Of a stretch of 64,000 nucleotides of DNA, positions 1 through 64,000 are shown one piece after another. The translations under genes and the position numbers were made by a program. Under the pieces are notes generated by a model. It was not told the DNA's origin. It did no database searches and saw nothing but the letters and a program-made list of their open reading frames with translations. Source of the stretch: Cypionkella sp. (GTDB lineage: Bacteria; Pseudomonadota; Alphaproteobacteria; Rhodobacterales; Rhodobacteraceae); the NCBI RefSeq assembly GCF_030652235.1, contig NZ_JAUSBA010000032.1, positions 32,862-96,861 of the forward strand. The letters run 5' to 3'. Each line of letters opens with the position of its first letter. Position 1 is the stretch's first letter.

Positions 1-386
1 TTTTGGGCGTGGTGATTGTCTCGGATGTGATGGGCTATTTTGCCGGACGCATCTTGGGTGGGCCAAAGTTCTGGCCCGCAATCAGCCCGAAGAAAACGTG
101 GTCCGGCACGATTGCGGGCTGGATTGGCGCTGCGGTTTTGGGCGCTTGCTTCGTTGTGGCTGGGTACGGCAGCGTCTGGCTGATTGTGTTGTCTCCTTTT
201 GTCGCCTTCGCAGGCCAGATGGGGGATATTGTGGAAAGCTGGCTGAAACGCCGGGTTGGCGCGAAAGACAGCTCTACTCTGATCCCCGGCCATGGCGGCG
301 TGCTGGATCGGTTTGACGCGCTGACCGGGGCAATGGTGCTGGTGATGCTGCTGACGCGGCTGTTTGACCTGCCGATTGGGGGCTAG
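1..386 (+). CDS. cdsA: Phosphatidate cytidylyltransferase, C-terminal part (truncated by window start)
   Basis: ORF 3..386; SPKKTWSG...GDIVESWLKRRVGAKDSSTLIPGHGGVLDRFDAL matches the CdsA signature; followed directly by dxr. Confidence 0.93.
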   Translation, partial: LGVVIVSDVMGYFAGRILGGPKFWPAISPKKTWSGTIAGWIGAAVLGACFVVAGYGSVWLIVLSPFVAFAGQMGDIVESWLKRRVGAKDSSTLIPGHGGVLDRFDALTGAMVLVMLLTRLFDLPIGG

Positions 387-1568
387 ATGCGCTCGATTTC
401 GGTTTTCGGTGCCACTGGATCGGTCGGCGAAAGCACATTTGATCTGCTGATGCGCGAGGGCGGGGCGGACGCCTACCGCACCGTTGCTTTGACAGGCGGG
501 CGCAATGTGGCGCGCTTGGCGCAGATGGCGATTGCCCTGCGCGCCGAGATCGCCGTGACGGCGTTTGATGACTGTCTGCCCGCCCTGCGTGACGCTTTGG
601 CGGGCACCGGTATTGCCGTGGCCGCAGGCACCCAAGCCGTGCATGACGCCGCCGACCGCCCCGCCGATTGGGTGATGAGCGCGATTGTCGGTGCTGCTGG
701 CCTTGTGCCGGGGATGCGCGCCTTGCGCCACGGCGGCAAGCTGGCGCTGGCGAACAAGGAAAGCCTTGTCACCGCAGGCCAGTTGCTGATGGCGACGGCG
801 GCGGCGAACGAGGCCACGGTGCTGCCCGTCGATAGCGAACACTCCGCAATCTTTCAGGCCTTGGTGGGCGAGGATATGGCGGCGGTAGAGCGTATCATCC
901 TGACCGCCTCGGGTGGCGCGCTGCGCGATTGGCCGATGGCGCGTCTGGCGGGGGCAACCGTCACCGAAGCCCTCGCGCATCCGAACTGGTCTATGGGCGC
1001 ACGCATCACCATCGACTCGGCTTCGATGTTTAACAAAGCCTTGGAAGTCATTGAAACCCGTGAGTTTTTCGGCGTAGAGCCTGATCAGATCGAGGTGATC
1101 ATCCACCCCGAGTCGATCATCCACTCGCTGGTTGGTTTCCGTGATGGCGCGGTGATGGCACATCTGGGCGCGCCCGATATGCGCCACCCCATTGGCTATG
1201 CCCTGCATTGGCCGCACCGCCAAACCCTGCCCGTGGCGCGTCTGGACCTTGCCGCTTTGGGCGGTCTGACCTTCCGCGCCCCCGATGAGACCCGCTTTCC
1301 TGCGCTGCGTCTGGCACGCGAGGTGATGGCGATCCGTGGCCTTGCTGGCGCTGCCTTCAACGCCGCCAAAGAGATCGCCTTGGATCATTTCATCGCGGGC
1401 GAGCTTGGTTTCATGCAGATGGCTGCCGTAGTTGAGGCTACACTTAACCGTGTTTCGTCCGATTGCAGCCTTGGAAATGCCGCCCTCACCCTTGAGGATG
1501 TGCTGCAAATGGATCATCTGGCACGGATCAAGGCCGCCGAGGCGGTGAAAAGGATAAAGGGCAGCTAG
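387..1568 (+). CDS. dxr: 1-deoxy-D-xylulose 5-phosphate reductoisomerase
   Basis: MRSISVFGATGSVGEST N-terminus, LANKESLV and PVDSEHSAIFQ motifs. Confidence 0.97.
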   Translation: MRSISVFGATGSVGESTFDLLMREGGADAYRTVALTGGRNVARLAQMAIALRAEIAVTAFDDCLPALRDALAGTGIAVAAGTQAVHDAADRPADWVMSAIVGAAGLVPGMRALRHGGKLALANKESLVTAGQLLMATAAANEATVLPVDSEHSAIFQALVGEDMAAVERIILTASGGALRDWPMARLAGATVTEALAHPNWSMGARITIDSASMFNKALEVIETREFFGVEPDQIEVIIHPESIIHSLVGFRDGAVMAHLGAPDMRHPIGYALHWPHRQTLPVARLDLAALGGLTFRAPDETRFPALRLAREVMAIRGLAGAAFNAAKEIALDHFIAGELGFMQMAAVVEATLNRVSSDCSLGNAALTLEDVLQMDHLARIKAAEAVKRIKGS

Positions 1569-1569
1569 C

Positions 1570-2907
1570 GTGGATTTCAGCAGCTTTGCGGCGTCATTTG
1601 GCGGTGCGGTTTGGTCGGGCCTGTTCTTCATCGTCGCGGTGGCGGTGATCGTGGCGGTGCATGAATACGGCCATTACATCGTTGGCCGCTGGTCAGGCAT
1701 CCATGCCGAGGTGTTCAGCTTGGGCTTCGGCCCGGTGGTCTATTCCCGCGTCGACAAACGCGGCACCAAATGGCAGATCGCAGCGCTTCCCATCGGCGGC
1801 TATGTGAAATTTTTGGGCGACAAAGACGCAGCCTCGGCCCCCGATCAGGCGGCTCTCAGGGGGCTTTCCGCCGAAGAACGCCGCCACACCATGACGGGCG
1901 CGCCGCTGTGGGCCCGTGCCGCGACCGTGGCAGCAGGCCCGATCTTCAACTTCATCCTCGCCCTGATCGTGTTCATCGGCCTGATCACCTACACCGGGGT
2001 TGCTACTGATGTCCCCGTGGTGGGCCGCGTCAATGCCTCGCCCTTTGTCGGCCAGACCATCCAACCCGGCGATCAGATTGTGGCGCTGAATGGCACCGCG
2101 ACGCCGGATATTGAAACGTTCGCCACCACCGCCAACGCATTGCCCGCCGCTGCCACCGTCACCTACAGCATTGAACGGGGTGGCCAAACGCTTGACGTGC
2201 AAGGCGCGCATCCGTTTCTGCCGATGGTGGGGGCGGTGATGCCGCGCAACGCCGGCGGTGACGCGGGCATCCAAGTCGGCGACGTGATCATCCAAGCCGC
2301 GGGCCAGGATGTCACCGCCTTCAGCCAGCTTCCCGCTTTGGTCGAGGCGACGCAAGGCCAACCCATCGCGCTGAAAATCTGGCGTGCGGGCGAAATCCTC
2401 GACCTGACGCTGTCGCCCAACCGCCGCGATCTGCCGAAAGATGGCGGTGGGTTTGAGACACGCTGGATGATCGGCCTGTCGGGCGGCATGTTGTTTCAGC
2501 CGCAAACCCGCCAGCCGGGGCCTTGGGAAACCGTCACCCTTGCCGTCGATCAAGCCTATTTCACCGCGAAATCCTCGCTGTCCGGGCTGTGGCACATCGT
2601 CACCGGCCAGATCAGCACCTGCAACCTGTCGGGCCCGGTCGGTATGGCCGAGGTGATGGGCGACGCCGCCCGCCAAGGGCTCGTGCAGTTCATCGGTTAT
2701 CTCGGCATGATGTCGCTGGGCATTGGCTTGCTCAATCTGTTTCCGATCCCGGTGCTCGATGGCGGCCATCTGGTGTTTTTCGCCTACGAGGCGGTGTTCC
2801 GCCGCCCGCCGGCACCCGGCGTGATGAATATCCTGATGCTGATCGGGCTTATGGCCGTGCTCAGCTTCATGTTCTTCGCTTTGGGCAATGATTTCACCTG
2901 CAAATAA
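1570..2907 (+). CDS. rseP: RIP metalloprotease RseP (site-2 protease)
   Basis: HEYGHY zinc motif, PDZ region, NLFPIPVLDGGHL motif; GTG start. Confidence 0.95.
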   Translation: MDFSSFAASFGGAVWSGLFFIVAVAVIVAVHEYGHYIVGRWSGIHAEVFSLGFGPVVYSRVDKRGTKWQIAALPIGGYVKFLGDKDAASAPDQAALRGLSAEERRHTMTGAPLWARAATVAAGPIFNFILALIVFIGLITYTGVATDVPVVGRVNASPFVGQTIQPGDQIVALNGTATPDIETFATTANALPAAATVTYSIERGGQTLDVQGAHPFLPMVGAVMPRNAGGDAGIQVGDVIIQAAGQDVTAFSQLPALVEATQGQPIALKIWRAGEILDLTLSPNRRDLPKDGGGFETRWMIGLSGGMLFQPQTRQPGPWETVTLAVDQAYFTAKSSLSGLWHIVTGQISTCNLSGPVGMAEVMGDAARQGLVQFIGYLGMMSLGIGLLNLFPIPVLDGGHLVFFAYEAVFRRPPAPGVMNILMLIGLMAVLSFMFFALGNDFTCK

Positions 2908-3004
2908 GGCCGGATGAACAGCGCTGGTAAACGACCCCAGCCACAGTGCTGCCACATTCCCGGCGTAGGTTTTTCCCATCGTGTGATGCGGAAAGGGCAA
3001 GACC

Positions 3005-3142
3005 ATGCAAGCCGTGATGAAAAGCTATAAAGGCCTGTCGCTTCTGGTTTGGTTGAACTGGGATCGCCTGTTCACCATCGGCACTGTGGTGGTCGGCCTG
3101 CTGGCGGGTGCCTTCCTTGGCACTGTATTGGTTCAGCCCTGA
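3005..3142 (+). CDS. Small putative membrane protein, 45 aa (MQAVMKSYKGLSLLVWLNWDRLFTIGTVVVGLLAGAFLGTVLVQP)
   Basis: Manual translation; below the ORF-track size cutoff; one predicted TM segment; sits between rseP and bamA. Confidence 0.55.
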   Translation: MQAVMKSYKGLSLLVWLNWDRLFTIGTVVVGLLAGAFLGTVLVQP

Positions 3143-3206
3143 TCCGCTACGACCAAACGCCCGCCCAGATTATCAGCAAAAGCTTACGATTTTCCCGGCC
3201 ATCCTT

Positions 3207-3235
3207 TTGACATTGCTTGCGGTTACAGGTAGTCA
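3207..3235 (+). promoter_or_regulatory. Putative sigma70-like promoter of bamA (TTGACA-N17-TAGTCA)
   Basis: Exact -35 hexamer with 17-bp spacing, upstream of the bamA start at 3270. Confidence 0.45.
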
Positions 3236-3269
3236 GATGCACAGGATTTAGTGTATTCAGGAGCGGCTC

Positions 3270-5594
3270 ATGCGGGAAACAGCAAGCGCAGGTATCACGC
3301 GCAAGGGTATGCTCCGGGGTGCCTTACGCCCGACACTGCTTGCAATTCTGCTTTCCAGCGCAATGGTTTCTGAACCGTTCCTCACCCGCGCCCATGCTGA
3401 AAGCTACAGCTTCAGCAGCGTCACCGTGGAAGGCAACACCCGCGTCGATGCCGCCACCATCCTGAAATACGCGGGAATCGCCCGCGGTGAGACTTTGCAA
3501 TCCGGGCAGTTGAACGACGCCTATCAGCGGATTTTTGCCTCAGGTTTGTTCGAAACTGTTGATCTTTTGCCACAGGGCGGCACCTTGTTGATCAAGGTCA
3601 AAGAGCTGCCGATGCTGAACGTTGTCGACTTTCAGGGCAACAAGCTGGTCAAAGATGAAAAGCTGACCGAACTGGTCAAATCGAAATCGCGGCTGGTCTA
3701 TAACCCGGCGCAGGCCGAGGCAGATGCGGCGCAAATCTCGGAAGCCTACCGGGTGCAGGGCCGTCTGGCCGCCACGGTTGACCCGAAAATCATCCGCCGC
3801 TCGGACAACCGCGTCGATCTGGTGTTTGAGATCACCGAAGGCAAAGTTGTTGAAAACGAAGGCATTTCCTTTGTCGGCAACCGCTCGTTCAGCGATCGCC
3901 GCCTGAAACAAGTGCTGCAAACCAAGCAAGCAGGGTTCCTGCGTCAGTTGATCAAATCCGATACGTTCGTGCCGGAACGGCTGGAAGTCGACAAGCAAAT
4001 GCTGCGCGATTTCTATATGTCGCGTGGTTACATCGACGTGCAAGTGGTTGACGCCACGGGCCAACTTTCGCGCGAACGCGATGCGACCTTCGTGACCTAT
4101 ACCGTTAAAGAAGGCCAAAGCTGGAAGATCGGTCGCGTCAGCACGGTGTCCGAAGTCGAAGGCGTTGATGCCGCCGAATTTGCCGCTGTGCAAAAGATGC
4201 GTTCGGGCGTCACCTATTCGCCCTCGATCATTGAAAACAACATCGCCCGGATGGAAAATCTGGCGCTCCGCAAGGGCCTCAACTTTGTCAGCGTCGAGCC
4301 GCGTCTGATCCGCAATGAGCGTGGCCAGACTTTGGACGTCGAATATGTCATCAAGCGCGGTCAGAAGGTCTTCGTTGAACGCATTGATATTGAAGGCAAT
4401 ACCACGACACTCGACCAAGTGGTGCGCCGCCAGTTCCGCACGGTCGAAGGCGACCCCTTCAACCCGCGTGAAATCCGTCAGGCGGCTGAGCGTATTCGCG
4501 CGCTTGGCTTCTTCACCGATGCCAAGGTCGATGCCAAACCCGGCAGCAACCCCGATGAAATCGTCGTCAACGTCGATCTCGAAGAAAAACCGACCGGCTC
4601 GATCAGCTTTGGCGCAAGCTTTGGCACCACCTCTGGTTTGGGCCTGAACGTTGGCTTCTCGGAAACCAACTTCTTGGGGCGCGGGCAGGCTTTTGCGGTC
4701 AATATCTCGACCGCTTCGGATACAAAAGACAGCGGCATCTCGTTTGTAGAACCGGCTTTGCTTGGCCGCGATCTAAAGCTGAAACTGGGCGTCTCGTATA
4801 ACGAGACCAACAACGCCAGTGCGCTTTATGACACCCGCGCGGTCGGGATCAGCACCGGGCTTGAATTCCCGATTTCCGAGCAATCGCGGCTGGAATTGCG
4901 CTATAAGGCGTTTCAGGACACGGTGAAGGATGTGACTTCGACCTCTGCGTTGCTGATCGCCGAGGGCGAGCGTGGCGCTGAATTCGGCTCGGGTCTGGGC
5001 TATAGCTACACGTTCGACAACCGCGTCACCGGGCTGAACCCGAAAAGCAGCCTATTGTTCCGCTTTGGGCAAGATTTTGTCGGTCTGGGCGGCGATGCAA
5101 AATATGTCGAGACCACCGCGCTGGCCGTGGCGGAAACCAAAGTGTTCAACGAAGACGTCACCCTGCGCGCGGTGTTTGAAGGTGGTGCGACCAACAGCTT
5201 TGGCGGCTACGACACCCGCGTCACCGACCGTTACTTTGCCAACGGCAAGATGCGCGGCTTTGACACCAACGGCATCGGCCCGCGAACGGCGGCAGGCGAT
5301 GCTTTGGGCGGCAATTTCTACGCCACCATGAAGCTAGAGGCCGAATTCCCGCTGGGCCTGCCAGAAGAATACGGCATCACAGGCGGTGTGTTCTACGACA
5401 TGGGCTCGGTCTGGGGCCTCGACAGCAACCCTGACGGCGTCGACGACAGCGCCCATCTGCGTGCCGCCGTCGGTGTTTCGATCCTGTGGACCACGCCAAT
5501 CGGCCCGTTGCGGTTTAACTTCTCGAATGCGATCAAGAAAGAAAGCTATGACGAAGAGCAAAGCTTCGATCTGACCATCGCGACGAAATTCTGA
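3270..5594 (+). CDS. bamA: Outer membrane protein assembly factor BamA
   Basis: POTRA repeats and a C-terminal barrel ending in aromatic F; canonical rseP-bamA-skp order. Confidence 0.96.
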   Translation: MRETASAGITRKGMLRGALRPTLLAILLSSAMVSEPFLTRAHAESYSFSSVTVEGNTRVDAATILKYAGIARGETLQSGQLNDAYQRIFASGLFETVDLLPQGGTLLIKVKELPMLNVVDFQGNKLVKDEKLTELVKSKSRLVYNPAQAEADAAQISEAYRVQGRLAATVDPKIIRRSDNRVDLVFEITEGKVVENEGISFVGNRSFSDRRLKQVLQTKQAGFLRQLIKSDTFVPERLEVDKQMLRDFYMSRGYIDVQVVDATGQLSRERDATFVTYTVKEGQSWKIGRVSTVSEVEGVDAAEFAAVQKMRSGVTYSPSIIENNIARMENLALRKGLNFVSVEPRLIRNERGQTLDVEYVIKRGQKVFVERIDIEGNTTTLDQVVRRQFRTVEGDPFNPREIRQAAERIRALGFFTDAKVDAKPGSNPDEIVVNVDLEEKPTGSISFGASFGTTSGLGLNVGFSETNFLGRGQAFAVNISTASDTKDSGISFVEPALLGRDLKLKLGVSYNETNNASALYDTRAVGISTGLEFPISEQSRLELRYKAFQDTVKDVTSTSALLIAEGERGAEFGSGLGYSYTFDNRVTGLNPKSSLLFRFGQDFVGLGGDAKYVETTALAVAETKVFNEDVTLRAVFEGGATNSFGGYDTRVTDRYFANGKMRGFDTNGIGPRTAAGDALGGNFYATMKLEAEFPLGLPEEYGITGGVFYDMGSVWGLDSNPDGVDDSAHLRAAVGVSILWTTPIGPLRFNFSNAIKKESYDEEQSFDLTIATKF

Positions 5595-6181
5595 TGCAAC
5601 GGCAGGCGGCAGGGCTGGCTTTGGCGCTGCTGCTTGGCATGTTCCCACAGGCCTCAACGGCGCAAAGTGTGGTGCAAAAAACCGCCATCGTGACGCTGGA
5701 TCAGGATCAGTTGTATCTCGGCACCCAATACGGCCGCGCCCTGCAAGCCAAGTTTGAGTCCGAATCCGCCGCTCTGCTCGCCGAAAACCGCAAGATCGAC
5801 GCGGCGCTTGAGGCAGAAGAACGCGACCTGACCACCAAACGCACCACGATGACCGCGCAAGATTTCCGCCCCTTGGCCGAAGCATTTGACACCAAAGCCA
5901 ATGACTTACGTAAAGCCCAAGACGTCAAATCCACCGAACTTGCCAAGTCGCGTGACGCGGACAGGCAGGCGTTCTTTCAGGCCGTCGCCCCGATCTTGGG
6001 CGATTACATGGTGGAACGGGGTGCTGTCGCCATCCTGGATAAATCCGCCATCGTGGTCAGCCTTGGTTCGATCGACATCACCAAAGAGGTGATCGCCCGC
6101 ATCGACACCAGGCTGGGTGATGGCAGCAAACCAGCGGACCCCACACCCGCAGCCCCGATTCCCCCGGCCCCTGCGCCCTAA
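5594..6181 (+). CDS. OmpH/Skp family periplasmic chaperone
   Basis: Signal peptide, Skp/OmpH pattern (VTLDQDQLYLGTQYGRALQAKFE), between bamA and fabZ. Confidence 0.85.
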   Translation: MQRQAAGLALALLLGMFPQASTAQSVVQKTAIVTLDQDQLYLGTQYGRALQAKFESESAALLAENRKIDAALEAEERDLTTKRTTMTAQDFRPLAEAFDTKANDLRKAQDVKSTELAKSRDADRQAFFQAVAPILGDYMVERGAVAILDKSAIVVSLGSIDITKEVIARIDTRLGDGSKPADPTPAAPIPPAPAP

Positions 6182-6269
6182 GCCGTACGGCCGCAGGCTT
6201 GTTTCACCCGGCGGTTTTCGCTAGTCAGATCACATGCCCCGCCAAGAGGGCCGCACCCTCGGAGAACCC

Positions 6270-6755
6270 ATGACCGACCAGCCCACGCCCGACCAACCCG
6301 CAGCCCCGCTGTCCGCTGACCTCGCACTGATTCAGCGCATCATTCCGCACCGCTACCCGTTCCTGCTGGTCGACAAGGTGCGCGACATCTACCCGAACAA
6401 ATCCTGCATCGGCATCAAGAACGTCACCTTCAACGAACCGCAGTTCCAAGGCCATTTCCCCGGAATGCCGATCTTCCCCGGCGTGATGATCATTGAAGCC
6501 ATGGCGCAGACCTCTGGCATCCTCGTCGGCCTGTCGATGGATCTGGTCGATAAAAACGCCACCGTGTTCTTCATGGGCGTCGATGCAGTGAAATTCCGCC
6601 GCAAGGTTGTGCCCGGTGATGTGATGGAACTGCATGTCACCGCTTTACGCGGCGGCGGTCGGGTGTGGAAATTCTCCGGTCGCGCCATGGTCGATGGCGA
6701 ACTCGCCTGCGAGGCCGAATTCATGGCGATGTTCGACGTGCCAAAGAAAGCCTAA
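6270..6755 (+). CDS. fabZ: 3-hydroxyacyl-ACP dehydratase FabZ
   Basis: [14 protein letters not shown] and [20 protein letters not shown] motifs; ATG at 6270 preceded by GGAG; ORF track starts at 6234. Confidence 0.96.
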
Positions 6756-6757
6756 GC

Positions 6758-7555
6758 ATGTCCATTCACGGAACCGCCCTTGTCCACCCCTCGGCCTTTG
6801 TCGAAGAGGGGGCCACGATTGGCCCCGATTGCTTCATCGGCCCCTTCGCACTGATCGGGGCCGAGGTGACACTGGCCCGCGGCGTCACCGTGAAATCGCA
6901 TGCCGTGGTGACGGGTTGGACCGAGATCGGCGAAGGCACCACGATTTTCCCCTTCGCCTGTGTCGGCGAAGTGCCGCAAGACCTGAAATTCAACGGCGAG
7001 CGTACCCGGCTGATCGTCGGGGCACGCTGCAAAATCCGCGAAGGTGCCACCTTGAACACCGGCACGGCGGGCGGCGGTGGCATCACCCGCATCGGCGATG
7101 ATTGCCTGTTGATGACAGGCGCGCATATCGGCCACGACGCGCAGCTTGGAAACCGCATCGTGCTCGCCAACCAAGTTGCCATCGCGGGGCACTGCCATAT
7201 CGGTGACGATGTGATCATCGGCGGGCTGTCGGGCATCCACCAATGGGTGCGCATCGGCCGGGGTGCGATCATTGGCGCGGTCACCATGGTCACCAATGAC
7301 GTCCTCCCCTATGGCCTCGTGCAAGGCCCGCGCGGCGTCCTTGACGGTTTGAACCTCGTTGGCCTGAAACGGCGCGGCGTCGAGCGCAGCGATATTTCCG
7401 CCATGCGCGCCGCCTATCAGGCTTTGGCCCAAGGCGAGGGCTCGTTCCTTGACCGCGCCCGCCGTCTGGCAGAAGAAACCGACAGCGATTACGTGCGTGA
7501 GATGACCGATTTCATTCTCTCCGCCACCGACCGTTCGTTCCTGACGCCAAAATGA
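6758..7555 (+). CDS. lpxA: Acyl-ACP-UDP-N-acetylglucosamine O-acyltransferase
   Basis: Hexapeptide repeats, NTGTAGGGGITRIG, GPRGVLDGLNLVGLKRRG; ATG at 6758. Confidence 0.96.
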   Translation: MSIHGTALVHPSAFVEEGATIGPDCFIGPFALIGAEVTLARGVTVKSHAVVTGWTEIGEGTTIFPFACVGEVPQDLKFNGERTRLIVGARCKIREGATLNTGTAGGGGITRIGDDCLLMTGAHIGHDAQLGNRIVLANQVAIAGHCHIGDDVIIGGLSGIHQWVRIGRGAIIGAVTMVTNDVLPYGLVQGPRGVLDGLNLVGLKRRGVERSDISAMRAAYQALAQGEGSFLDRARRLAEETDSDYVREMTDFILSATDRSFLTPK

Positions 7556-8346
7556 GCAAGCTTGCGATCATCGCCGGGCAGGGTGCTTTGCCCGCTGCTT
7601 TGGTGGCCGTGCTGCCAGATCGCCCGATGATCTGCGCGCTGGACGGTTTCGCGCCCGAAGGCCTAGAGGTCGATCAGATCTTTCGCGTCGAACGCCTCGC
7701 TCTATTCCTGCGCAGCTTGGAAGACCAAGGCATCGCCCAAGTGATCTTCGCAGGCGCCGTGCAGCGTCCCCGCCTAGACCCTTCGCTGTTTGATCCGCAA
7801 ACCGCGCAAATGGTGCCGCGCCTGCTCGCCGCCATGCAAGCCGGAGACGACGCCACCCTGCGCGAAGTCATCGCGATCTTCGAGGAAGCGGGCTTTGCGG
7901 TGGTAGGCGTCGAAGCCATCGCCCCCGCACTGCTGCCCGCCGCAGGCGTGCTTGCCGGAACCCTTACCCCCCAGCATGAATCCGACGCCGCCCGCGCCGA
8001 AGCCATCACCGCCGCCCTTGGTGCGGTTGATGTCGGGCAGGGCTGCGTCGTGGCCCAAGGCCTTTGCCTCGCGGTCGAGGCGCTGCCCGGCACCGATGCC
8101 ATGCTCGTAAGCCTTAGCCAAATCGCAGCCAACCTGCGCCCGAAAGGCGGCCTCTATTATAAAGCCGCCAAACCCGGCCAAGACCGCCGCATTGATCTGC
8201 CCACCATCGGCGTGCAAACCATCCGCCTTGCGGCCGAGGCTGGCCTGTCTGGCATCGCCTTCCAGGCAGGCTCGGTGATCTGCCTTGATCTGGCCGCCAT
8301 GATCACGGCGGCACAGGCAAACGGCCTGTTGCTATGGGCGCGCTAA
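7552..8346 (+). CDS. lpxI: UDP-2,3-diacylglucosamine diphosphatase LpxI
   Basis: LpxI family pattern (IAGQGALP, VIFAGAVQRP, KAAKPGQDRRIDLPTIG); overlaps lpxA and lpxB. Confidence 0.93.
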   Translation: MSKLAIIAGQGALPAALVAVLPDRPMICALDGFAPEGLEVDQIFRVERLALFLRSLEDQGIAQVIFAGAVQRPRLDPSLFDPQTAQMVPRLLAAMQAGDDATLREVIAIFEEAGFAVVGVEAIAPALLPAAGVLAGTLTPQHESDAARAEAITAALGAVDVGQGCVVAQGLCLAVEALPGTDAMLVSLSQIAANLRPKGGLYYKAAKPGQDRRIDLPTIGVQTIRLAAEAGLSGIAFQAGSVICLDLAAMITAAQANGLLLWAR

Positions 8347-9473
8347 GCCTGTTCCTGATCGCAGGCGAACCCTCTGGTGATCGCCTTGGCGCGGCGCTGA
8401 TGGCAGGGCTGAAAACCCTGCACCCCGATGTACAATTCCAAGGCGTTGGCGGCCCGTTGATGCAGGCCGAAGGCCTTAACAGCCTGTTCCCGATGGAAGA
8501 ACTTTCGATCATGGGCATCGCGGAAGTGCTGCCGAAGTATTTCCACCTCAAACGCCGCATCCGTGAAACCGCCGCTGCCGCGTTGACCGCAAACCCGTCG
8601 GCGATGATCACCATAGACTCCCCCGACTTCTGCCTGCGCGTCGCAAAGATTGTCAAAGCCGCCAATCCGACCCTGCGCACCATCCACTACGTCGCGCCTT
8701 CGGTCTGGGCATGGCGCCCCGGTCGCGCCGCCAAAATGGCGAAAGTCATCGACCACGTCCTCGCTTTGCTGCCGTTCGAGCCGCCCTATATGACCGCCGC
8801 AGGCATGACCTGCGATTTCGTCGGTCACCCTGTCGTGTCCGAAGCCCTCGCCACGCCCACGGAGGCCGCCCAACTCGCAGGCCAAGGCCCATTGATCCTA
8901 ACCCTCCCCGGCTCGCGCAAAGGCGAAGTCACCCGTCTCGCCCCGGTGATCGGTGAAACTCTCGCCCTGATAAAAGCCCAACACCCCAACGCCCGCGTCG
9001 CCCTGCCCACCGTGCGCGGCGTCGAAGCTCTGGTGCGCAGCCTGACCGCCACATGGCCGATCCAACCTCAGATCATCACCGATCCCGCCCTGAAACGCGC
9101 CGCCTTCGCTGCGGCAGATGTGGCGATTGCCGCTTCTGGCACTGTGTCCTTGGAACTTGCGGCCAACAACTGCCCGATGGTGATCGCCTACGACATGCAC
9201 CCGCTCACGCTCTGGCTGATGCGCCGCGCCGCCCTGATTGACACTGTAACTTTGGTCAACCTCGTCTCAGAGACCCGCACCGTCCCCGAATTCATCGGCG
9301 AAAACTGCAAGCCTGCCCTGATCGCCCCGGCCCTAGTCAATCTTCTGGAAAACCCGCACAGCCAAGACGCCGCTATGCACCTCACCATGCAACGCTTGGG
9401 GCAGGGGTTCGAGCCCCCCGGCCTGCGCGCGGCAAAATCCGTCCTCGCCGCCCTGCCGGGCCAAATTCTCTAA
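8334..9473 (+). CDS. lpxB: Lipid-A-disaccharide synthase
   Basis: IAGEPSGDRLGAALM, YVAPSVWAWRPGRA, LPGSRKGEV motifs. Confidence 0.96.
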   Translation: MGALSLFLIAGEPSGDRLGAALMAGLKTLHPDVQFQGVGGPLMQAEGLNSLFPMEELSIMGIAEVLPKYFHLKRRIRETAAAALTANPSAMITIDSPDFCLRVAKIVKAANPTLRTIHYVAPSVWAWRPGRAAKMAKVIDHVLALLPFEPPYMTAAGMTCDFVGHPVVSEALATPTEAAQLAGQGPLILTLPGSRKGEVTRLAPVIGETLALIKAQHPNARVALPTVRGVEALVRSLTATWPIQPQIITDPALKRAAFAAADVAIAASGTVSLELAANNCPMVIAYDMHPLTLWLMRRAALIDTVTLVNLVSETRTVPEFIGENCKPALIAPALVNLLENPHSQDAAMHLTMQRLGQGFEPPGLRAAKSVLAALPGQIL

Positions 9474-9479
9474 ACTTTA

Positions 9480-9544
9480 ATTAAAATTTGCTTTCATCTT
9501 GGCGAAAATACTCCACGGGGGGCCGGGGGTGTGAAACCCCCGGC
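9480..9544. repeat. Dispersed intergenic element, copy A (between convergent lpxB and mnmA)
   Basis: attaaaatttgctttcatcttggcgaaaatactcc followed by CCGGGGG...CCCCCGG hairpin; shares blocks with 28021-28168. Confidence 0.6.
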
Positions 9545-9636
9545 TAAGGCCAGCCCCTTGCGCTACACATTCCATTAACCAAGAACCCATCTCGCCGAAA
9601 TAACCCAATATTATCAATGGTCCCGAGTTGGGACCC

Positions 9637-10806
9637 TCACCGCCCGCGCCAAATCCAGCCGCCGCCAAACACCCGGCTGCCCTCCAGCGCATAGAACACA
9701 CAAGCCTGCCCCGGCGACACCCCATCCTCTGGATCGAGCAATTCCACCATTGCCTCGGTCGCGGAAATAGGCCGCACCACCGCAGGCCGCGGTGGCCGTG
9801 TCGAGCGCACCTTCACATTCAAATGCCACTCCGCACGGCTTTCAAACGCCTCATCGCCCAACCAGTTGATCTCGCGCAGCGGTATCACCCGCGTCGACAA
9901 AGCCTCCTTCGGCCCAACGATCACCTGCCGCAAAGCCGGATCCAGCTTCACCACATAAAGCGGATCACCCAACCCCCCGATCCCCAGCCCCTTGCGCTGC
10001 CCGATCGTGTAATGAATGACCCCGCGATGCTGCCCCAGCACCCGCCCCGCCTGATCGACAATATCCCCCGGATCCGCCGAACCGGGGCGCAGCTTCTCAA
10101 TCACCGCCGCATAATCGCCGTTCGGCACGAAGCAAATATCCTGACTGTCCGGCTTATCCGCCACCGACAGCCCATATTTTGCCGCCAATGCCCGCGTTTC
10201 CGCCTTCGACCCGAGATGCCCCAAAGGAAACCGCAGGTAATCCAACTGCTCCGCCGTGGTTGAGAACAGGAAATAACTCTGATCGCGGTTCGCATCTGTC
10301 GCCATATGCAGTTCTGGCCCATCGCCAACTTTGCGCTGAATATAATGCCCCGTCGCCATGCAATCGGCGTTCAAATCCTTCGCGGTCGCCAGCAAATCCT
10401 TAAACTTCACCCGCTCGTTGCAGCGAATACACGGCACCGGAGTAGCCCCCGCCAGATAGGCGTCGGCAAATTCCTCAATCACCGCCTCGCGAAAGGTGTT
10501 CTCATAATCCAGAACGTAATGCGGGAACCCCATAAGTTCCGCCACTCGCGCCGCGTCATGGATATCGCGCCCGGCACAGCACGCGCCCTTTTTCGCCAGT
10601 GCCGCGCCATGATCATACAGCTGCAAGGTGACGCCGACCACGTCATAGCCTTCTTCGGCCAGTTGTGCTGCCACGACCGAGCTGTCAACGCCGCCCGACA
10701 TGGCAACGACGACGCGGGTCTCTGCGGGGGGCTTGGCGAAACCAAGCGAGTTCAACGGCTGATCAAACATCATAAAATCCGGGGAGTAGGGCGGCATTGA
10801 AGCCAT
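9637..10806 (-). CDS. mnmA: tRNA 2-thiouridine(34) synthase MnmA
   Basis: [20 protein letters not shown]-loop, [22 protein letters not shown]; start uncertain (ORF extends to 10842). Confidence 0.96.
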
Positions 10807-10890
10807 TCGGTCACAATATAAGAAAATGCCACCTACTCTCAACCCCCGGCTTTACGCTTGTTTAAGCCCGTTCCGCCAAACTGCCCCGGC

Positions 10891-11187
10891 ATGAACGAGG
10901 AAGCCAAGATGTATCTCAAGAAAGTTGATGGCCCCCGGCAGGTCACTCTGCCCGATGGCAGCATCCTGACGCGCGCCGATTTACCACCTGCCGATACCCA
11001 ACGTTGGGTGGCCAGTCGCAAGGCTGTGGTGGTCAAAGCCGTGATTTATGGCCTGATCACCGAGGCGGAGGCGTTGGAACGCTATGCTTTGTCAGAGGAA
11101 GAATTCGTGCTCTGGCGGCAAGCGGTTGAAACCCATGGCGAAAAAGCCCTGCGCGTCACAACACTTCAAAAGTACCGACAACTTTAG
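10891..11187 (+). CDS. sciP: DUF1153 / SciP-type CtrA inhibitor
   Basis: MYLKKVDGPRQVTLPDGSILTRADLPPADTQRWVASRKAVVVKAV is DUF1153/SciP; adjacent to ctrA; start 10891 or 10909. Confidence 0.88.
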   Translation: MNEEAKMYLKKVDGPRQVTLPDGSILTRADLPPADTQRWVASRKAVVVKAVIYGLITEAEALERYALSEEEFVLWRQAVETHGEKALRVTTLQKYRQL

Positions 11188-11198
11188 ATTGTTTTTGG

Positions 11199-11233
11199 GA
11201 TTCATACGGTCACAGTAACGTGTAGTTAACCAT
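11199..11233 (+). promoter_or_regulatory. ctrA regulatory region: GATTC (GANTC) site and CtrA-like box GTAA-N7-TTAACCAT
   Basis: GATTC at 11199-11203; TTAACCAT at 11226-11233 with GTAA 7 bp upstream. Confidence 0.5.
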
Positions 11234-11282
11234 TGCCAGCCAAAGTCATTCACGAACAAGACCCTGTGACCGGAGCCTCAGA

Positions 11283-11993
11283 ATGCGAATCTTACTGGTT
11301 GAAGACGATCCCACCACATCCCGTAGTATAGAATTGATGCTGACCCACGCGAACTTGAATGTTTATTGCACCGATTTGGGTGAAGATGGCATCGATTTGG
11401 CGAAACTTTATGACTACGATCTGATTCTTCTGGATCTTAACCTGCCCGATATGTCCGGGCATGAGGTGCTGCGGCAGTTGCGCCTTGCGCGGATCGAGAC
11501 GCCGATTTTGATTCTCTCGGGGTCTGATGATACCGAGAACAAGATCAAAGGCTTTGGGTTTGGCGCCGATGATTACCTCACCAAGCCGTTCCATCGTGAA
11601 GAATTGGTGGCGCGCATTCATGCGATCATCCGGCGCTCCAAGGGCCACAGCCAGTCGGTGATCAAGACCGGGCGGGTCAATGTCAATCTGGATGCCAAGA
11701 CGGTGGATGTCGAAGGCGCGACGGTGCATCTGACCGGCAAAGAATATCAGATGTTGGAATTGCTGTCCCTGCGCAAAGGCACCACGCTGACCAAAGAGAT
11801 GTTCCTGAACCATCTTTATGGCGGCATGGATGAGCCCGAGCTGAAGATCATCGACGTATTCATCTGCAAGCTGCGCAAAAAGCTGGCAGAGGCGACGGGC
11901 GGCACCAATTACATCGAAACCGTCTGGGGCCGTGGCTATGTGCTGCGCGATCCAAGCCCGGCTTTGGCCCCGCGGTTGGTCGCCAGCGCTTGA
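11283..11993 (+). CDS. ctrA: Cell-cycle response regulator CtrA
   Basis: [58 protein letters not shown]-terminal DNA-binding domain. Confidence 0.97.
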
Positions 11994-16261
<4,268 letters not shown>

Positions 16262-16300
16262 AACCTCACAATCTTGTGTCTGGGGATTGGGAACCAAAGC

Positions 16301-16378
16301 GTTCTGCATGGGTTGTGTTCTCATAAGTTCACAAATGTTCTTACAAAGTTCTTTACATGCGGTTAAGAACATGAGAAC
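16301..16378 (+). promoter_or_regulatory. GTTC/GAAC array including LexA-type box GTTC-N7-GTTC (16337-16351)
   Basis: GTTC at 16301, 16317, 16327, 16337, 16348; GAAC at 16367 and 16375; 16337-16351 = GTTCTTACAAAGTTC. Confidence 0.55.
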
Positions 16379-16407
16379 AATATGGCAACAACCAAACGGA
16401 GGTCGCA

Positions 16408-16530
16408 ATGTTCACCGAGATTATCGAAATCCTGAAACGGTCCAACTCCAGCCTTATGGCCGAAGCTGTTGGAGTTGTTTCGCTGTTTGCGCTGCTTTTC
16501 GCCGGATTGGGCATGTCTGGTACGCTTTGA
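16408..16530 (+). CDS. Small putative membrane peptide, 40 aa (MFTEIIEILKRSNSSLMAEAVGVVSLFALLFAGLGMSGTL)
   Basis: Manual translation; strong SD GGAGGT at 16399-16404; one hydrophobic segment; not in ORF track because of size. Confidence 0.6.
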   Translation: MFTEIIEILKRSNSSLMAEAVGVVSLFALLFAGLGMSGTL

Positions 16531-16632
16531 AGGTTCTGCCTGCGGTCTTGTCGAACCGGGCCTGCGCATCTGTCCCCACGTGATGCGCCGCGTGGCTGCC
16601 CAGCCACTGCCTTGGTGAAAGAACGCCACTTT

Positions 16633-16668
16633 CCGCCGCCATCCGATTGGATGTGCGGCGGTTTTTTT
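16633..16668 (+). terminator. Rho-independent terminator
   Basis: CCGCCGCcATCC-gattgg region pairing with ATgtGCGGCGG followed by a run of 7 T. Confidence 0.7.
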
Positions 16669-17131
16669 ATGCGGCCTCTGCTTGCGCGGCAGCCTCGCAG
16701 GCGGCGTCCAGCGCCAAAAGAATAGAGGCGTGGCGATTCTTATACGCGCGCGCTGGGATTAATACTTCGTAACCTTGAAACGGGGCTGCGGGCACCGCGC
16801 CATTGTCTTTCAACATGGCGCGCAGCATCTCGCGCGCGGCCTCCAGTTCTGCAAGGCTTCGGCCCAGAATCACCTCACCCAAGATCGCCGCCGAGGCCTG
16901 ACCCAGCGCACAGGCTTTCACATCCTGCCCGAAATCGACAACACGGCCGTCTTTCATCACCACATCGACAGTCACCATTGATCCGCACAGCGGCGAACGC
17001 TTGCGCGCAGTCCCGGTTGGCGCGGGCAGGCGGCCCAGATGCGCAATATCGGCGGCCAGCGCCAAAATCCGCCCTGAATAGAGTGTGACAAGATCGCTGT
17101 CGCTGGATCTGACGAGATCACTATCGCTCAT
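16667..17131 (-). CDS. Iron-sulfur cluster assembly scaffold (SufU/IscU/NifU N-terminal type)
   Basis: CGSMVTVDVVMKDGRVVDFGQDVKACALGQASAAIL; start MSDSDLV at 17131 (ORF to 17209). Confidence 0.85.
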   Translation of the reverse strand: MSDSDLVRSSDSDLVTLYSGRILALAADIAHLGRLPAPTGTARKRSPLCGSMVTVDVVMKDGRVVDFGQDVKACALGQASAAILGEVILGRSLAELEAAREMLRAMLKDNGAVPAAPFQGYEVLIPARAYKNRHASILLALDAACEAAAQAEAA

Positions 17132-17192
17132 GGCTTCCCCTTTTCTAACCCGCAAGATAAGCCGATAGAACGCCTTCGCCAAGGAGAAGCCG

Positions 17193-17549
17193 ATGCAATT
17201 CGACCCCACAACGCTGACTTATGACGCCAACGGCCTGATTCCCTGCATTGCACAGGATCACGCTTCGGGTGAGGTGCTGATGATGGCCTGGATGAGCGCG
17301 GAATCGCTGGCGCGCACGCTGGAATCCGGGGCGATGACCTATTGGTCGCGTTCGCGGGCCAAGTTTTGGGCCAAGGGTGAAACCTCGGGCCATGTGCAGC
17401 GTTTGGTCGAACTGCGGGTTGATTGCGACCGCGATTGTCTGCTGGCACTGGTGACGCAAGTGGGTCCGGCCTGCCACACCAATCGGCGCAGTTGCTTTTA
17501 CACCGCGGTGCGGGACGGCGGCGAGGTGGTGATTTCCGAACCTTTATAG
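17193..17549 (+). CDS. hisI: Phosphoribosyl-AMP cyclohydrolase
   Basis: MMAWMSAESL, YWSRSRAKFWAKGETSGH, DCDRDCLL, CHTNRRSCFY motifs. Confidence 0.96.
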   Translation: MQFDPTTLTYDANGLIPCIAQDHASGEVLMMAWMSAESLARTLESGAMTYWSRSRAKFWAKGETSGHVQRLVELRVDCDRDCLLALVTQVGPACHTNRRSCFYTAVRDGGEVVISEPL

Positions 17550-18467
17550 CCCAACCATACGGCGAATATCGGCGGGCGTCGCGCCTTCGGCACGGTATTT
17601 CGACAAAGCTCGGGCATCGTCGCGCTTGGCCAGCCGCTTGCCGTGATCGTCGCGGATCAGGCGATGATGGTGGTAGATTGGCGTAGGCAGACCCAGAAGC
17701 CGTTGTAAAAATACGTGAATTCGTGTGGCTTCCGATAGGTCGGCGCCGCGCACCACATGAGTCATGCCTTGTGCAGCATCATCCAGCACCACCGACAGGT
17801 GATAAGACGTGCCCATATCGCGGCGCGCGATGACGAAATCACCAACCTCTGTCTGCATATCCTCGGGCGAAAACGCGATAAGCCCGGATTGGCCGTTCGG
17901 ACCAATCCCGGTTTCGCGATAGGATGTCTGCCAATGCCCACCGCCATGCGCATTGTCGATCCTATGTTCAAAAACCAGATTAGCCGCGATGCAGCCCAAA
18001 TCGAGCCGAAGATTGGCGTCATTGGGCCTCGGATAGGTTTCGGGAAAGCTCCGCTCGAAAGCCATTTCGCTGCGGCATGTGCCGGGGTAGATTATGCCAT
18101 CTGGGCCAACAGGAACTTCAGCGCCTTCTTGCGGTGCGGAAAGTGCTGTTTCGATATCGCGACGTGTGCAGCGACAGGGATAGATCAGCCCGCGCAGCCA
18201 AAGACCATCAAGCGCCTTTCTATAGTCAACAAGCCGATCTGACTGGCGCTGCGGCGCCTCGTCCCACCAGATGCCAAGCCATTGCAAATCCTCATAAATT
18301 TGGATTTCCCATTCTGGCTTGCTGCGGCTGCGATCAATATCCTCAATCCGCAACAGAAATTTCCCACCCTCGGCAACTGCCATGTCATGCGCCAACATCG
18401 CCGAATAGGCATGACCCAGATGTAGGGGGCCAGTGGGTGAGGGCGCAAAGCGGGTTACGAAAGCCAT
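17544..18467 (-). CDS. gluQ: tRNA glutamyl-Q(34) synthetase GluQRS
   Basis: [21 protein letters not shown]; short GluRS-like protein, [12 protein letters not shown]. Confidence 0.93.
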
Positions 18468-19783
18468 TCCGTGAACGATTCTTTTGCGCGGTCGGTATAG
18501 GCTTTGTAGCGGTCTTTGCGCCCTTTGCGGCCACCGCGGGCATCGATCGGGGGAAACAGCCCGAAGTTGACGTTCATCGGCTGGAAGGTTTTCGCGTCGG
18601 CCCCGCCAGTGATGTGGGTGATCAGCGCGCCCATCGCAGTATCTGGCGGCGGCGGCGGCAATAGGCGGCCTTGCAATTCTGCGGCGGCCATCCGGCCCGC
18701 CAGCAACCCCATCGCCGAGGATTCGACATAGCCTTCCACCCCGGTAATCTGCCCGGCAAAGCGGATATTGGGCCGTGATTTAAGCCGCATTTGATCATCC
18801 AGCAAGGTGGGTGAGTTGATGAAGGTATTGCGGTGGATGCCGCCCAACCGGGCAAAGCTGGCGTCGTGCAGCGCGGGAATCATTTTGAAAACAGCGGTTT
18901 GCGCGCCGTGTTTCATCTTGGTCTGAAAACCGACGATGTTGTAAAGCGTGCCCAATTTGTTGTCGCGGCGCAGTTGCACCACGGCATAGGGCTTCATCGG
19001 ATTGTGCGGGTTGGTCAGCCCCACCGGCTTCATCGGACCAAAGCGCAACGTCTCGCGTCCGCGTTCCGCCATCACCTCAATCGGCAAACATCCGTCGAAG
19101 TAGCCTGCAGTTTCGCCCTCATGAAACTCGGTTTTCTCGGCCGCCAGCAGGGCGTCGATGAAGGCGTAGTATTCGTCCTTGGTCATCGGGCAATTCATAT
19201 AGGCGGTCTGTTCTTCCACCGTCTCGCCCTTATCGTAGCGGCTTTGCATCCAGGCCAGCGACATATCCACCGATTCCGCATAGACAATCGGCGCAATCGC
19301 GTCGAAAAACGCCAAAGCATCGGCCCCGGTCGCGGCACGGATGCTTTGCGCTAGTGCGCCCGAGGTCAAAGGCCCGGTGGCGATGATCCAACTGCCTTGA
19401 TCTGGCAGTTCGGTCACTTCCTCAAACGACGAGGAAATCAGCGGATGCGCGTTCAGCTTTGCTGTCACAGCCTCGGCAAACGGGTCACGGTCCACCGCCA
19501 GCGCGCCGCCTGCGGGCAAACGATGCGTCTCGGCCATCGCCATGATCAACCCATTGGCCGCCCGCATTTCCCAATGCAAAAGCCCCACAGCGTTGCGTTC
19601 ATCATCATCTGAGCGGAACGAATTTGAGCAGACCATTTCGGCAAAATTACCGGTCCTGTGCGCGAAAGTGCCCACCTGAGGCCGCATCTCGTGGATCACC
19701 ACGCGCACGCCTTGCTCTGCCGCTTGCCAAGCTGCTTCTGATCCGGCCATGCCGCCGCCGATGATGTGCAATTCTTGTGTCAT
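18455..19783 (-). CDS. trmFO: Methylenetetrahydrofolate-tRNA-(uracil-5-)-methyltransferase TrmFO
   Basis: [42 protein letters not shown]; start at 19783. Confidence 0.96.
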
Positions 19784-19825
19784 AGCCGCGATGTAGCCCT
19801 GCATGCCGCCCAGATCAAGGTGGCA

Positions 19826-20176
19826 CTAGATCAAGGCGATGCGTTCGCGTTGCGCTGCATCGGGGAAACGGCGATAGAGCCCAACCTCAATCTGCGCGAT
19901 CATCTGATGCATGTGGTCATATCGTCGCTCGGCGGCCTCATCCGGGGTGGAAAGCGCTGCGAACGCCGCATCAAGGTCGGCCAAGCCTCCGACGTCAATT
20001 TCCAGCAGAAAATCGGTATGCGTGCCAGAGGCCAGCCTGAATTTGCGCCGCAACAACCGCCAATCCAGGATCAGCCCTTGGGTTTTCAGATAGCTCATCC
20101 AAGCCGCAACCGCCGCCGCAAAGGCCAAAGCGCGGGCACCGTCTTTCAGCTCGATCATGCAGTGATAGATGTTCAT
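19826..20176 (-). CDS. Conserved hypothetical protein (DUF6614-like)
   Basis: MNIYHCMIELKDGARALAFAAAVAAWMSYLK...; downstream of trmFO. Confidence 0.6.
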   Translation of the reverse strand: MNIYHCMIELKDGARALAFAAAVAAWMSYLKTQGLILDWRLLRRKFRLASGTHTDFLLEIDVGGLADLDAAFAALSTPDEAAERRYDHMHQMIAQIEVGLYRRFPDAAQRERIALI

Positions 20177-20284
20177 GCCGCCTCCTGTCCGCATCAGGAA
20201 AGCAGCAATTTGTTGCCAAGCCGTTAAGCGGGCATAAAAAAGGACCGAGGTTTCCCCCGGCCCATCCGCAAACTTTCGTTCAAT

Positions 20285-20659
20285 TCAGCGCTTGTCGACA
20301 GCCACAGCACCCGCGCCATGCGCGAACAGCATCAGGAAACCGCCTGCAATCGCCAAGTTCTTCAGGAAATTGGTCATTTGCGCCGGATCGGACGGATTGT
20401 GATACAGCACAGCCGCGACGATGCAGAATCCAGCGCCCAGCAGTGCCATAATCCGGGTCTGGAAGCCGAGAAGTATCGACGCACCCAAGGCCAACTCGAA
20501 AATAATCGCGGGCCAAGCCAACATCGGCGGCAGACCAGCCGAGGCCATATAGCCCGCAAAACCAGCAACGTCGCTCAGTTTGCCAAAGCCTGCGATCAAA
20601 AACAGCGCGGCGATGAAGATGCGCGCAACCAGCGGGGCGTAGGGAGAGAGTTTATCCAT
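20285..20659 (-). CDS. DoxX family membrane protein
   Basis: ARIFIAALFLIAGFGKLSD, four hydrophobic segments; ORF extends to 20713. Confidence 0.85.
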   Translation of the reverse strand: MDKLSPYAPLVARIFIAALFLIAGFGKLSDVAGFAGYMASAGLPPMLAWPAIIFELALGASILLGFQTRIMALLGAGFCIVAAVLYHNPSDPAQMTNFLKNLAIAGGFLMLFAHGAGAVAVDKR

Positions 20660-20795
20660 GATTGATCTTGATATCCGTTTGCTACGGCCAAGCCCGATAT
20701 TGGGTTTCGGCATCTGAACGGGTTTAACCTGCGGCAGTTTTGCATGAAATAGGTGTCAGCGCGCGCGTGATCTGCGGGGATGCACAGAAAACCGA

Positions 20796-21116
20796 TCAGT
20801 TTTTGGGGCGCGCCCACAGCTTTAGACGATGCTGTTGCGCAAATGCCTCAGGATTGTCGCCCAAATCATATCCCAGACTTGCGGCTTTCTCAAAAAACCC
20901 CGGTGCAGGTAGACCCTGCGCCAACCGCCCCGCGCACAAAGCCGCACGCAAAGGTTTACCCGCTGCGGCATCTGTTTCCATCAGGGTTTCAAGCGCTTGC
21001 GTCAGTTTCGCAATCGCACCGGGGCCGGGAATCGCCAGATCGCGCGCGAGTTGGCCGTAGGTGGTGGTCTGTTGAAGCGCGGCCAGTTCAGCCAGCCGCG
21101 CCTCAAGATTATTCAT
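20796..21116 (-). CDS. Conserved hypothetical protein, ATG overlaps the 3' end of gyrA
   Basis: 106 aa from ATG at 21116; 8-bp overlap with gyrA. Confidence 0.6.
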   Translation of the reverse strand: MNNLEARLAELAALQQTTTYGQLARDLAIPGPGAIAKLTQALETLMETDAAAGKPLRAALCAGRLAQGLPAPGFFEKAASLGYDLGDNPEAFAQQHRLKLWARPKN

Positions 21117-23826
21117 CAGCCTGTTCAGCAACCCGTGCCACGGAAACCACTTCTTCACCTTTTCCGGTGTTGAATACCTTCACCCCGCCTGCGGAACGCG
21201 AGCGGAACGAGATTTGGTCAACGGGCACCCGGATGGATTGCCCGGTGGAGGTGGCAAGCATGATTTGATCGCTCATATCGACCGGGAACGAGGCCACCAG
21301 CGACCCGCCGCGCATCGCGCCGTCCATCGCTTTGACGCCCATACCGCCGCGCCCACGCACCGGATAATCGTGGCTGGAGCTGAGCTTACCAGACCCCGAA
21401 GTGGTGATGGTCAGGATCAGATCTTCGGCCGCAGACATCTCAGCGTAGCGTTCGGTGGAAAGCTGACCCGCGCTGACGGCGTCTTCATCGTCATCCGCCT
21501 CTGCATCATCCTCAACGGCCCCCGCCATCAGGCGACGCTGCTTGAGATAAGCCGCGCGTTCATCAGGTTCGGCCTCAAAATGCCGGATGATCGACATCGA
21601 CACCACTTTGTCGTCTTTGCCCAAACGCACACCGCGCACGCCCGTCGAGCCCCGCGATTTGAACACGCGGATTTCCTGGGTCGAGAAGCGAATGGCCCGC
21701 CCGCCCGCCGTCACCAGCATGATGTCGTCGTTCTCATCGGCAATCGCCGCGTTCACCAAGAACACGCCTTCCGGCAGTTTCATCGCGATTTTGCCGTTGC
21801 GCATCACATTGGTGAAATCCGACAGATCGTTCTGCCGCACATCGCCGTCGCTGGTCGCAAACACGATTTGCAGGTCTTGCCAGTCGGCCTCGGGTGCGTC
21901 CACAGGCATCAACGCGGCAATGCTAACCCCTTGCGTGATTGGCAGAATATTCACCATCGCCTTGCCTTTGGCCGTCCGCCCCGCCAAGGGCAAGCGCCAG
22001 GTTTTCAGCTTGTAGACCATGCCATCGGTGGTGAAAAACAGCAGATTCGTGTGGGTATTGGCGACGAAAAGCGTGGTGACCACGTCGTCTTCCTTGGTCG
22101 CCATCGACGACAATCCCTTGCCGCCCCGGTTCTGGCTGCGAAAGTCGATCAGCGGCGTGCGCTTGATATAGCCGCCAGAGGTGATGGTGACGACCATATC
22201 CTCGCGCTCGATCAGGTCTTCGTCTTCCATATCGCCGGCCCAATCGACGATTTCGGTGCGGCGCGGCACCGCAAACATCGACTTCACTTCGCTGAGTTCG
22301 GTCGAAATGATCGCCATGATCCGTTCACGCGAGCCCAGAATCTCAAGGTAATCCTTGATCTTACCGGCCAGCTCTTGCAGCTCGTCGGTGATCTCTTTCA
22401 CCCCCATCGCGGTCAGGCGTTGCAGGCGCAGATCCAAAATCGCGCGGGCTTGCAGTTCTGACAGGTTATAGGTGCCGTCGTCGTTGATCGGATGGCTTGG
22501 GTCATCAATCAGCTTGATATAGGGGATGATTTCCCCGGCAGGCCAGCGCCGCGTCATCAGCCGTTCGCGCGCTTCCGCAGGGTCCGCCGACGAGCGGATG
22601 GTTGCCACCACCTCATCAACGTTGGAAACCGCAACCGCCAAACCGCACAGGATGTGGCTGCGTTCGCGGGCGCGGCGCAACTCATACGCGGTGCGGCGCG
22701 CTACAACTTCCTCGCGGAAGGTGATGAAATGTCTCAGAAAATCGGCAAGCGTCAGTTGTTCAGGCCGCCCGCCGTTCAGCGCCAACATGTTACAACCAAA
22801 CGAGGTTTGCATCGGCGTAAAGCGATAAAGCTGGTTCAACACCACATCCGCTGTCGCGTCGCGTTTCAGCTCAATCACCACCCGCACGCCGATCCGGTCG
22901 GATTCATCCTGCACATGGGCGATGCCTTCGATCTTCTTCTCGCGCACTTGTTCGGCGATAATCTCGATCATCCGGGCTTTGTTGACCTGATACGGCACCT
23001 CGTCGATGATGATCGCAAAGCGGCCAGAGCGAATTTCTTCAATCCGGGTTTTGGCGCGGATAATCACCGAACCACGGCCCTCCAGATAGGCTTTGCGCGC
23101 GCCAGCCCGGCCCAGAATCGTCGCCCCTGTCGGGAAATCCGGGGCAGGGATGATTTCCATCAACTGCTCAATGCTGATGTCCGGATTGGCGATCATCGCC
23201 AAAGTGCCGTCGATCACTTCGCCCAGGTTATGCGGTGGGATGTTGGTGGCCATACCCACCGCAATACCACCCGCGCCATTGACCAGCATGTTGGGGAACC
23301 GCGCCGGCAGCACAGTCGGCTCGCGGTCTTTGCCATCATAATTGTCTTGGAAATCAACGGTGTCTTTGTCGATATCCGCCAAAAGGAACGCCGCAGGCTT
23401 GTCCATCCGCACTTCGGTATAGCGCATCGCCGCCGCGGTATCGCCGTCCATCGAACCGAAATTGCCCTGCCCATCCAGCAAAGGCAGGCTCATCGAGAAC
23501 GGCTGCGCCATCCGCACCAGCGCATCATAAATCGCAGAATCGCCATGCGGGTGGTATTTGCCCATCGTATCGCCAACCGGGCGCGCCGATTTGCGGTAAG
23601 GCTTGTCGTGGCCGTTGTTGGTCTCGTGCATCGCAAACAAAATCCGCCGATGCACCGGTTTCAAGCCATCGCGCAGGTCAGGGATCGCGCGGCTCACGAT
23701 CACGCTCATCGCGTAATCGAGATAGGCGGTTTTCATCTCGGCGGCGATGTCGATCTGCGGCCCGTCATGCGCCATGCGGATCGGTTTTTCGTCAGCCGTT
23801 TCAGGGGTTTCCGGAGTGTCGGTCAC
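21109..23826 (-). CDS. gyrA: DNA gyrase subunit A
   Basis: [38 protein letters not shown]-terminal beta-pinwheel. Confidence 0.98.
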
Positions 23827-24019
23827 TTGGGCCGCGCCTTCCTGTATTGGGTCTAGATATGGTTGCCGCTACCTTACACTATCGCGCATTTGGGGTGCAA
23901 GGCAGGCGCGCAAATGGCTTTGGCAGCAGCGCGATGTGAGTGATAACACACTGTTTTCATTGAAAATTAATATGTGGGGCGCAGGATAGGTTTGTGGGCT
24001 TTGGAAAGGCAGGCACCCC

Positions 24020-24289
24020 ATGCACGCCACTGAGACGGAATTGATGCTGAAAGGCTACGGGCTGACAACGGCAGAACTATACTACCGGATGCCGGATTAC
24101 CTTAATGTTCTCAATAGCTTCACTTGGCAAGACTATGATCTTGCCCCGGATTATCCGCAGCTTTTCGGCTTTATCGAGTTTTGGCAAAGCCAGATCGAAG
24201 GCCCGCTGCATTCGGTGCGATTCACCCATCGCAAACTGATCGCACCGGGCGAATGGCGCAATGTGGTGGGCGAATTTCGGCTGCATTAG
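24020..24289 (+). CDS. usg: Usg family protein
   Basis: KGYGLTTAELYYRMPDYLNVLNSFTWQDYDLAPDYPQLFGFIEFWQ. Confidence 0.85.
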   Translation: MHATETELMLKGYGLTTAELYYRMPDYLNVLNSFTWQDYDLAPDYPQLFGFIEFWQSQIEGPLHSVRFTHRKLIAPGEWRNVVGEFRLH

Positions 24290-24352
24290 CCGCGCTTGCC
24301 ATTCCGCCTCGGCGCGCGGATAAGCGCCGCTGAGGTTTTGCAGGCGGCCACA

Positions 24353-25399
24353 ATGACAATTCTGCCACAGCGCGCCCTGACGCGGGTTGAAGATCTGATC
24401 GAGGCTGGGCTTGCCCCCGCCGATCGGGCCGATGGCTTGCAGCAGGTCGCCGAGGCGTTCCGCATCCGTGTCTCGCCCGAAATGCAGGCCGCTATGATCG
24501 ATGCCGATGACGCAATCGCCCGCCAATTCCTACCCGATACGGCAGAGCTCACCATCCGTCCCGAGGAACTGTACGACCCGATCGGCGACATCACCTACAG
24601 CCCCACGCCGGGGCTGACCCATCGCTACCCAGATCGGGTGATCCTTGCCGCAACCCACACCTGCGAGGTTTATTGCCGCTTCTGCTTCCGCCGTGAAGCG
24701 GTGGGCGAGGAGGGCGCTTTGCCCGAAGCCGATCTGGAAGCCGCGCTGGCCTACATCGCCGCCACTCCGGCGATATGGGAGGTGATCCTGACCGGTGGTG
24801 ACCCTTTGGTGCTGTCACCCCGCCGCCTAAGCGCGCTGATGCAGCGCCTGTCCGCGATCCCGCATGTTGAAATTGTGCGCTTTCACACCCGTGTGCCGGT
24901 GGTGGCCCCAGCGCGCATCACCGATGACATGATCGCAGCCCTGCGCGCCCGACCCACCACCTACCTTGTGCTGCACACCAACCACGCGCAGGAAATTACG
25001 CCTGCCGCGCAGGCTGCGCTGAAACGCCTCGCCGATGCCGGAATTCCGTTGCTGTCGCAGACCGTTCTGCTGAAAGGCATCAACGACAGCGCCGCCACGC
25101 TGGAAAGCCTGTTCCGCACTTTGCTGCGCCACCGCGTAACGCCGTATTATCTGCATCACTGCGATCTTGCGCGCGGCACCAGCCATTTCCGCACCACCAT
25201 CGCGGCAGGGCAAGCGATCATGGCACAACTGCGCGGTCGGCTCTCCGGCATTGGCCTGCCGACCTATGTGCTGGATATTCCCGGCGGATTTGGCAAAGTC
25301 CCCATCGGCCCCGGCTATGTAGAGCCCACAGGCGACGCCTACCAGATCACCGATTGGCAGGGCAGGCGGCACGCTTACCGCGATCCTGACGCGCCTTAA
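24353..25399 (+). CDS. Lysine 2,3-aminomutase / KamA family radical SAM protein
   Basis: THTCEVYCRFCFRR radical SAM CxxxCxxC, ILTGGDPLVLS, LLKGINDS; start at 24353 (ORF from 24296). Confidence 0.9.
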   Translation: MTILPQRALTRVEDLIEAGLAPADRADGLQQVAEAFRIRVSPEMQAAMIDADDAIARQFLPDTAELTIRPEELYDPIGDITYSPTPGLTHRYPDRVILAATHTCEVYCRFCFRREAVGEEGALPEADLEAALAYIAATPAIWEVILTGGDPLVLSPRRLSALMQRLSAIPHVEIVRFHTRVPVVAPARITDDMIAALRARPTTYLVLHTNHAQEITPAAQAALKRLADAGIPLLSQTVLLKGINDSAATLESLFRTLLRHRVTPYYLHHCDLARGTSHFRTTIAAGQAIMAQLRGRLSGIGLPTYVLDIPGGFGKVPIGPGYVEPTGDAYQITDWQGRRHAYRDPDAP

Positions 25400-25472
25400 G
25401 CCTGACGGTTTTCCGCGCCCGGATGGCAGATTGGCTAAGCGACAAAAGCCGCAAGGCTTGAGAAGCGTCTGC

Positions 25473-26516
25473 TCAACCCGCCCGTAAGATCATCCCAAAC
25501 AAATCGCGCGGATCATCCGGATCGGCGATCATATCCAACTGGGTGAACAGCCCGGTTTCCGCCAGCTTGCTGCGCACATAGCGCAGCGCGCTGAAATCTT
25601 CGACCGCAAAGCCCACAGAATCAAACAGCGTGATCTCGCGCGCGTCCGTCCGCCCCTTGGCTTGGCCATTCATCACCTGCCACAACTCGATCACCGGATG
25701 ATCGGGCGCAAGCTGCTGAATCTCGCCCTCAATCCGGGTTTGCTCGGGATATTCGACGAAGATCGACGCGCGCAGCAGAATATCCTTGTGCAACTCGGTC
25801 TTGCCGGGGCAATCGCCGCCGACAGCATTGATATGCACGCCAGACCCCACCATATTATCGGTCAGGATCGTGGCATATTGTTTGTCCGCCGTCACCGTGG
25901 TGATGATCTGCGCGCCCAGAATGGCGTCTTCTGGCGAGCCACAAGACACCACCTTCAAGCCGCGCCCCGCCAAATTCGCCGCACATTTCGCGGTGGCTTC
26001 GGGGTCAATGTCGTAAAGTCGCACCTCGGTTATGCCGCAGATCGCCTTAAAGCCCAAAGCCTGAAATTCCGACTGCGCGCCGTTGCCAATCAGCGCCATC
26101 ACTGTGCTGCCCGCAGGCGCCAACCACTTTGCGGCCATCGCGCTCGTCGCTGCCGTGCGCAGCGCGGTCAGGATGGTCATCTCAGAGAGCAGCACCGGAT
26201 AACCCGTTGCCACATCCGCCAAAAGTCCAAAGGCTGTAACGGTTTGCAAGCCTTGCTTCATGTTGCTGGGGTGGCCGTTGACATACTTAAAGCCATAGGT
26301 TTCGCCGTCAGATGTCGGCATCAACTCAATCACCCCAACATCGGAATGGCTGGCCACCCGTGGGGTTTTGTCAAACAAAGGCCAGCGGTGGAAATCGGCC
26401 TCAATCTCGGCGGCCAGATCGATCAAAACCCGCTCCACCCCCAGATGCAGCACCAGTTTCAGCATGTTATCGACAGAGACGAAAGGCACATAGGCCTGAT
26501 GCGATGGCGTGTTCAT
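25473..26516 (-). CDS. Ornithine cyclodeaminase
   Basis: GYPVLLSEMTILTALRTAATSAMAAKWLAP, ALIGNGAQSEFQALGF; adjacent to arginase. Confidence 0.92.
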   Translation of the reverse strand: MNTPSHQAYVPFVSVDNMLKLVLHLGVERVLIDLAAEIEADFHRWPLFDKTPRVASHSDVGVIELMPTSDGETYGFKYVNGHPSNMKQGLQTVTAFGLLADVATGYPVLLSEMTILTALRTAATSAMAAKWLAPAGSTVMALIGNGAQSEFQALGFKAICGITEVRLYDIDPEATAKCAANLAGRGLKVVSCGSPEDAILGAQIITTVTADKQYATILTDNMVGSGVHINAVGGDCPGKTELHKDILLRASIFVEYPEQTRIEGEIQQLAPDHPVIELWQVMNGQAKGRTDAREITLFDSVGFAVEDFSALRYVRSKLAETGLFTQLDMIADPDDPRDLFGMILRAG

Positions 26517-26524
26517 CGGGGTCC

Positions 26525-27448
26525 TCAAAAGCTGCGGGTGGGGCGGTCGAACACCTTGCGGCCCATCAGCGAGCCCACCAGATCGACCATCAATTTCGCG
26601 GTGCGGCCGCGCTCATCCAGAAACGGGTTCAACTCGACCAGATCCAGCGAGGTCACCAGTGTGGATTCGTGCAACAATTCCATCACCAGATGCGCCTCAC
26701 GAAAGGTGGTGCCGCCCGGAACCGTGGTGCCGACGGCCGGCGCAATCGAAGGGTCAAGAAAATCCACGTCCAGACTGACATGCAGCATGCCGCCCGCCGC
26801 GCGCACCATATCCAGAAATTCCCGCAACGGGGCGACGATGCCACGCTCATCCAGCACCCGCATGTCATTGATTGCAAGGTCATGTTTCAACAGTGCCGCA
26901 TGTTCGGCAGGGTCTACCGAACGGATGCCATACAGACAAATCCGCGCCGCCGGGATCGGTGCGGGGAAGGGTGGAAACGCCTCAAACCCCTCACGGCCCG
27001 CGATATAGGCCACAGGCGTGCCATGCAGATTGCCGCTTTGCGTGGTCAGTGGGGTGTGAAAATCGGAATGCGCATCCAACCACAGCAGGAACAGCGGGCG
27101 ATCCACCCGCGCCGCATAGGCCGCAGCCCCCGCGACCGAACCCAAAGCCAAAGAATGATCGCCGCCCAAAACAATCGGCAACCCGCCTTGAGACAAAGCA
27201 TCGTCCACCTTATCCGCCAAAACTTCGGTCCAGCCCAAGACCTCGGCCAAGCTGTGCACCGCCGGGTTCGGGCAACTGACCGCCTGCAGGGCGGGCAGCA
27301 CCATATCGCCCCAGTCTTCCACGCCATGGCCCAATTCGTGGATGGCTTGCGCCAGCCCCGCGACACGGTAAGCGGTCGGCCCCATCACGCAGCCGGGGCG
27401 GCGCTGGCCTTCGTCAATCGGCGCACCGATCAGAATGGTGTTGGGCAT
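26525..27448 (-). CDS. rocF: Arginase
   Basis: GGDHSLALGSV, WLDAHSDFHT, SLDVDFLDPSIAPAVGT; start at 27448. Confidence 0.93.
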   Translation of the reverse strand: MPNTILIGAPIDEGQRRPGCVMGPTAYRVAGLAQAIHELGHGVEDWGDMVLPALQAVSCPNPAVHSLAEVLGWTEVLADKVDDALSQGGLPIVLGGDHSLALGSVAGAAAYAARVDRPLFLLWLDAHSDFHTPLTTQSGNLHGTPVAYIAGREGFEAFPPFPAPIPAARICLYGIRSVDPAEHAALLKHDLAINDMRVLDERGIVAPLREFLDMVRAAGGMLHVSLDVDFLDPSIAPAVGTTVPGGTTFREAHLVMELLHESTLVTSLDLVELNPFLDERGRTAKLMVDLVGSLMGRKVFDRPTRSF

Positions 27449-27552
27449 GGGATTCTCCTCTGCCGCAATACTCTTTCCATCTTGCGTCGAATCATACAGA
27501 TATTTAGGACGCTTTGCACAATCCACCTCACATAATGGCAGGATAATTGACC

Positions 27553-27987
27553 ATGTTGGACGAAACCGACACGCGCCTGATTGCCGAGTTGCGCCGCGAC
27601 GGCCGTGCGGCTTTGTCCGACCTTTCCGAACGCCTCGGCCTGTCGCGCGCCACCGTGCGCACCCGGATGGAGCGACTGACGACCAGGGGCGAAATCGCCG
27701 GTTTCACCGTGCTGACCCGTTCCGATGTCGCCGAAGCCCCGGTGCGCGGGCTGATGATGATCATCATCGAGGGCAAGGGCGGTGAGAAAGTGATGGCGCG
27801 CCTCGCAGGCATCCCCGCGGTGATGGCCGTGCATTCGACGAATGGCAAATGGAGCCTGATTGCCGAGATTTCCACCCAAACCCTGATCGAGTTGGATGAG
27901 GTGATCAACCGCATCCGCAATATTGACGGCGTTTTAACCTCGGAAACCAACCTGCTGCTCTCTACCCGCAAGGCCGGGCGGCGGTAG
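27553..27987 (+). CDS. Lrp/AsnC family transcriptional regulator
   Basis: LDETDTRLIAELRRDGRAALSDLSERLGLSRATVRTRMERL; divergent from arginase. Confidence 0.93.
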   Translation: MLDETDTRLIAELRRDGRAALSDLSERLGLSRATVRTRMERLTTRGEIAGFTVLTRSDVAEAPVRGLMMIIIEGKGGEKVMARLAGIPAVMAVHSTNGKWSLIAEISTQTLIELDEVINRIRNIDGVLTSETNLLLSTRKAGRR

Positions 27988-28020
27988 ACCAACCCACCGC
28001 CTCGATTCACTTCAAACAAG

Positions 28021-28168
28021 ATTAAAATTTGCTTCCCGCCGCAGCGGCGTCGCCCTTTCGGGTCTTGGCCGCTGAATGGTTTCATCTTGGCGAAAATACT
28101 CCCGCCGGAGGCTCCTGCCATCGACGCCGCAAGCCTCCGGCGCCGGCACTTTAAACACAGATGAAATC
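28021..28168. repeat. Dispersed intergenic element, copy B
   Basis: attaaaatttgctt (28021) and tttcatcttggcgaaaatactcccgccggaggc (28080) with opposite arm gcctccggcgccggcactttaaacacagatgaaat. Confidence 0.65.
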
Positions 28169-28199
28169 ACTGGCAGGCGCAGGGCTGGCCGCTCTAACT

Positions 28200-28982
28200 T
28201 CAGGCCCCGCGAAACTTTGCCGCGCGTTTTTCCAGAAATGCCGCCACCCCTTCGCGGAAATCTTCGGTCGCCCCACATTCCCCCTGCAACCGCGCCTCCA
28301 AAGCCAGTTGCTGATCCAGATCATTGCCGAATGACGCCCGCAACGCGGTTTTCACGCCGTGGTAGGCCCGCGTTGGCCCCTGCGCCAAACTCAAAGCCCG
28401 CGCCTGCCAATGCGCCGCAAACCCCTGATCTGGAACACATTCATAAATCATGCCCCAATCCATGGCCTGACTCGCTGTCACCTTATCGGCAAACAACACC
28501 GCCCCCATCGCGCGGGCAAGACCGATCTGACGCGGCAACCAATAGCTGCCGCCAGCATCCGGCACCAAACCAATCCGGGTAAACGCCTGAATGAACGACG
28601 CACTCTCGCAGGCTATCACCACATCCGCCGCCAGCGCCAAATTCGCCCCAGCCCCCGCAGCCGCCCCTTGCACGGCTGAAATCGTCGGGATCGGGCAATC
28701 GGTGATCGCCTTCAACAGCGGCACATATTCCTCATTCAGCACGCGCTCTAGGTCCAGCGCCGCCCCCAGCTGCTGCCCGGCGGCATCGCCCAAATCCTGC
28801 CCCGCGCAAAACGCCCGACCTGCGCCGGTGATCACCAGCACCCGCGCTTGCGTGCCCGCGCGCAGCACCGCCGCCAGCATCTCGGCGCGCAAAAGCGTCG
28901 AAAGCGCGTTCATCACCTCGGGCCGGTTCAGCGTGATCACCGCCACGCCCGCCTCAAGTTGATACGTTATGCACTGAAACAT
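28200..28982 (-). CDS. Enoyl-CoA hydratase/isomerase family protein (PaaG-like)
   Basis: ITLNRPEVMNALS, GAGRAFCAGQDLGD, AAAGAGANLALAADVVIA. Confidence 0.9.
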   Translation of the reverse strand: MFQCITYQLEAGVAVITLNRPEVMNALSTLLRAEMLAAVLRAGTQARVLVITGAGRAFCAGQDLGDAAGQQLGAALDLERVLNEEYVPLLKAITDCPIPTISAVQGAAAGAGANLALAADVVIACESASFIQAFTRIGLVPDAGGSYWLPRQIGLARAMGAVLFADKVTASQAMDWGMIYECVPDQGFAAHWQARALSLAQGPTRAYHGVKTALRASFGNDLDQQLALEARLQGECGATEDFREGVAAFLEKRAAKFRGA

Positions 28983-29045
28983 GGCGTCTCCCCTGTTTGC
29001 AGCCACAGTATCAGGGCAGGGCACTGCCACCAGTGAAACCCCGCG

Positions 29046-29495
29046 TCACTTTGTCAGCAACTCGGCCAGCCTGACCTTATCGGCCTCGGACAGCGTTTCG
29101 GCCTCAGCCGCCACCGCCCGCCTGCGGCTCATCGCCAAAGCGATACCCGCCCCCGCCAGCAGCATCAAAGGTCCCGCCAGCCACAGCATCAAACTCGACC
29201 CTTCTGCGCGCGGGCTGAACAGCACAAATTCGCCGTAGCGCGCCACGACATAATCGATCACCTGAGTGTCGCTGTCGCCCGCCACAAGCCGCTCGCGCAC
29301 CGCCAGCCGCAAATCCCGGCTGATTGGCGCGTTGGAATCGTCGATATCCTCGCCCTGACACACCGGGCAGCGCAGGTTTTGCGAGATCGCCCGCGCCCGC
29401 GCCTCCAGCCCCGGATCGTTTAGGATTTCATCGGGTTGCACCGCAAATGCAGGCGAGGCCAGCAGCAGCAGCGCCACTAAGACCGCCCGCATCAT
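29046..29495 (-). CDS. ccmH: Cytochrome c-type biogenesis protein CcmH
   Basis: LRCPVCQGEDIDDSNAPISRDLRLAVRERL. Confidence 0.95.
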   Translation of the reverse strand: MMRAVLVALLLLASPAFAVQPDEILNDPGLEARARAISQNLRCPVCQGEDIDDSNAPISRDLRLAVRERLVAGDSDTQVIDYVVARYGEFVLFSPRAEGSSLMLWLAGPLMLLAGAGIALAMSRRRAVAAEAETLSEADKVRLAELLTK

Positions 29496-31465
29496 TCCGC
29501 GGCCACCGCAACAGCCTCAGACCGCCGCGCCCCCGCTGCCACCCGGAACCGTCGATCCGACAGGCTGAGCATGCCGCCCAAGGCCATCAGCAACGCGCCG
29601 CCCCAAATCCAGTTGGCAAACGGCTTGATGTAACTGCGCACTGCATAGCCGCCATCGTCTTGGGCATCGCCGATCACCAGATACAGATCACGAAACACCC
29701 CCTGATCAATCGCAGCCTCGGTTGTTGGCATCCCGGCCACCGGATACATCCGCTTTTCGGGATGCAGACTTGCCACCACAACGCCCGCCTTCCGCACGAT
29801 CATATCCGCCATGGTCGAGAGGTAATTCGGCCCCTCAACTTGGTTCACCGCCTGCAAGGTCACGTCATAACCGCCCAAGGCAAAGCTTTCGCCGATTTTA
29901 ACGGTGCGAATATCTTCCGTCACCCAAGCCGTCATCGCCGCCACCGCAAAGATCGTCACCCCCATACCAGAATGGGCAACAACCTTGCCCAAATCAGCGC
30001 GGGGCAGGCGGGGCAAACGGCTGAACCGATCCCCGACAGACCCACGCCCCAGCCGCTGCCACAGGTCAATCAGCGCGCCCATCACAACCCAAGCGCCCAA
30101 CGCAGCCCCCACCGGACCCAAAGCACTTTTGCCGGTCTGCACCGCATAAACCAGCAGCCCCACCGCCAAAGCCAACACCAAAGCCCCGCGCAAAGGCCGC
30201 ATCGCCCGCCGGATTTCCGCCCGCTTCCACGGCAACATCGCCCCCACAGGCAGAATGATCGCCAGCACCACCATAAACGGCGTGAAGGCGGCATCAAAGA
30301 ACGGCGGACCCACCGACAGCTTGCGGGCGAACACCAACTCGGCAATCAGCGGCCAGATCGTGCCGATGAACACCACAAAAGCCGATACCGCCAGCAGCAG
30401 GTTGTTGGCCACCAGCGCGGTTTCCCGGCTGACCACCGCAAACACACCCTTGGCCTCTAACACACTGGCGCGCAACGCAAACAGCGTCAGCGCCCCGCCC
30501 ATGAACACGCCCAGAATGCCCAAAATAAACACCCCCCGCTCTGGATCATTGGCAAAGGCATGCACTGATGTGATCACGCCGGATCGCACAATAAAGGTCC
30601 CCGTCAGCGAGAATCCAAAGGCCAAGATCGCAAGCAGTACCGTCCAAGCCTTCAAGCTTTCGCGCTTTTCCACCACAATGGCCGAGTGCAACAAAGCCGC
30701 CGAGATTAGCCAAGGCATAAAGCTTGCGTTCTCCACCGGGTCCCAAAACCAAAACCCGCCCCAGCCAAGTTCATAATACGCCCACCACGATCCCATCGCG
30801 ATGCCAATGGTCAGAAAAACCCACGCCGCCAGCGTCCAAGGCCGCACCCAGCGGCCCCAGGCGGCATCAACACGGCCCTCCAGCAGGGCGGCGATGGCGA
30901 AAGAAAAGCTCATCGAAAGCCCGACATAGCCCAGATACAAAAACGGCGGATGAAACGCCAAACCGGGGTCTTGCAGCAGCGGGTTCAGATCATTGCCGTT
31001 CATCGGCGGATTTTCCAGCCGCACGAATGGGTTCGAGGTCAGCAGCATGAACGCCATGAATGCGACGCCAATCGAGCCCTGCACCGCCAACACCCGCGCC
31101 TTCAGCGCACTGGGCAGGTTGCCGCCAAACCAAACCGCACAAGCGCCAAACGCTGCCAAGATCAGCACCCACAGCAGCAAAGACCCCTCATGGTTGCCCC
31201 AGACGCCGGCGAATTTATACAGCAAAGGCTTGGCGGTATGCGAATTCTCGACCACAAGTTTCAGCGAAAAGTCCGAGGTGACAAAGCCGTACGTCAGCGC
31301 CACAAAGCTGGTGGCGATCAGCAAAAACTGCACCACCGCCGCAGGGTCGGCCACCGCCATCAACCGCGCATCACGCCGATACGCGCCCCACAGCGGCAGG
31401 GTGGATTGCACCACTGCGACCATAAAGGCCAGCACCAAGGTGAAATGTCCAAATTCAATGATCAT
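29492..31465 (-). CDS. ccmF: Heme lyase CcmF/CycK family
   Basis: WGNHEGSLLLWVLIL, WAYYELGWGGFWFWDPVENASFMPWL; start at 31465. Confidence 0.96.
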   Translation of the reverse strand: MIIEFGHFTLVLAFMVAVVQSTLPLWGAYRRDARLMAVADPAAVVQFLLIATSFVALTYGFVTSDFSLKLVVENSHTAKPLLYKFAGVWGNHEGSLLLWVLILAAFGACAVWFGGNLPSALKARVLAVQGSIGVAFMAFMLLTSNPFVRLENPPMNGNDLNPLLQDPGLAFHPPFLYLGYVGLSMSFSFAIAALLEGRVDAAWGRWVRPWTLAAWVFLTIGIAMGSWWAYYELGWGGFWFWDPVENASFMPWLISAALLHSAIVVEKRESLKAWTVLLAILAFGFSLTGTFIVRSGVITSVHAFANDPERGVFILGILGVFMGGALTLFALRASVLEAKGVFAVVSRETALVANNLLLAVSAFVVFIGTIWPLIAELVFARKLSVGPPFFDAAFTPFMVVLAIILPVGAMLPWKRAEIRRAMRPLRGALVLALAVGLLVYAVQTGKSALGPVGAALGAWVVMGALIDLWQRLGRGSVGDRFSRLPRLPRADLGKVVAHSGMGVTIFAVAAMTAWVTEDIRTVKIGESFALGGYDVTLQAVNQVEGPNYLSTMADMIVRKAGVVVASLHPEKRMYPVAGMPTTEAAIDQGVFRDLYLVIGDAQDDGGYAVRSYIKPFANWIWGGALLMALGGMLSLSDRRFRVAAGARRSEAVAVAAE

Positions 31466-31546
31466 GACGGCCTCCCGATTAAACCCGGTATAGGCCAAAT
31501 ACGTTCTGGCGGAAATGGCCTGCGCGAACGTGTCGCGCAGGCTTGA

Positions 31547-32107
31547 TCACACGCCGCGCGACAGCGCCGCCACACCCGTCCGCGCCATCTCCCGCAAGCC
31601 CAAAGGCCGCATCAATTCGGCAAACGAGTCGATCTTCTCGGGCGTCCCGGTCATCTCGAACACGAAAGACTCCAGCGTCGAATCCACCACATGCGCGCGG
31701 AAAATCTCGGCCAAGCGCAACGCCTCTATCCGCGCCTCGCCCTTGCCTGCCACCTTCATCAACGCAAGCTCGCGCTGCACCGAAGGCCCCTCAACCGTCA
31801 GATCATGCACCTCATACACCGGCACCATGCGGGCCAGTTGCGCCTTGATCTGCACGATCACCTCCGGCGTGCCCGTCGTCACCACGGTAATCCGGCTGCG
31901 ATGCGAACTGTGATCCACCTCGGCCACCGTCAGACTGTCGATGTTATAGCCGCGCGCGGTGAACAAACCGATCACCCGGGCCAAAACCCCCGGCTCGTTC
32001 TCGACGATCACCGCCAAAGTATGCGTCTCAATCACCGGCGCATTCGGGTCGCGCAACTCATAGGCCGAATGGCTGGAGGCACTTTTCTTGATGTTTAGCG
32101 GAGACAT
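31547..32107 (-). CDS. ilvH: Acetolactate synthase small subunit
   Basis: THTLAVIVENEPGVLARVIGLFTARGYNIDSLTV. Confidence 0.96.
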   Translation of the reverse strand: MSPLNIKKSASSHSAYELRDPNAPVIETHTLAVIVENEPGVLARVIGLFTARGYNIDSLTVAEVDHSSHRSRITVVTTGTPEVIVQIKAQLARMVPVYEVHDLTVEGPSVQRELALMKVAGKGEARIEALRLAEIFRAHVVDSTLESFVFEMTGTPEKIDSFAELMRPLGLREMARTGVAALSRGV

Positions 32108-32111
32108 CTTT

Positions 32112-32164
32112 GGTCATCCTCTGTGTAAAAATATCCTCAGGGGTCCGGGGGGCGAGCCCCCCGG
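32112..32164. repeat. Dispersed intergenic element, copy C (between ilvB and ilvH)
   Basis: ggtcatcctctgtgtaaaaatatcctc shares its outer block with copies D and E; followed by CCGGGGGGcgagCCCCCCGG hairpin. Confidence 0.55.
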
Positions 32165-32173
32165 CGCGACATC

Positions 32174-33928
32174 TCAAACCAGAACCGCGCCCTTGTCACT
32201 GATGACACCTTGGGTATCGGCATCACCAAGCAGCATCTCGTTGTGCGGCTTGCCGCTCGGAATCATCGGGAAGCAATTCTCGTGCTTTTCCACCCGGCAA
32301 TCGAAGATAAACGGCCCGTCATAGCGGATCATTTCCATGATCGCATCGTCCAGATCCTTGGGGTCGGTTACCTGTATCCCCTTGCAGCCAAAGGCTTCCG
32401 CCAGCTTCACAAAGTCCGGCAACGACTCTGACCACGATTGCGAATAGCGCTCGCCATGCAGCAATTCCTGCCACTGCCGCACCATCCCCAACCGCTCGTT
32501 GTTCAGGATGAACTGCTTGACCGGCGCGCGGAACTGCATCGCGGTGCCCATTTCCTGCATGTTCATCAACCAAGACGCTTCGCCCGCCACGTTGATCACC
32601 AAACTGTCAGGATGCGCAATCTGCACGCCAATCGACGCAGGCAAGCCATAGCCCATCGTCCCGAGGCCGCCAGACGTCATCCAACGGTTCGGCGCTTCAA
32701 AGCCTAAATACTGCGCCGCCCACATCTGATGCTGGCCAACTTCGGTGGTGATGTAACGGTCCATCCCCTTGGTCAGGACTTCCAAACGCTCCAGCGCATA
32801 TTGCGGCTTGATCACCGATGCCGAGTTTTTATAGGTCAGGCATTTCACCGCCCGCCATTCGGCAATCTGCGCCCACCACTTTGCAAGGCCGGCTTGGTTC
32901 ACCCGGCTGCCGCGTGATTTCCACAGCGCCAGCGCCTCTTCCAGCACATGCGCAATATCGCCAACGATCCCCACATCCACCCGGATCACCTTGTTGATCG
33001 AGGACGGGTCAATATCGACATGCACCTTGCGCGATTTCGGCGAGAAATCAGGGATCCGCCCGGTGATGCGGTCATCAAACCGCGCGCCGATGTTGATCAT
33101 CAGATCGCAGCCGTGCATCGCGAGGTTGGCTTCATAAAGCCCGTGCATCCCCAACATGCCCAGCCAAGCGGTGCCGCTGGCCGGATAAGCCCCCAGACCC
33201 ATCAGGGTCGAGGTGATCGGAAACCCTGTTGCCGCCACAAATTCGCGCAGCAAAGCACTGGCGCGCACGCCCGAGTTGATCACGCCGCCGCCGGTGTAAA
33301 ACACCGGACGTTCAGCGGTTTCCATCATCTCGACCATCGCCGCAATCGCCTCGGGGTCGCCCTTCACACGCGGCTGGTAATGCGACACCCGGCTTTTTTC
33401 CATCGGCGTGTAGGTGCCGGTGGCGAATTGCACGTCTTTCGGAATGTCGATCAGCACCGGGCCGGGGCGTCCGTGGGAGGCGACATGAAACGCCTGATGG
33501 ATGGTTTCCGACAGCTTTTCAGTGTCCTTCACCAGCCAGTTGTGCTTGGTGCAGGGCCGGGTGATGCCAATGGTATCGGCCTCTTGGAACGCATCGGTGC
33601 CGATCATAAAGGTCGGCACTTGGCCGGTCAGCACCACCAGCGGGATGCTGTCCAGCAAAGCATCGGTAAGGCCCGTCACGGCATTCGTCGCCCCCGGGCC
33701 AGACGTCACCAAAGCCACGCCCACTTTACCCGTCGATCGCGCATAGCCCTCGGCCATATGAATGGCACCCTGCTCATGCCGCACCAAAATATGCCGGATG
33801 TCGTTTTGCTGGAAAATCTCGTCATAGATCGGCAGCACTGCGCCACCCGGATAACCAAAGACAACTTCAACACCCTGATCCTTCAGGGCTTGAACTACCA
33901 TGCGTGCTCCGGTCATCTGACGCGTCAT
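32174..33928 (-). CDS. ilvB: Acetolactate synthase large subunit
   Basis: GYPGGAVLPIYDEIF, HEQGAIHMAEGYARSTGKVGVALVTSGPGATN; likely start 33928. Confidence 0.97.
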   Translation of the reverse strand: MTRQMTGARMVVQALKDQGVEVVFGYPGGAVLPIYDEIFQQNDIRHILVRHEQGAIHMAEGYARSTGKVGVALVTSGPGATNAVTGLTDALLDSIPLVVLTGQVPTFMIGTDAFQEADTIGITRPCTKHNWLVKDTEKLSETIHQAFHVASHGRPGPVLIDIPKDVQFATGTYTPMEKSRVSHYQPRVKGDPEAIAAMVEMMETAERPVFYTGGGVINSGVRASALLREFVAATGFPITSTLMGLGAYPASGTAWLGMLGMHGLYEANLAMHGCDLMINIGARFDDRITGRIPDFSPKSRKVHVDIDPSSINKVIRVDVGIVGDIAHVLEEALALWKSRGSRVNQAGLAKWWAQIAEWRAVKCLTYKNSASVIKPQYALERLEVLTKGMDRYITTEVGQHQMWAAQYLGFEAPNRWMTSGGLGTMGYGLPASIGVQIAHPDSLVINVAGEASWLMNMQEMGTAMQFRAPVKQFILNNERLGMVRQWQELLHGERYSQSWSESLPDFVKLAEAFGCKGIQVTDPKDLDDAIMEMIRYDGPFIFDCRVEKHENCFPMIPSGKPHNEMLLGDADTQGVISDKGAVLV

Positions 33929-33968
33929 TGCTTCAATCCTATCTTGCCCGCTTTGGGCCTTGGCCAAC

Positions 33969-33996
33969 AAAAAGCCCCCGGAGGTTACTCGGGGGC
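33969..33996 (-). terminator. Attenuator terminator upstream of ilvB
   Basis: On the minus strand GCCCCCGagtaacctcCGGGGGCTTTTTG between the leader peptide and ilvB. Confidence 0.75.
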
Positions 33997-34022
33997 GCAT
34001 GGGAAACCTGATGGTCAAACCG

Positions 34023-34070
34023 TTACCGGCCCATGCGCTTTATCCTTACGACGACTAGAATGCTGAGCAT
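34023..34070 (-). CDS. ilvB leader peptide, 15 aa (MLSILVVVRIKRMGR)
   Basis: Manual translation; seven branched-chain residues in positions 2-10, followed by terminator hairpin. Confidence 0.8.
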   Translation of the reverse strand: MLSILVVVRIKRMGR

Positions 34071-34096
34071 TACAGACCCCTTGAGCTTCGTTGGGG

Positions 34097-34125
34097 AAAC
34101 TAGGGCGGTGCGGCAGGGTCGTCAA
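34097..34125 (-). promoter_or_regulatory. Putative ilvB promoter (TTGACG-N17-TAGTTT on the minus strand)
   Basis: Hexamers at 34125-34120 and 34102-34097, 17-bp spacing, upstream of the leader peptide. Confidence 0.5.
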
Positions 34126-34385
34126 CTGCAAATCGACATGGAAAGTGTCGCTCAGATGCAGTTTTTTGAACTTTAATTGCGATAATGTGCGAAATTAAGC
34201 AATTTTAGCAATTCGCACAGGTCTGGATCATTCAATTTCCCCCGACTCGCGACCAACAGCCGCAGCCATGCCGCTTTTTTTGCATATATATCGCCGGCGC
34301 TTCAGGGCTGTATGTTGTGGATACACCCGCCGAAAACCACAAGTCATTCCCCGCGGGGAAAAGCCGTTAGGGCGGACACATCGTC

Positions 34386-34760
34386 TTAAGCGGGTTGCAA
34401 CAGATCCCAGCGATTGCCCCAAAGATCGCGCCACACCGCCACCGTGCCATATGCCTCATGGCGCGGGCTTTCCTCAAACACCCCACCCGCTGCGACAATC
34501 CGTGCTGCATCGCGGGCAAAATCATCGGTATGCAGGAACAGCCAAACCCGCCCGCCCGCCTGATCCCCCACCGCCGCAAGCTCGCGCGTATCCTTGGCCT
34601 GCGCCAACACAAGCTGCACCCCGCCGCCCGCAGGCTGCACCGTCACCCAACGCTTGTGGCCCTGATCTCTGTCGGCGGTAAGTGTAAACCCCAAGCCGTC
34701 GCAAAAGAACCGGATCGCCTGATCATAATCCGGCACCACCAAAGCCAGCGCGCCAATCAT
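34386..34760 (-). CDS. VOC/glyoxalase-family protein
   Basis: [22 protein letters not shown]...; start overlaps the end of bpt. Confidence 0.85.
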
Positions 34761-35596
34761 TCCCTTGGCACGCTGCGCGCCTCGGGCAGCGAAATCCGCG
34801 CCACCTGCTCGGCAATCGGGTCGACCGACAGCGGATGCAACTCGGCCCGGTGATCGGCGGGATCGCCAATGTCCTGCCACGCGCCATGTTTGAAAATTTC
34901 CAGCGCATTGAACCCGGCCTTATAGTTCATCTTGCGGCTGCCCGGCACCCAATAGCCCAGATAGACGTAAGGCAGCCCAGCCTCGCGCGCGATGGCGATA
35001 TGGTCCAGAATGGCAAACGTCCCCAAAGACAGATCAATCATATCGGGGTCATAAAAGCTGTAAACCATCGACAGCCCGTCATCAAAAACATCGGTCAGCG
35101 CGACGCAAGCCAAGGGCCGCCCGGACTCGCCCGGCCCGCCCGCCCGCGTATACTCGATCACCCGGCTTTTGATCGGGGTCTCCTCGATCATCGCGGCGAA
35201 TTCGAACACATCCATATCGGCCATGCCGCCATCGGCGTGGCGGGCATCAAGGTAACGGCGGAACAAAGTGAACTGATCTTCCGTCGCCCAAGGGCTGGTG
35301 GCGTTGCGGCGCAGATGGGCGGCGTTCTTCAAAATCTTGCGCTGGGTGCGGCTGGGTTTGAAATCGGCCACCCTGATCCGCGCAGACAGACAGGCCGAAC
35401 ATTCCGCACAAGACGGCCGATAAAGCACGTTCTGACTGCGCCGAAACCCCTGTTTCGACAGCGAGTCATTCAACCGTTGCGCCTGATCGCCCTGCAAAGC
35501 CGTAAACAATTTGCGTTCCATCCGCCCCTCCAAATAGGGGCAGGGCTGCGGAGCCGTCACGTAAAACTGGGGCGCAATCGGAAGGGTGTGGCGCAT
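34757..35596 (-). CDS. bpt: Aspartate/glutamate leucyltransferase (Bpt; arginyltransferase family)
   Basis: [56 protein letters not shown]. Confidence 0.94.
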
Positions 35597-35710
35597 TGTC
35601 TCGGGCCGCAAGGTTAGGGAAAGCATACCCTAGCAAGGCCAAGCCCCGCCGCCAAGCGCAATCAGACGCGCGATCCGCGCGGGTCAAGTCAGCGGAAACC
35701 TTGCACAAAC

Positions 35711-35741
35711 AAAAGCCCCCCGGCGCAAACCGGGGGGCTTT
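35711..35741 (-). terminator. Rho-independent terminator of the DUF2852 gene
   Basis: GCCCCCCGG...CCGGGGGGC with a T-rich tail on the minus strand. Confidence 0.7.
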
Positions 35742-35765
35742 GGGGTCAGACGATCCGCCCAAGGA

Positions 35766-36239
35766 TCAGTATTCGCCGGGGCGTGCCACTTCGGTCGGCG
35801 CAGCAGGGGCCGTGGCGGCACGGGCGCGGTCTTCCATAAAGCTGTCGAACTCAGACTTGTCTTTGGCCTCACGCAGACGTTGCAGGAACGACTCGAACGC
35901 GGTCTGCTCGTCTTCCAGACGGCGCAGCATATCGGTCTTGTAGGCATCGAACGCGGCATTGCCCGAGGGGCGCATTGCCGAATGGTGGCCGCCCCAATGC
36001 TTTTCATGACGCTCAAACTGACGGGCGCGACGTTCCGCGCAAGAAGAACGGCTGAACATACGTTTGCTCCAGATCATATAGGCCAGAAAGGCCAGGCCCA
36101 CGGGCCAGATGAAGATGAAGCCAAGCACCATGGCGGCGATCCAGGCACCTTTGCCTTTATCGTCAAGCCAAGCCTCGGCGCGGCGCAGGAAAGAAAAGAT
36201 TCCGCCAGAGGAAGGGGCGGTGGTTGAACTGGTATTCAT
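35766..36239 (-). CDS. DUF2852 domain-containing membrane protein
   Basis: AWIAAMVLGFIFIWPVGLAFLAYMIWSKRMF. Confidence 0.8.
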   Translation of the reverse strand: MNTSSTTAPSSGGIFSFLRRAEAWLDDKGKGAWIAAMVLGFIFIWPVGLAFLAYMIWSKRMFSRSSCAERRARQFERHEKHWGGHHSAMRPSGNAAFDAYKTDMLRRLEDEQTAFESFLQRLREAKDKSEFDSFMEDRARAATAPAAPTEVARPGEY

Positions 36240-36396
36240 CGGCGGACTCCCGTATTTCGGTGTATGTGAATGTCTTTCACATCAGCCAAGATGCGCTGTG
36301 TTGACTGCGCTTTCAAGGGTTATGTGAATGATATTTACATAAGGCTGGGTCGAGCGCCAAAAACGCGCGAAAACCCGCCTAAATCAATCCCCCGCC

Positions 36397-36469
36397 GCCC
36401 CGGACTTGATCCGGGGCCTCACAGGGGCTGGGCATACGATGAAAAGAGGCCCTGGATCAAGTCCGGGGC
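36397..36469. repeat. Intergenic palindromic repeat, GCCCCGGACTTGATCCGGGGCCTC inverted pair
   Basis: 24-bp arms 36397-36420 and 36446-36469 with one mismatch; each arm also self-palindromic. Confidence 0.85.
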
Positions 36470-36504
36470 AGCGGGGGGGCCTTCAGACTGTTCCGCCATA
36501 ACCT

Positions 36505-36969
36505 CTAAGCTGCAAAGTCCGCCACAATCGCCCCGGTGATCTGCTGCAACTGCGCGGGCGAGATCGCGAAAATATGCCGGGGCGTCCCCGCCGCCGCCCA
36601 TAGGGTTGGATAGGTCAGCAAGCGCGGGTCCATCCACAACGGCAGCGGCGTCAGATGCCCCAAGGGCGACACCCCGCCAATCGCAAACCCCGTCACCGCG
36701 CGCACCTGATTGGCATCGGCACGGCCCAAACCCTCGCCCGCCAACGCGCTGGCCTTCGCAGCATCCACCTGATTGCCGCCCGCAGTCAGAAACAGATACA
36801 ATCCGCGCTGGCCGCCAAAGATGATCGACTTTACAATCTGATCCAAGGCGCAGCCTGCCGCCGCAGCGGCTTGTCCGGCGGTGCGGGTTTCGCCCGGCAT
36901 TTCCAGCGGTGCGCCCGTAACCCCCGCGGCTTGCATCGCTGCCATAACCCGCGCCAGACTTTTGCTCAT
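36505..36969 (-). CDS. YbaK/EbsC-type aminoacyl-tRNA deacylase
   Basis: TRTAGQAAAAAGCALDQIVKSIIF, GFAIGGVSPLGH. Confidence 0.88.
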   Translation of the reverse strand: MSKSLARVMAAMQAAGVTGAPLEMPGETRTAGQAAAAAGCALDQIVKSIIFGGQRGLYLFLTAGGNQVDAAKASALAGEGLGRADANQVRAVTGFAIGGVSPLGHLTPLPLWMDPRLLTYPTLWAAAGTPRHIFAISPAQLQQITGAIVADFAA

Positions 36970-37062
36970 CACCGCCTCCATTTCCCGGCTTTATCGACAA
37001 ACCTCTCTTGTAGAGCAAGTCTGCCCGTTGACCCCACGCGCGCAGCACCGCAAATTGCGGGC

Positions 37063-39864
37063 ATGAGCCAGAATTTCGCCGCCCGCATCACCCGCCAGCC
37101 CATCGCCTATGACCGCGATCAGGCCGCTGATATTGCCACCAGCTTTGCCGACCTCGCGCCCGATCTGCGCGGTCTGCTGGCCAATACCGCCGGGTGCAGC
37201 CCCTATCTGAAGGCGCTGATGCTGCGCGAGGCGCAATGGCTGCGCGTCGCCCTGACCCTCGCGCCGGAAACCGCCTTCGCCGGGGTGTTGGTGGCGCTGC
37301 ATGATGTGGCGCTTGACCAACTGCCAAACGCGCTGCGCCAAGCCAAACGCCGCGCGGCTTTGCTGACGGCGCTGGCCGATCTGGGCGGGGTGTGGTCGCT
37401 GATGCAGGTGACAGGCGCGCTGACCGATCTTGCCGACCGCGCCGTTGATCTGGCGATGCAAAGACTTGTGGCCGACGAAATCCGCCGTGGCAAACTGCCC
37501 GGAGCCACCCCCGATGATGCGGCCACAGCTGGTGGCATGGTCAGCCTTGCGATGGGCAAGATGGGGGCGGGCGAGTTGAATTACTCCTCGGATATCGACC
37601 TGATCTGCCTGTTCGATCAGGACCGTTACGGCGATGATTGGCAAGACGCCCGCGCCGCTTTCATTCGGGTGACCCGCAAAATGGCGGTGATGCTGTCGGA
37701 TATCACCGCTGAAGGCTATGTTTTTCGCACAGACCTGCGCCTGCGGCCGGATGCTTCTGTGATGCCGGTGTGTCTGTCGATGGCCGCAGCCGAGGCCTAT
37801 TATGAAGCCCAAGGCCGCACATGGGAACGCGCGGCCTATATCAAAGCCCGCCCCTGTGGCGGTGATCTTGCGGCGGGCAATCGCTTTCTGAAAGCCCTGA
37901 CGCCGTTCGTCTGGCGCAAACACCTCGATTTCGCCGCGATCCAAGACGCCCATGACATGCGCCTGCGCATCCGCGAGCATCGTGGCTTGAATGGGGCTGT
38001 CACGGTCGAAGGCCACAATATGAAACTGGGCCAAGGTGGCATCCGCGAGATCGAATTCTTCACCCAAACCCGCCAACTGATCGCCGGGGGGCGTGATGTA
38101 ACCCTGCGCGACCGCACCACTTTGGGTGGTCTTAAGGCCTTGGCCGCGAAAGACTGGTTGCCGCCCGAGGTCGCGACCGACCTGTCGCAGCTTTACACCC
38201 AGCACCGCGAGCTAGAACACCGCATTCAGATGGTGAATGACGAGCAGACCCACAACCTGCCGACCTCCGCCGAAGGCATCGCCCGCATTGCCGCCTTCTG
38301 CGGGCAGGACGAGGCGAGCTTCCGCACAGATCTGCTCGACCGTCTCAGCCGCACTGACCGCCTCACCGAAGGCTTCTTCGCCCCCAGTGCGGTCGAAGCC
38401 GGTCCCGAACTGTCCGATCACGCAGCCCAGATCGTCAAAGGCTGGAGCAGTTATCCCGCCCTGCGTTCTGACCGCGCCCAAGCGATTTTCCTGCGCCTGC
38501 GCCCGGTCTTGCTGAAACGTCTGACCCGCGCCGCCAACCCCGATGAGGCCTTGGTGGCGCTGGATGGCTTCCTCGCGGGGCTGCCCTCGGGCGTGCAAAT
38601 CTTCTCGCTGTTCGAGGCCAACCCGCAACTGGTCGATCTGATCATCGACATCGCAGGCACCGCCCCCGCCTTGGCACGGTATCTGTCGCGCAACGCAAGC
38701 GTGCTGGATGCGGTGATCGGGGGCGCGTTCTTCGCGGCTTGGCCCACAACCGCTGCCCTCATCGCCGAATTGTCCAAACGCCTTGACGATATCCCCGATT
38801 ATGAGCGCAAACTCGACGCCGCCCGGCGCTGGATGAAGGAATGGCACTTCCGCATCGGGGTGCATCATCTGCGCGGCCTGATTGATGGCTTTGAGGCGGG
38901 CAAGCAATATGCCGATCTGGCCGAGGCGGTAATCGCGGCGCTGTGGCCGGTGGTCTGCGCGGATTTTGCCCTGAAACATGGGCAGGCTCCGGGGCGGGGC
39001 GCGGTCGTGCTGGGCATGGGAAGCTTGGGCGCTGGCCGCTTGAATGCGGGGTCCGACCTTGACCTGATCATGATCTATGACGCCGCCGGGGTGGAAAATT
39101 CCGACGGCAAACGCCCGCTCGCGGCGCGGCCCTATTACGCCCGCCTGACGCAAGCGATGGTCACAGCCCTGTCGGCGCAAATGGCGGAAGGGCGGCTTTA
39201 CGAGGTGGACGTGCGGCTGCGGCCTTCGGGGCGGCAAGGGCCGGTTGCAACCTCGATCGAGAGTTTCCGCAACTACCAGACCACCGAGGCTTGGACATGG
39301 GAACATCTCGCTTTGACCCGCGCGCGGGTGCTGGCGGGCGAGCCTACGCTCGCCGCCGAGGTCGAAGCGTTCCGGCGCGAAACCATTGCCAGCAAAGGGC
39401 AGGGGGCCACCGTGCTGAAAGACGTGGCCGACATGCGCGCTCGTCTGGCCGAGGCGAAGCCGGGGGCGGGCGGGTGGGATGCCAAATTTGGCCCCGGCCG
39501 GATGATGGACATCGAACTTCTGGCGCAAACCGTCGCCCTGCAAACCGCCAGCCCCGCGCGCGGGTTGGAACGTCAGATCGCGGCTGGGGGCCAGATCGCA
39601 GGCAAAATCACGGGCGGAACGCTGGCTAAACTGTCGCATTCGGATCAGTCGGCGCTTCTCGATGCCTATAGGTTGTGCTGGCAAATGCAGGCGGCGAGCA
39701 AACTGCTGTCCGACAAGCCGCTGGACCCTGAAACCTTGGGGCTTGGCGGGCGGGCCTTTCTTTTGCGCGAAGCGAACGAGGCCACAACCGAGGCGCTGAC
39801 CAAGCGGCTTGCGCGCGTGGCAGCGCTTGCAGAGCAGGTGATTTCGGCCCATTTGAACGGGTAA
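37063..39864 (+). CDS. glnE: Bifunctional glutamine synthetase adenylyltransferase/deadenylyltransferase
   Basis: MGKMGAGELNYSSDIDLICLFD and GMGSLGAGRLNAGSDLDLIMIYD; start at 37063. Confidence 0.96.
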   Translation: MSQNFAARITRQPIAYDRDQAADIATSFADLAPDLRGLLANTAGCSPYLKALMLREAQWLRVALTLAPETAFAGVLVALHDVALDQLPNALRQAKRRAALLTALADLGGVWSLMQVTGALTDLADRAVDLAMQRLVADEIRRGKLPGATPDDAATAGGMVSLAMGKMGAGELNYSSDIDLICLFDQDRYGDDWQDARAAFIRVTRKMAVMLSDITAEGYVFRTDLRLRPDASVMPVCLSMAAAEAYYEAQGRTWERAAYIKARPCGGDLAAGNRFLKALTPFVWRKHLDFAAIQDAHDMRLRIREHRGLNGAVTVEGHNMKLGQGGIREIEFFTQTRQLIAGGRDVTLRDRTTLGGLKALAAKDWLPPEVATDLSQLYTQHRELEHRIQMVNDEQTHNLPTSAEGIARIAAFCGQDEASFRTDLLDRLSRTDRLTEGFFAPSAVEAGPELSDHAAQIVKGWSSYPALRSDRAQAIFLRLRPVLLKRLTRAANPDEALVALDGFLAGLPSGVQIFSLFEANPQLVDLIIDIAGTAPALARYLSRNASVLDAVIGGAFFAAWPTTAALIAELSKRLDDIPDYERKLDAARRWMKEWHFRIGVHHLRGLIDGFEAGKQYADLAEAVIAALWPVVCADFALKHGQAPGRGAVVLGMGSLGAGRLNAGSDLDLIMIYDAAGVENSDGKRPLAARPYYARLTQAMVTALSAQMAEGRLYEVDVRLRPSGRQGPVATSIESFRNYQTTEAWTWEHLALTRARVLAGEPTLAAEVEAFRRETIASKGQGATVLKDVADMRARLAEAKPGAGGWDAKFGPGRMMDIELLAQTVALQTASPARGLERQIAAGGQIAGKITGGTLAKLSHSDQSALLDAYRLCWQMQAASKLLSDKPLDPETLGLGGRAFLLREANEATTEALTKRLARVAALAEQVISAHLNG

Positions 39865-39879
39865 TAAGTCGGGTGAAGT

Positions 39880-40170
39880 ATGGGGAGACGCGCGGTGGAT
39901 CTATCAGAAGCAGACCCAAAAGGGTTGGTGCGCGAAAGCTACAACATCGAAGGCATCAGCTATGGCGAATGCGGCTCGATCTTCATCGACTGGGTTTTAA
40001 GCCTGCCAGCGGTGGTCAACACCCCCGATTGCATCCGGGCCTTGCTGGCGCATTACGGCATCCCAAACCCCGATCACCCGATGACAAAGGTGCTGACCGA
40101 GGCCTTGACCGCGCCCGAACACCCCAAACGCAGGGGCGGCCGCGCCGCGCGGTTTGCCTCCAATCCATAA
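39880..40170 (+). CDS. Conserved hypothetical protein, 96 aa
   Basis: VDLSEADPKGLVRESYNIEGISYGECGSIFIDWVLSLP; directly downstream of glnE. Confidence 0.65.
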   Translation: MGRRAVDLSEADPKGLVRESYNIEGISYGECGSIFIDWVLSLPAVVNTPDCIRALLAHYGIPNPDHPMTKVLTEALTAPEHPKRRGGRAARFASNP

Positions 40171-40332
40171 GGCAGACCAGGCAAACACGCGCCGATGCCG
40201 CCCATTTTAGGCGACCTGCACCACATAATGTGGTTAAGAAGCGGTAAACCACTAGTCTCTCCCAGCTGGGAAGACATGCGGTGATCAATAGCGGGGGCAA
40301 CGCGCTTCAGCGCCCTCGCCCCCCTGAAAGAT

Positions 40333-40971
40333 TTAGCGCAGCAACACAGCCTCTGCTGCCAGCGTGGTGATCGCCGCCCAATCGCCCTTGAGCATCGCCT
40401 CTTTGGGGGCCACCCAAGAGCCGCCGACGCACAGAATATTCTTCAAGCCAAGGTATTCCCGCGCGTTCTTCAGGCTGATCCCGCCCGTTGGGCAGAACGA
40501 CACCTGCGGAATAGGCGCGCCGATGGATTTTAAATACGGCGCACCGCCGGCCTGCTCTGCGGGGAAGAACTTCTGCACCGTATAGCCCAGTTCCAGCAAC
40601 GCCATGATCTCGGACGCCGTCGCAGCCCCCGGCAACAGCGGCAATTCATATTCCGCACAGGCGTCCAGCAACCGCTCGGTCGCCCCCGGTGAGACCCCAA
40701 ACTTGGCCCCCGCTGCCTTCGCCGCCTTCACATCCGCGGGCGTCAGCAAGGTGCCAGCCCCCACCACACCGCCCGGCACTTCGGACATCGCCCGGATCGC
40801 ATCCAGCGCGCAAGCGGTGCGCAGCGTGACCTCCAGCGCAGGCAGCCCGCCCTTCACCAAAGCTTCGGCCAGCGGTTTGGCATGCGCCAGATCGTCGATC
40901 ACCAGCACCGGCACCACCGGGGCAAGGCGGCAGATTTCGGCGGCAAGGCGGGATTGTTTGCTCGGTTTCAT
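40333..40971 (-). CDS. eda: 2-dehydro-3-deoxy-phosphogluconate (KDPG) aldolase
   Basis: PVVPVLVIDDLAHAKPLAEALVKGGLPALEVTLRT, FCPTGGISLKNAREYL. Confidence 0.95.
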   Translation of the reverse strand: MKPSKQSRLAAEICRLAPVVPVLVIDDLAHAKPLAEALVKGGLPALEVTLRTACALDAIRAMSEVPGGVVGAGTLLTPADVKAAKAAGAKFGVSPGATERLLDACAEYELPLLPGAATASEIMALLELGYTVQKFFPAEQAGGAPYLKSIGAPIPQVSFCPTGGISLKNAREYLGLKNILCVGGSWVAPKEAMLKGDWAAITTLAAEAVLLR

Positions 40972-41023
40972 CGTGGTCTCCATCCCCATCTTGCGGGGCA
41001 GGTTGAAAGTGCGGAGGCAAAAC

Positions 41024-42829
41024 TTAGATCACCACAGCCGCGCCGGTTTCCGAGGTGCCGACGTTGCGGCGGAACGCCTCGAACAACTCGCGGCCCATGC
41101 CGTGGCGGTTGCCGGAAAGGTCAGCAGTGACAGGTTCGCGGGTATCAAAATCAGCGGCCAGTACCGACAAGGTGCCCGCCACCGCATCCAGACGCACAAT
41201 ATCACCATCGCGCAACCGTGCAAGCGGGCCACCCTTGGCGGCCTCGGGTGAGACGTGGATCGCCGCAGGCACACGGCCAGAAGCCCCCGACATCCGGCCA
41301 TCCGTCACCAAAGCCATCTTCAGCCCGCGATCTTGGCAGACCGACAGCATCGGCGTCAGCGAGTGCAATTCCGGCATCCCATTGGCTTGTGGGCCTTGGA
41401 AGCGCACAACAACTATCGTGTCAGAGGTGAACTCGCCCGCCTTGAACGCCGCTTTCACATCGTTCTGGTCATGGAAAATCCGGCAAGGCGCCTCGATGAT
41501 ATGGCGCTCGGGTGCCACAGCGGACACCTTGATCACGCCACGCCCGAGGTTGCCGGACAGTTGCCGCAGCCCCCCGGTGGGTTGGAACGGATCAGAGACG
41601 GGCCGCAGAATTTTGTCGTTCAGCGTGTGGTTTGAGCCCGGTGTCCAGGTCAGTCGACCATCCAGCAACTTCGGCTCGGTCCGGTAATGCCGCAGACCTT
41701 CGCCCGCCACCGTCTTGGCATCGCCATGCAGCAGGCCATGATCCAGCAATTGCCCGATCATATAGCCCAGCCCGCCCGCCGCGTGGAAATGGTTCACATC
41801 GGCCAGACCATTCGGGTAGACCTTGGCCATCAAAGGCACCGCTTGGCTGATCTCATCAAAATCCGCCAGATCCAGCAGCACGCCCGAAGCCCGCGCCATT
41901 GCAGGCAGGTGCAGCACCAAATTCGTCGAGCCGCCTGTCGCCATCAACCCGACCAGACCGTTGACATAGGCGCGTTCGTCTAGAACCTCGCCCGCCGGGC
42001 GGAAATCATTGCCCAATGCGGTGATCGCCACCGCACGTTCCACCGCATAAGTGGTCAAAGCCTCGCGCAGCGGCGTATTGGGATTCACAAACGACGCACC
42101 CGGCAGGTGCAGGCCCATGAATTCCATCAGCATCTGATTGGTGTTGGCGGTGCCGTAAAACGTGCAGGTGCCGGGGCCGTGGTAGCTGGCCATCTCGGCC
42201 GCCATCAGCTCCTCGCGCCCGACCGCTCCGGTGGCAAACGCATTGCGCACCTTGGATTTTTCGTCATTTGGCAGCCCCGAGGTCATCGGCCCCGCGGGCA
42301 CGAACACCGCTGGAATATGGCCAAACGCCGCCGCCGCCATCACCAGACCGGGGACGATCTTATCACAAACCCCGAGAAACAGCGCCGCGTCAAAAGTGTT
42401 GTGCGACAAAGCCACGCCCGCCGACAATGCAATCACATCGCGCGAGAACAGTGACAACTCCATCCCGGCCTGCCCTTGGGTGACGCCATCGCACATCGCC
42501 GGAACCCCGCCTGCAACCTGCGCTGTGGCACCAGCTTTGCGGGCCGCCTCGCGGATCAGTTTGGGGTAATCCTCATAGGGCTGATGCGCCGAGAGCATGT
42601 CATTATAGGCCGTCACGATGCCGATATTCGGCACCCGCCCTGCGGCCAGCGCCGCCTTATCCGCCCCCATCGCGGCATAGGCATGCGCCTGATTGCCGCA
42701 AGACAGATGCGCGCGCGCCGGACCCTGCGCTGCCGCTGCCGCCAGCCGTGTCAGATAATCGCCCCGCGTCTGCGCCGAGCGCTCGCGGATCCGGTCAGTC
42801 ACGCGGTCAATGGTAGAATTCAACGACAT
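41024..42829 (-). CDS. edd: Phosphogluconate dehydratase
   Basis: [47 protein letters not shown]; upstream of eda. Confidence 0.96.
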
Positions 42830-42890
42830 GGGGCACCTCAGGCTTGGCAAAAAAGCTGCAATAGTGGCGTGTTTTAGCTGTAACAGATGC

Positions 42891-42904
42891 TGTTAGCGCT
42901 AACA
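42891..42904. promoter_or_regulatory. Perfect 14-bp operator-like palindrome TGTTAGCGCTAACA upstream of edd
   Basis: 62 bp upstream of the edd ATG; LacI/GntR-type operator architecture. Confidence 0.6.
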
Positions 42905-43122
42905 ACAAGGTTTTGCTGCTGCCGCGCACAAATTCTGATCGTAGGGGGAGGGCGCTGGCCGCAGGTCATTGGCCCGATGCAATCCGGCCACAGTCGCAAA
43001 AGCACCCGTATCATACCTTGATTTGGCGCGATGTTCACCAAAAACCCGCCACATTCGCAGGGCTTTATTTGGTTAATGCCCGACAAGTCTAAAGGCGGCG
43101 GGCCAACCAAAAGGGTGCAGCT

Positions 43123-43815
43123 ATGAAGATGACTTCGATTACCGCACTGGTTCTGGCCTTGAGCCTTTCAGCCTGCGCGCAAACCACCTCTATGTCGACG
43201 CAAAATCAGGTGTCGTCGGATCTGTCGCAAGCTTCGCGCCTGCCGCAAGCCCCCGGCCCGCGCGGCCCAGTGATGCTGCAAGCGGAATATGATGTGAAGG
43301 CGTTGAACGTCATTGTCCCGCGCGCCTTGAAGGTGTCGGAAGCCAATACCTTCCGCCCCAGTGCCGATATCGTCTGGCGCGGTGATCTGCCGGGCGACCG
43401 TTATGCGCAAGTGAAGGCGATCTTTGAGGATGCCGCAGCGCGCAGCACTGCGACGATGCACACGGGCGCACCGGTTGTGGTCGATCTGGAAGTCGTGCGC
43501 TTTCACTGCCTCACTGAGAAAACCCGCTACACCATCGGCGGTGTGCATTCGATGCATTTCCTGATGACGGTGCGAGATGCGGCCACTGGGGCCATCGTGC
43601 AGGGGCCACGCATGATCGTGGCCGATGTCAAAGGTGCAGGCGGGGCGCGGGCGATTGCCGAGGAAGAAGCGGGCCGCACGCAAAAAGTCGTGGTGACCGA
43701 CCGTCTGACCGAAGTGATCCGGCGCGAGCTTTCGGCTCCAGTCACTGTCCTGCCCGCTGCTGCGGTGGTGACGCGGTTTGACGGCACCCCGGCGCAGTTG
43801 GCCAGTATTCAATAA
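43123..43815 (+). CDS. Putative lipoprotein (DUF6778-like)
   Basis: Lipobox LALSLSACAQ; conserved-looking hypothetical. Confidence 0.7.
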   Translation: MKMTSITALVLALSLSACAQTTSMSTQNQVSSDLSQASRLPQAPGPRGPVMLQAEYDVKALNVIVPRALKVSEANTFRPSADIVWRGDLPGDRYAQVKAIFEDAAARSTATMHTGAPVVVDLEVVRFHCLTEKTRYTIGGVHSMHFLMTVRDAATGAIVQGPRMIVADVKGAGGARAIAEEEAGRTQKVVVTDRLTEVIRRELSAPVTVLPAAAVVTRFDGTPAQLASIQ

Positions 43816-43871
43816 GACCGCGCAATAAACGCAGGGCTTTTCACAGCCGAGATATCTTAGTATGGGGGGGC

Positions 43872-45134
43872 ATGAGCTCCCCCATTTCGCATTCCCCCGC
43901 CCCGCATCCCGCCGATGACGCCGACACCGGTTCTGAGACCGTCTCGCGCCGCTATCCCATCGTCCGCCTGCGCCCCAAGGCCGAGGCCCGCGCGTTGCGC
44001 CACGGCTTCCCTTGGGTCTACGCAGATGAATTGGTGACGGACAGGCGGACCAATAACCTTGCGCCCGGCGCTTTGGCGATTCTGGTCGATGCCGATCGCC
44101 GCGATCTCGGTCTGGTCACGGTCAACACCAATTCCAAAATCATCGCCCGGATGCTGGACCGCAACCCCGAGGCGGAACTCGATCAGGCGTGGTTTGAGGC
44201 GAAACTCTCCCGCGCTTTCTCGCTGCGCGACCGTCTCTATGATCAGCCGTTCTACCGTCTGGTGCATGCCGAGGCCGATGGCCTGCCCGGCATCGTCATT
44301 GACCGCTTCGGTGATGTGGCTGTGATCCAGCCCAACGCCGCTTGGGCCGAGGCGCATCTGGATGTGCTGGTCGCGGCTTTGCAGGCGGTGACGGGCGTTC
44401 AAACCGTGGTGAAAAACGCCACCGGACGCTCGCGCGGGCTAGAGGGGCTCAATGAGGAAAATCTGGTGCTGGTGGGGGGCGTTTCCGCGCCGATCCAAGT
44501 GCCGATGAACGGGGCTATCTATCTGGCTGACGTGACCGGAGGCCAGAAAACCGGGCTGTTCTATGACCAACGTCCGAACCATGCCTTCGCGGCTGGCTTT
44601 GCCAAGGGCGGACGCGTGCTGGATATGTTCGCCCATGTCGGCGGCTTTGGTCTGGCGGCTTTGGCGCATGGTGCGGCTTCGGTTCTCGCCGTTGATGCCT
44701 CGGCCCCGGCCTTGGCGCTGGCCGGGCAGGGCGCCGAGGCTTCGGGCTTTGCCGACCGCTTCACCACCCGCCAAGGCGACGCCTTCGACGTGCTGGAAAG
44801 CTTGGGCACAGAGCGCGCGCAATTCGATCTGGTGATCTGCGACCCGCCCGCCTTTGCCCCGGCCAAGCCTGCGCTGGAAGCTGGCCTGCGCGCCTACGAA
44901 CGTATCGCCAGGCTCGCTGCCCCCCTTGTGGCTCCGGGCGGTTATCTGGTGCTCTGTTCGTGCAGCCATGCCGCAGATCTTGCTTCGTTCCGCAACGCCT
45001 CTGCCCGCGGCATCGGGCGCGGGGGCCGTCGTGGCCAGCTTCTGCACACAGGCTTCGCTGGCCCCGATCACCCCATGCTGCCGCAACTGGCAGAAAGCGG
45101 CTATCTTAAGGCCCTGTTCTTCCGGCTGGACTAA
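43872..45134 (+). CDS. Class I SAM-dependent rRNA methyltransferase (RlmI-like)
   Basis: PUA-like N-terminus, LPGIVIDRFGD, DLVICDPPAFAPAKPAL. Confidence 0.9.
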   Translation: MSSPISHSPAPHPADDADTGSETVSRRYPIVRLRPKAEARALRHGFPWVYADELVTDRRTNNLAPGALAILVDADRRDLGLVTVNTNSKIIARMLDRNPEAELDQAWFEAKLSRAFSLRDRLYDQPFYRLVHAEADGLPGIVIDRFGDVAVIQPNAAWAEAHLDVLVAALQAVTGVQTVVKNATGRSRGLEGLNEENLVLVGGVSAPIQVPMNGAIYLADVTGGQKTGLFYDQRPNHAFAAGFAKGGRVLDMFAHVGGFGLAALAHGAASVLAVDASAPALALAGQGAEASGFADRFTTRQGDAFDVLESLGTERAQFDLVICDPPAFAPAKPALEAGLRAYERIARLAAPLVAPGGYLVLCSCSHAADLASFRNASARGIGRGGRRGQLLHTGFAGPDHPMLPQLAESGYLKALFFRLD

Positions 45135-45168
45135 AGTGGTTTGCGTTTTCTCTCCACAGAGTAAATCG

Positions 45169-45197
45169 AAAAGCGCCGATATCTTCGGGTGCTTTTT
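45169..45197 (+). terminator. Rho-independent terminator
   Basis: AAAAGCgCCG...CGGgtGCTTTTT. Confidence 0.6.
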
Positions 45198-45221
45198 GAT
45201 GCAACTTAAACGCGAACCGCT

Positions 45222-45770
45222 GTGAAAGCGGTTCTCGACGCCTGCGTGTTATACCCGACCGTGCTGCGGGAAATCCTGCTGGGCGTGGCGGCCAAGGGGC
45301 TGTACGAGGCGCTGTGGTCTGATCGTATCTTGCGCGAATGGACCCGCGCCACCGCTAAACTTGGGGCCATCGCGCAGGCGCAGGCGGAAATCGAATCCAC
45401 CCTGCTGCGCGCCGCCTTCCCGCGTGGCTGCGTGCGCGAGCAACCGAACATCGAAGCCCGCCTGCTGCTGCCCGACCCCAATGATGTGCATGTGCTGGCC
45501 GTGGCCATCGCAGGCCACGCCGATTGCATCGTCACCTTCAACGCCAAGGATTTCCCGCGCCATCTGCTGGCCGAAGAAGGCCTGGAACGCCGCGACCCTG
45601 ACGGTTTTCTCTGGCAACTGTGGTCGTTTCATCCCCGTGAAGTCACCGAGGTGGTGACCCAAGTGCACGCCACGGCGCAAGCGATGAAGGGCGAGCCTAT
45701 CCCGCTGAAATCTCTATTGAAACGCGCGCAACTGCCAAAGCTGTCGAAAGCGATTCTCGCCGCTGTGTAG
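45222..45770 (+). CDS. PIN domain protein (VapC-type RNase fold), no adjacent antitoxin seen
   Basis: VLDACVLYPTVLREILL, DPNDVHVLAVAIAGHADCIVTFNAKDFP; GTG start. Confidence 0.85.
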   Translation: MKAVLDACVLYPTVLREILLGVAAKGLYEALWSDRILREWTRATAKLGAIAQAQAEIESTLLRAAFPRGCVREQPNIEARLLLPDPNDVHVLAVAIAGHADCIVTFNAKDFPRHLLAEEGLERRDPDGFLWQLWSFHPREVTEVVTQVHATAQAMKGEPIPLKSLLKRAQLPKLSKAILAAV

Positions 45771-45772
45771 GC

Positions 45773-45825
45773 TGGGTTTTTAACCCACCTTGCTATGGGG
45801 TTCGGCTTGGTGGGTTAAAAACCCA
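45773..45825. repeat. Inverted repeat TGGGTTTTTAACCCACC ... GGTGGGTTAAAAACCCA
   Basis: 17-bp perfect arms between convergent genes. Confidence 0.85.
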
Positions 45826-45827
45826 CC

Positions 45828-46514
45828 CTACGTGTCCCGCCAACGTGCGTCTAAAACCTCAATCGCGGCGATCCGGTCATCGGTTTTCGGATGGCTCAAA
45901 AGCCAAGCCGGGGTGCCTGCACCCGCAGACCCAGTCAGGGCCGAAAGCTTGCGAAACAGCGATACCTGTGGGCCCACGCCAATTCCCGCCTTCACCAGCA
46001 AAGCTGCCGCGTAAGCATCGGCCTCAAACTCATCGCGCCGCGACATATGCGCCATCAAGGCCCCCGAGATCATATTGGCAATCCACACGCCAATCCCCGG
46101 CAAAAAGCGATTCAACACGGCTGACAGCATCACGAACACCGCATTTTGCCCGGTGAAATCAATCATCCGCCGCCGGGTGTGGCCCAACGCCACATGCCCC
46201 AACTCGTGTGCTATCACCGAGGCGAGTTCGGCATCCGAAACCTGGCCCTTCGCCTTGCGGTCCAAAAATCCTTGCGTCAGATAAATCTGCCCATCGGGTG
46301 CGGCGAGGCCGTTCACTGCTTCGATCTGATAGACGTTAACCTTGATCTGCGGCAGTTCCAGCGCCACCGCCATGCGCTGCGCCAAAGCCAACAGCCCCGG
46401 ATCGCGCAACGGCTGACTTTGCTCGGCCAGCATCTTCTTGGTGCGCCAAACCGAAAACCGCATCATCAAAAGGCCGTAGCCAATCGCTAGAAGAAAGGGG
46501 AGAAGTTTCAACAT
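45828..46514 (-). CDS. M48-family zinc metallopeptidase
   Basis: LASVIAHELGHVALGHTRRR HExxH motif; N-terminal TM. Confidence 0.9.
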   Translation of the reverse strand: MLKLLPFLLAIGYGLLMMRFSVWRTKKMLAEQSQPLRDPGLLALAQRMAVALELPQIKVNVYQIEAVNGLAAPDGQIYLTQGFLDRKAKGQVSDAELASVIAHELGHVALGHTRRRMIDFTGQNAVFVMLSAVLNRFLPGIGVWIANMISGALMAHMSRRDEFEADAYAAALLVKAGIGVGPQVSLFRKLSALTGSAGAGTPAWLLSHPKTDDRIAAIEVLDARWRDT

Positions 46515-46596
46515 GCGCTTGATATGGGGCAGCTCGACCGCGCTGCAAGCCACGATCGGCCGATTTCACGCCGCGTGCCGCACCAAGCCCCGTGCA

Positions 46597-47778
46597 TCAG
46601 CGTAACGCCTTGATCCCGCGTGAAATACCATCCAGTGTCATCGGCACCATGCGGCCTGCGACAATCTGCGCGATCAGCCGGATCGACTGCGTGTAGCCCC
46701 AATGCGGCTCTGGCACAGGGTTAATCCACAAATGGTTCGGCCAGCGATCACAGGCGCGTTGCAGCCAAACCTGCCCGGCCTCGGCATTCCAATGCTCATT
46801 CGCCCCACCCGGATGCAAAATCTCATAGGGGCTCATCGAGGCATCGCCGACGAAAATGCATTTGTAATCCGCGCCATAGGTCCGCAGCACCTCGGCGGTT
46901 GAAGTCTGCGCATTCCAACGCCGCGCATTGTCGCGCCACACGCCCTCATACAGACAATTGTGGAAATAGAACGGCACCAGATGCTTGAATTCGGCACGGG
47001 CGGCCGAAAACAACTCCTCCATCACCTTGACATAAGGGTCCATCGAGCCGCCAATATCAAGGAATAGCAACACCTTGACCGCATTTTTACGCTCGGGCCG
47101 CACCTGCACATCCAGCCAACCATGCTCTGCGGTGGCCCGGATGGTGCCGTCCAGATCCAATTCCTCAGCCGCCCCCGTGCGCGCCCATTTCCGCAACCGG
47201 CGCAGGGCCACCTTGATATTGCGGGTGCCAAGTTCAACCTGATCATCCAGATTGCGAAACTCGCGCTTGTCCCAAACCTTCACCGCGCGCTGATGGCGGC
47301 TTTGATCCTGCCCAATCCGCACGCCTTCCGGGTTATAACCATAAGCGCCAAACGGCGAAGTCCCCGCTGTGCCGATCCACTTATTGCCACCCTGATGCCG
47401 ACCGTTTTGCTCGGCCAAACGCTGCTTCAAAGTCTCGATCAGTTTATCAAAGCCACCCAAAGCTTCAATGCCAGCGCGTTCTTCGGGTGTCAGGTGCTTT
47501 TCCGCCAGCTTCTTCAGCCAAGCGGCGGGCAGGTCCAGCGCCTGCAAGACTTCTGCTTCAGAAACGGCGTCCAAGCCACTGAAACTATGGGCGAAAGCCC
47601 GATCATAGCGATCAATATGGCGCTCATCTTTCACCATGGTCAAACGGCCCAGATGATAGAATCCGGTCGCGTCATAGGTGACAAGGCCCGCCGCCAGACC
47701 CTCCAGAAACGCCAGATATTCGCGCAACGATACTGGCACGCCTTCTTTCCGCAACGCCTGAAAGAACGGCAGGAACAT
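46597..47778 (-). CDS. VWA (CoxE-like) domain protein
   Basis: LLFLDIGGSMDPYVKVMEELFSAARAEFKHLVPFYFHNCLYEGVW. Confidence 0.92.
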   Translation of the reverse strand: MFLPFFQALRKEGVPVSLREYLAFLEGLAAGLVTYDATGFYHLGRLTMVKDERHIDRYDRAFAHSFSGLDAVSEAEVLQALDLPAAWLKKLAEKHLTPEERAGIEALGGFDKLIETLKQRLAEQNGRHQGGNKWIGTAGTSPFGAYGYNPEGVRIGQDQSRHQRAVKVWDKREFRNLDDQVELGTRNIKVALRRLRKWARTGAAEELDLDGTIRATAEHGWLDVQVRPERKNAVKVLLFLDIGGSMDPYVKVMEELFSAARAEFKHLVPFYFHNCLYEGVWRDNARRWNAQTSTAEVLRTYGADYKCIFVGDASMSPYEILHPGGANEHWNAEAGQVWLQRACDRWPNHLWINPVPEPHWGYTQSIRLIAQIVAGRMVPMTLDGISRGIKALR

Positions 47779-47781
47779 CGG

Positions 47782-47982
47782 CTAGCCCGCCAAAGTTCGG
47801 TGCAGATAGATCGTCAGCAACAACCCGATCAGCGCCAGCATGATCGCATAGGCCGCACCATATTGCAGCATATCCAAGCCGCGCCCACCGCGGCGTCTCG
47901 CGCTAAACGCGCCATAGGCCGCGCCGATCAGTAACCCAGCCAAAACGATCACGGCCCGCCCCTTTGCTGGGACAGGCCGCAA
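47782..47982 (-). CDS. Small membrane protein, about two TM segments
   Basis: 66 aa; VIVLAGLLIGAAYGAF and AYAIMLALIGLLLTIYL; immediately upstream of the VWA gene. Confidence 0.65.
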   Translation of the reverse strand: MRPVPAKGRAVIVLAGLLIGAAYGAFSARRRGGRGLDMLQYGAAYAIMLALIGLLLTIYLHRTLAG

Positions 47983-48000
47983 AAGACCAATGCCCCGAAA

Positions 48001-49374
48001 TTATCCCCGCTGCCCGCGCGCGCCCAGATTGGCTATCTCTGCCATCCGTCCGCGCACCTGACGCTCCGGTCCGAAGCCATACCGCGCCCAGTCCAGACTG
48101 TCGAGACGCAAGCCCCGCGCTTCAACGACGCGGCCCTCGTTCTCCAACGCCTCGGCCTTGATCAGCATCAGGGTTGCCAGCAGAGACGCATTTTCCGTCC
48201 GTTTTGCCACCGGGATTGAGCGATCGGCAAAGGCAATCGCCTGATCGGATTGGCCCGCGGCCAATGCAATCGCCGCCAACTGCATGTCCACATGCGCCAG
48301 TTGCACATGCGCGTCTGGCATGCTGCGATATACTTTTGCGGCTTCGGTCAGATTGCGTACGGCCTGAGCGGGGTCTGAACTCGCCAGCGCGCGGCCTTTG
48401 GCGTAATAGCTGAAGCCCAGTCGCGCATCGTGCCAGCCCTGCGCCATCGCAATCGACAGCATCATATCGGCCGCGCGCAACCGGGCCGCGTTACCACCCC
48501 GCGGGCCAAATGTGCCTTCCACAGCCGCGATCCACGACCGTGGCGCGATTTGTTTGAAGGCGCCGCTGGCGATATTGCCGGCTGGATTCAGCCGCGCCAG
48601 CACATCGGGCACATATTTTGCAGCCTCGGCCTCATTCATGCCGTTGCGCAGTTCCGGGGCGTAATGCAGCCGCAGCATCAGCATATCTGATCCGGTCAGC
48701 ACCGAGTTGAAATTGTCATCGTTGAACACCGAGTCCGTCAACCGATAAAGGTCATTCAGCGGCCCCATGGCTTGAGCGGTCTCTTCGTTCAGACAATCGC
48801 GCACCTCTTGCGGCGAGACGTCGGAGGGTGCGAAAATCGCGACATGCTCGCGCTTGATCATTGTAGTCCAATCGACCTTTGGGCCGTTCCGCTCGGCCTT
48901 GTATTCGGCCCAAGATTGCACGCGTGGCACCACGAAACAGGCGGCCATCGGCACCACTTTGGCCATCTGGGCGCGGGGTTGGAATTCAATGGTGATCGAG
49001 GCATTGTCGCCGGGTTTTGCAAAGCTGACTGGCAGACCCGCCTCGGTGCGGAAGCGGTTGATCAGGTGTGACATTTCCGCAGGCGCTGTGGGCGGCACAT
49101 CTCCGGTCAGTCTGATGGTGATCGGGCCCTCAAATCGGCTGAAATTTGGAATCGCCCGACCGCTTTCCATGCGGAATTCCAGATCAAGGAAATCATGTGC
49201 GATCTCGGCATTCGAGCGTGACGGCCCGGTAGTGACCACCGCCCCAAAACCCTGCATCGCGGGCAAGCCAATGCCCGTAGTGCCGGCTTCAGTGTAGTTC
49301 TTTGAGACCTGTGCCGTTGGGGCAGGCATACAGGCAGTCAGGCCGAGAACGGCAATCATGGATATCAGGCGCAT
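48001..49374 (-). CDS. DUF2927 domain lipoprotein
   Basis: Lipobox GLTACMP; DLEFRMESGRAIPNFSRFEGPITIRL; start MRLISM at 49374. Confidence 0.82.
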   Translation of the reverse strand: MRLISMIAVLGLTACMPAPTAQVSKNYTEAGTTGIGLPAMQGFGAVVTTGPSRSNAEIAHDFLDLEFRMESGRAIPNFSRFEGPITIRLTGDVPPTAPAEMSHLINRFRTEAGLPVSFAKPGDNASITIEFQPRAQMAKVVPMAACFVVPRVQSWAEYKAERNGPKVDWTTMIKREHVAIFAPSDVSPQEVRDCLNEETAQAMGPLNDLYRLTDSVFNDDNFNSVLTGSDMLMLRLHYAPELRNGMNEAEAAKYVPDVLARLNPAGNIASGAFKQIAPRSWIAAVEGTFGPRGGNAARLRAADMMLSIAMAQGWHDARLGFSYYAKGRALASSDPAQAVRNLTEAAKVYRSMPDAHVQLAHVDMQLAAIALAAGQSDQAIAFADRSIPVAKRTENASLLATLMLIKAEALENEGRVVEARGLRLDSLDWARYGFGPERQVRGRMAEIANLGARGQRG

Positions 49375-50175
49375 GGGCTGGCAGACCATTCATACAAGGT
49401 TTCAAAGGCCGCAGCGGCCCCCATTGTGTTGGCGAAGCGTGGCGGGACGCGCGCAAAACCCCGGTCAGACCTTTGATGTCAGATGCCCCCGCATCCAGCC
49501 CCAAAGCCTTGCCTGACCGGCTCAAAGCTCGCGTATCCCCCGCGCCGTCACTTCTCATCCCAAGCCACGCGCGCCGGAGCAGACCGACGGTTGTGGAGGG
49601 ATGAGAAGCCCGGTTGGGCAAGCAAAACGCGCGTCCCACCGCACCCCTACTTCCCGTCATGGGCCTCCTGTCTGCAATGATCGCCAATCCACCGAGCAGC
49701 GGCAGATTGGCCTGACCTTTGCGCTGCGCTGTGCGCATCCGGTGGCAGATCACCGAAGGCACAGCCGCTTTGCTCGACGCCCGCGTCCCTTTCGGGGCCG
49801 CTTGGCAGATCGGCAATGGCAGGGCGTAAGTCATTGGAACTCATTGCAGTTAGGAAGCTCATTCTTAAGGCAAGACAACAGGGCTGCAGTGTCAGTTTTC
49901 GGGCATGATCATGTCAATCTTTAGGATTCCGCACAAAATCATCGAAACCACCTATGGATGGTTGCCGCAGTGGAAACGCCATATTATCTACAAATCACTC
50001 GCAACATATTTCAATATATTTCATAAATCGCAGTTTTCGTTACCAGATCGTGGCAAGACTATGGCTAAAGTACGGCAGAATCGCCTGATTCTCGATTCTT
50101 CATGCACAATCCTGCGCCTCACACGGGATTGATGCCGCAGCATTGCCGCCAAGCCAGCCGCACGGGTCAAACAAG

Positions 50176-51015
50176 CTAGCGCTGACCGCGTGCCATAAAC
50201 GCCAGCCGCTCAAACAGATGCACGTCCTGTTCGTTCTTCAACAGCGCCCCGTGCAGTTTCGGCAAAGCATGTTTGCCATCCCGCCTCAGATCCTCGGGCG
50301 CAAGGTCTTCCGCCAGCAGCAGTTTCAGCCAGTCCAGCACTTCCGAGGTCGAGGGTTTTTTCTTCAACCCTGGCGTCTCCCTGATCTCAAAGAACTGCGT
50401 CAGCGCGGTGGTCAAAAGTGCGGGCTTAATGTCGGGGAAGTGTACTTTCACAATCGCCGCCAACACATCCGCATCCGGAAAGCGGATGTAGTGAAAGAAA
50501 CAACGGCGCAAAAATGCATCCGGCAGTTCTTTTTCATTGTTCGAGGTGATGATCACCACTGGGCGGTGCAGCGCCTGAATGGTCTCGCCGGTCTCGTACA
50601 CATGAAACTCCATCCGGTCGAGTTCCTGCAACAGATCGTTGGGAAACTCGATATCGGCCTTGTCGATCTCGTCAATCAGCAGAACCACGCGGGCTGGGGC
50701 GGTGAACGCCTGCCACAGCTTGCCGCGGCGGATATAGTTGGCCACGTCATGCACCCGCAGATCCCCAAGCTGGCTGTCGCGCAACCGGCTGACCGCATCG
50801 TATTCATAGAGGCCTTGTTGCGCCTTGGTTGTGGACTTCACATGCCACTCAATCAGTGGCATCTCCAATGCATTTGCCACTTGCCGCGCCAGTTCGGTCT
50901 TGCCCGTCCCTGGCTCGCCCTTAACCAGCAAGGGGCGCTGCAAGGTCACCGCTGCATTGACCGCAATCGCCAGATCGTCGGCGACAATATAGCGGTCGGT
51001 TGAGTCAAATTTCAT
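50176..51015 (-). CDS. MoxR family AAA+ ATPase
   Basis: RPLLVKGEPGTGKTELARQVA Walker A, VVLLIDEIDKADIEFPNDLLQELDR Walker B. Confidence 0.93.
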   Translation of the reverse strand: MKFDSTDRYIVADDLAIAVNAAVTLQRPLLVKGEPGTGKTELARQVANALEMPLIEWHVKSTTKAQQGLYEYDAVSRLRDSQLGDLRVHDVANYIRRGKLWQAFTAPARVVLLIDEIDKADIEFPNDLLQELDRMEFHVYETGETIQALHRPVVIITSNNEKELPDAFLRRCFFHYIRFPDADVLAAIVKVHFPDIKPALLTTALTQFFEIRETPGLKKKPSTSEVLDWLKLLLAEDLAPEDLRRDGKHALPKLHGALLKNEQDVHLFERLAFMARGQR

Positions 51016-51186
51016 AAGTTTTCCAAGCCACTGCATAAAGGTCAGACAAACCTTAAAGCCCAAGCGAATTTGTCGCAACCGCTAGTGACAATCCTTTCCG
51101 ATTCCTTTAGAGGGACGCCCATGCAGGAGCGCGCCATGACCACAGCCCACCTGGCAGCGCATCCTGAGAAATGGGAGAGTGCCGCA

Positions 51187-51609
51187 ATGAAAGCCGAAAC
51201 CTTCTTGCCAGACGATTATCGTCCTGCCGAGGATGAGCCTTTCATGAACGACCGGCAGCTGGAGTATTTCCGCCGCAAGCTGCTGACCTGGAAGCAAGAG
51301 CTGCAAGGCCAATCCGCAGAAACCATCGACAATCTGCAAGACAGTGGCCGTAACGTGCCCGACATTGCCGACCGGGCTTCGGAGGAAACCGACCGCGCGC
51401 TGGAATTGCGCACCCGTGACCGCCAGCGCAAATTGGTCTCAAAAATCGACGCCGCTTTGCGCCGGATTGATGCCATCGAATTTGGCTATTGCGAAATGAC
51501 CGGCGAGCCGATCAGCCTGAAACGTCTCGACGCCCGCCCGATCGCCACGATGACGCTGGAAGCGCAAGAAAAGCACGAGCGCCGCGAGAAGGTTCACCGC
51601 GACGATTGA
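51187..51609 (+). CDS. dksA: RNA polymerase-binding transcription factor DksA
   Basis: DDYRPAEDEPFMNDRQLEYFRRKLLTWK...EFGYCEMTGEPISLKRLDARP; ORF extends upstream to 51070. Confidence 0.93.
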   Translation: MKAETFLPDDYRPAEDEPFMNDRQLEYFRRKLLTWKQELQGQSAETIDNLQDSGRNVPDIADRASEETDRALELRTRDRQRKLVSKIDAALRRIDAIEFGYCEMTGEPISLKRLDARPIATMTLEAQEKHERREKVHRDD

Positions 51610-51647
51610 CCCGCTTGCGGCGTAGCCAGCAATACGAAACAGATAGT

Positions 51648-51675
51648 GCCGGGCCTTAGGGTCCGGCGTTTTGTT
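51648..51675 (+). terminator. Terminator downstream of dksA
   Basis: GCCGGGCC-ttag-GGTCCGGC followed by gttttgttt. Confidence 0.65.
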
Positions 51676-51687
51676 TGGGGGTTTGGG

Positions 51688-52869
51688 ATGAGCATTGCGG
51701 GGCAACGGGTCACGGTATTGGGCGCGGGCGTCGGCGGTTTGGCCGCAGCCCTCGCGCTGGCGCTCAAAGGCGCGGACGTCACCGTGCTGGAGCAAGCTGA
51801 CGCCATTCGCGAGATCGGCGCGGGCCTGCAAATCTCGCCCAATGGGGCCTGCGTGCTGCGGGCTTTGGGCTTGGGTGCTGGCCTTGATGCCGCCTCGATG
51901 CGCGCGCAAGCGGTGGAATTGCGCGATGGCCGCGACGGTGATCTGGTGCTGCGCCTTGATCTCGCCCGTCTGCGCCCGCAACAGGGTTATCATTTCCTGC
52001 ACCGCGCCGATCTGATCGACCTGCTCGCCAAAGCCGCCCGTGCTGCGGGCGTGCAAATCCGCCTGCTGCAAAAGATCGAAACCGTCGATCTGTCTGGCCC
52101 CCGCCCACGCCTTGCCACCGCGCTGGGGGGCCAAACCGAAACCGGCCTGCTGATCGGTGCCGACGGCCTGCACTCTCAAACCCGCGCCGCACTGAACGGC
52201 AAAACTGCGCCCTTCTTCACCCGCCATGTCGCGTGGCGCTGCATCATCCCCGCCGAACCTAACGCCGCCCCTGTGGCCGAGGTGCATATGGGCGCAGGCC
52301 GCCATCTGGTCAGCTATCCTCTGCGCGGCGGCACCCTGCGTAACATCGTCGCCGTTGAGGAACGCAACGCTTGGGTTGAAGAAAGCTGGTCGCTGCGTGA
52401 CGATTCTCTGGAGATGAAACTGGCCTTTGAGGATTTCAGCCCCCGCGTGAAAAGCTGGCTCGACCGCGCCGAAGATGTCTATGTCTGGGGCCTGTTCCGC
52501 CATCCCGTCGCACAAGTCTGGTACAAAACCCTGCCCGAAGGCGCCGCCGTGATCCTTGGCGACGCCGCCCACCCAACGCTGCCCTTCCTCGCGCAAGGGG
52601 CCTCGATGGCGTTGGAGGATGCATGGCTGCTGGCGGATCGCCTTGCAAACCTGCCTGTGCCGCAAGCCTTTTCCGCCTACCAAACCGCCCGCAAGCCCCG
52701 CTGCACCCGCATCGTTGCCGCCGCCAATGGCAATGCGAAGACCTATCATTTGTCCGGCCTGCAGCGCAGCATCGCCCACACCGCGCTGCGTCTCGGCGGC
52801 AGGGTCGCCCCCAACCTCGCGCTGAAGCGCTTCGATTGGCTTTATGACTACGATGTGACGCAAGGCTAA
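51688..52869 (+). CDS. FAD-dependent monooxygenase (salicylate hydroxylase-like)
   Basis: VTVLGAGVGGLAAALALALKGADVTVLEQ, GADGLHSQTR, LGDAAHPTLPFLAQGASMALEDA. Confidence 0.92.
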   Translation: MSIAGQRVTVLGAGVGGLAAALALALKGADVTVLEQADAIREIGAGLQISPNGACVLRALGLGAGLDAASMRAQAVELRDGRDGDLVLRLDLARLRPQQGYHFLHRADLIDLLAKAARAAGVQIRLLQKIETVDLSGPRPRLATALGGQTETGLLIGADGLHSQTRAALNGKTAPFFTRHVAWRCIIPAEPNAAPVAEVHMGAGRHLVSYPLRGGTLRNIVAVEERNAWVEESWSLRDDSLEMKLAFEDFSPRVKSWLDRAEDVYVWGLFRHPVAQVWYKTLPEGAAVILGDAAHPTLPFLAQGASMALEDAWLLADRLANLPVPQAFSAYQTARKPRCTRIVAAANGNAKTYHLSGLQRSIAHTALRLGGRVAPNLALKRFDWLYDYDVTQG

Positions 52870-52978
52870 GCGCTAAGGTGATCCTTTCTGCTTAGATATC
52901 CCCGCCGGAGACTCCTTAAGCTGGCGGCGGATGCCTCCGGCGGGGATATTTAAACGCAGAGGATGACCCCTAGCGCTC
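52867..52978. repeat. Dispersed intergenic palindrome, copy D (spans both convergent stop codons)
   Basis: AGCGCTAAGGTGATCCTttctgcttagatatcccCGCCGGAG ... GCCTCCGGCGGGGATATTTAAACGCAGAGGATGACCCCTAGCGCT. Confidence 0.8.
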
Positions 52979-54250
52979 GCGCCACCAATCCTGCAGTTGC
53001 AGCTTCCAATAGGTCGCCTGCGCCGCAGCCAGACCCAACGGCCCGCCTGCCCAGTCCAGGCCGAATCCCGCAAACATCGCCAAACGGTCGCTTTCGCCCA
53101 AGATCGACTCGGCCAGCACCTTGCCCGCCACCGCGGTGGTGTTCAGCCCATGCCCGCCAAACGCCGTGATATGCCACGCGCCAGGCTCCATCATGCCCAC
53201 CTGCGGCATCAGATGCCGCGCGTAACCCATCTGGCCCGACCAGCTGAGTTCGGTTCGCAACCCCGCCAATTGCGGAAACGCCCCCACCATCTCGCGCCGC
53301 AATTCTTGCGCCACCCCCGCCGCCGAGGCCGCCCGCGTGGTGATCCGCCCGCCCCACAGCAACCGATTGCCGCCCTCGATCACCCGGTAGTAATCCGACG
53401 CGCGGCGATCATCCAAGATCGCCTCGCGGGTGCGAATGGCCGATGCGATCAGATCGGGCGCGACCTCGGACACCATCATATAGGTGGCAATCGGCAGTAC
53501 CGCGCGTTTCAACCGCGGCACCAGCCCATCTGTGTAGCCTCCGGTTGCGAACACAACGCGGGGGCCGCGGGCTTCGCCTTGTGCGGTCTTGACCAGCTTC
53601 TGCGCGCCGCTAAAATGTGCCTGAACCGCAGGGGAGCTTTCAAATATCCGCCCGCCCAGCCGCTCCAATTCCGAAGCCAGCCCGCGCAGATAGTTCAGCG
53701 GGTGAATGTGGAAGGCCTGCGCATCCACAAGCCCATGGAAATAGCGGTCGCTCACCAACCGCTCGCGGATCGCGGCGCGGTCAAGATAAGTCAGCTCGTA
53801 GCCAAAATCCTGTGCAAATTCGGCGGCATAAGCATGCAGATCATCGGCGCGGTCAAAGCGGCGCAGGTTCAACAGGCCCGAGATCGGATCGGCCCCCTCA
53901 ATACGCAACTCGCGGATATAGCCGCGCACCCGGTCCACGCCCTCAATCGTCAAGCGGTGCAGTGCGCGCGCGGCCTCAACCCCAACCCGCGCCGCAATAT
54001 CCTCCGATCCGCAGGCGAAAGCTGGCGAGACGATACCGCCATTCCGTCCCGAGGCACCCCAACCCACTGCTTGAGCCTCCAGCACCAGCGGTTTTAAGCC
54101 ACCCCGCGCAAGTTCCAGTGCGGTCACAAGGCCGGCCAACCCACCGCCGACCACGATCACATCGGCCTCTTCAACGCCTTGCAGCATAGGGCGGGCGCGG
54201 CTTTCGGTCAGGGTTTTGGCGTAATAGGTCGCAGGGTAGGGCAGGGTCAT
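52970..54250 (-). CDS. FAD-dependent oxidoreductase, DAO/PuuB-like
   Basis: DVIVVGGGLAGLVTALELARGGLKPLVLEAQAVGWGASGRNGGIVSPAF. Confidence 0.88.
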   Translation of the reverse strand: MTLPYPATYYAKTLTESRARPMLQGVEEADVIVVGGGLAGLVTALELARGGLKPLVLEAQAVGWGASGRNGGIVSPAFACGSEDIAARVGVEAARALHRLTIEGVDRVRGYIRELRIEGADPISGLLNLRRFDRADDLHAYAAEFAQDFGYELTYLDRAAIRERLVSDRYFHGLVDAQAFHIHPLNYLRGLASELERLGGRIFESSPAVQAHFSGAQKLVKTAQGEARGPRVVFATGGYTDGLVPRLKRAVLPIATYMMVSEVAPDLIASAIRTREAILDDRRASDYYRVIEGGNRLLWGGRITTRAASAAGVAQELRREMVGAFPQLAGLRTELSWSGQMGYARHLMPQVGMMEPGAWHITAFGGHGLNTTAVAGKVLAESILGESDRLAMFAGFGLDWAGGPLGLAAAQATYWKLQLQDWWRER

Positions 54251-54477
54251 GGTAGGGTCCTTCTGGCTGCACAGGTTGTTGCCCTCTGGCTTGTGCGTGT
54301 CAATCTGCCCTGAGCAAGCACTAGCGTCAGCGCTTTCGGCAAAAGGTCAGACCCAACGCTTGCCCGCCGCCGTGCCTTGGATTTCCAGTTGCTTTCAATC
54401 GGCCGTGCGGTAGCGTTTTGCCCAGCACTACATTTTGACCCCAATTCCCTTAGATCCCTTAGCGCAGAGGTGACGCG

Positions 54478-55158
54478 ATGCTGCGGTTTCTGGCTTTTCT
54501 CGCTTTGGCCGCCTGCGGTGCGGTGGATTACGATCACGCCCCGGTTGGCAAGCTGAGCGGCACCGTAGTGGTGATGTGGGTGGGCGAAACCCAAGCGGGC
54601 GAGGGCGATGGCCGTTTCGTCTATGTCCCCTCCGCCACGCCTTTGCGGTTTGAGCGTGCCAATGCGAAGGCCACACTGAAAACCATTCAACCCGAAATGA
54701 TGTATACCGATGGCGGCTCGATCCCGGCTTTGACCCAGGTGTTCAAGGGCTTTTCGCCTTGGGGCTATGCGCCCGCCTATATCCTGCACGACTGGCTGTT
54801 CGTGGCGCGCAAATGCGTCAATGACAACAGCGCCAATTCCGATCAGGCGGCGGTGGCGCAGATGCCTTTCGCGGAATCGGCCACAGTTGCGGCAGAGGTG
54901 ATCCAGACCTTGATCGCCACCCACACCGTGGCGCCAAACGACATCGCGCCGCAGTTGATTTCTGCCGCCGTGGCCGGACCGATCGCCAAATCCCGCTGGA
55001 ATGAGGAAGGGGCCTGCGCCCGCGACAAGGTTAAACCCGCGCATATCGACATGATCCGCCGCGCGCTTCCCGCGCTTTCGACCGCACGGACGGGTCAGCG
55101 GCTGGCAAAAGGCCCGGTGGCGCAAATCGTGCAGGTGATCGACTTCGGCGCGCCCTAA
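54478..55158 (+). CDS. DUF1353 domain putative lipoprotein
   Basis: Lipobox LALAACGAV; YTDGGSIPALTQVFKGFSPWGYAPAYILHDWLF. Confidence 0.8.
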   Translation: MLRFLAFLALAACGAVDYDHAPVGKLSGTVVVMWVGETQAGEGDGRFVYVPSATPLRFERANAKATLKTIQPEMMYTDGGSIPALTQVFKGFSPWGYAPAYILHDWLFVARKCVNDNSANSDQAAVAQMPFAESATVAAEVIQTLIATHTVAPNDIAPQLISAAVAGPIAKSRWNEEGACARDKVKPAHIDMIRRALPALSTARTGQRLAKGPVAQIVQVIDFGAP

Positions 55159-55164
55159 AGCGGG

Positions 55165-55944
55165 TCAGGCGTCGAGTTCAATCCACACAGGCACATGGTC
55201 TGACGGCTTGTCGCCCGCGCGCACCTGTTTGTCGATTTGGCAGTCTTGCAGCAGGTCGGCGGCTTGCGGTGACAGCAGCAGATGATCAATGCGGATGCCG
55301 TTGTTGCGCTCCCACGCGCCCGCCTGATAATCCCAGAACGAATACTGACCCGGCGATTGGTTGCGTGCCCGAAACGCCTCGGTCAGCCCAAGGTTCAACA
55401 GCCGGCGGAAGGCTGCACGACTTTGCGGCAGATAAAGCGCATCCTCGGTCCAAAGTTCCGGCTTGGCCGCATCCTCGGCCTGTGGGATCACGTTATAGTC
55501 GCCGCAGCACACCAGCGGTTCTTCCAGCGGCAGCAGGCTTTTCACCCGCGCCTGCATCCGCGCCATCCACGCCAGCTTATAGTCATATTTCGGCCCCGGT
55601 GCCGGGTTGCCATTGGGCAGATACAGCCCACAGACCCGCACCGCCTTAGCGCCGACCACCGTCGCCTCAATCCAGCGCGCCTGTTCGTCCGCGTCATCCC
55701 CCGGCAGCCCCCGCACCACATCCTCCAGCGGCAATTTCGACAGAATCGCCACGCCGTTGAACGACTTCTGGCCATGGGTTTCCACCCGGTAGCCCATGCC
55801 CTCGAAGACCTCGCGCGGAAACCCCTCGTCCACCGATTTGATTTCCTGCAAGCACACCACATCGGGGTTCGCCGCTGCCAGCCAAGCCGGAAGCGCCTCA
55901 ATCCGCGCCTTGATGCCGTTGATGTTGAACGTGGCGATTTTCAT
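55165..55944 (-). CDS. xth: Exodeoxyribonuclease III
   Basis: MKIATFNINGIKARIEALPAWL, VVCLQEIKSVDEGFP, GDYNVIPQ, IRIDHLLLSP. Confidence 0.95.
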   Translation of the reverse strand: MKIATFNINGIKARIEALPAWLAAANPDVVCLQEIKSVDEGFPREVFEGMGYRVETHGQKSFNGVAILSKLPLEDVVRGLPGDDADEQARWIEATVVGAKAVRVCGLYLPNGNPAPGPKYDYKLAWMARMQARVKSLLPLEEPLVCCGDYNVIPQAEDAAKPELWTEDALYLPQSRAAFRRLLNLGLTEAFRARNQSPGQYSFWDYQAGAWERNNGIRIDHLLLSPQAADLLQDCQIDKQVRAGDKPSDHVPVWIELDA

Positions 55945-55985
55945 GGGAAGCCTCCGGGTTACGGCCCCAGTCTTAAGCTGCCCCC

Positions 55986-56678
55986 TTACGGCAAACAAGC
56001 CAGCCAAAGCGCATCGAGGCGGTCAATCGCGGCCAGATCATAGGCCGAAAGATCCTCCCAATACCGCCCCGAGGGCGCGTAATACCCCAACGCCGCCTCG
56101 CGCGCCTGCGCCTGTGCCACCCGTCCTGCATCAAACGCCAATGGGCGCACCACAGCCAGATCCGACAACGTCGCCCGCGGGCACAACAACCGAGACGGCC
56201 CCACCGACAGGTTCACCACCGCGCAGCCCTGAAGCGCTGCCATCACCATCAACCGCACCGACTTTGCCTCCAGGCTGCGCAGGGTGATGTCGTTGCGCAA
56301 AGGATCTGGCGTGCCTGTGCCATAGAAATGGGTTTGCCCGGCGGGATAGTGCATATCACACCCAAACACCGCCAGAACGCGCGGCCGCAATGCATCCAGC
56401 ACCCAGTAAGCGGCGGTGTAAGCCATCGTCGCGCCAGCATAAACAAAGCCGCCATAGCGGTTTTGCGCGGGCACAAATTCAGCTTCGGTCACCAGCGCCT
56501 GATGCTGAGCGGGTACAGCGATCCGGTCTTGCGGAAAGTCCCACGGATAAATTGAAAAATCCCAATCAGGGCGCACGCGCCACGCGTTGTTGATCGCAAC
56601 CAAAGCATCAAAAGCGCGCGGCCAATCCGCAGCCTGCGTCGCCATCGGGGCCGAGCCCAGCATCAGCACAAATGTCAT
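55986..56678 (-). CDS. Conserved hypothetical protein
   Basis: 230 aa, TFVLMLGSAPMATQAADWPRAFDALVAINNAWRVRPDWDFSIYPWDFP; start 56678. Confidence 0.65.
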   Translation of the reverse strand: MTFVLMLGSAPMATQAADWPRAFDALVAINNAWRVRPDWDFSIYPWDFPQDRIAVPAQHQALVTEAEFVPAQNRYGGFVYAGATMAYTAAYWVLDALRPRVLAVFGCDMHYPAGQTHFYGTGTPDPLRNDITLRSLEAKSVRLMVMAALQGCAVVNLSVGPSRLLCPRATLSDLAVVRPLAFDAGRVAQAQAREAALGYYAPSGRYWEDLSAYDLAAIDRLDALWLACLP

Positions 56679-56733
56679 TTTAGTCCCCAAATTTAGGGTC
56701 CAGAATTAGCGTGCAGTTGCCAGAAATCCAGTG

Positions 56734-57066
56734 TTAAATCGAAAACGACGTGCCGCAGCCGCAGGCACTTGCCACATTGGGATTTTCAATCACAAATCGC
56801 GCGCCGATCAACTCTTCGCTGAAATCAATCACTGCATTGGCCAGAAACGGCAAAGACACCTGATCGACCAACACCGATTGGCCGTCGCCTTCGATCACCA
56901 GATCATCCGCCGCAGGTGCATCCAGCTTGATATCATACTGAAAGCCCGAACAGCCGCCGCCCTCAACCGCCACCCGCAACGCCTTCTTTTCGCCGGTCAT
57001 TTCGGCAATTTCCGCCAGTCGCGCAAAGGCGCGGGGGGTGACACGGGGGGGCAGGTTCAATTCCAT
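56734..57066 (-). CDS. erpA: A-type iron-sulfur cluster insertion protein (ErpA/IscA/HesB)
   Basis: LRVAVEGGGCSGFQYDIKLD and C-terminal ACGCGTSFSI. Confidence 0.93.
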   Translation of the reverse strand: MELNLPPRVTPRAFARLAEIAEMTGEKKALRVAVEGGGCSGFQYDIKLDAPAADDLVIEGDGQSVLVDQVSLPFLANAVIDFSEELIGARFVIENPNVASACGCGTSFSI

Positions 57067-57141
57067 GGCATTTCTCTATCCATTGGCGGCTAATTCCGAA
57101 TATAGGGGATGCGAACGCATACAACAAGAACGGCCCTGCAT

Positions 57142-58305
57142 ATGCTTGCCCCTTTCGCCTGCCAACCCGACCAATCGCGCGGCCGCCTGCACCAAGAGCG
57201 GATGTCCAGCTTTCGCTCGCCGTTCCAACGCGACCGCGACCGCATCATCCATTCTTCGGCCTTCCGCCGCCTGAAGCATAAAACCCAAGTCTTTGTCGAA
57301 CATGAAGGCGATTACTACCGCACCCGCCTGACCCATTCGATCGAGGTCGCACAAGTCGCCCGCACCATCTCGGGTGTGCTGGGCCTGAACACTGATCTCG
57401 CCGAAGCCATCGCTTTGGCGCATGACCTTGGCCACACCCCGTTCGGCCATACCGGAGAAGACGCGCTCGCTTTGCTGATGGCCCCCTACGGCGGCTTTGA
57501 TCACAACGCTCAAGCCTTGCGCATCGTCACCCGGCTGGAACGCCACTATGCCGATTTCGACGGGCTCAACCTGACATGGGAAAGCCTTGAAGGCATCGCC
57601 AAGCACAATGGCCCGGTCACAGGCCCCAATGCCGACGAAAAGCACAGCGGACCGCTGCCCTATGCCTTGGCGGAAGTGAACGCCCAGTGGGATCTGGAAC
57701 TGCACACCCACGCCAGTGCCGAAGCGCAAGTCGCAGCCATCGCCGATGACGTCGCCTATTCGCACCACGATCTGCATGACGGCCTGCGCTCTGGCCTGTT
57801 CGATGAAAATGACCTGATGGAACTGCCCGTCACCGGCCCGGCCTTCGCCGAAGTCGATGCCCTCTACCCCGGCCTTGATAAAATGCGCCGCCGCCACGAG
57901 GCCCTGCGCCGGGTGTTTGGTCGTATGGTCGAAGACGTGATTTCCGTGGCCAAAAACCGCCTCGATGCCGCTCAGCCGCAATCGGTCGAAGACGTCCGTG
58001 CAATGGGCCTAACCATCATCCGGTTCTCAAAGCCGCTCTACCAAGAACTCAAAGCCATCCGCAGCTTTCTGTTTCACCGCATGTATCGCGCGCCCTCGGT
58101 GATCGTGATGCGCAAACAAGTCACCGAAGTCGTCAACGGCCTGTTCCCGCTCTACCTCGCCCAGCCGGAAATGCTGCCCGAAGAGTGGCGCACCGACATC
58201 ACCGCCGCCCAGACCGAGACCGAACTCGCCCGCCTCGTCGCCGATTACGTCGCCGGGATGACGGATCGGTTTGCGCTGCAAGAGGGGCAAAGATTGCTGG
58301 GATAG
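57142..58305 (+). CDS. dgt: dGTP triphosphohydrolase-like HD-domain protein
   Basis: RDRIIHSSAFRRLKHKTQVFVEHEGDYYRTRLTHSIEVAQVARTI, AHDLGHTPFGHTGEDAL. Confidence 0.95.
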   Translation: MLAPFACQPDQSRGRLHQERMSSFRSPFQRDRDRIIHSSAFRRLKHKTQVFVEHEGDYYRTRLTHSIEVAQVARTISGVLGLNTDLAEAIALAHDLGHTPFGHTGEDALALLMAPYGGFDHNAQALRIVTRLERHYADFDGLNLTWESLEGIAKHNGPVTGPNADEKHSGPLPYALAEVNAQWDLELHTHASAEAQVAAIADDVAYSHHDLHDGLRSGLFDENDLMELPVTGPAFAEVDALYPGLDKMRRRHEALRRVFGRMVEDVISVAKNRLDAAQPQSVEDVRAMGLTIIRFSKPLYQELKAIRSFLFHRMYRAPSVIVMRKQVTEVVNGLFPLYLAQPEMLPEEWRTDITAAQTETELARLVADYVAGMTDRFALQEGQRLLG

Positions 58306-58315
58306 CCTACTTACG

Positions 58316-58409
58316 CTTAGGTCATCCTCTGTGCTCAAATATCCCCGCCGGAGGCTCCTCCGGCCAACCTCGGATGCCTCCGGCGAGAGTATTTAAGCCG
58401 ATGTGAAAG
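58316..58409. repeat. Dispersed intergenic palindrome, copy E (between convergent dgt and ankyrin gene)
   Basis: ggtcatcctctgtgctcaaatatccccgccggaggc ... gcctccggcgagagtatttaag. Confidence 0.75.
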
Positions 58410-58425
58410 CCCAAAAGCACCAATT

Positions 58426-59094
58426 CTACCGCAGCAGATCAGCAACCCCCTGATGCCCCGCCTGCACCGCATAATCGCGCGGCGTGGCATGGGCAAAACC
58501 CTCATCGCGCAAACTTGCGTCTGCCCCACGCGACAGCAGCACCTGCACGACCTCTCCCAATCCCAAAGCCGCTGCCACATGCAGCGGCGTCAGCCCTTGG
58601 CGTGAGGCGGCATTGATCGCAGCCCCAGCTTCCAGCAAAGCCACAATCAGCGGCAGCGGGTCTTGCGGGGCGTCGTCATACGCATCCACGATTGCCGCGC
58701 GCTCGACCGCCGCTTGCAAGGCTGACCGTCCGTCCTTATCGACGCCGTCCAGCGCCACGCCCTGCGCCAAAAACCATTGCAACGTGGCCAAACTGCCCAA
58801 ATCAATCGCGTTGAACAGCCATGGCTGGCCAGCAAAGCTGTCCGAACTGGCGGCAAACTCCGGCCCCAACCGCGCCAAAAACCCGGTATCGCCCGTTTGC
58901 AGCGCCTCAACAATCTGATCATAATCCGCGATCAGTGCCAGATCATCCGACACGGGAGCATGGGCTTGCTGCCGAGACAACAGGGCCAAAGCCCGCCCAG
59001 AAATCCGCCATGCCAGCCGCGCGAAAAAAACCAGACGGCCCCCCCAAGCGCGCAATCGGGCAGAAAATGGGGGCGGATTTTCAAACATCATCAC
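58426..59094 (-). CDS. Ankyrin-repeat protein
   Basis: INAASRQGLTPLHVAAALGLGEVVQVLLSRGADASLRD. Confidence 0.88.
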   Translation of the reverse strand: MMMFENPPPFSARLRAWGGRLVFFARLAWRISGRALALLSRQQAHAPVSDDLALIADYDQIVEALQTGDTGFLARLGPEFAASSDSFAGQPWLFNAIDLGSLATLQWFLAQGVALDGVDKDGRSALQAAVERAAIVDAYDDAPQDPLPLIVALLEAGAAINAASRQGLTPLHVAAALGLGEVVQVLLSRGADASLRDEGFAHATPRDYAVQAGHQGVADLLR

Positions 59095-59188
59095 ACTTTG
59101 CCACGCGTATCAAAACTTAACAAATCCTGAATGGGCATCAGTAAGCCATTGATTTTGCGTCACGCAAAATCTGTCCACGCGTGGACCC

Positions 59189-59653
59189 TCAGCTTTTCCG
59201 CGCAGCCAGTCCCCAGACCACTGCCAGCCCAGCCGAAATAATCGCATTCCACCCCGCCATCGAAACCCCCAGCGCAGCCCACGGCACCGCATCGCAGCGC
59301 ACCGGTTTTCCGACCGCAATATCGGTGTTCAAAAGGTCGCCTGCACTGATTCCCTGCAATGTATCCACCGTGCAGGTCGCCAGCCCCGCGAACCATCCCA
59401 ACTCGACCCCGGCATGATAAAACCCGATCCCCGCCGTGACCAGCAGGGCGATCATCCCCAGCAGCGGCAGAGCAGCCCCCCGGCCCCGCAACGCCAGCAG
59501 CCCGATCAAGATCGCCACCCCATGCGGCCAGCGCTGATAGAGGCACAAAACGCAAGGGATCAACCCGCCGAAATACTGGAAAGCAAACGCCCCCCCTAGC
59601 AAACCTGCCGAGCCCAGCGTGGCAATCCAGATCAAAGAGTTCCGCGTCATCAA
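59189..59653 (-). CDS. dsbB: Disulfide bond formation protein B family
   Basis: YFGGLIPCVLCLYQRWPHGVAILIG; paired cysteines and four TM segments. Confidence 0.88.
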   Translation of the reverse strand: MMTRNSLIWIATLGSAGLLGGAFAFQYFGGLIPCVLCLYQRWPHGVAILIGLLALRGRGAALPLLGMIALLVTAGIGFYHAGVELGWFAGLATCTVDTLQGISAGDLLNTDIAVGKPVRCDAVPWAALGVSMAGWNAIISAGLAVVWGLAARKS

Positions 59654-59657
59654 AGCC

Positions 59658-60245
59658 TCACATCATCCGGGTCGCAAGCCAGATCAGCCCGCCAACCACC
59701 ACCAACCCGCCGACAATCAGTGCCAACCGCCGCTCGATAAAGCCCGTCACTTGCGCCCCGTAGCGTTGCAAAAGATAGGCCAGCAGATAAAACCGCCCGC
59801 CTCGCGCCACAATCGCCGACAAGATGAACCATTTCAGATCGAATGACACCACCCCTGACAAGATCGTGACCACCTTCATCGGCGGCAAATGCGAAAGCCC
59901 GGAGGTGATCAGCATCACCAGAATAGCGGTATCGCCGGTCTGCGCCTTCAACGCTTCAAACGCACCGAGCTTGCCGTAAAACTCCAAAGCCGGGCGAGCG
60001 AGAAGATCAAAGGCATAGTGCCCGATCATCCAGCCAAAGATGCCGCCCAGCACCGAAGTGATCGTCGCAATCAACGCATAGCGCCAGACCCGATCTGGCC
60101 GCGCCAGACACATCGGAACGAACAGCACATCCGCAGGGATCGGAAACACCGAGCTTTCCACAAACGACACCGCCCCCATCGCAGGTTCGGCATAGCGCGA
60201 ACCCGCCCAGTGCAGCGTCCAGTTATACAGCTTGCGAAACATCAA
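59658..60245 (-). CDS. YqaA/DedA-like SNARE-associated membrane protein
   Basis: SFVESSVFPIPADVLFVPMCLARPDRVWRYALIATITSVLGGIFGWMIG. Confidence 0.9.
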   Translation of the reverse strand: MMFRKLYNWTLHWAGSRYAEPAMGAVSFVESSVFPIPADVLFVPMCLARPDRVWRYALIATITSVLGGIFGWMIGHYAFDLLARPALEFYGKLGAFEALKAQTGDTAILVMLITSGLSHLPPMKVVTILSGVVSFDLKWFILSAIVARGGRFYLLAYLLQRYGAQVTGFIERRLALIVGGLVVVGGLIWLATRMM

Positions 60246-60374
60246 GGGCTCTCCGCGATTTTGCGCCCAATGGCCACGCGCGCAGGCTCAGGTCAAGAGG
60301 GCGCTTCCGCGCAACCCGATTGCGCTTCGCGCGTTGAGAGTTAAAATTGGCCAAAACAAGTTGGAGTGCAGTTG

Positions 60375-61235
60375 ATGGAATGGCGTGGACGCAGGGGCAG
60401 CGGCAATATCGAAGATCGACGCGGCGTCCGGGGCACCCGCGGGGCCAGCATCGGCGGCGTGGGTGGCATTGGCGTGATCGCGGTGGTGGTGATCGGGTAT
60501 TTTCTGGGATTTGATCTGACGCCGCTGTTGAACGACAGCCAAACCCAAACCCAGCAAACGGGTGCTCCGGTTGAGATCAGCGATGCCGACAAGCAGGCCG
60601 GGCAGTTCGTCTCGGTGGTGCTGGCAGATACGGAAGATATTTGGGTTAAGGTGTTCAAGCAGCAGCTGCGCGCGACTTATGTGCCTGCCAAGCTGGTGCT
60701 TTTTAAGGGTGTGACAAACTCTCCTTGCGGTGATGCCTCGGGGGCGACGGGGCCGTTCTATTGCCCCCGCGACAAGAAAGTTTACCTCGACACCGATTTT
60801 TTCACCACGATGTCGCGCCAACTGGGCGCGGGGGGTGATTTCGCGATGGCCTATGTGGTGGCGCATGAAATCGGGCACCATGTGCAAGACGAGTTGGGGA
60901 TTCTGAACAAAGCCAACGAGGTCCGCAGCCAGTCTTCGGAAGCGGACAGCAACGAGATTTCGGTGCGGATCGAATTGCAGGCCGATTGTCTGGCCGGGAT
61001 TTGGGCGCGTGAGGTGCAGCAGACCTATGGCACCATTGAGAAAGGCGATTTTGAAGAAGCCATCACCGCCGCCAAGCAGATCGGCGACGACACCCTGCAG
61101 CGCAATGCGGGTCAGGTGCCGATGCCAGAAAGCTTTACCCATGGCACTTCGGCGCAACGCTCGAAATGGTTCATCACTGGGCTGAAGTCTGGCCAGATGG
61201 GTACCTGTGACACCTTCAGAACGAATAACCTTTAG
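60375..61235 (+). CDS. YpfJ-like neutral zinc metallopeptidase
   Basis: MEWRGRRGSGNIEDRRG N-terminus, VAHEIGHHVQDELG. Confidence 0.93.
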   Translation: MEWRGRRGSGNIEDRRGVRGTRGASIGGVGGIGVIAVVVIGYFLGFDLTPLLNDSQTQTQQTGAPVEISDADKQAGQFVSVVLADTEDIWVKVFKQQLRATYVPAKLVLFKGVTNSPCGDASGATGPFYCPRDKKVYLDTDFFTTMSRQLGAGGDFAMAYVVAHEIGHHVQDELGILNKANEVRSQSSEADSNEISVRIELQADCLAGIWAREVQQTYGTIEKGDFEEAITAAKQIGDDTLQRNAGQVPMPESFTHGTSAQRSKWFITGLKSGQMGTCDTFRTNNL

Positions 61236-61239
61236 TGAT

Positions 61240-61357
61240 GATTTGCTTGTGCAAATCCTGTTGACGCGGACAAGAGGCGCGGCTAAACCGCGCCTCGGAC
61301 CAGTCAAGTATTGGTCCTGACACTTCGGACCGCTCTGCGGTCGCTACCAAGAAGTGT
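61240..61357. repeat. Run of four hairpins between ypfJ and tRNA-Leu
   Basis: GATTTGC-ttgt-GCAAATC (61240-61257); GAGGCGCGG-ctaaa-CCGCGCCTC (61274-61296); GGACCA...TGGTCC (61297-61317); ACACTTC(gGACCGCtctGCGGTC...)GAAGTGT (61320-61357). Confidence 0.8.
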
Positions 61358-61364
61358 AAAATGT

Positions 61365-61448
61365 GCGGGCGTGGCGGAATGGTAGACGCGACAGACTCAA
61401 AATCTGTTTTCGCAAGGAGTGCCGGTTCGAGTCCGGCCGCCCGTACCA
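61365..61448 (+). tRNA. tRNA-Leu (anticodon CAA), CCA encoded
   Basis: GCGGGCG acceptor, ACAGA-CTCAAAA-TCTGT anticodon arm, GGTTCGAGTCC T-loop, CGCCCGT-A-CCA end. Confidence 0.93.
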
Positions 61449-61558
61449 AGCAATTTCCCTAAATGGGCGCTATATCAGCCCAATAAGGGAAAGCCTTAAC
61501 CTAGCGCAGCGCGAATTTCCCTTAAAGCTTGCTATCGCGCCCGATTTGGCCCTTCGTG

Positions 61559-61585
61559 TTACGCATGAATTCCTCACATGCGTAA
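61559..61585. promoter_or_regulatory. Inverted repeat TTACGCATG-N9-CATGCGTAA just upstream of the integrase ATG
   Basis: Perfect 9-bp arms, ends 2 bp before ATG 61588. Confidence 0.6.
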
Positions 61586-61587
61586 TC

Positions 61588-62559
61588 ATGGCAAGCTTTA
61601 GAAAACTCCCGTCAGGTAACACCCGCGCCGAAGTGTCCCGTCAGGGCAGAAGACTATCCAAGGTTTTCCCGACAAAGCAAGCCGCCAAAGAGTGGGCGGC
61701 GCGGCAGGAATTCTTGATTCTGGACGCTGCCGATAAGCCGGTTGATCACGGCACCTTTGCCCAGGCGATGGATCGGTATGCCCGCGAAGTCTCACCCACC
61801 AAGCGCGGGGAGTGGTGGGAGGTTCTGAAGCTGAAGAACTTCTGTGCCGATCCCATTGCCGAAACGAACATGGCAAAGCTGACACCCGAGCTGTTTGCGA
61901 AGTGGCGCGACAAGCGATCCACACAGGTCAAGCCCGCGACGGTGGCGCGTGAGATGCAGCTGATGTCTGCGGTGTTGACCTGTGCGCGCCGCGAATGGGG
62001 CATGATCGCTATCAACCCGATGTCGGATGTGCGCCGCCCCAAGAAGCCCGAATCGCGCGACCGGCTACCGACTGAGGATGAGTTGCTGCGGCTGGCCCAT
62101 GCCGCTGGCGATGATCTGACCACGGCCACGGCGCGGGCGTTCCATGCGTTCAAGTTTGCGCTGGAAACAGCAATGCGGTCTGGTGAGATTGTGGCGCTGA
62201 CCCGCGACCGCATTGATCTGAAGCGCCGGGTGGCAAAGCTGACCCACACCAAGAATGGGCGTTCGCGCGAGGTGCCGTTGTCATCAGAGGCGGTGCGGCT
62301 GATTGAGGCACTGCCGCAGGATCTTGACCCGGTGTTCGGGCTGGACAATCGCCTGATAGATGCGCTGTGGCGCAAGGTGCGCGACAAGGCCAAGGCAGAT
62401 GGGTTGAACTTCCACGACAGTCGGCACGCGGCGATCACGCGGCTTTCGACAAAGCTGGATGTGCTGGCGCTGGCCCGGATGGTGGGGCATTCCGATCTGC
62501 GGATGCTGCAAGTTTATTACAATGAGAGCGCAGAGAATTTGGCAAAGCGGCTGGATTAG
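61588..62559 (+). CDS. Tyrosine recombinase / phage integrase
   Basis: ALETAMRSGEIVALTRDRID, FHDSRHAAITRLS, MVGHSDLRMLQVYYNES (R..HxxR..H..Y catalytic set); directly downstream of tRNA-Leu. Confidence 0.95.
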   Translation: MASFRKLPSGNTRAEVSRQGRRLSKVFPTKQAAKEWAARQEFLILDAADKPVDHGTFAQAMDRYAREVSPTKRGEWWEVLKLKNFCADPIAETNMAKLTPELFAKWRDKRSTQVKPATVAREMQLMSAVLTCARREWGMIAINPMSDVRRPKKPESRDRLPTEDELLRLAHAAGDDLTTATARAFHAFKFALETAMRSGEIVALTRDRIDLKRRVAKLTHTKNGRSREVPLSSEAVRLIEALPQDLDPVFGLDNRLIDALWRKVRDKAKADGLNFHDSRHAAITRLSTKLDVLALARMVGHSDLRMLQVYYNESAENLAKRLD

Positions 62560-62801
62560 GCCGCCTTGATCATTAGCACAGAGCCTTCGCGCTTGGTTTC
62601 CAGCTTGCCCTCACGCACCCAGTTACGAATCGTCTTTTGAGATTTGCCGAGGCGGGCGGCATATTCTGCCAGCGGCTGCCATTGCGGCAGGGGTGTCAAC
62701 TTCACGCCTGACAGGATGCGGGTGAGTTCACGCACCTCGGCGCGCAGCTGCTGCAACTCGCCCTGATCCACGGCGATCATGATGCGCGGTTCGTGGTTCA
62801 T
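62556..62801 (-). CDS. Small helix-turn-helix / excisionase-like protein
   Basis: LAEYAARLGKSQKTIRNWVREGKLETKREGSVLMI; adjacent to integrase. Confidence 0.7.
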   Translation of the reverse strand: MNHEPRIMIAVDQGELQQLRAEVRELTRILSGVKLTPLPQWQPLAEYAARLGKSQKTIRNWVREGKLETKREGSVLMIKAA

Positions 62802-63451
62802 TTTGCCACCTGATCGATGTTGCCGTTTTGGACGGTGAAGCTGTAGGCGGCGACCCAAGGGTTTTTATCCCATGCGGATTCGCCATTGATGCTGTTCCAA
62901 AGGTCTTGGTACCAATGCCGAGCCGTGCCCAACTCTGGATACATCCGAATGCTTGCTGCATCCGCGCCCTCTGCAACGGCATCGGCCTCGCTGATGTCCT
63001 GCAACCGCTGCACGCGCACTTCGGTGACGGTTAGGGTCAGTCGGCTGGCCCAGCGGGGCATGTGTATGCCTTGGCGAAAGCGGCCTTCCAGCCCCACGGG
63101 AACGGGCCAGCCCCAAGTCTGCCAAGCTTGATCGGCCTCATAGCGGATGCTTTCCTCTCCCCCCATGTCCGATGGTGAAAGGTCGTCATAGGCACTTGCC
63201 GCGCGCCAATGCTCTCGAACATAGAGCCGGTCGCCGGGGGCAATCCGTAGGCGCATCGAAGCGCCAACCCCATCATACACACCATCCCAATACCAGACCT
63301 CTTGCGGATCAATCAGCAAATCGTTTCGCATCCGATTGAGCCCGGGAAACTTAGGATGTGCAGTTGGTAGCGCCCGCCGTGTTTGAGTCTTCGTTCCAGC
63401 CAGCAGGGCGCGCACCATCGGGGCCGAGAACAGGATGGGTTTATCGGTCAT
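62798..63451 (-). CDS. Phage-associated hypothetical protein (KTQTRR-type N-terminus)
   Basis: MTDKPILFSAPMVRALLAGTKTQTRRALP is typical of phage/prophage-encoded proteins. Confidence 0.7.
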   Translation of the reverse strand: MTDKPILFSAPMVRALLAGTKTQTRRALPTAHPKFPGLNRMRNDLLIDPQEVWYWDGVYDGVGASMRLRIAPGDRLYVREHWRAASAYDDLSPSDMGGEESIRYEADQAWQTWGWPVPVGLEGRFRQGIHMPRWASRLTLTVTEVRVQRLQDISEADAVAEGADAASIRMYPELGTARHWYQDLWNSINGESAWDKNPWVAAYSFTVQNGNIDQVAK

Positions 63452-64000
63452 GCCGCTTTCCTTTCTTCAATCAGGTGGGTGCAGTTTGCGGCCACCAGCG
63501 CGGCGGCGAGGTCGGGGCAGACGCTGTTGCCGCAGCAGCTGACCTGCACGTCTTTCGGAAACGCCTTCCAGTGCCAGTCGCCATCGGCCTCGATCCAGTG
63601 GCCGTCGATCTGATAGTCAGGCGGGAAGCCTTGGGCATTGAACAACTCGCGCGGGGTGAGCATCCGCATGCCGATGTCCACGACGACATAGGTGGTGCCG
63701 TCGATGGTCAGGGTGACAAACTCGCCACCCTTCCAAGCGTCATGGGCGCGCAGGAACTCGGCCACGGCGCGGGCGCGGGCTTCATGCTCGGGCTGGAAAG
63801 GCGGGGCCTGGAGGGCGGCCTGCATGTGGCCCATGCGGTCTTTGGTGGTGACGGTGTGTAGCGGCTCATCCATCCGCGCGCCGTCGCCGGTGCCGTAGTA
63901 TTTCGCGAACCATGCGGCGACTGGCATCTGTTGCGATCCGGTGGCTGCGATGGTGGACATGGGGTCACGCAGATCGTGGCCCGCGTGCTGCCCCATGCGG
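63448..64000 (-). CDS. C5 cytosine DNA methyltransferase, C-terminal part (continues past window end)
   Basis: LTPRELFNAQGFPPDYQIDG (motif IX/X region) and QVSCCGNSVCP (motif X). Confidence 0.85.
   Translation of the reverse strand, partial: RMGQHAGHDLRDPMSTIAATGSQQMPVAAWFAKYYGTGDGARMDEPLHTVTTKDRMGHMQAALQAPPFQPEHEARARAVAEFLRAHDAWKGGEFVTLTIDGTTYVVVDIGMRMLTPRELFNAQGFPPDYQIDGHWIEADGDWHWKAFPKDVQVSCCGNSVCPDLAAALVAANCTHLIEERKAA

Follow-up and report, generated by a model that had tools for sequence, protein, structure and literature searches.

A recG-linked peptide gene of the Rhodobacteraceae with predicted LexA control and a conserved structured RNA in its 3'UTR

Which gene could hold back cell division during DNA repair in the Rhodobacteraceae, a family for which no SOS division-checkpoint protein was found in the literature searched? 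The question is raised by an unannotated open reading frame (ORF) that is set between two housekeeping genes in the 64-kb stretch of Cypionkella DNA analysed here (the window), and on whose recG-adjacent locus the literature searched likewise yielded nothing. A preliminary description had proposed that this ORF encodes a small membrane peptide under LexA control. The locus has more parts than that description saw, which lacked the -35 element (16352-16357), a second operator (16375-16389) and a structured, covarying 3'UTR (16531-16668). We read the whole as a LexA-repressed SOS gene with one transcript, which would specify both a single-pass peptide with a role in division delay and a 3' regulatory RNA, and assign this reading a probability of roughly 0.6. 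The locus is a strong candidate for the missing 'stop dividing during repair' switch of the Rhodobacteraceae; it gives the checkpoint question one concrete gene, present in most genera, tractable marine roseobacters included, and would also be a case, spread across a family, of an mRNA under LexA control that has a structured RNA built into it.

A conserved single-helix peptide gene behind recG

The ORF lies at 16408-16530 on the + strand and has 40 codons, in agreement with the preliminary description, and recG (14177-16261, + strand) is its constant upstream neighbor. A search with the single sequence recovered relatives in 62 of 298 Rhodobacteraceae genomes, which represent nearly one per genus, while a profile built from 30 relatives identified orthologs in 253 of the 298 genera (85%). 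The latter value is a lower bound, because in several genomes that lack a profile match, the corresponding position is occupied by a diverged ORF that shares the features of the gene. Beyond the Rhodobacteraceae, the class sample yielded two weak matches only and no convincing relative. The gene is almost always present in one copy per genome, and wherever recG could be located, its end lies directly upstream of the ortholog on the same strand, usually at a distance of ~75-250 nt and in one case of 623 nt. Among 126 distinct orthologs, the ORF is 38-43 amino acids long, with a single exception of 75 amino acids. Close ortholog pairs have a dN/dS of ~0.1-0.4, and M1, G22 and L34 are invariant across the orthologs, although G22 is written in four codons and L34 in six. 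Judged by these comparisons, in which changes are biased toward synonymous ones, the ORF is a protein-coding gene under purifying selection. No credible family match was obtained for the peptide in Pfam, NCBIfam, PHROGs or the PDB, and it is a new gene family within an established kind of system. The convergent IscU/NifU-like gene (16667-17146, - strand) is only 55% identical in a relative of the same genus (L002), whose recG and hisI are 93% and 90% identical to those of the window; gene exchange or relaxed constraint are possible reasons.

The single hydrophobic helix noted earlier is borne out by the prediction of one transmembrane helix and by AlphaFold2, which models residues 2-37 as one helix (pLDDT 84). 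The peptide is predicted to begin with a short cytoplasmic helix and to continue into one membrane helix that leaves hardly any residues beyond the membrane, and residues 20-34 contain just one charged residue in 106 sequences. Conservation along the peptide has a helical period, with the moment peaking at 100 degrees (p 0.00005), and the conserved face comprises R11, S12, T15, D19, G22, L26, L30, L34 and P37 in the family consensus. The hydrophobic moment of residues 20-37 is not significant (p 0.82) and the mean net charge of the orthologs is ~0. This pattern would fit contact with a specific protein better than a pore, and once inserted, the peptide would dock on a specific membrane partner protein by this single face.

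Promoter and LexA-type operators

Upstream of the ORF, an array of the form GTTC-N6-GTTC-N7-GTTC (16327-16351, + strand) contains the LexA-type core GTTC-N7-GTTC at 16337-16351. By count alone, this box is unremarkable, with two occurrences in the window against 1.56 expected and 102 in the whole genome, fewer than for a reversed-pattern control. Its significance comes from conservation across orthologs rather than from its count: the exact core is found upstream of 124 of the 126 orthologs, compared to one of 962 control 250-nt windows from the same loci, and a third GTTC at 10-bp spacing upstream of the core is present in 110 of 124 promoters. The array directly abuts a -35 element, TTTACA (16352-16357), which is conserved in the ortholog logo and was reported independently by a sigma-70 scan (as TTTACA-18-AACAAT). 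A TG plus -10 region (TGAGAACAAT, 16372-16381; logo positions 35-44, 83-99% conserved) follows after a spacer of 17-18 nt, and transcription is predicted to start at ~16387, which leaves a 5'UTR of ~21 nt in the window. This short leader includes a Shine-Dalgarno sequence, GGAGG, at 16398-16402, confirming the strong ribosome-binding site of the preliminary description.

A second LexA-type operator, GAAC-N7-CAAC (16375-16389, + strand), lies over the -10 element and the start. Its general form GAAC-N7-NAAC was found in 123 of 124 promoters, and the second half is CAAC rather than GAAC in most members (112), while the exact GAAC-N7-GAAC occurs in three (L009, L030 and L119) and also in the divergent members L364 and L371. 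The same GAAC-N7-GAAC is carried by the promoters of nearly all lexA genes and of most recA genes in the 30 family genomes examined; LexA and RecA are encoded in the genome of origin, which has one LexA, and in all 30 relatives. An extended promoter motif, TGTTCTYANAAAGTTCTTTACA, has at least 118 matches across 85,462 genomes, and among the matches listed, 113 of 118 are followed by the peptide ORF, two are cut by the end of the locus, one comes from a weak member and two seem fortuitous, so that the motif marks the peptide gene almost exclusively among these matches. LexA control is strongly supported by this comparison as the simplest account of the promoter. The earlier proposal of a LexA-controlled small membrane peptide is thus well supported for the ORF and its box, and the two comparative checks named with it as possible refutations, on conservation of the ORF and of GTTC-N7-GTTC in relatives, did not refute it. 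It had over-read the flanking repeats, however: all of the copies it reported do occur (GTTC at 16301, 16317, 16327, 16337 and 16348, GAAC at 16367 and 16375), but only GTTC at 16327, 16337 and 16348 and GAAC at 16375 are conserved in the logo, and the supposed mirror of GTTCTCAT and ATGAGAAC is likewise not conserved among the orthologs.

LexA-type boxes were also seen elsewhere. In the genome of origin, a tandem GTTC-N7-GTTC-N7-GTTC is found where an apparent photolyase gene begins (L090, G000:C63:73173-73198), likely as another SOS promoter or as an in-gene coincidence. A YedK-like SOS peptidase ORF has a box ~38 bp ahead of it (L087, ~2335-3070), and GTTC-N7-GTTC adjoins an ImuB-like polymerase ORF (L089, ~1539); both ORFs were identified by eye and are plausible SOS genes.

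A structured RNA in the 3'UTR

The 3'UTR is conserved across orthologs up to a strong terminator, which in the window is formed by CCGCCGCCATCC...GGATGTGCGGCGG plus seven T residues (16633-16668, + strand). A hairpin plus T-run was found within 260 nt downstream of the stop codon in 116 of the 126 orthologs; a consensus scan missed the copy in the window, probably on account of its bulge. When all 3'UTRs were simply aligned with MAFFT, RNAalifold retrieved only this terminator, because the lengths of the 3'UTRs vary, and a covariance model was needed to capture the rest. Model R1, built from ten 3'UTR sequences, matches 67 of 100 loci. Every match immediately follows the peptide ORF on its strand, and no match was found anywhere else in the 272 kb searched; a further model, R2, extends the matches to most of the remaining loci. 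All 28 modelled pairs covary across the family, with changes on both sides keeping the pairing. Doubly changed paired cells number 348, against 83±8 in shuffles and 45-67 in slid controls, and the covariation score is 0.493 versus 0.158; as the alignment was made to fit the structure, the comparison is biased in favor of the latter, but the margin is still large. Compensatory change is visible when the second hairpins of L001, L003, L006, L008 and L023 are set side by side (GUGGC/GCCAC, CGGGC/GCCCG, AAGGU/GCCUU and GGGGC/GCCCC). C-rich motifs recur unpaired, namely CUGCCU(G), CUGUCCC, CUGCCUGUCC, GCCUC and UCCCA. On this comparative evidence, the 3'UTR is a conserved structured RNA, and with no match to Rfam, it is a new RNA element within a system of an established kind. 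Rfam hits to Ysr141 were rejected, being located in the recG stretch and scoring far below the gathering score.

This species carries a reduced variant of the RNA (16531-16628, + strand), made up of an unpaired CTGCCTG (16536-16542), a closing stem GCG-GTCTT / AAGAACGC (16542-16549 with ~16619-16626), a hairpin with a CTGTCCCC loop (16564-16588) and a hairpin with a TGCCC loop (16592-16607). Its match to the family model (16536-16664) is the best in the 64 kb, but reaches only 23 bits (E 0.017), with the 3' half aligning into the terminator, and with the terminator left out, its own fold does not reach significance (z -1.0). R2 gave no match over the whole genome of origin, though it found the locus within the window; this is probably due to the larger search space or to the first-look filter, so that further copies may exist in the genome. 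In one ortholog (L184, G158:C118), the LexA box is missing and the ORF extends to 75 amino acids, while the RNA model still matches (E 5e-6); this could mean that the RNA persists after loss of the promoter, or it could reflect an assembly error.

Possible roles of the peptide and the RNA

Taken together, the elements describe a single transcript of ~280 nt, from ~16387 to the terminator end at 16668, with two conserved products. LexA bound at the two operators, one upstream of the -35 element and the other over the -10 element and the start, would keep a good promoter off; upon DNA damage, RecA-driven cleavage of LexA would switch it on and yield one short mRNA, the 5' part of which would be translated into the 40-aa membrane peptide. 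Division delay is a recurrent role of SOS-induced single-helix peptides (SidA, YneA, SosA), and SidA of Caulobacter crescentus is an SOS-induced division inhibitor acting on FtsW/FtsN. The Rhodobacteraceae peptide resembles SidA in being a very small single-pass membrane peptide of an alphaproteobacterium under predicted LexA control, with one helix face conserved in the way expected of a protein contact, so that delaying division during repair, in the manner of SidA, is its most likely role. Division inhibition is plausible by this analogy and by the conservation pattern. The peptide differs from SidA in that it has no convincing relative outside the family in the class sample, and in that its gene is kept family-wide behind recG and carries a conserved 3' RNA. 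A further comparison is DidA of Caulobacter, a damage-induced single-helix membrane peptide of 71 amino acids (PMC4211646). Damage induction is predicted for the Rhodobacteraceae peptide as well, but DidA is SOS-independent, whereas the promoter described here has two LexA-type operators.

The 3' part of the transcript, a structured RNA with C-rich loops, would most likely have a regulatory function, whether or not it is first processed, and may act on other mRNAs; alternatively, the conserved 3'UTR could act in mRNA stability instead of in trans. A parallel is offered by DinR of Klebsiella, which derives from the 3' end of the LexA-controlled dinI mRNA and represses ftsZ (PMC10907235). Both cases have a small-protein mRNA under LexA control (predicted here) whose 3' part is a regulatory RNA (a candidate here), with a possible link to ftsZ; the RNA element described here is conserved and ends in a terminator. 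DinR is Klebsiella-specific and Hfq-dependent by experiment, while the Rhodobacteraceae RNA, known here from sequence, is conserved across the family with a covarying multi-hairpin fold. Within the same order, CcsR of Rhodobacter sphaeroides is RpoH-controlled. Pos19 of R. sphaeroides is RpoE-controlled, and Pos19 and CcaF1/CcsR are stress-induced transcripts that combine a small ORF with an RNA function (PMC5036791). Control by RpoE or RpoH, not SOS, sets Pos19 and CcsR apart.

The evidence can be weighed against three other accounts. A short hydrophobic peptide under predicted SOS control, with a structured RNA in the same locus, is also what a membrane toxin of the TisB/DinQ kind would offer, which would depolarize the membrane and slow growth while restrained by an antisense or structured leader RNA, and the preliminary description had drawn the parallel to TisB. 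TisB is a cationic, amphipathic, pore-forming peptide, however, and the absence of net charge and of a significant hydrophobic moment in the membrane segment disfavors this parallel. The 5'UTR of only ~20-30 nt is short and weakly folded and lacks an inhibitory fold, no antisense promoter was found in a scan that covers the sigma-70 type only, and single-copy vertical inheritance beside recG in 85% of genera is unlike that of patchy toxin-antitoxin modules. With these differences from TisB/DinQ in charge, amphipathicity, leader architecture and distribution, a toxin is quite unlikely. That the GTTC array is bound by another direct-repeat-binding regulator, such as an OmpR-family response regulator, in place of LexA is very unlikely: three repeats at 10-11 bp beside a -35 element do resemble response-regulator sites, and the A-rich spacer between the GTTCs is conserved beyond what LexA would need, but this A-tract, at ~-45 to -41, is placed where an UP element would lie, the exact LexA spacing is kept in 124 of 126 orthologs, and the second operator is placed as at recA and lexA, with the exact GAAC-N7-GAAC in some members. 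A regulator of the CenR type could be rejected, as the TGA-N8-TGA motif that CenR of Rhodobacteraceae recognizes (PMC9275681) does not fit the array.

It is doubtful, too, that the peptide is accessory and the RNA the main product, namely a small RNA under LexA control that would use its C-rich loops to occlude ribosome-binding sites, perhaps the one of ftsZ. The covariation of all 28 pairs, the conserved unpaired CUGCCUG, CUGUCCC and CUGCCUGUCC, and the precedent of Klebsiella DinR (PMC10907235) argue for this account, as does a conserved ftsZ site, ACAGGCGGACAG, which pairs over 7-8 nt with CUGCCUG; the peptide itself, in turn, is under strong purifying selection. The ftsZ site lies ~20 nt upstream of ftsZ (L373-L402) and is kept in most of 29 genomes, with variants in several. 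The pairing is better than that of ~90-94% of 1,086 control start regions, but the match was noticed post hoc and is equaled or beaten by 6-10% of the controls, and when the duplex with ftsZ was evaluated for the whole RNA, its energy did not stand out (median rank 0.57), so that the loop match is only a lead. It would be unlikely, on the present comparison, that the transcript blocks division twice, the peptide binding the divisome and the 3' RNA repressing ftsZ translation through its C-rich loops and ACAGGCGGACAG. Our preferred reading remains that of a SidA-like peptide whose LexA-repressed mRNA ends in a regulatory RNA.

Two observations on ftsZ may be added. The conservation of its ribosome-binding region is unusual for a leader, making this region a candidate site of post-transcriptional control. 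In one genome (G190, L382), the ftsZ leader reads CAGGTGG in place of CAGGCGG, and its perfect complement, CCACCTG, is present in the RNA (L044 3'UTR); this is one anecdotal case of possible co-variation between ftsZ and the RNA.
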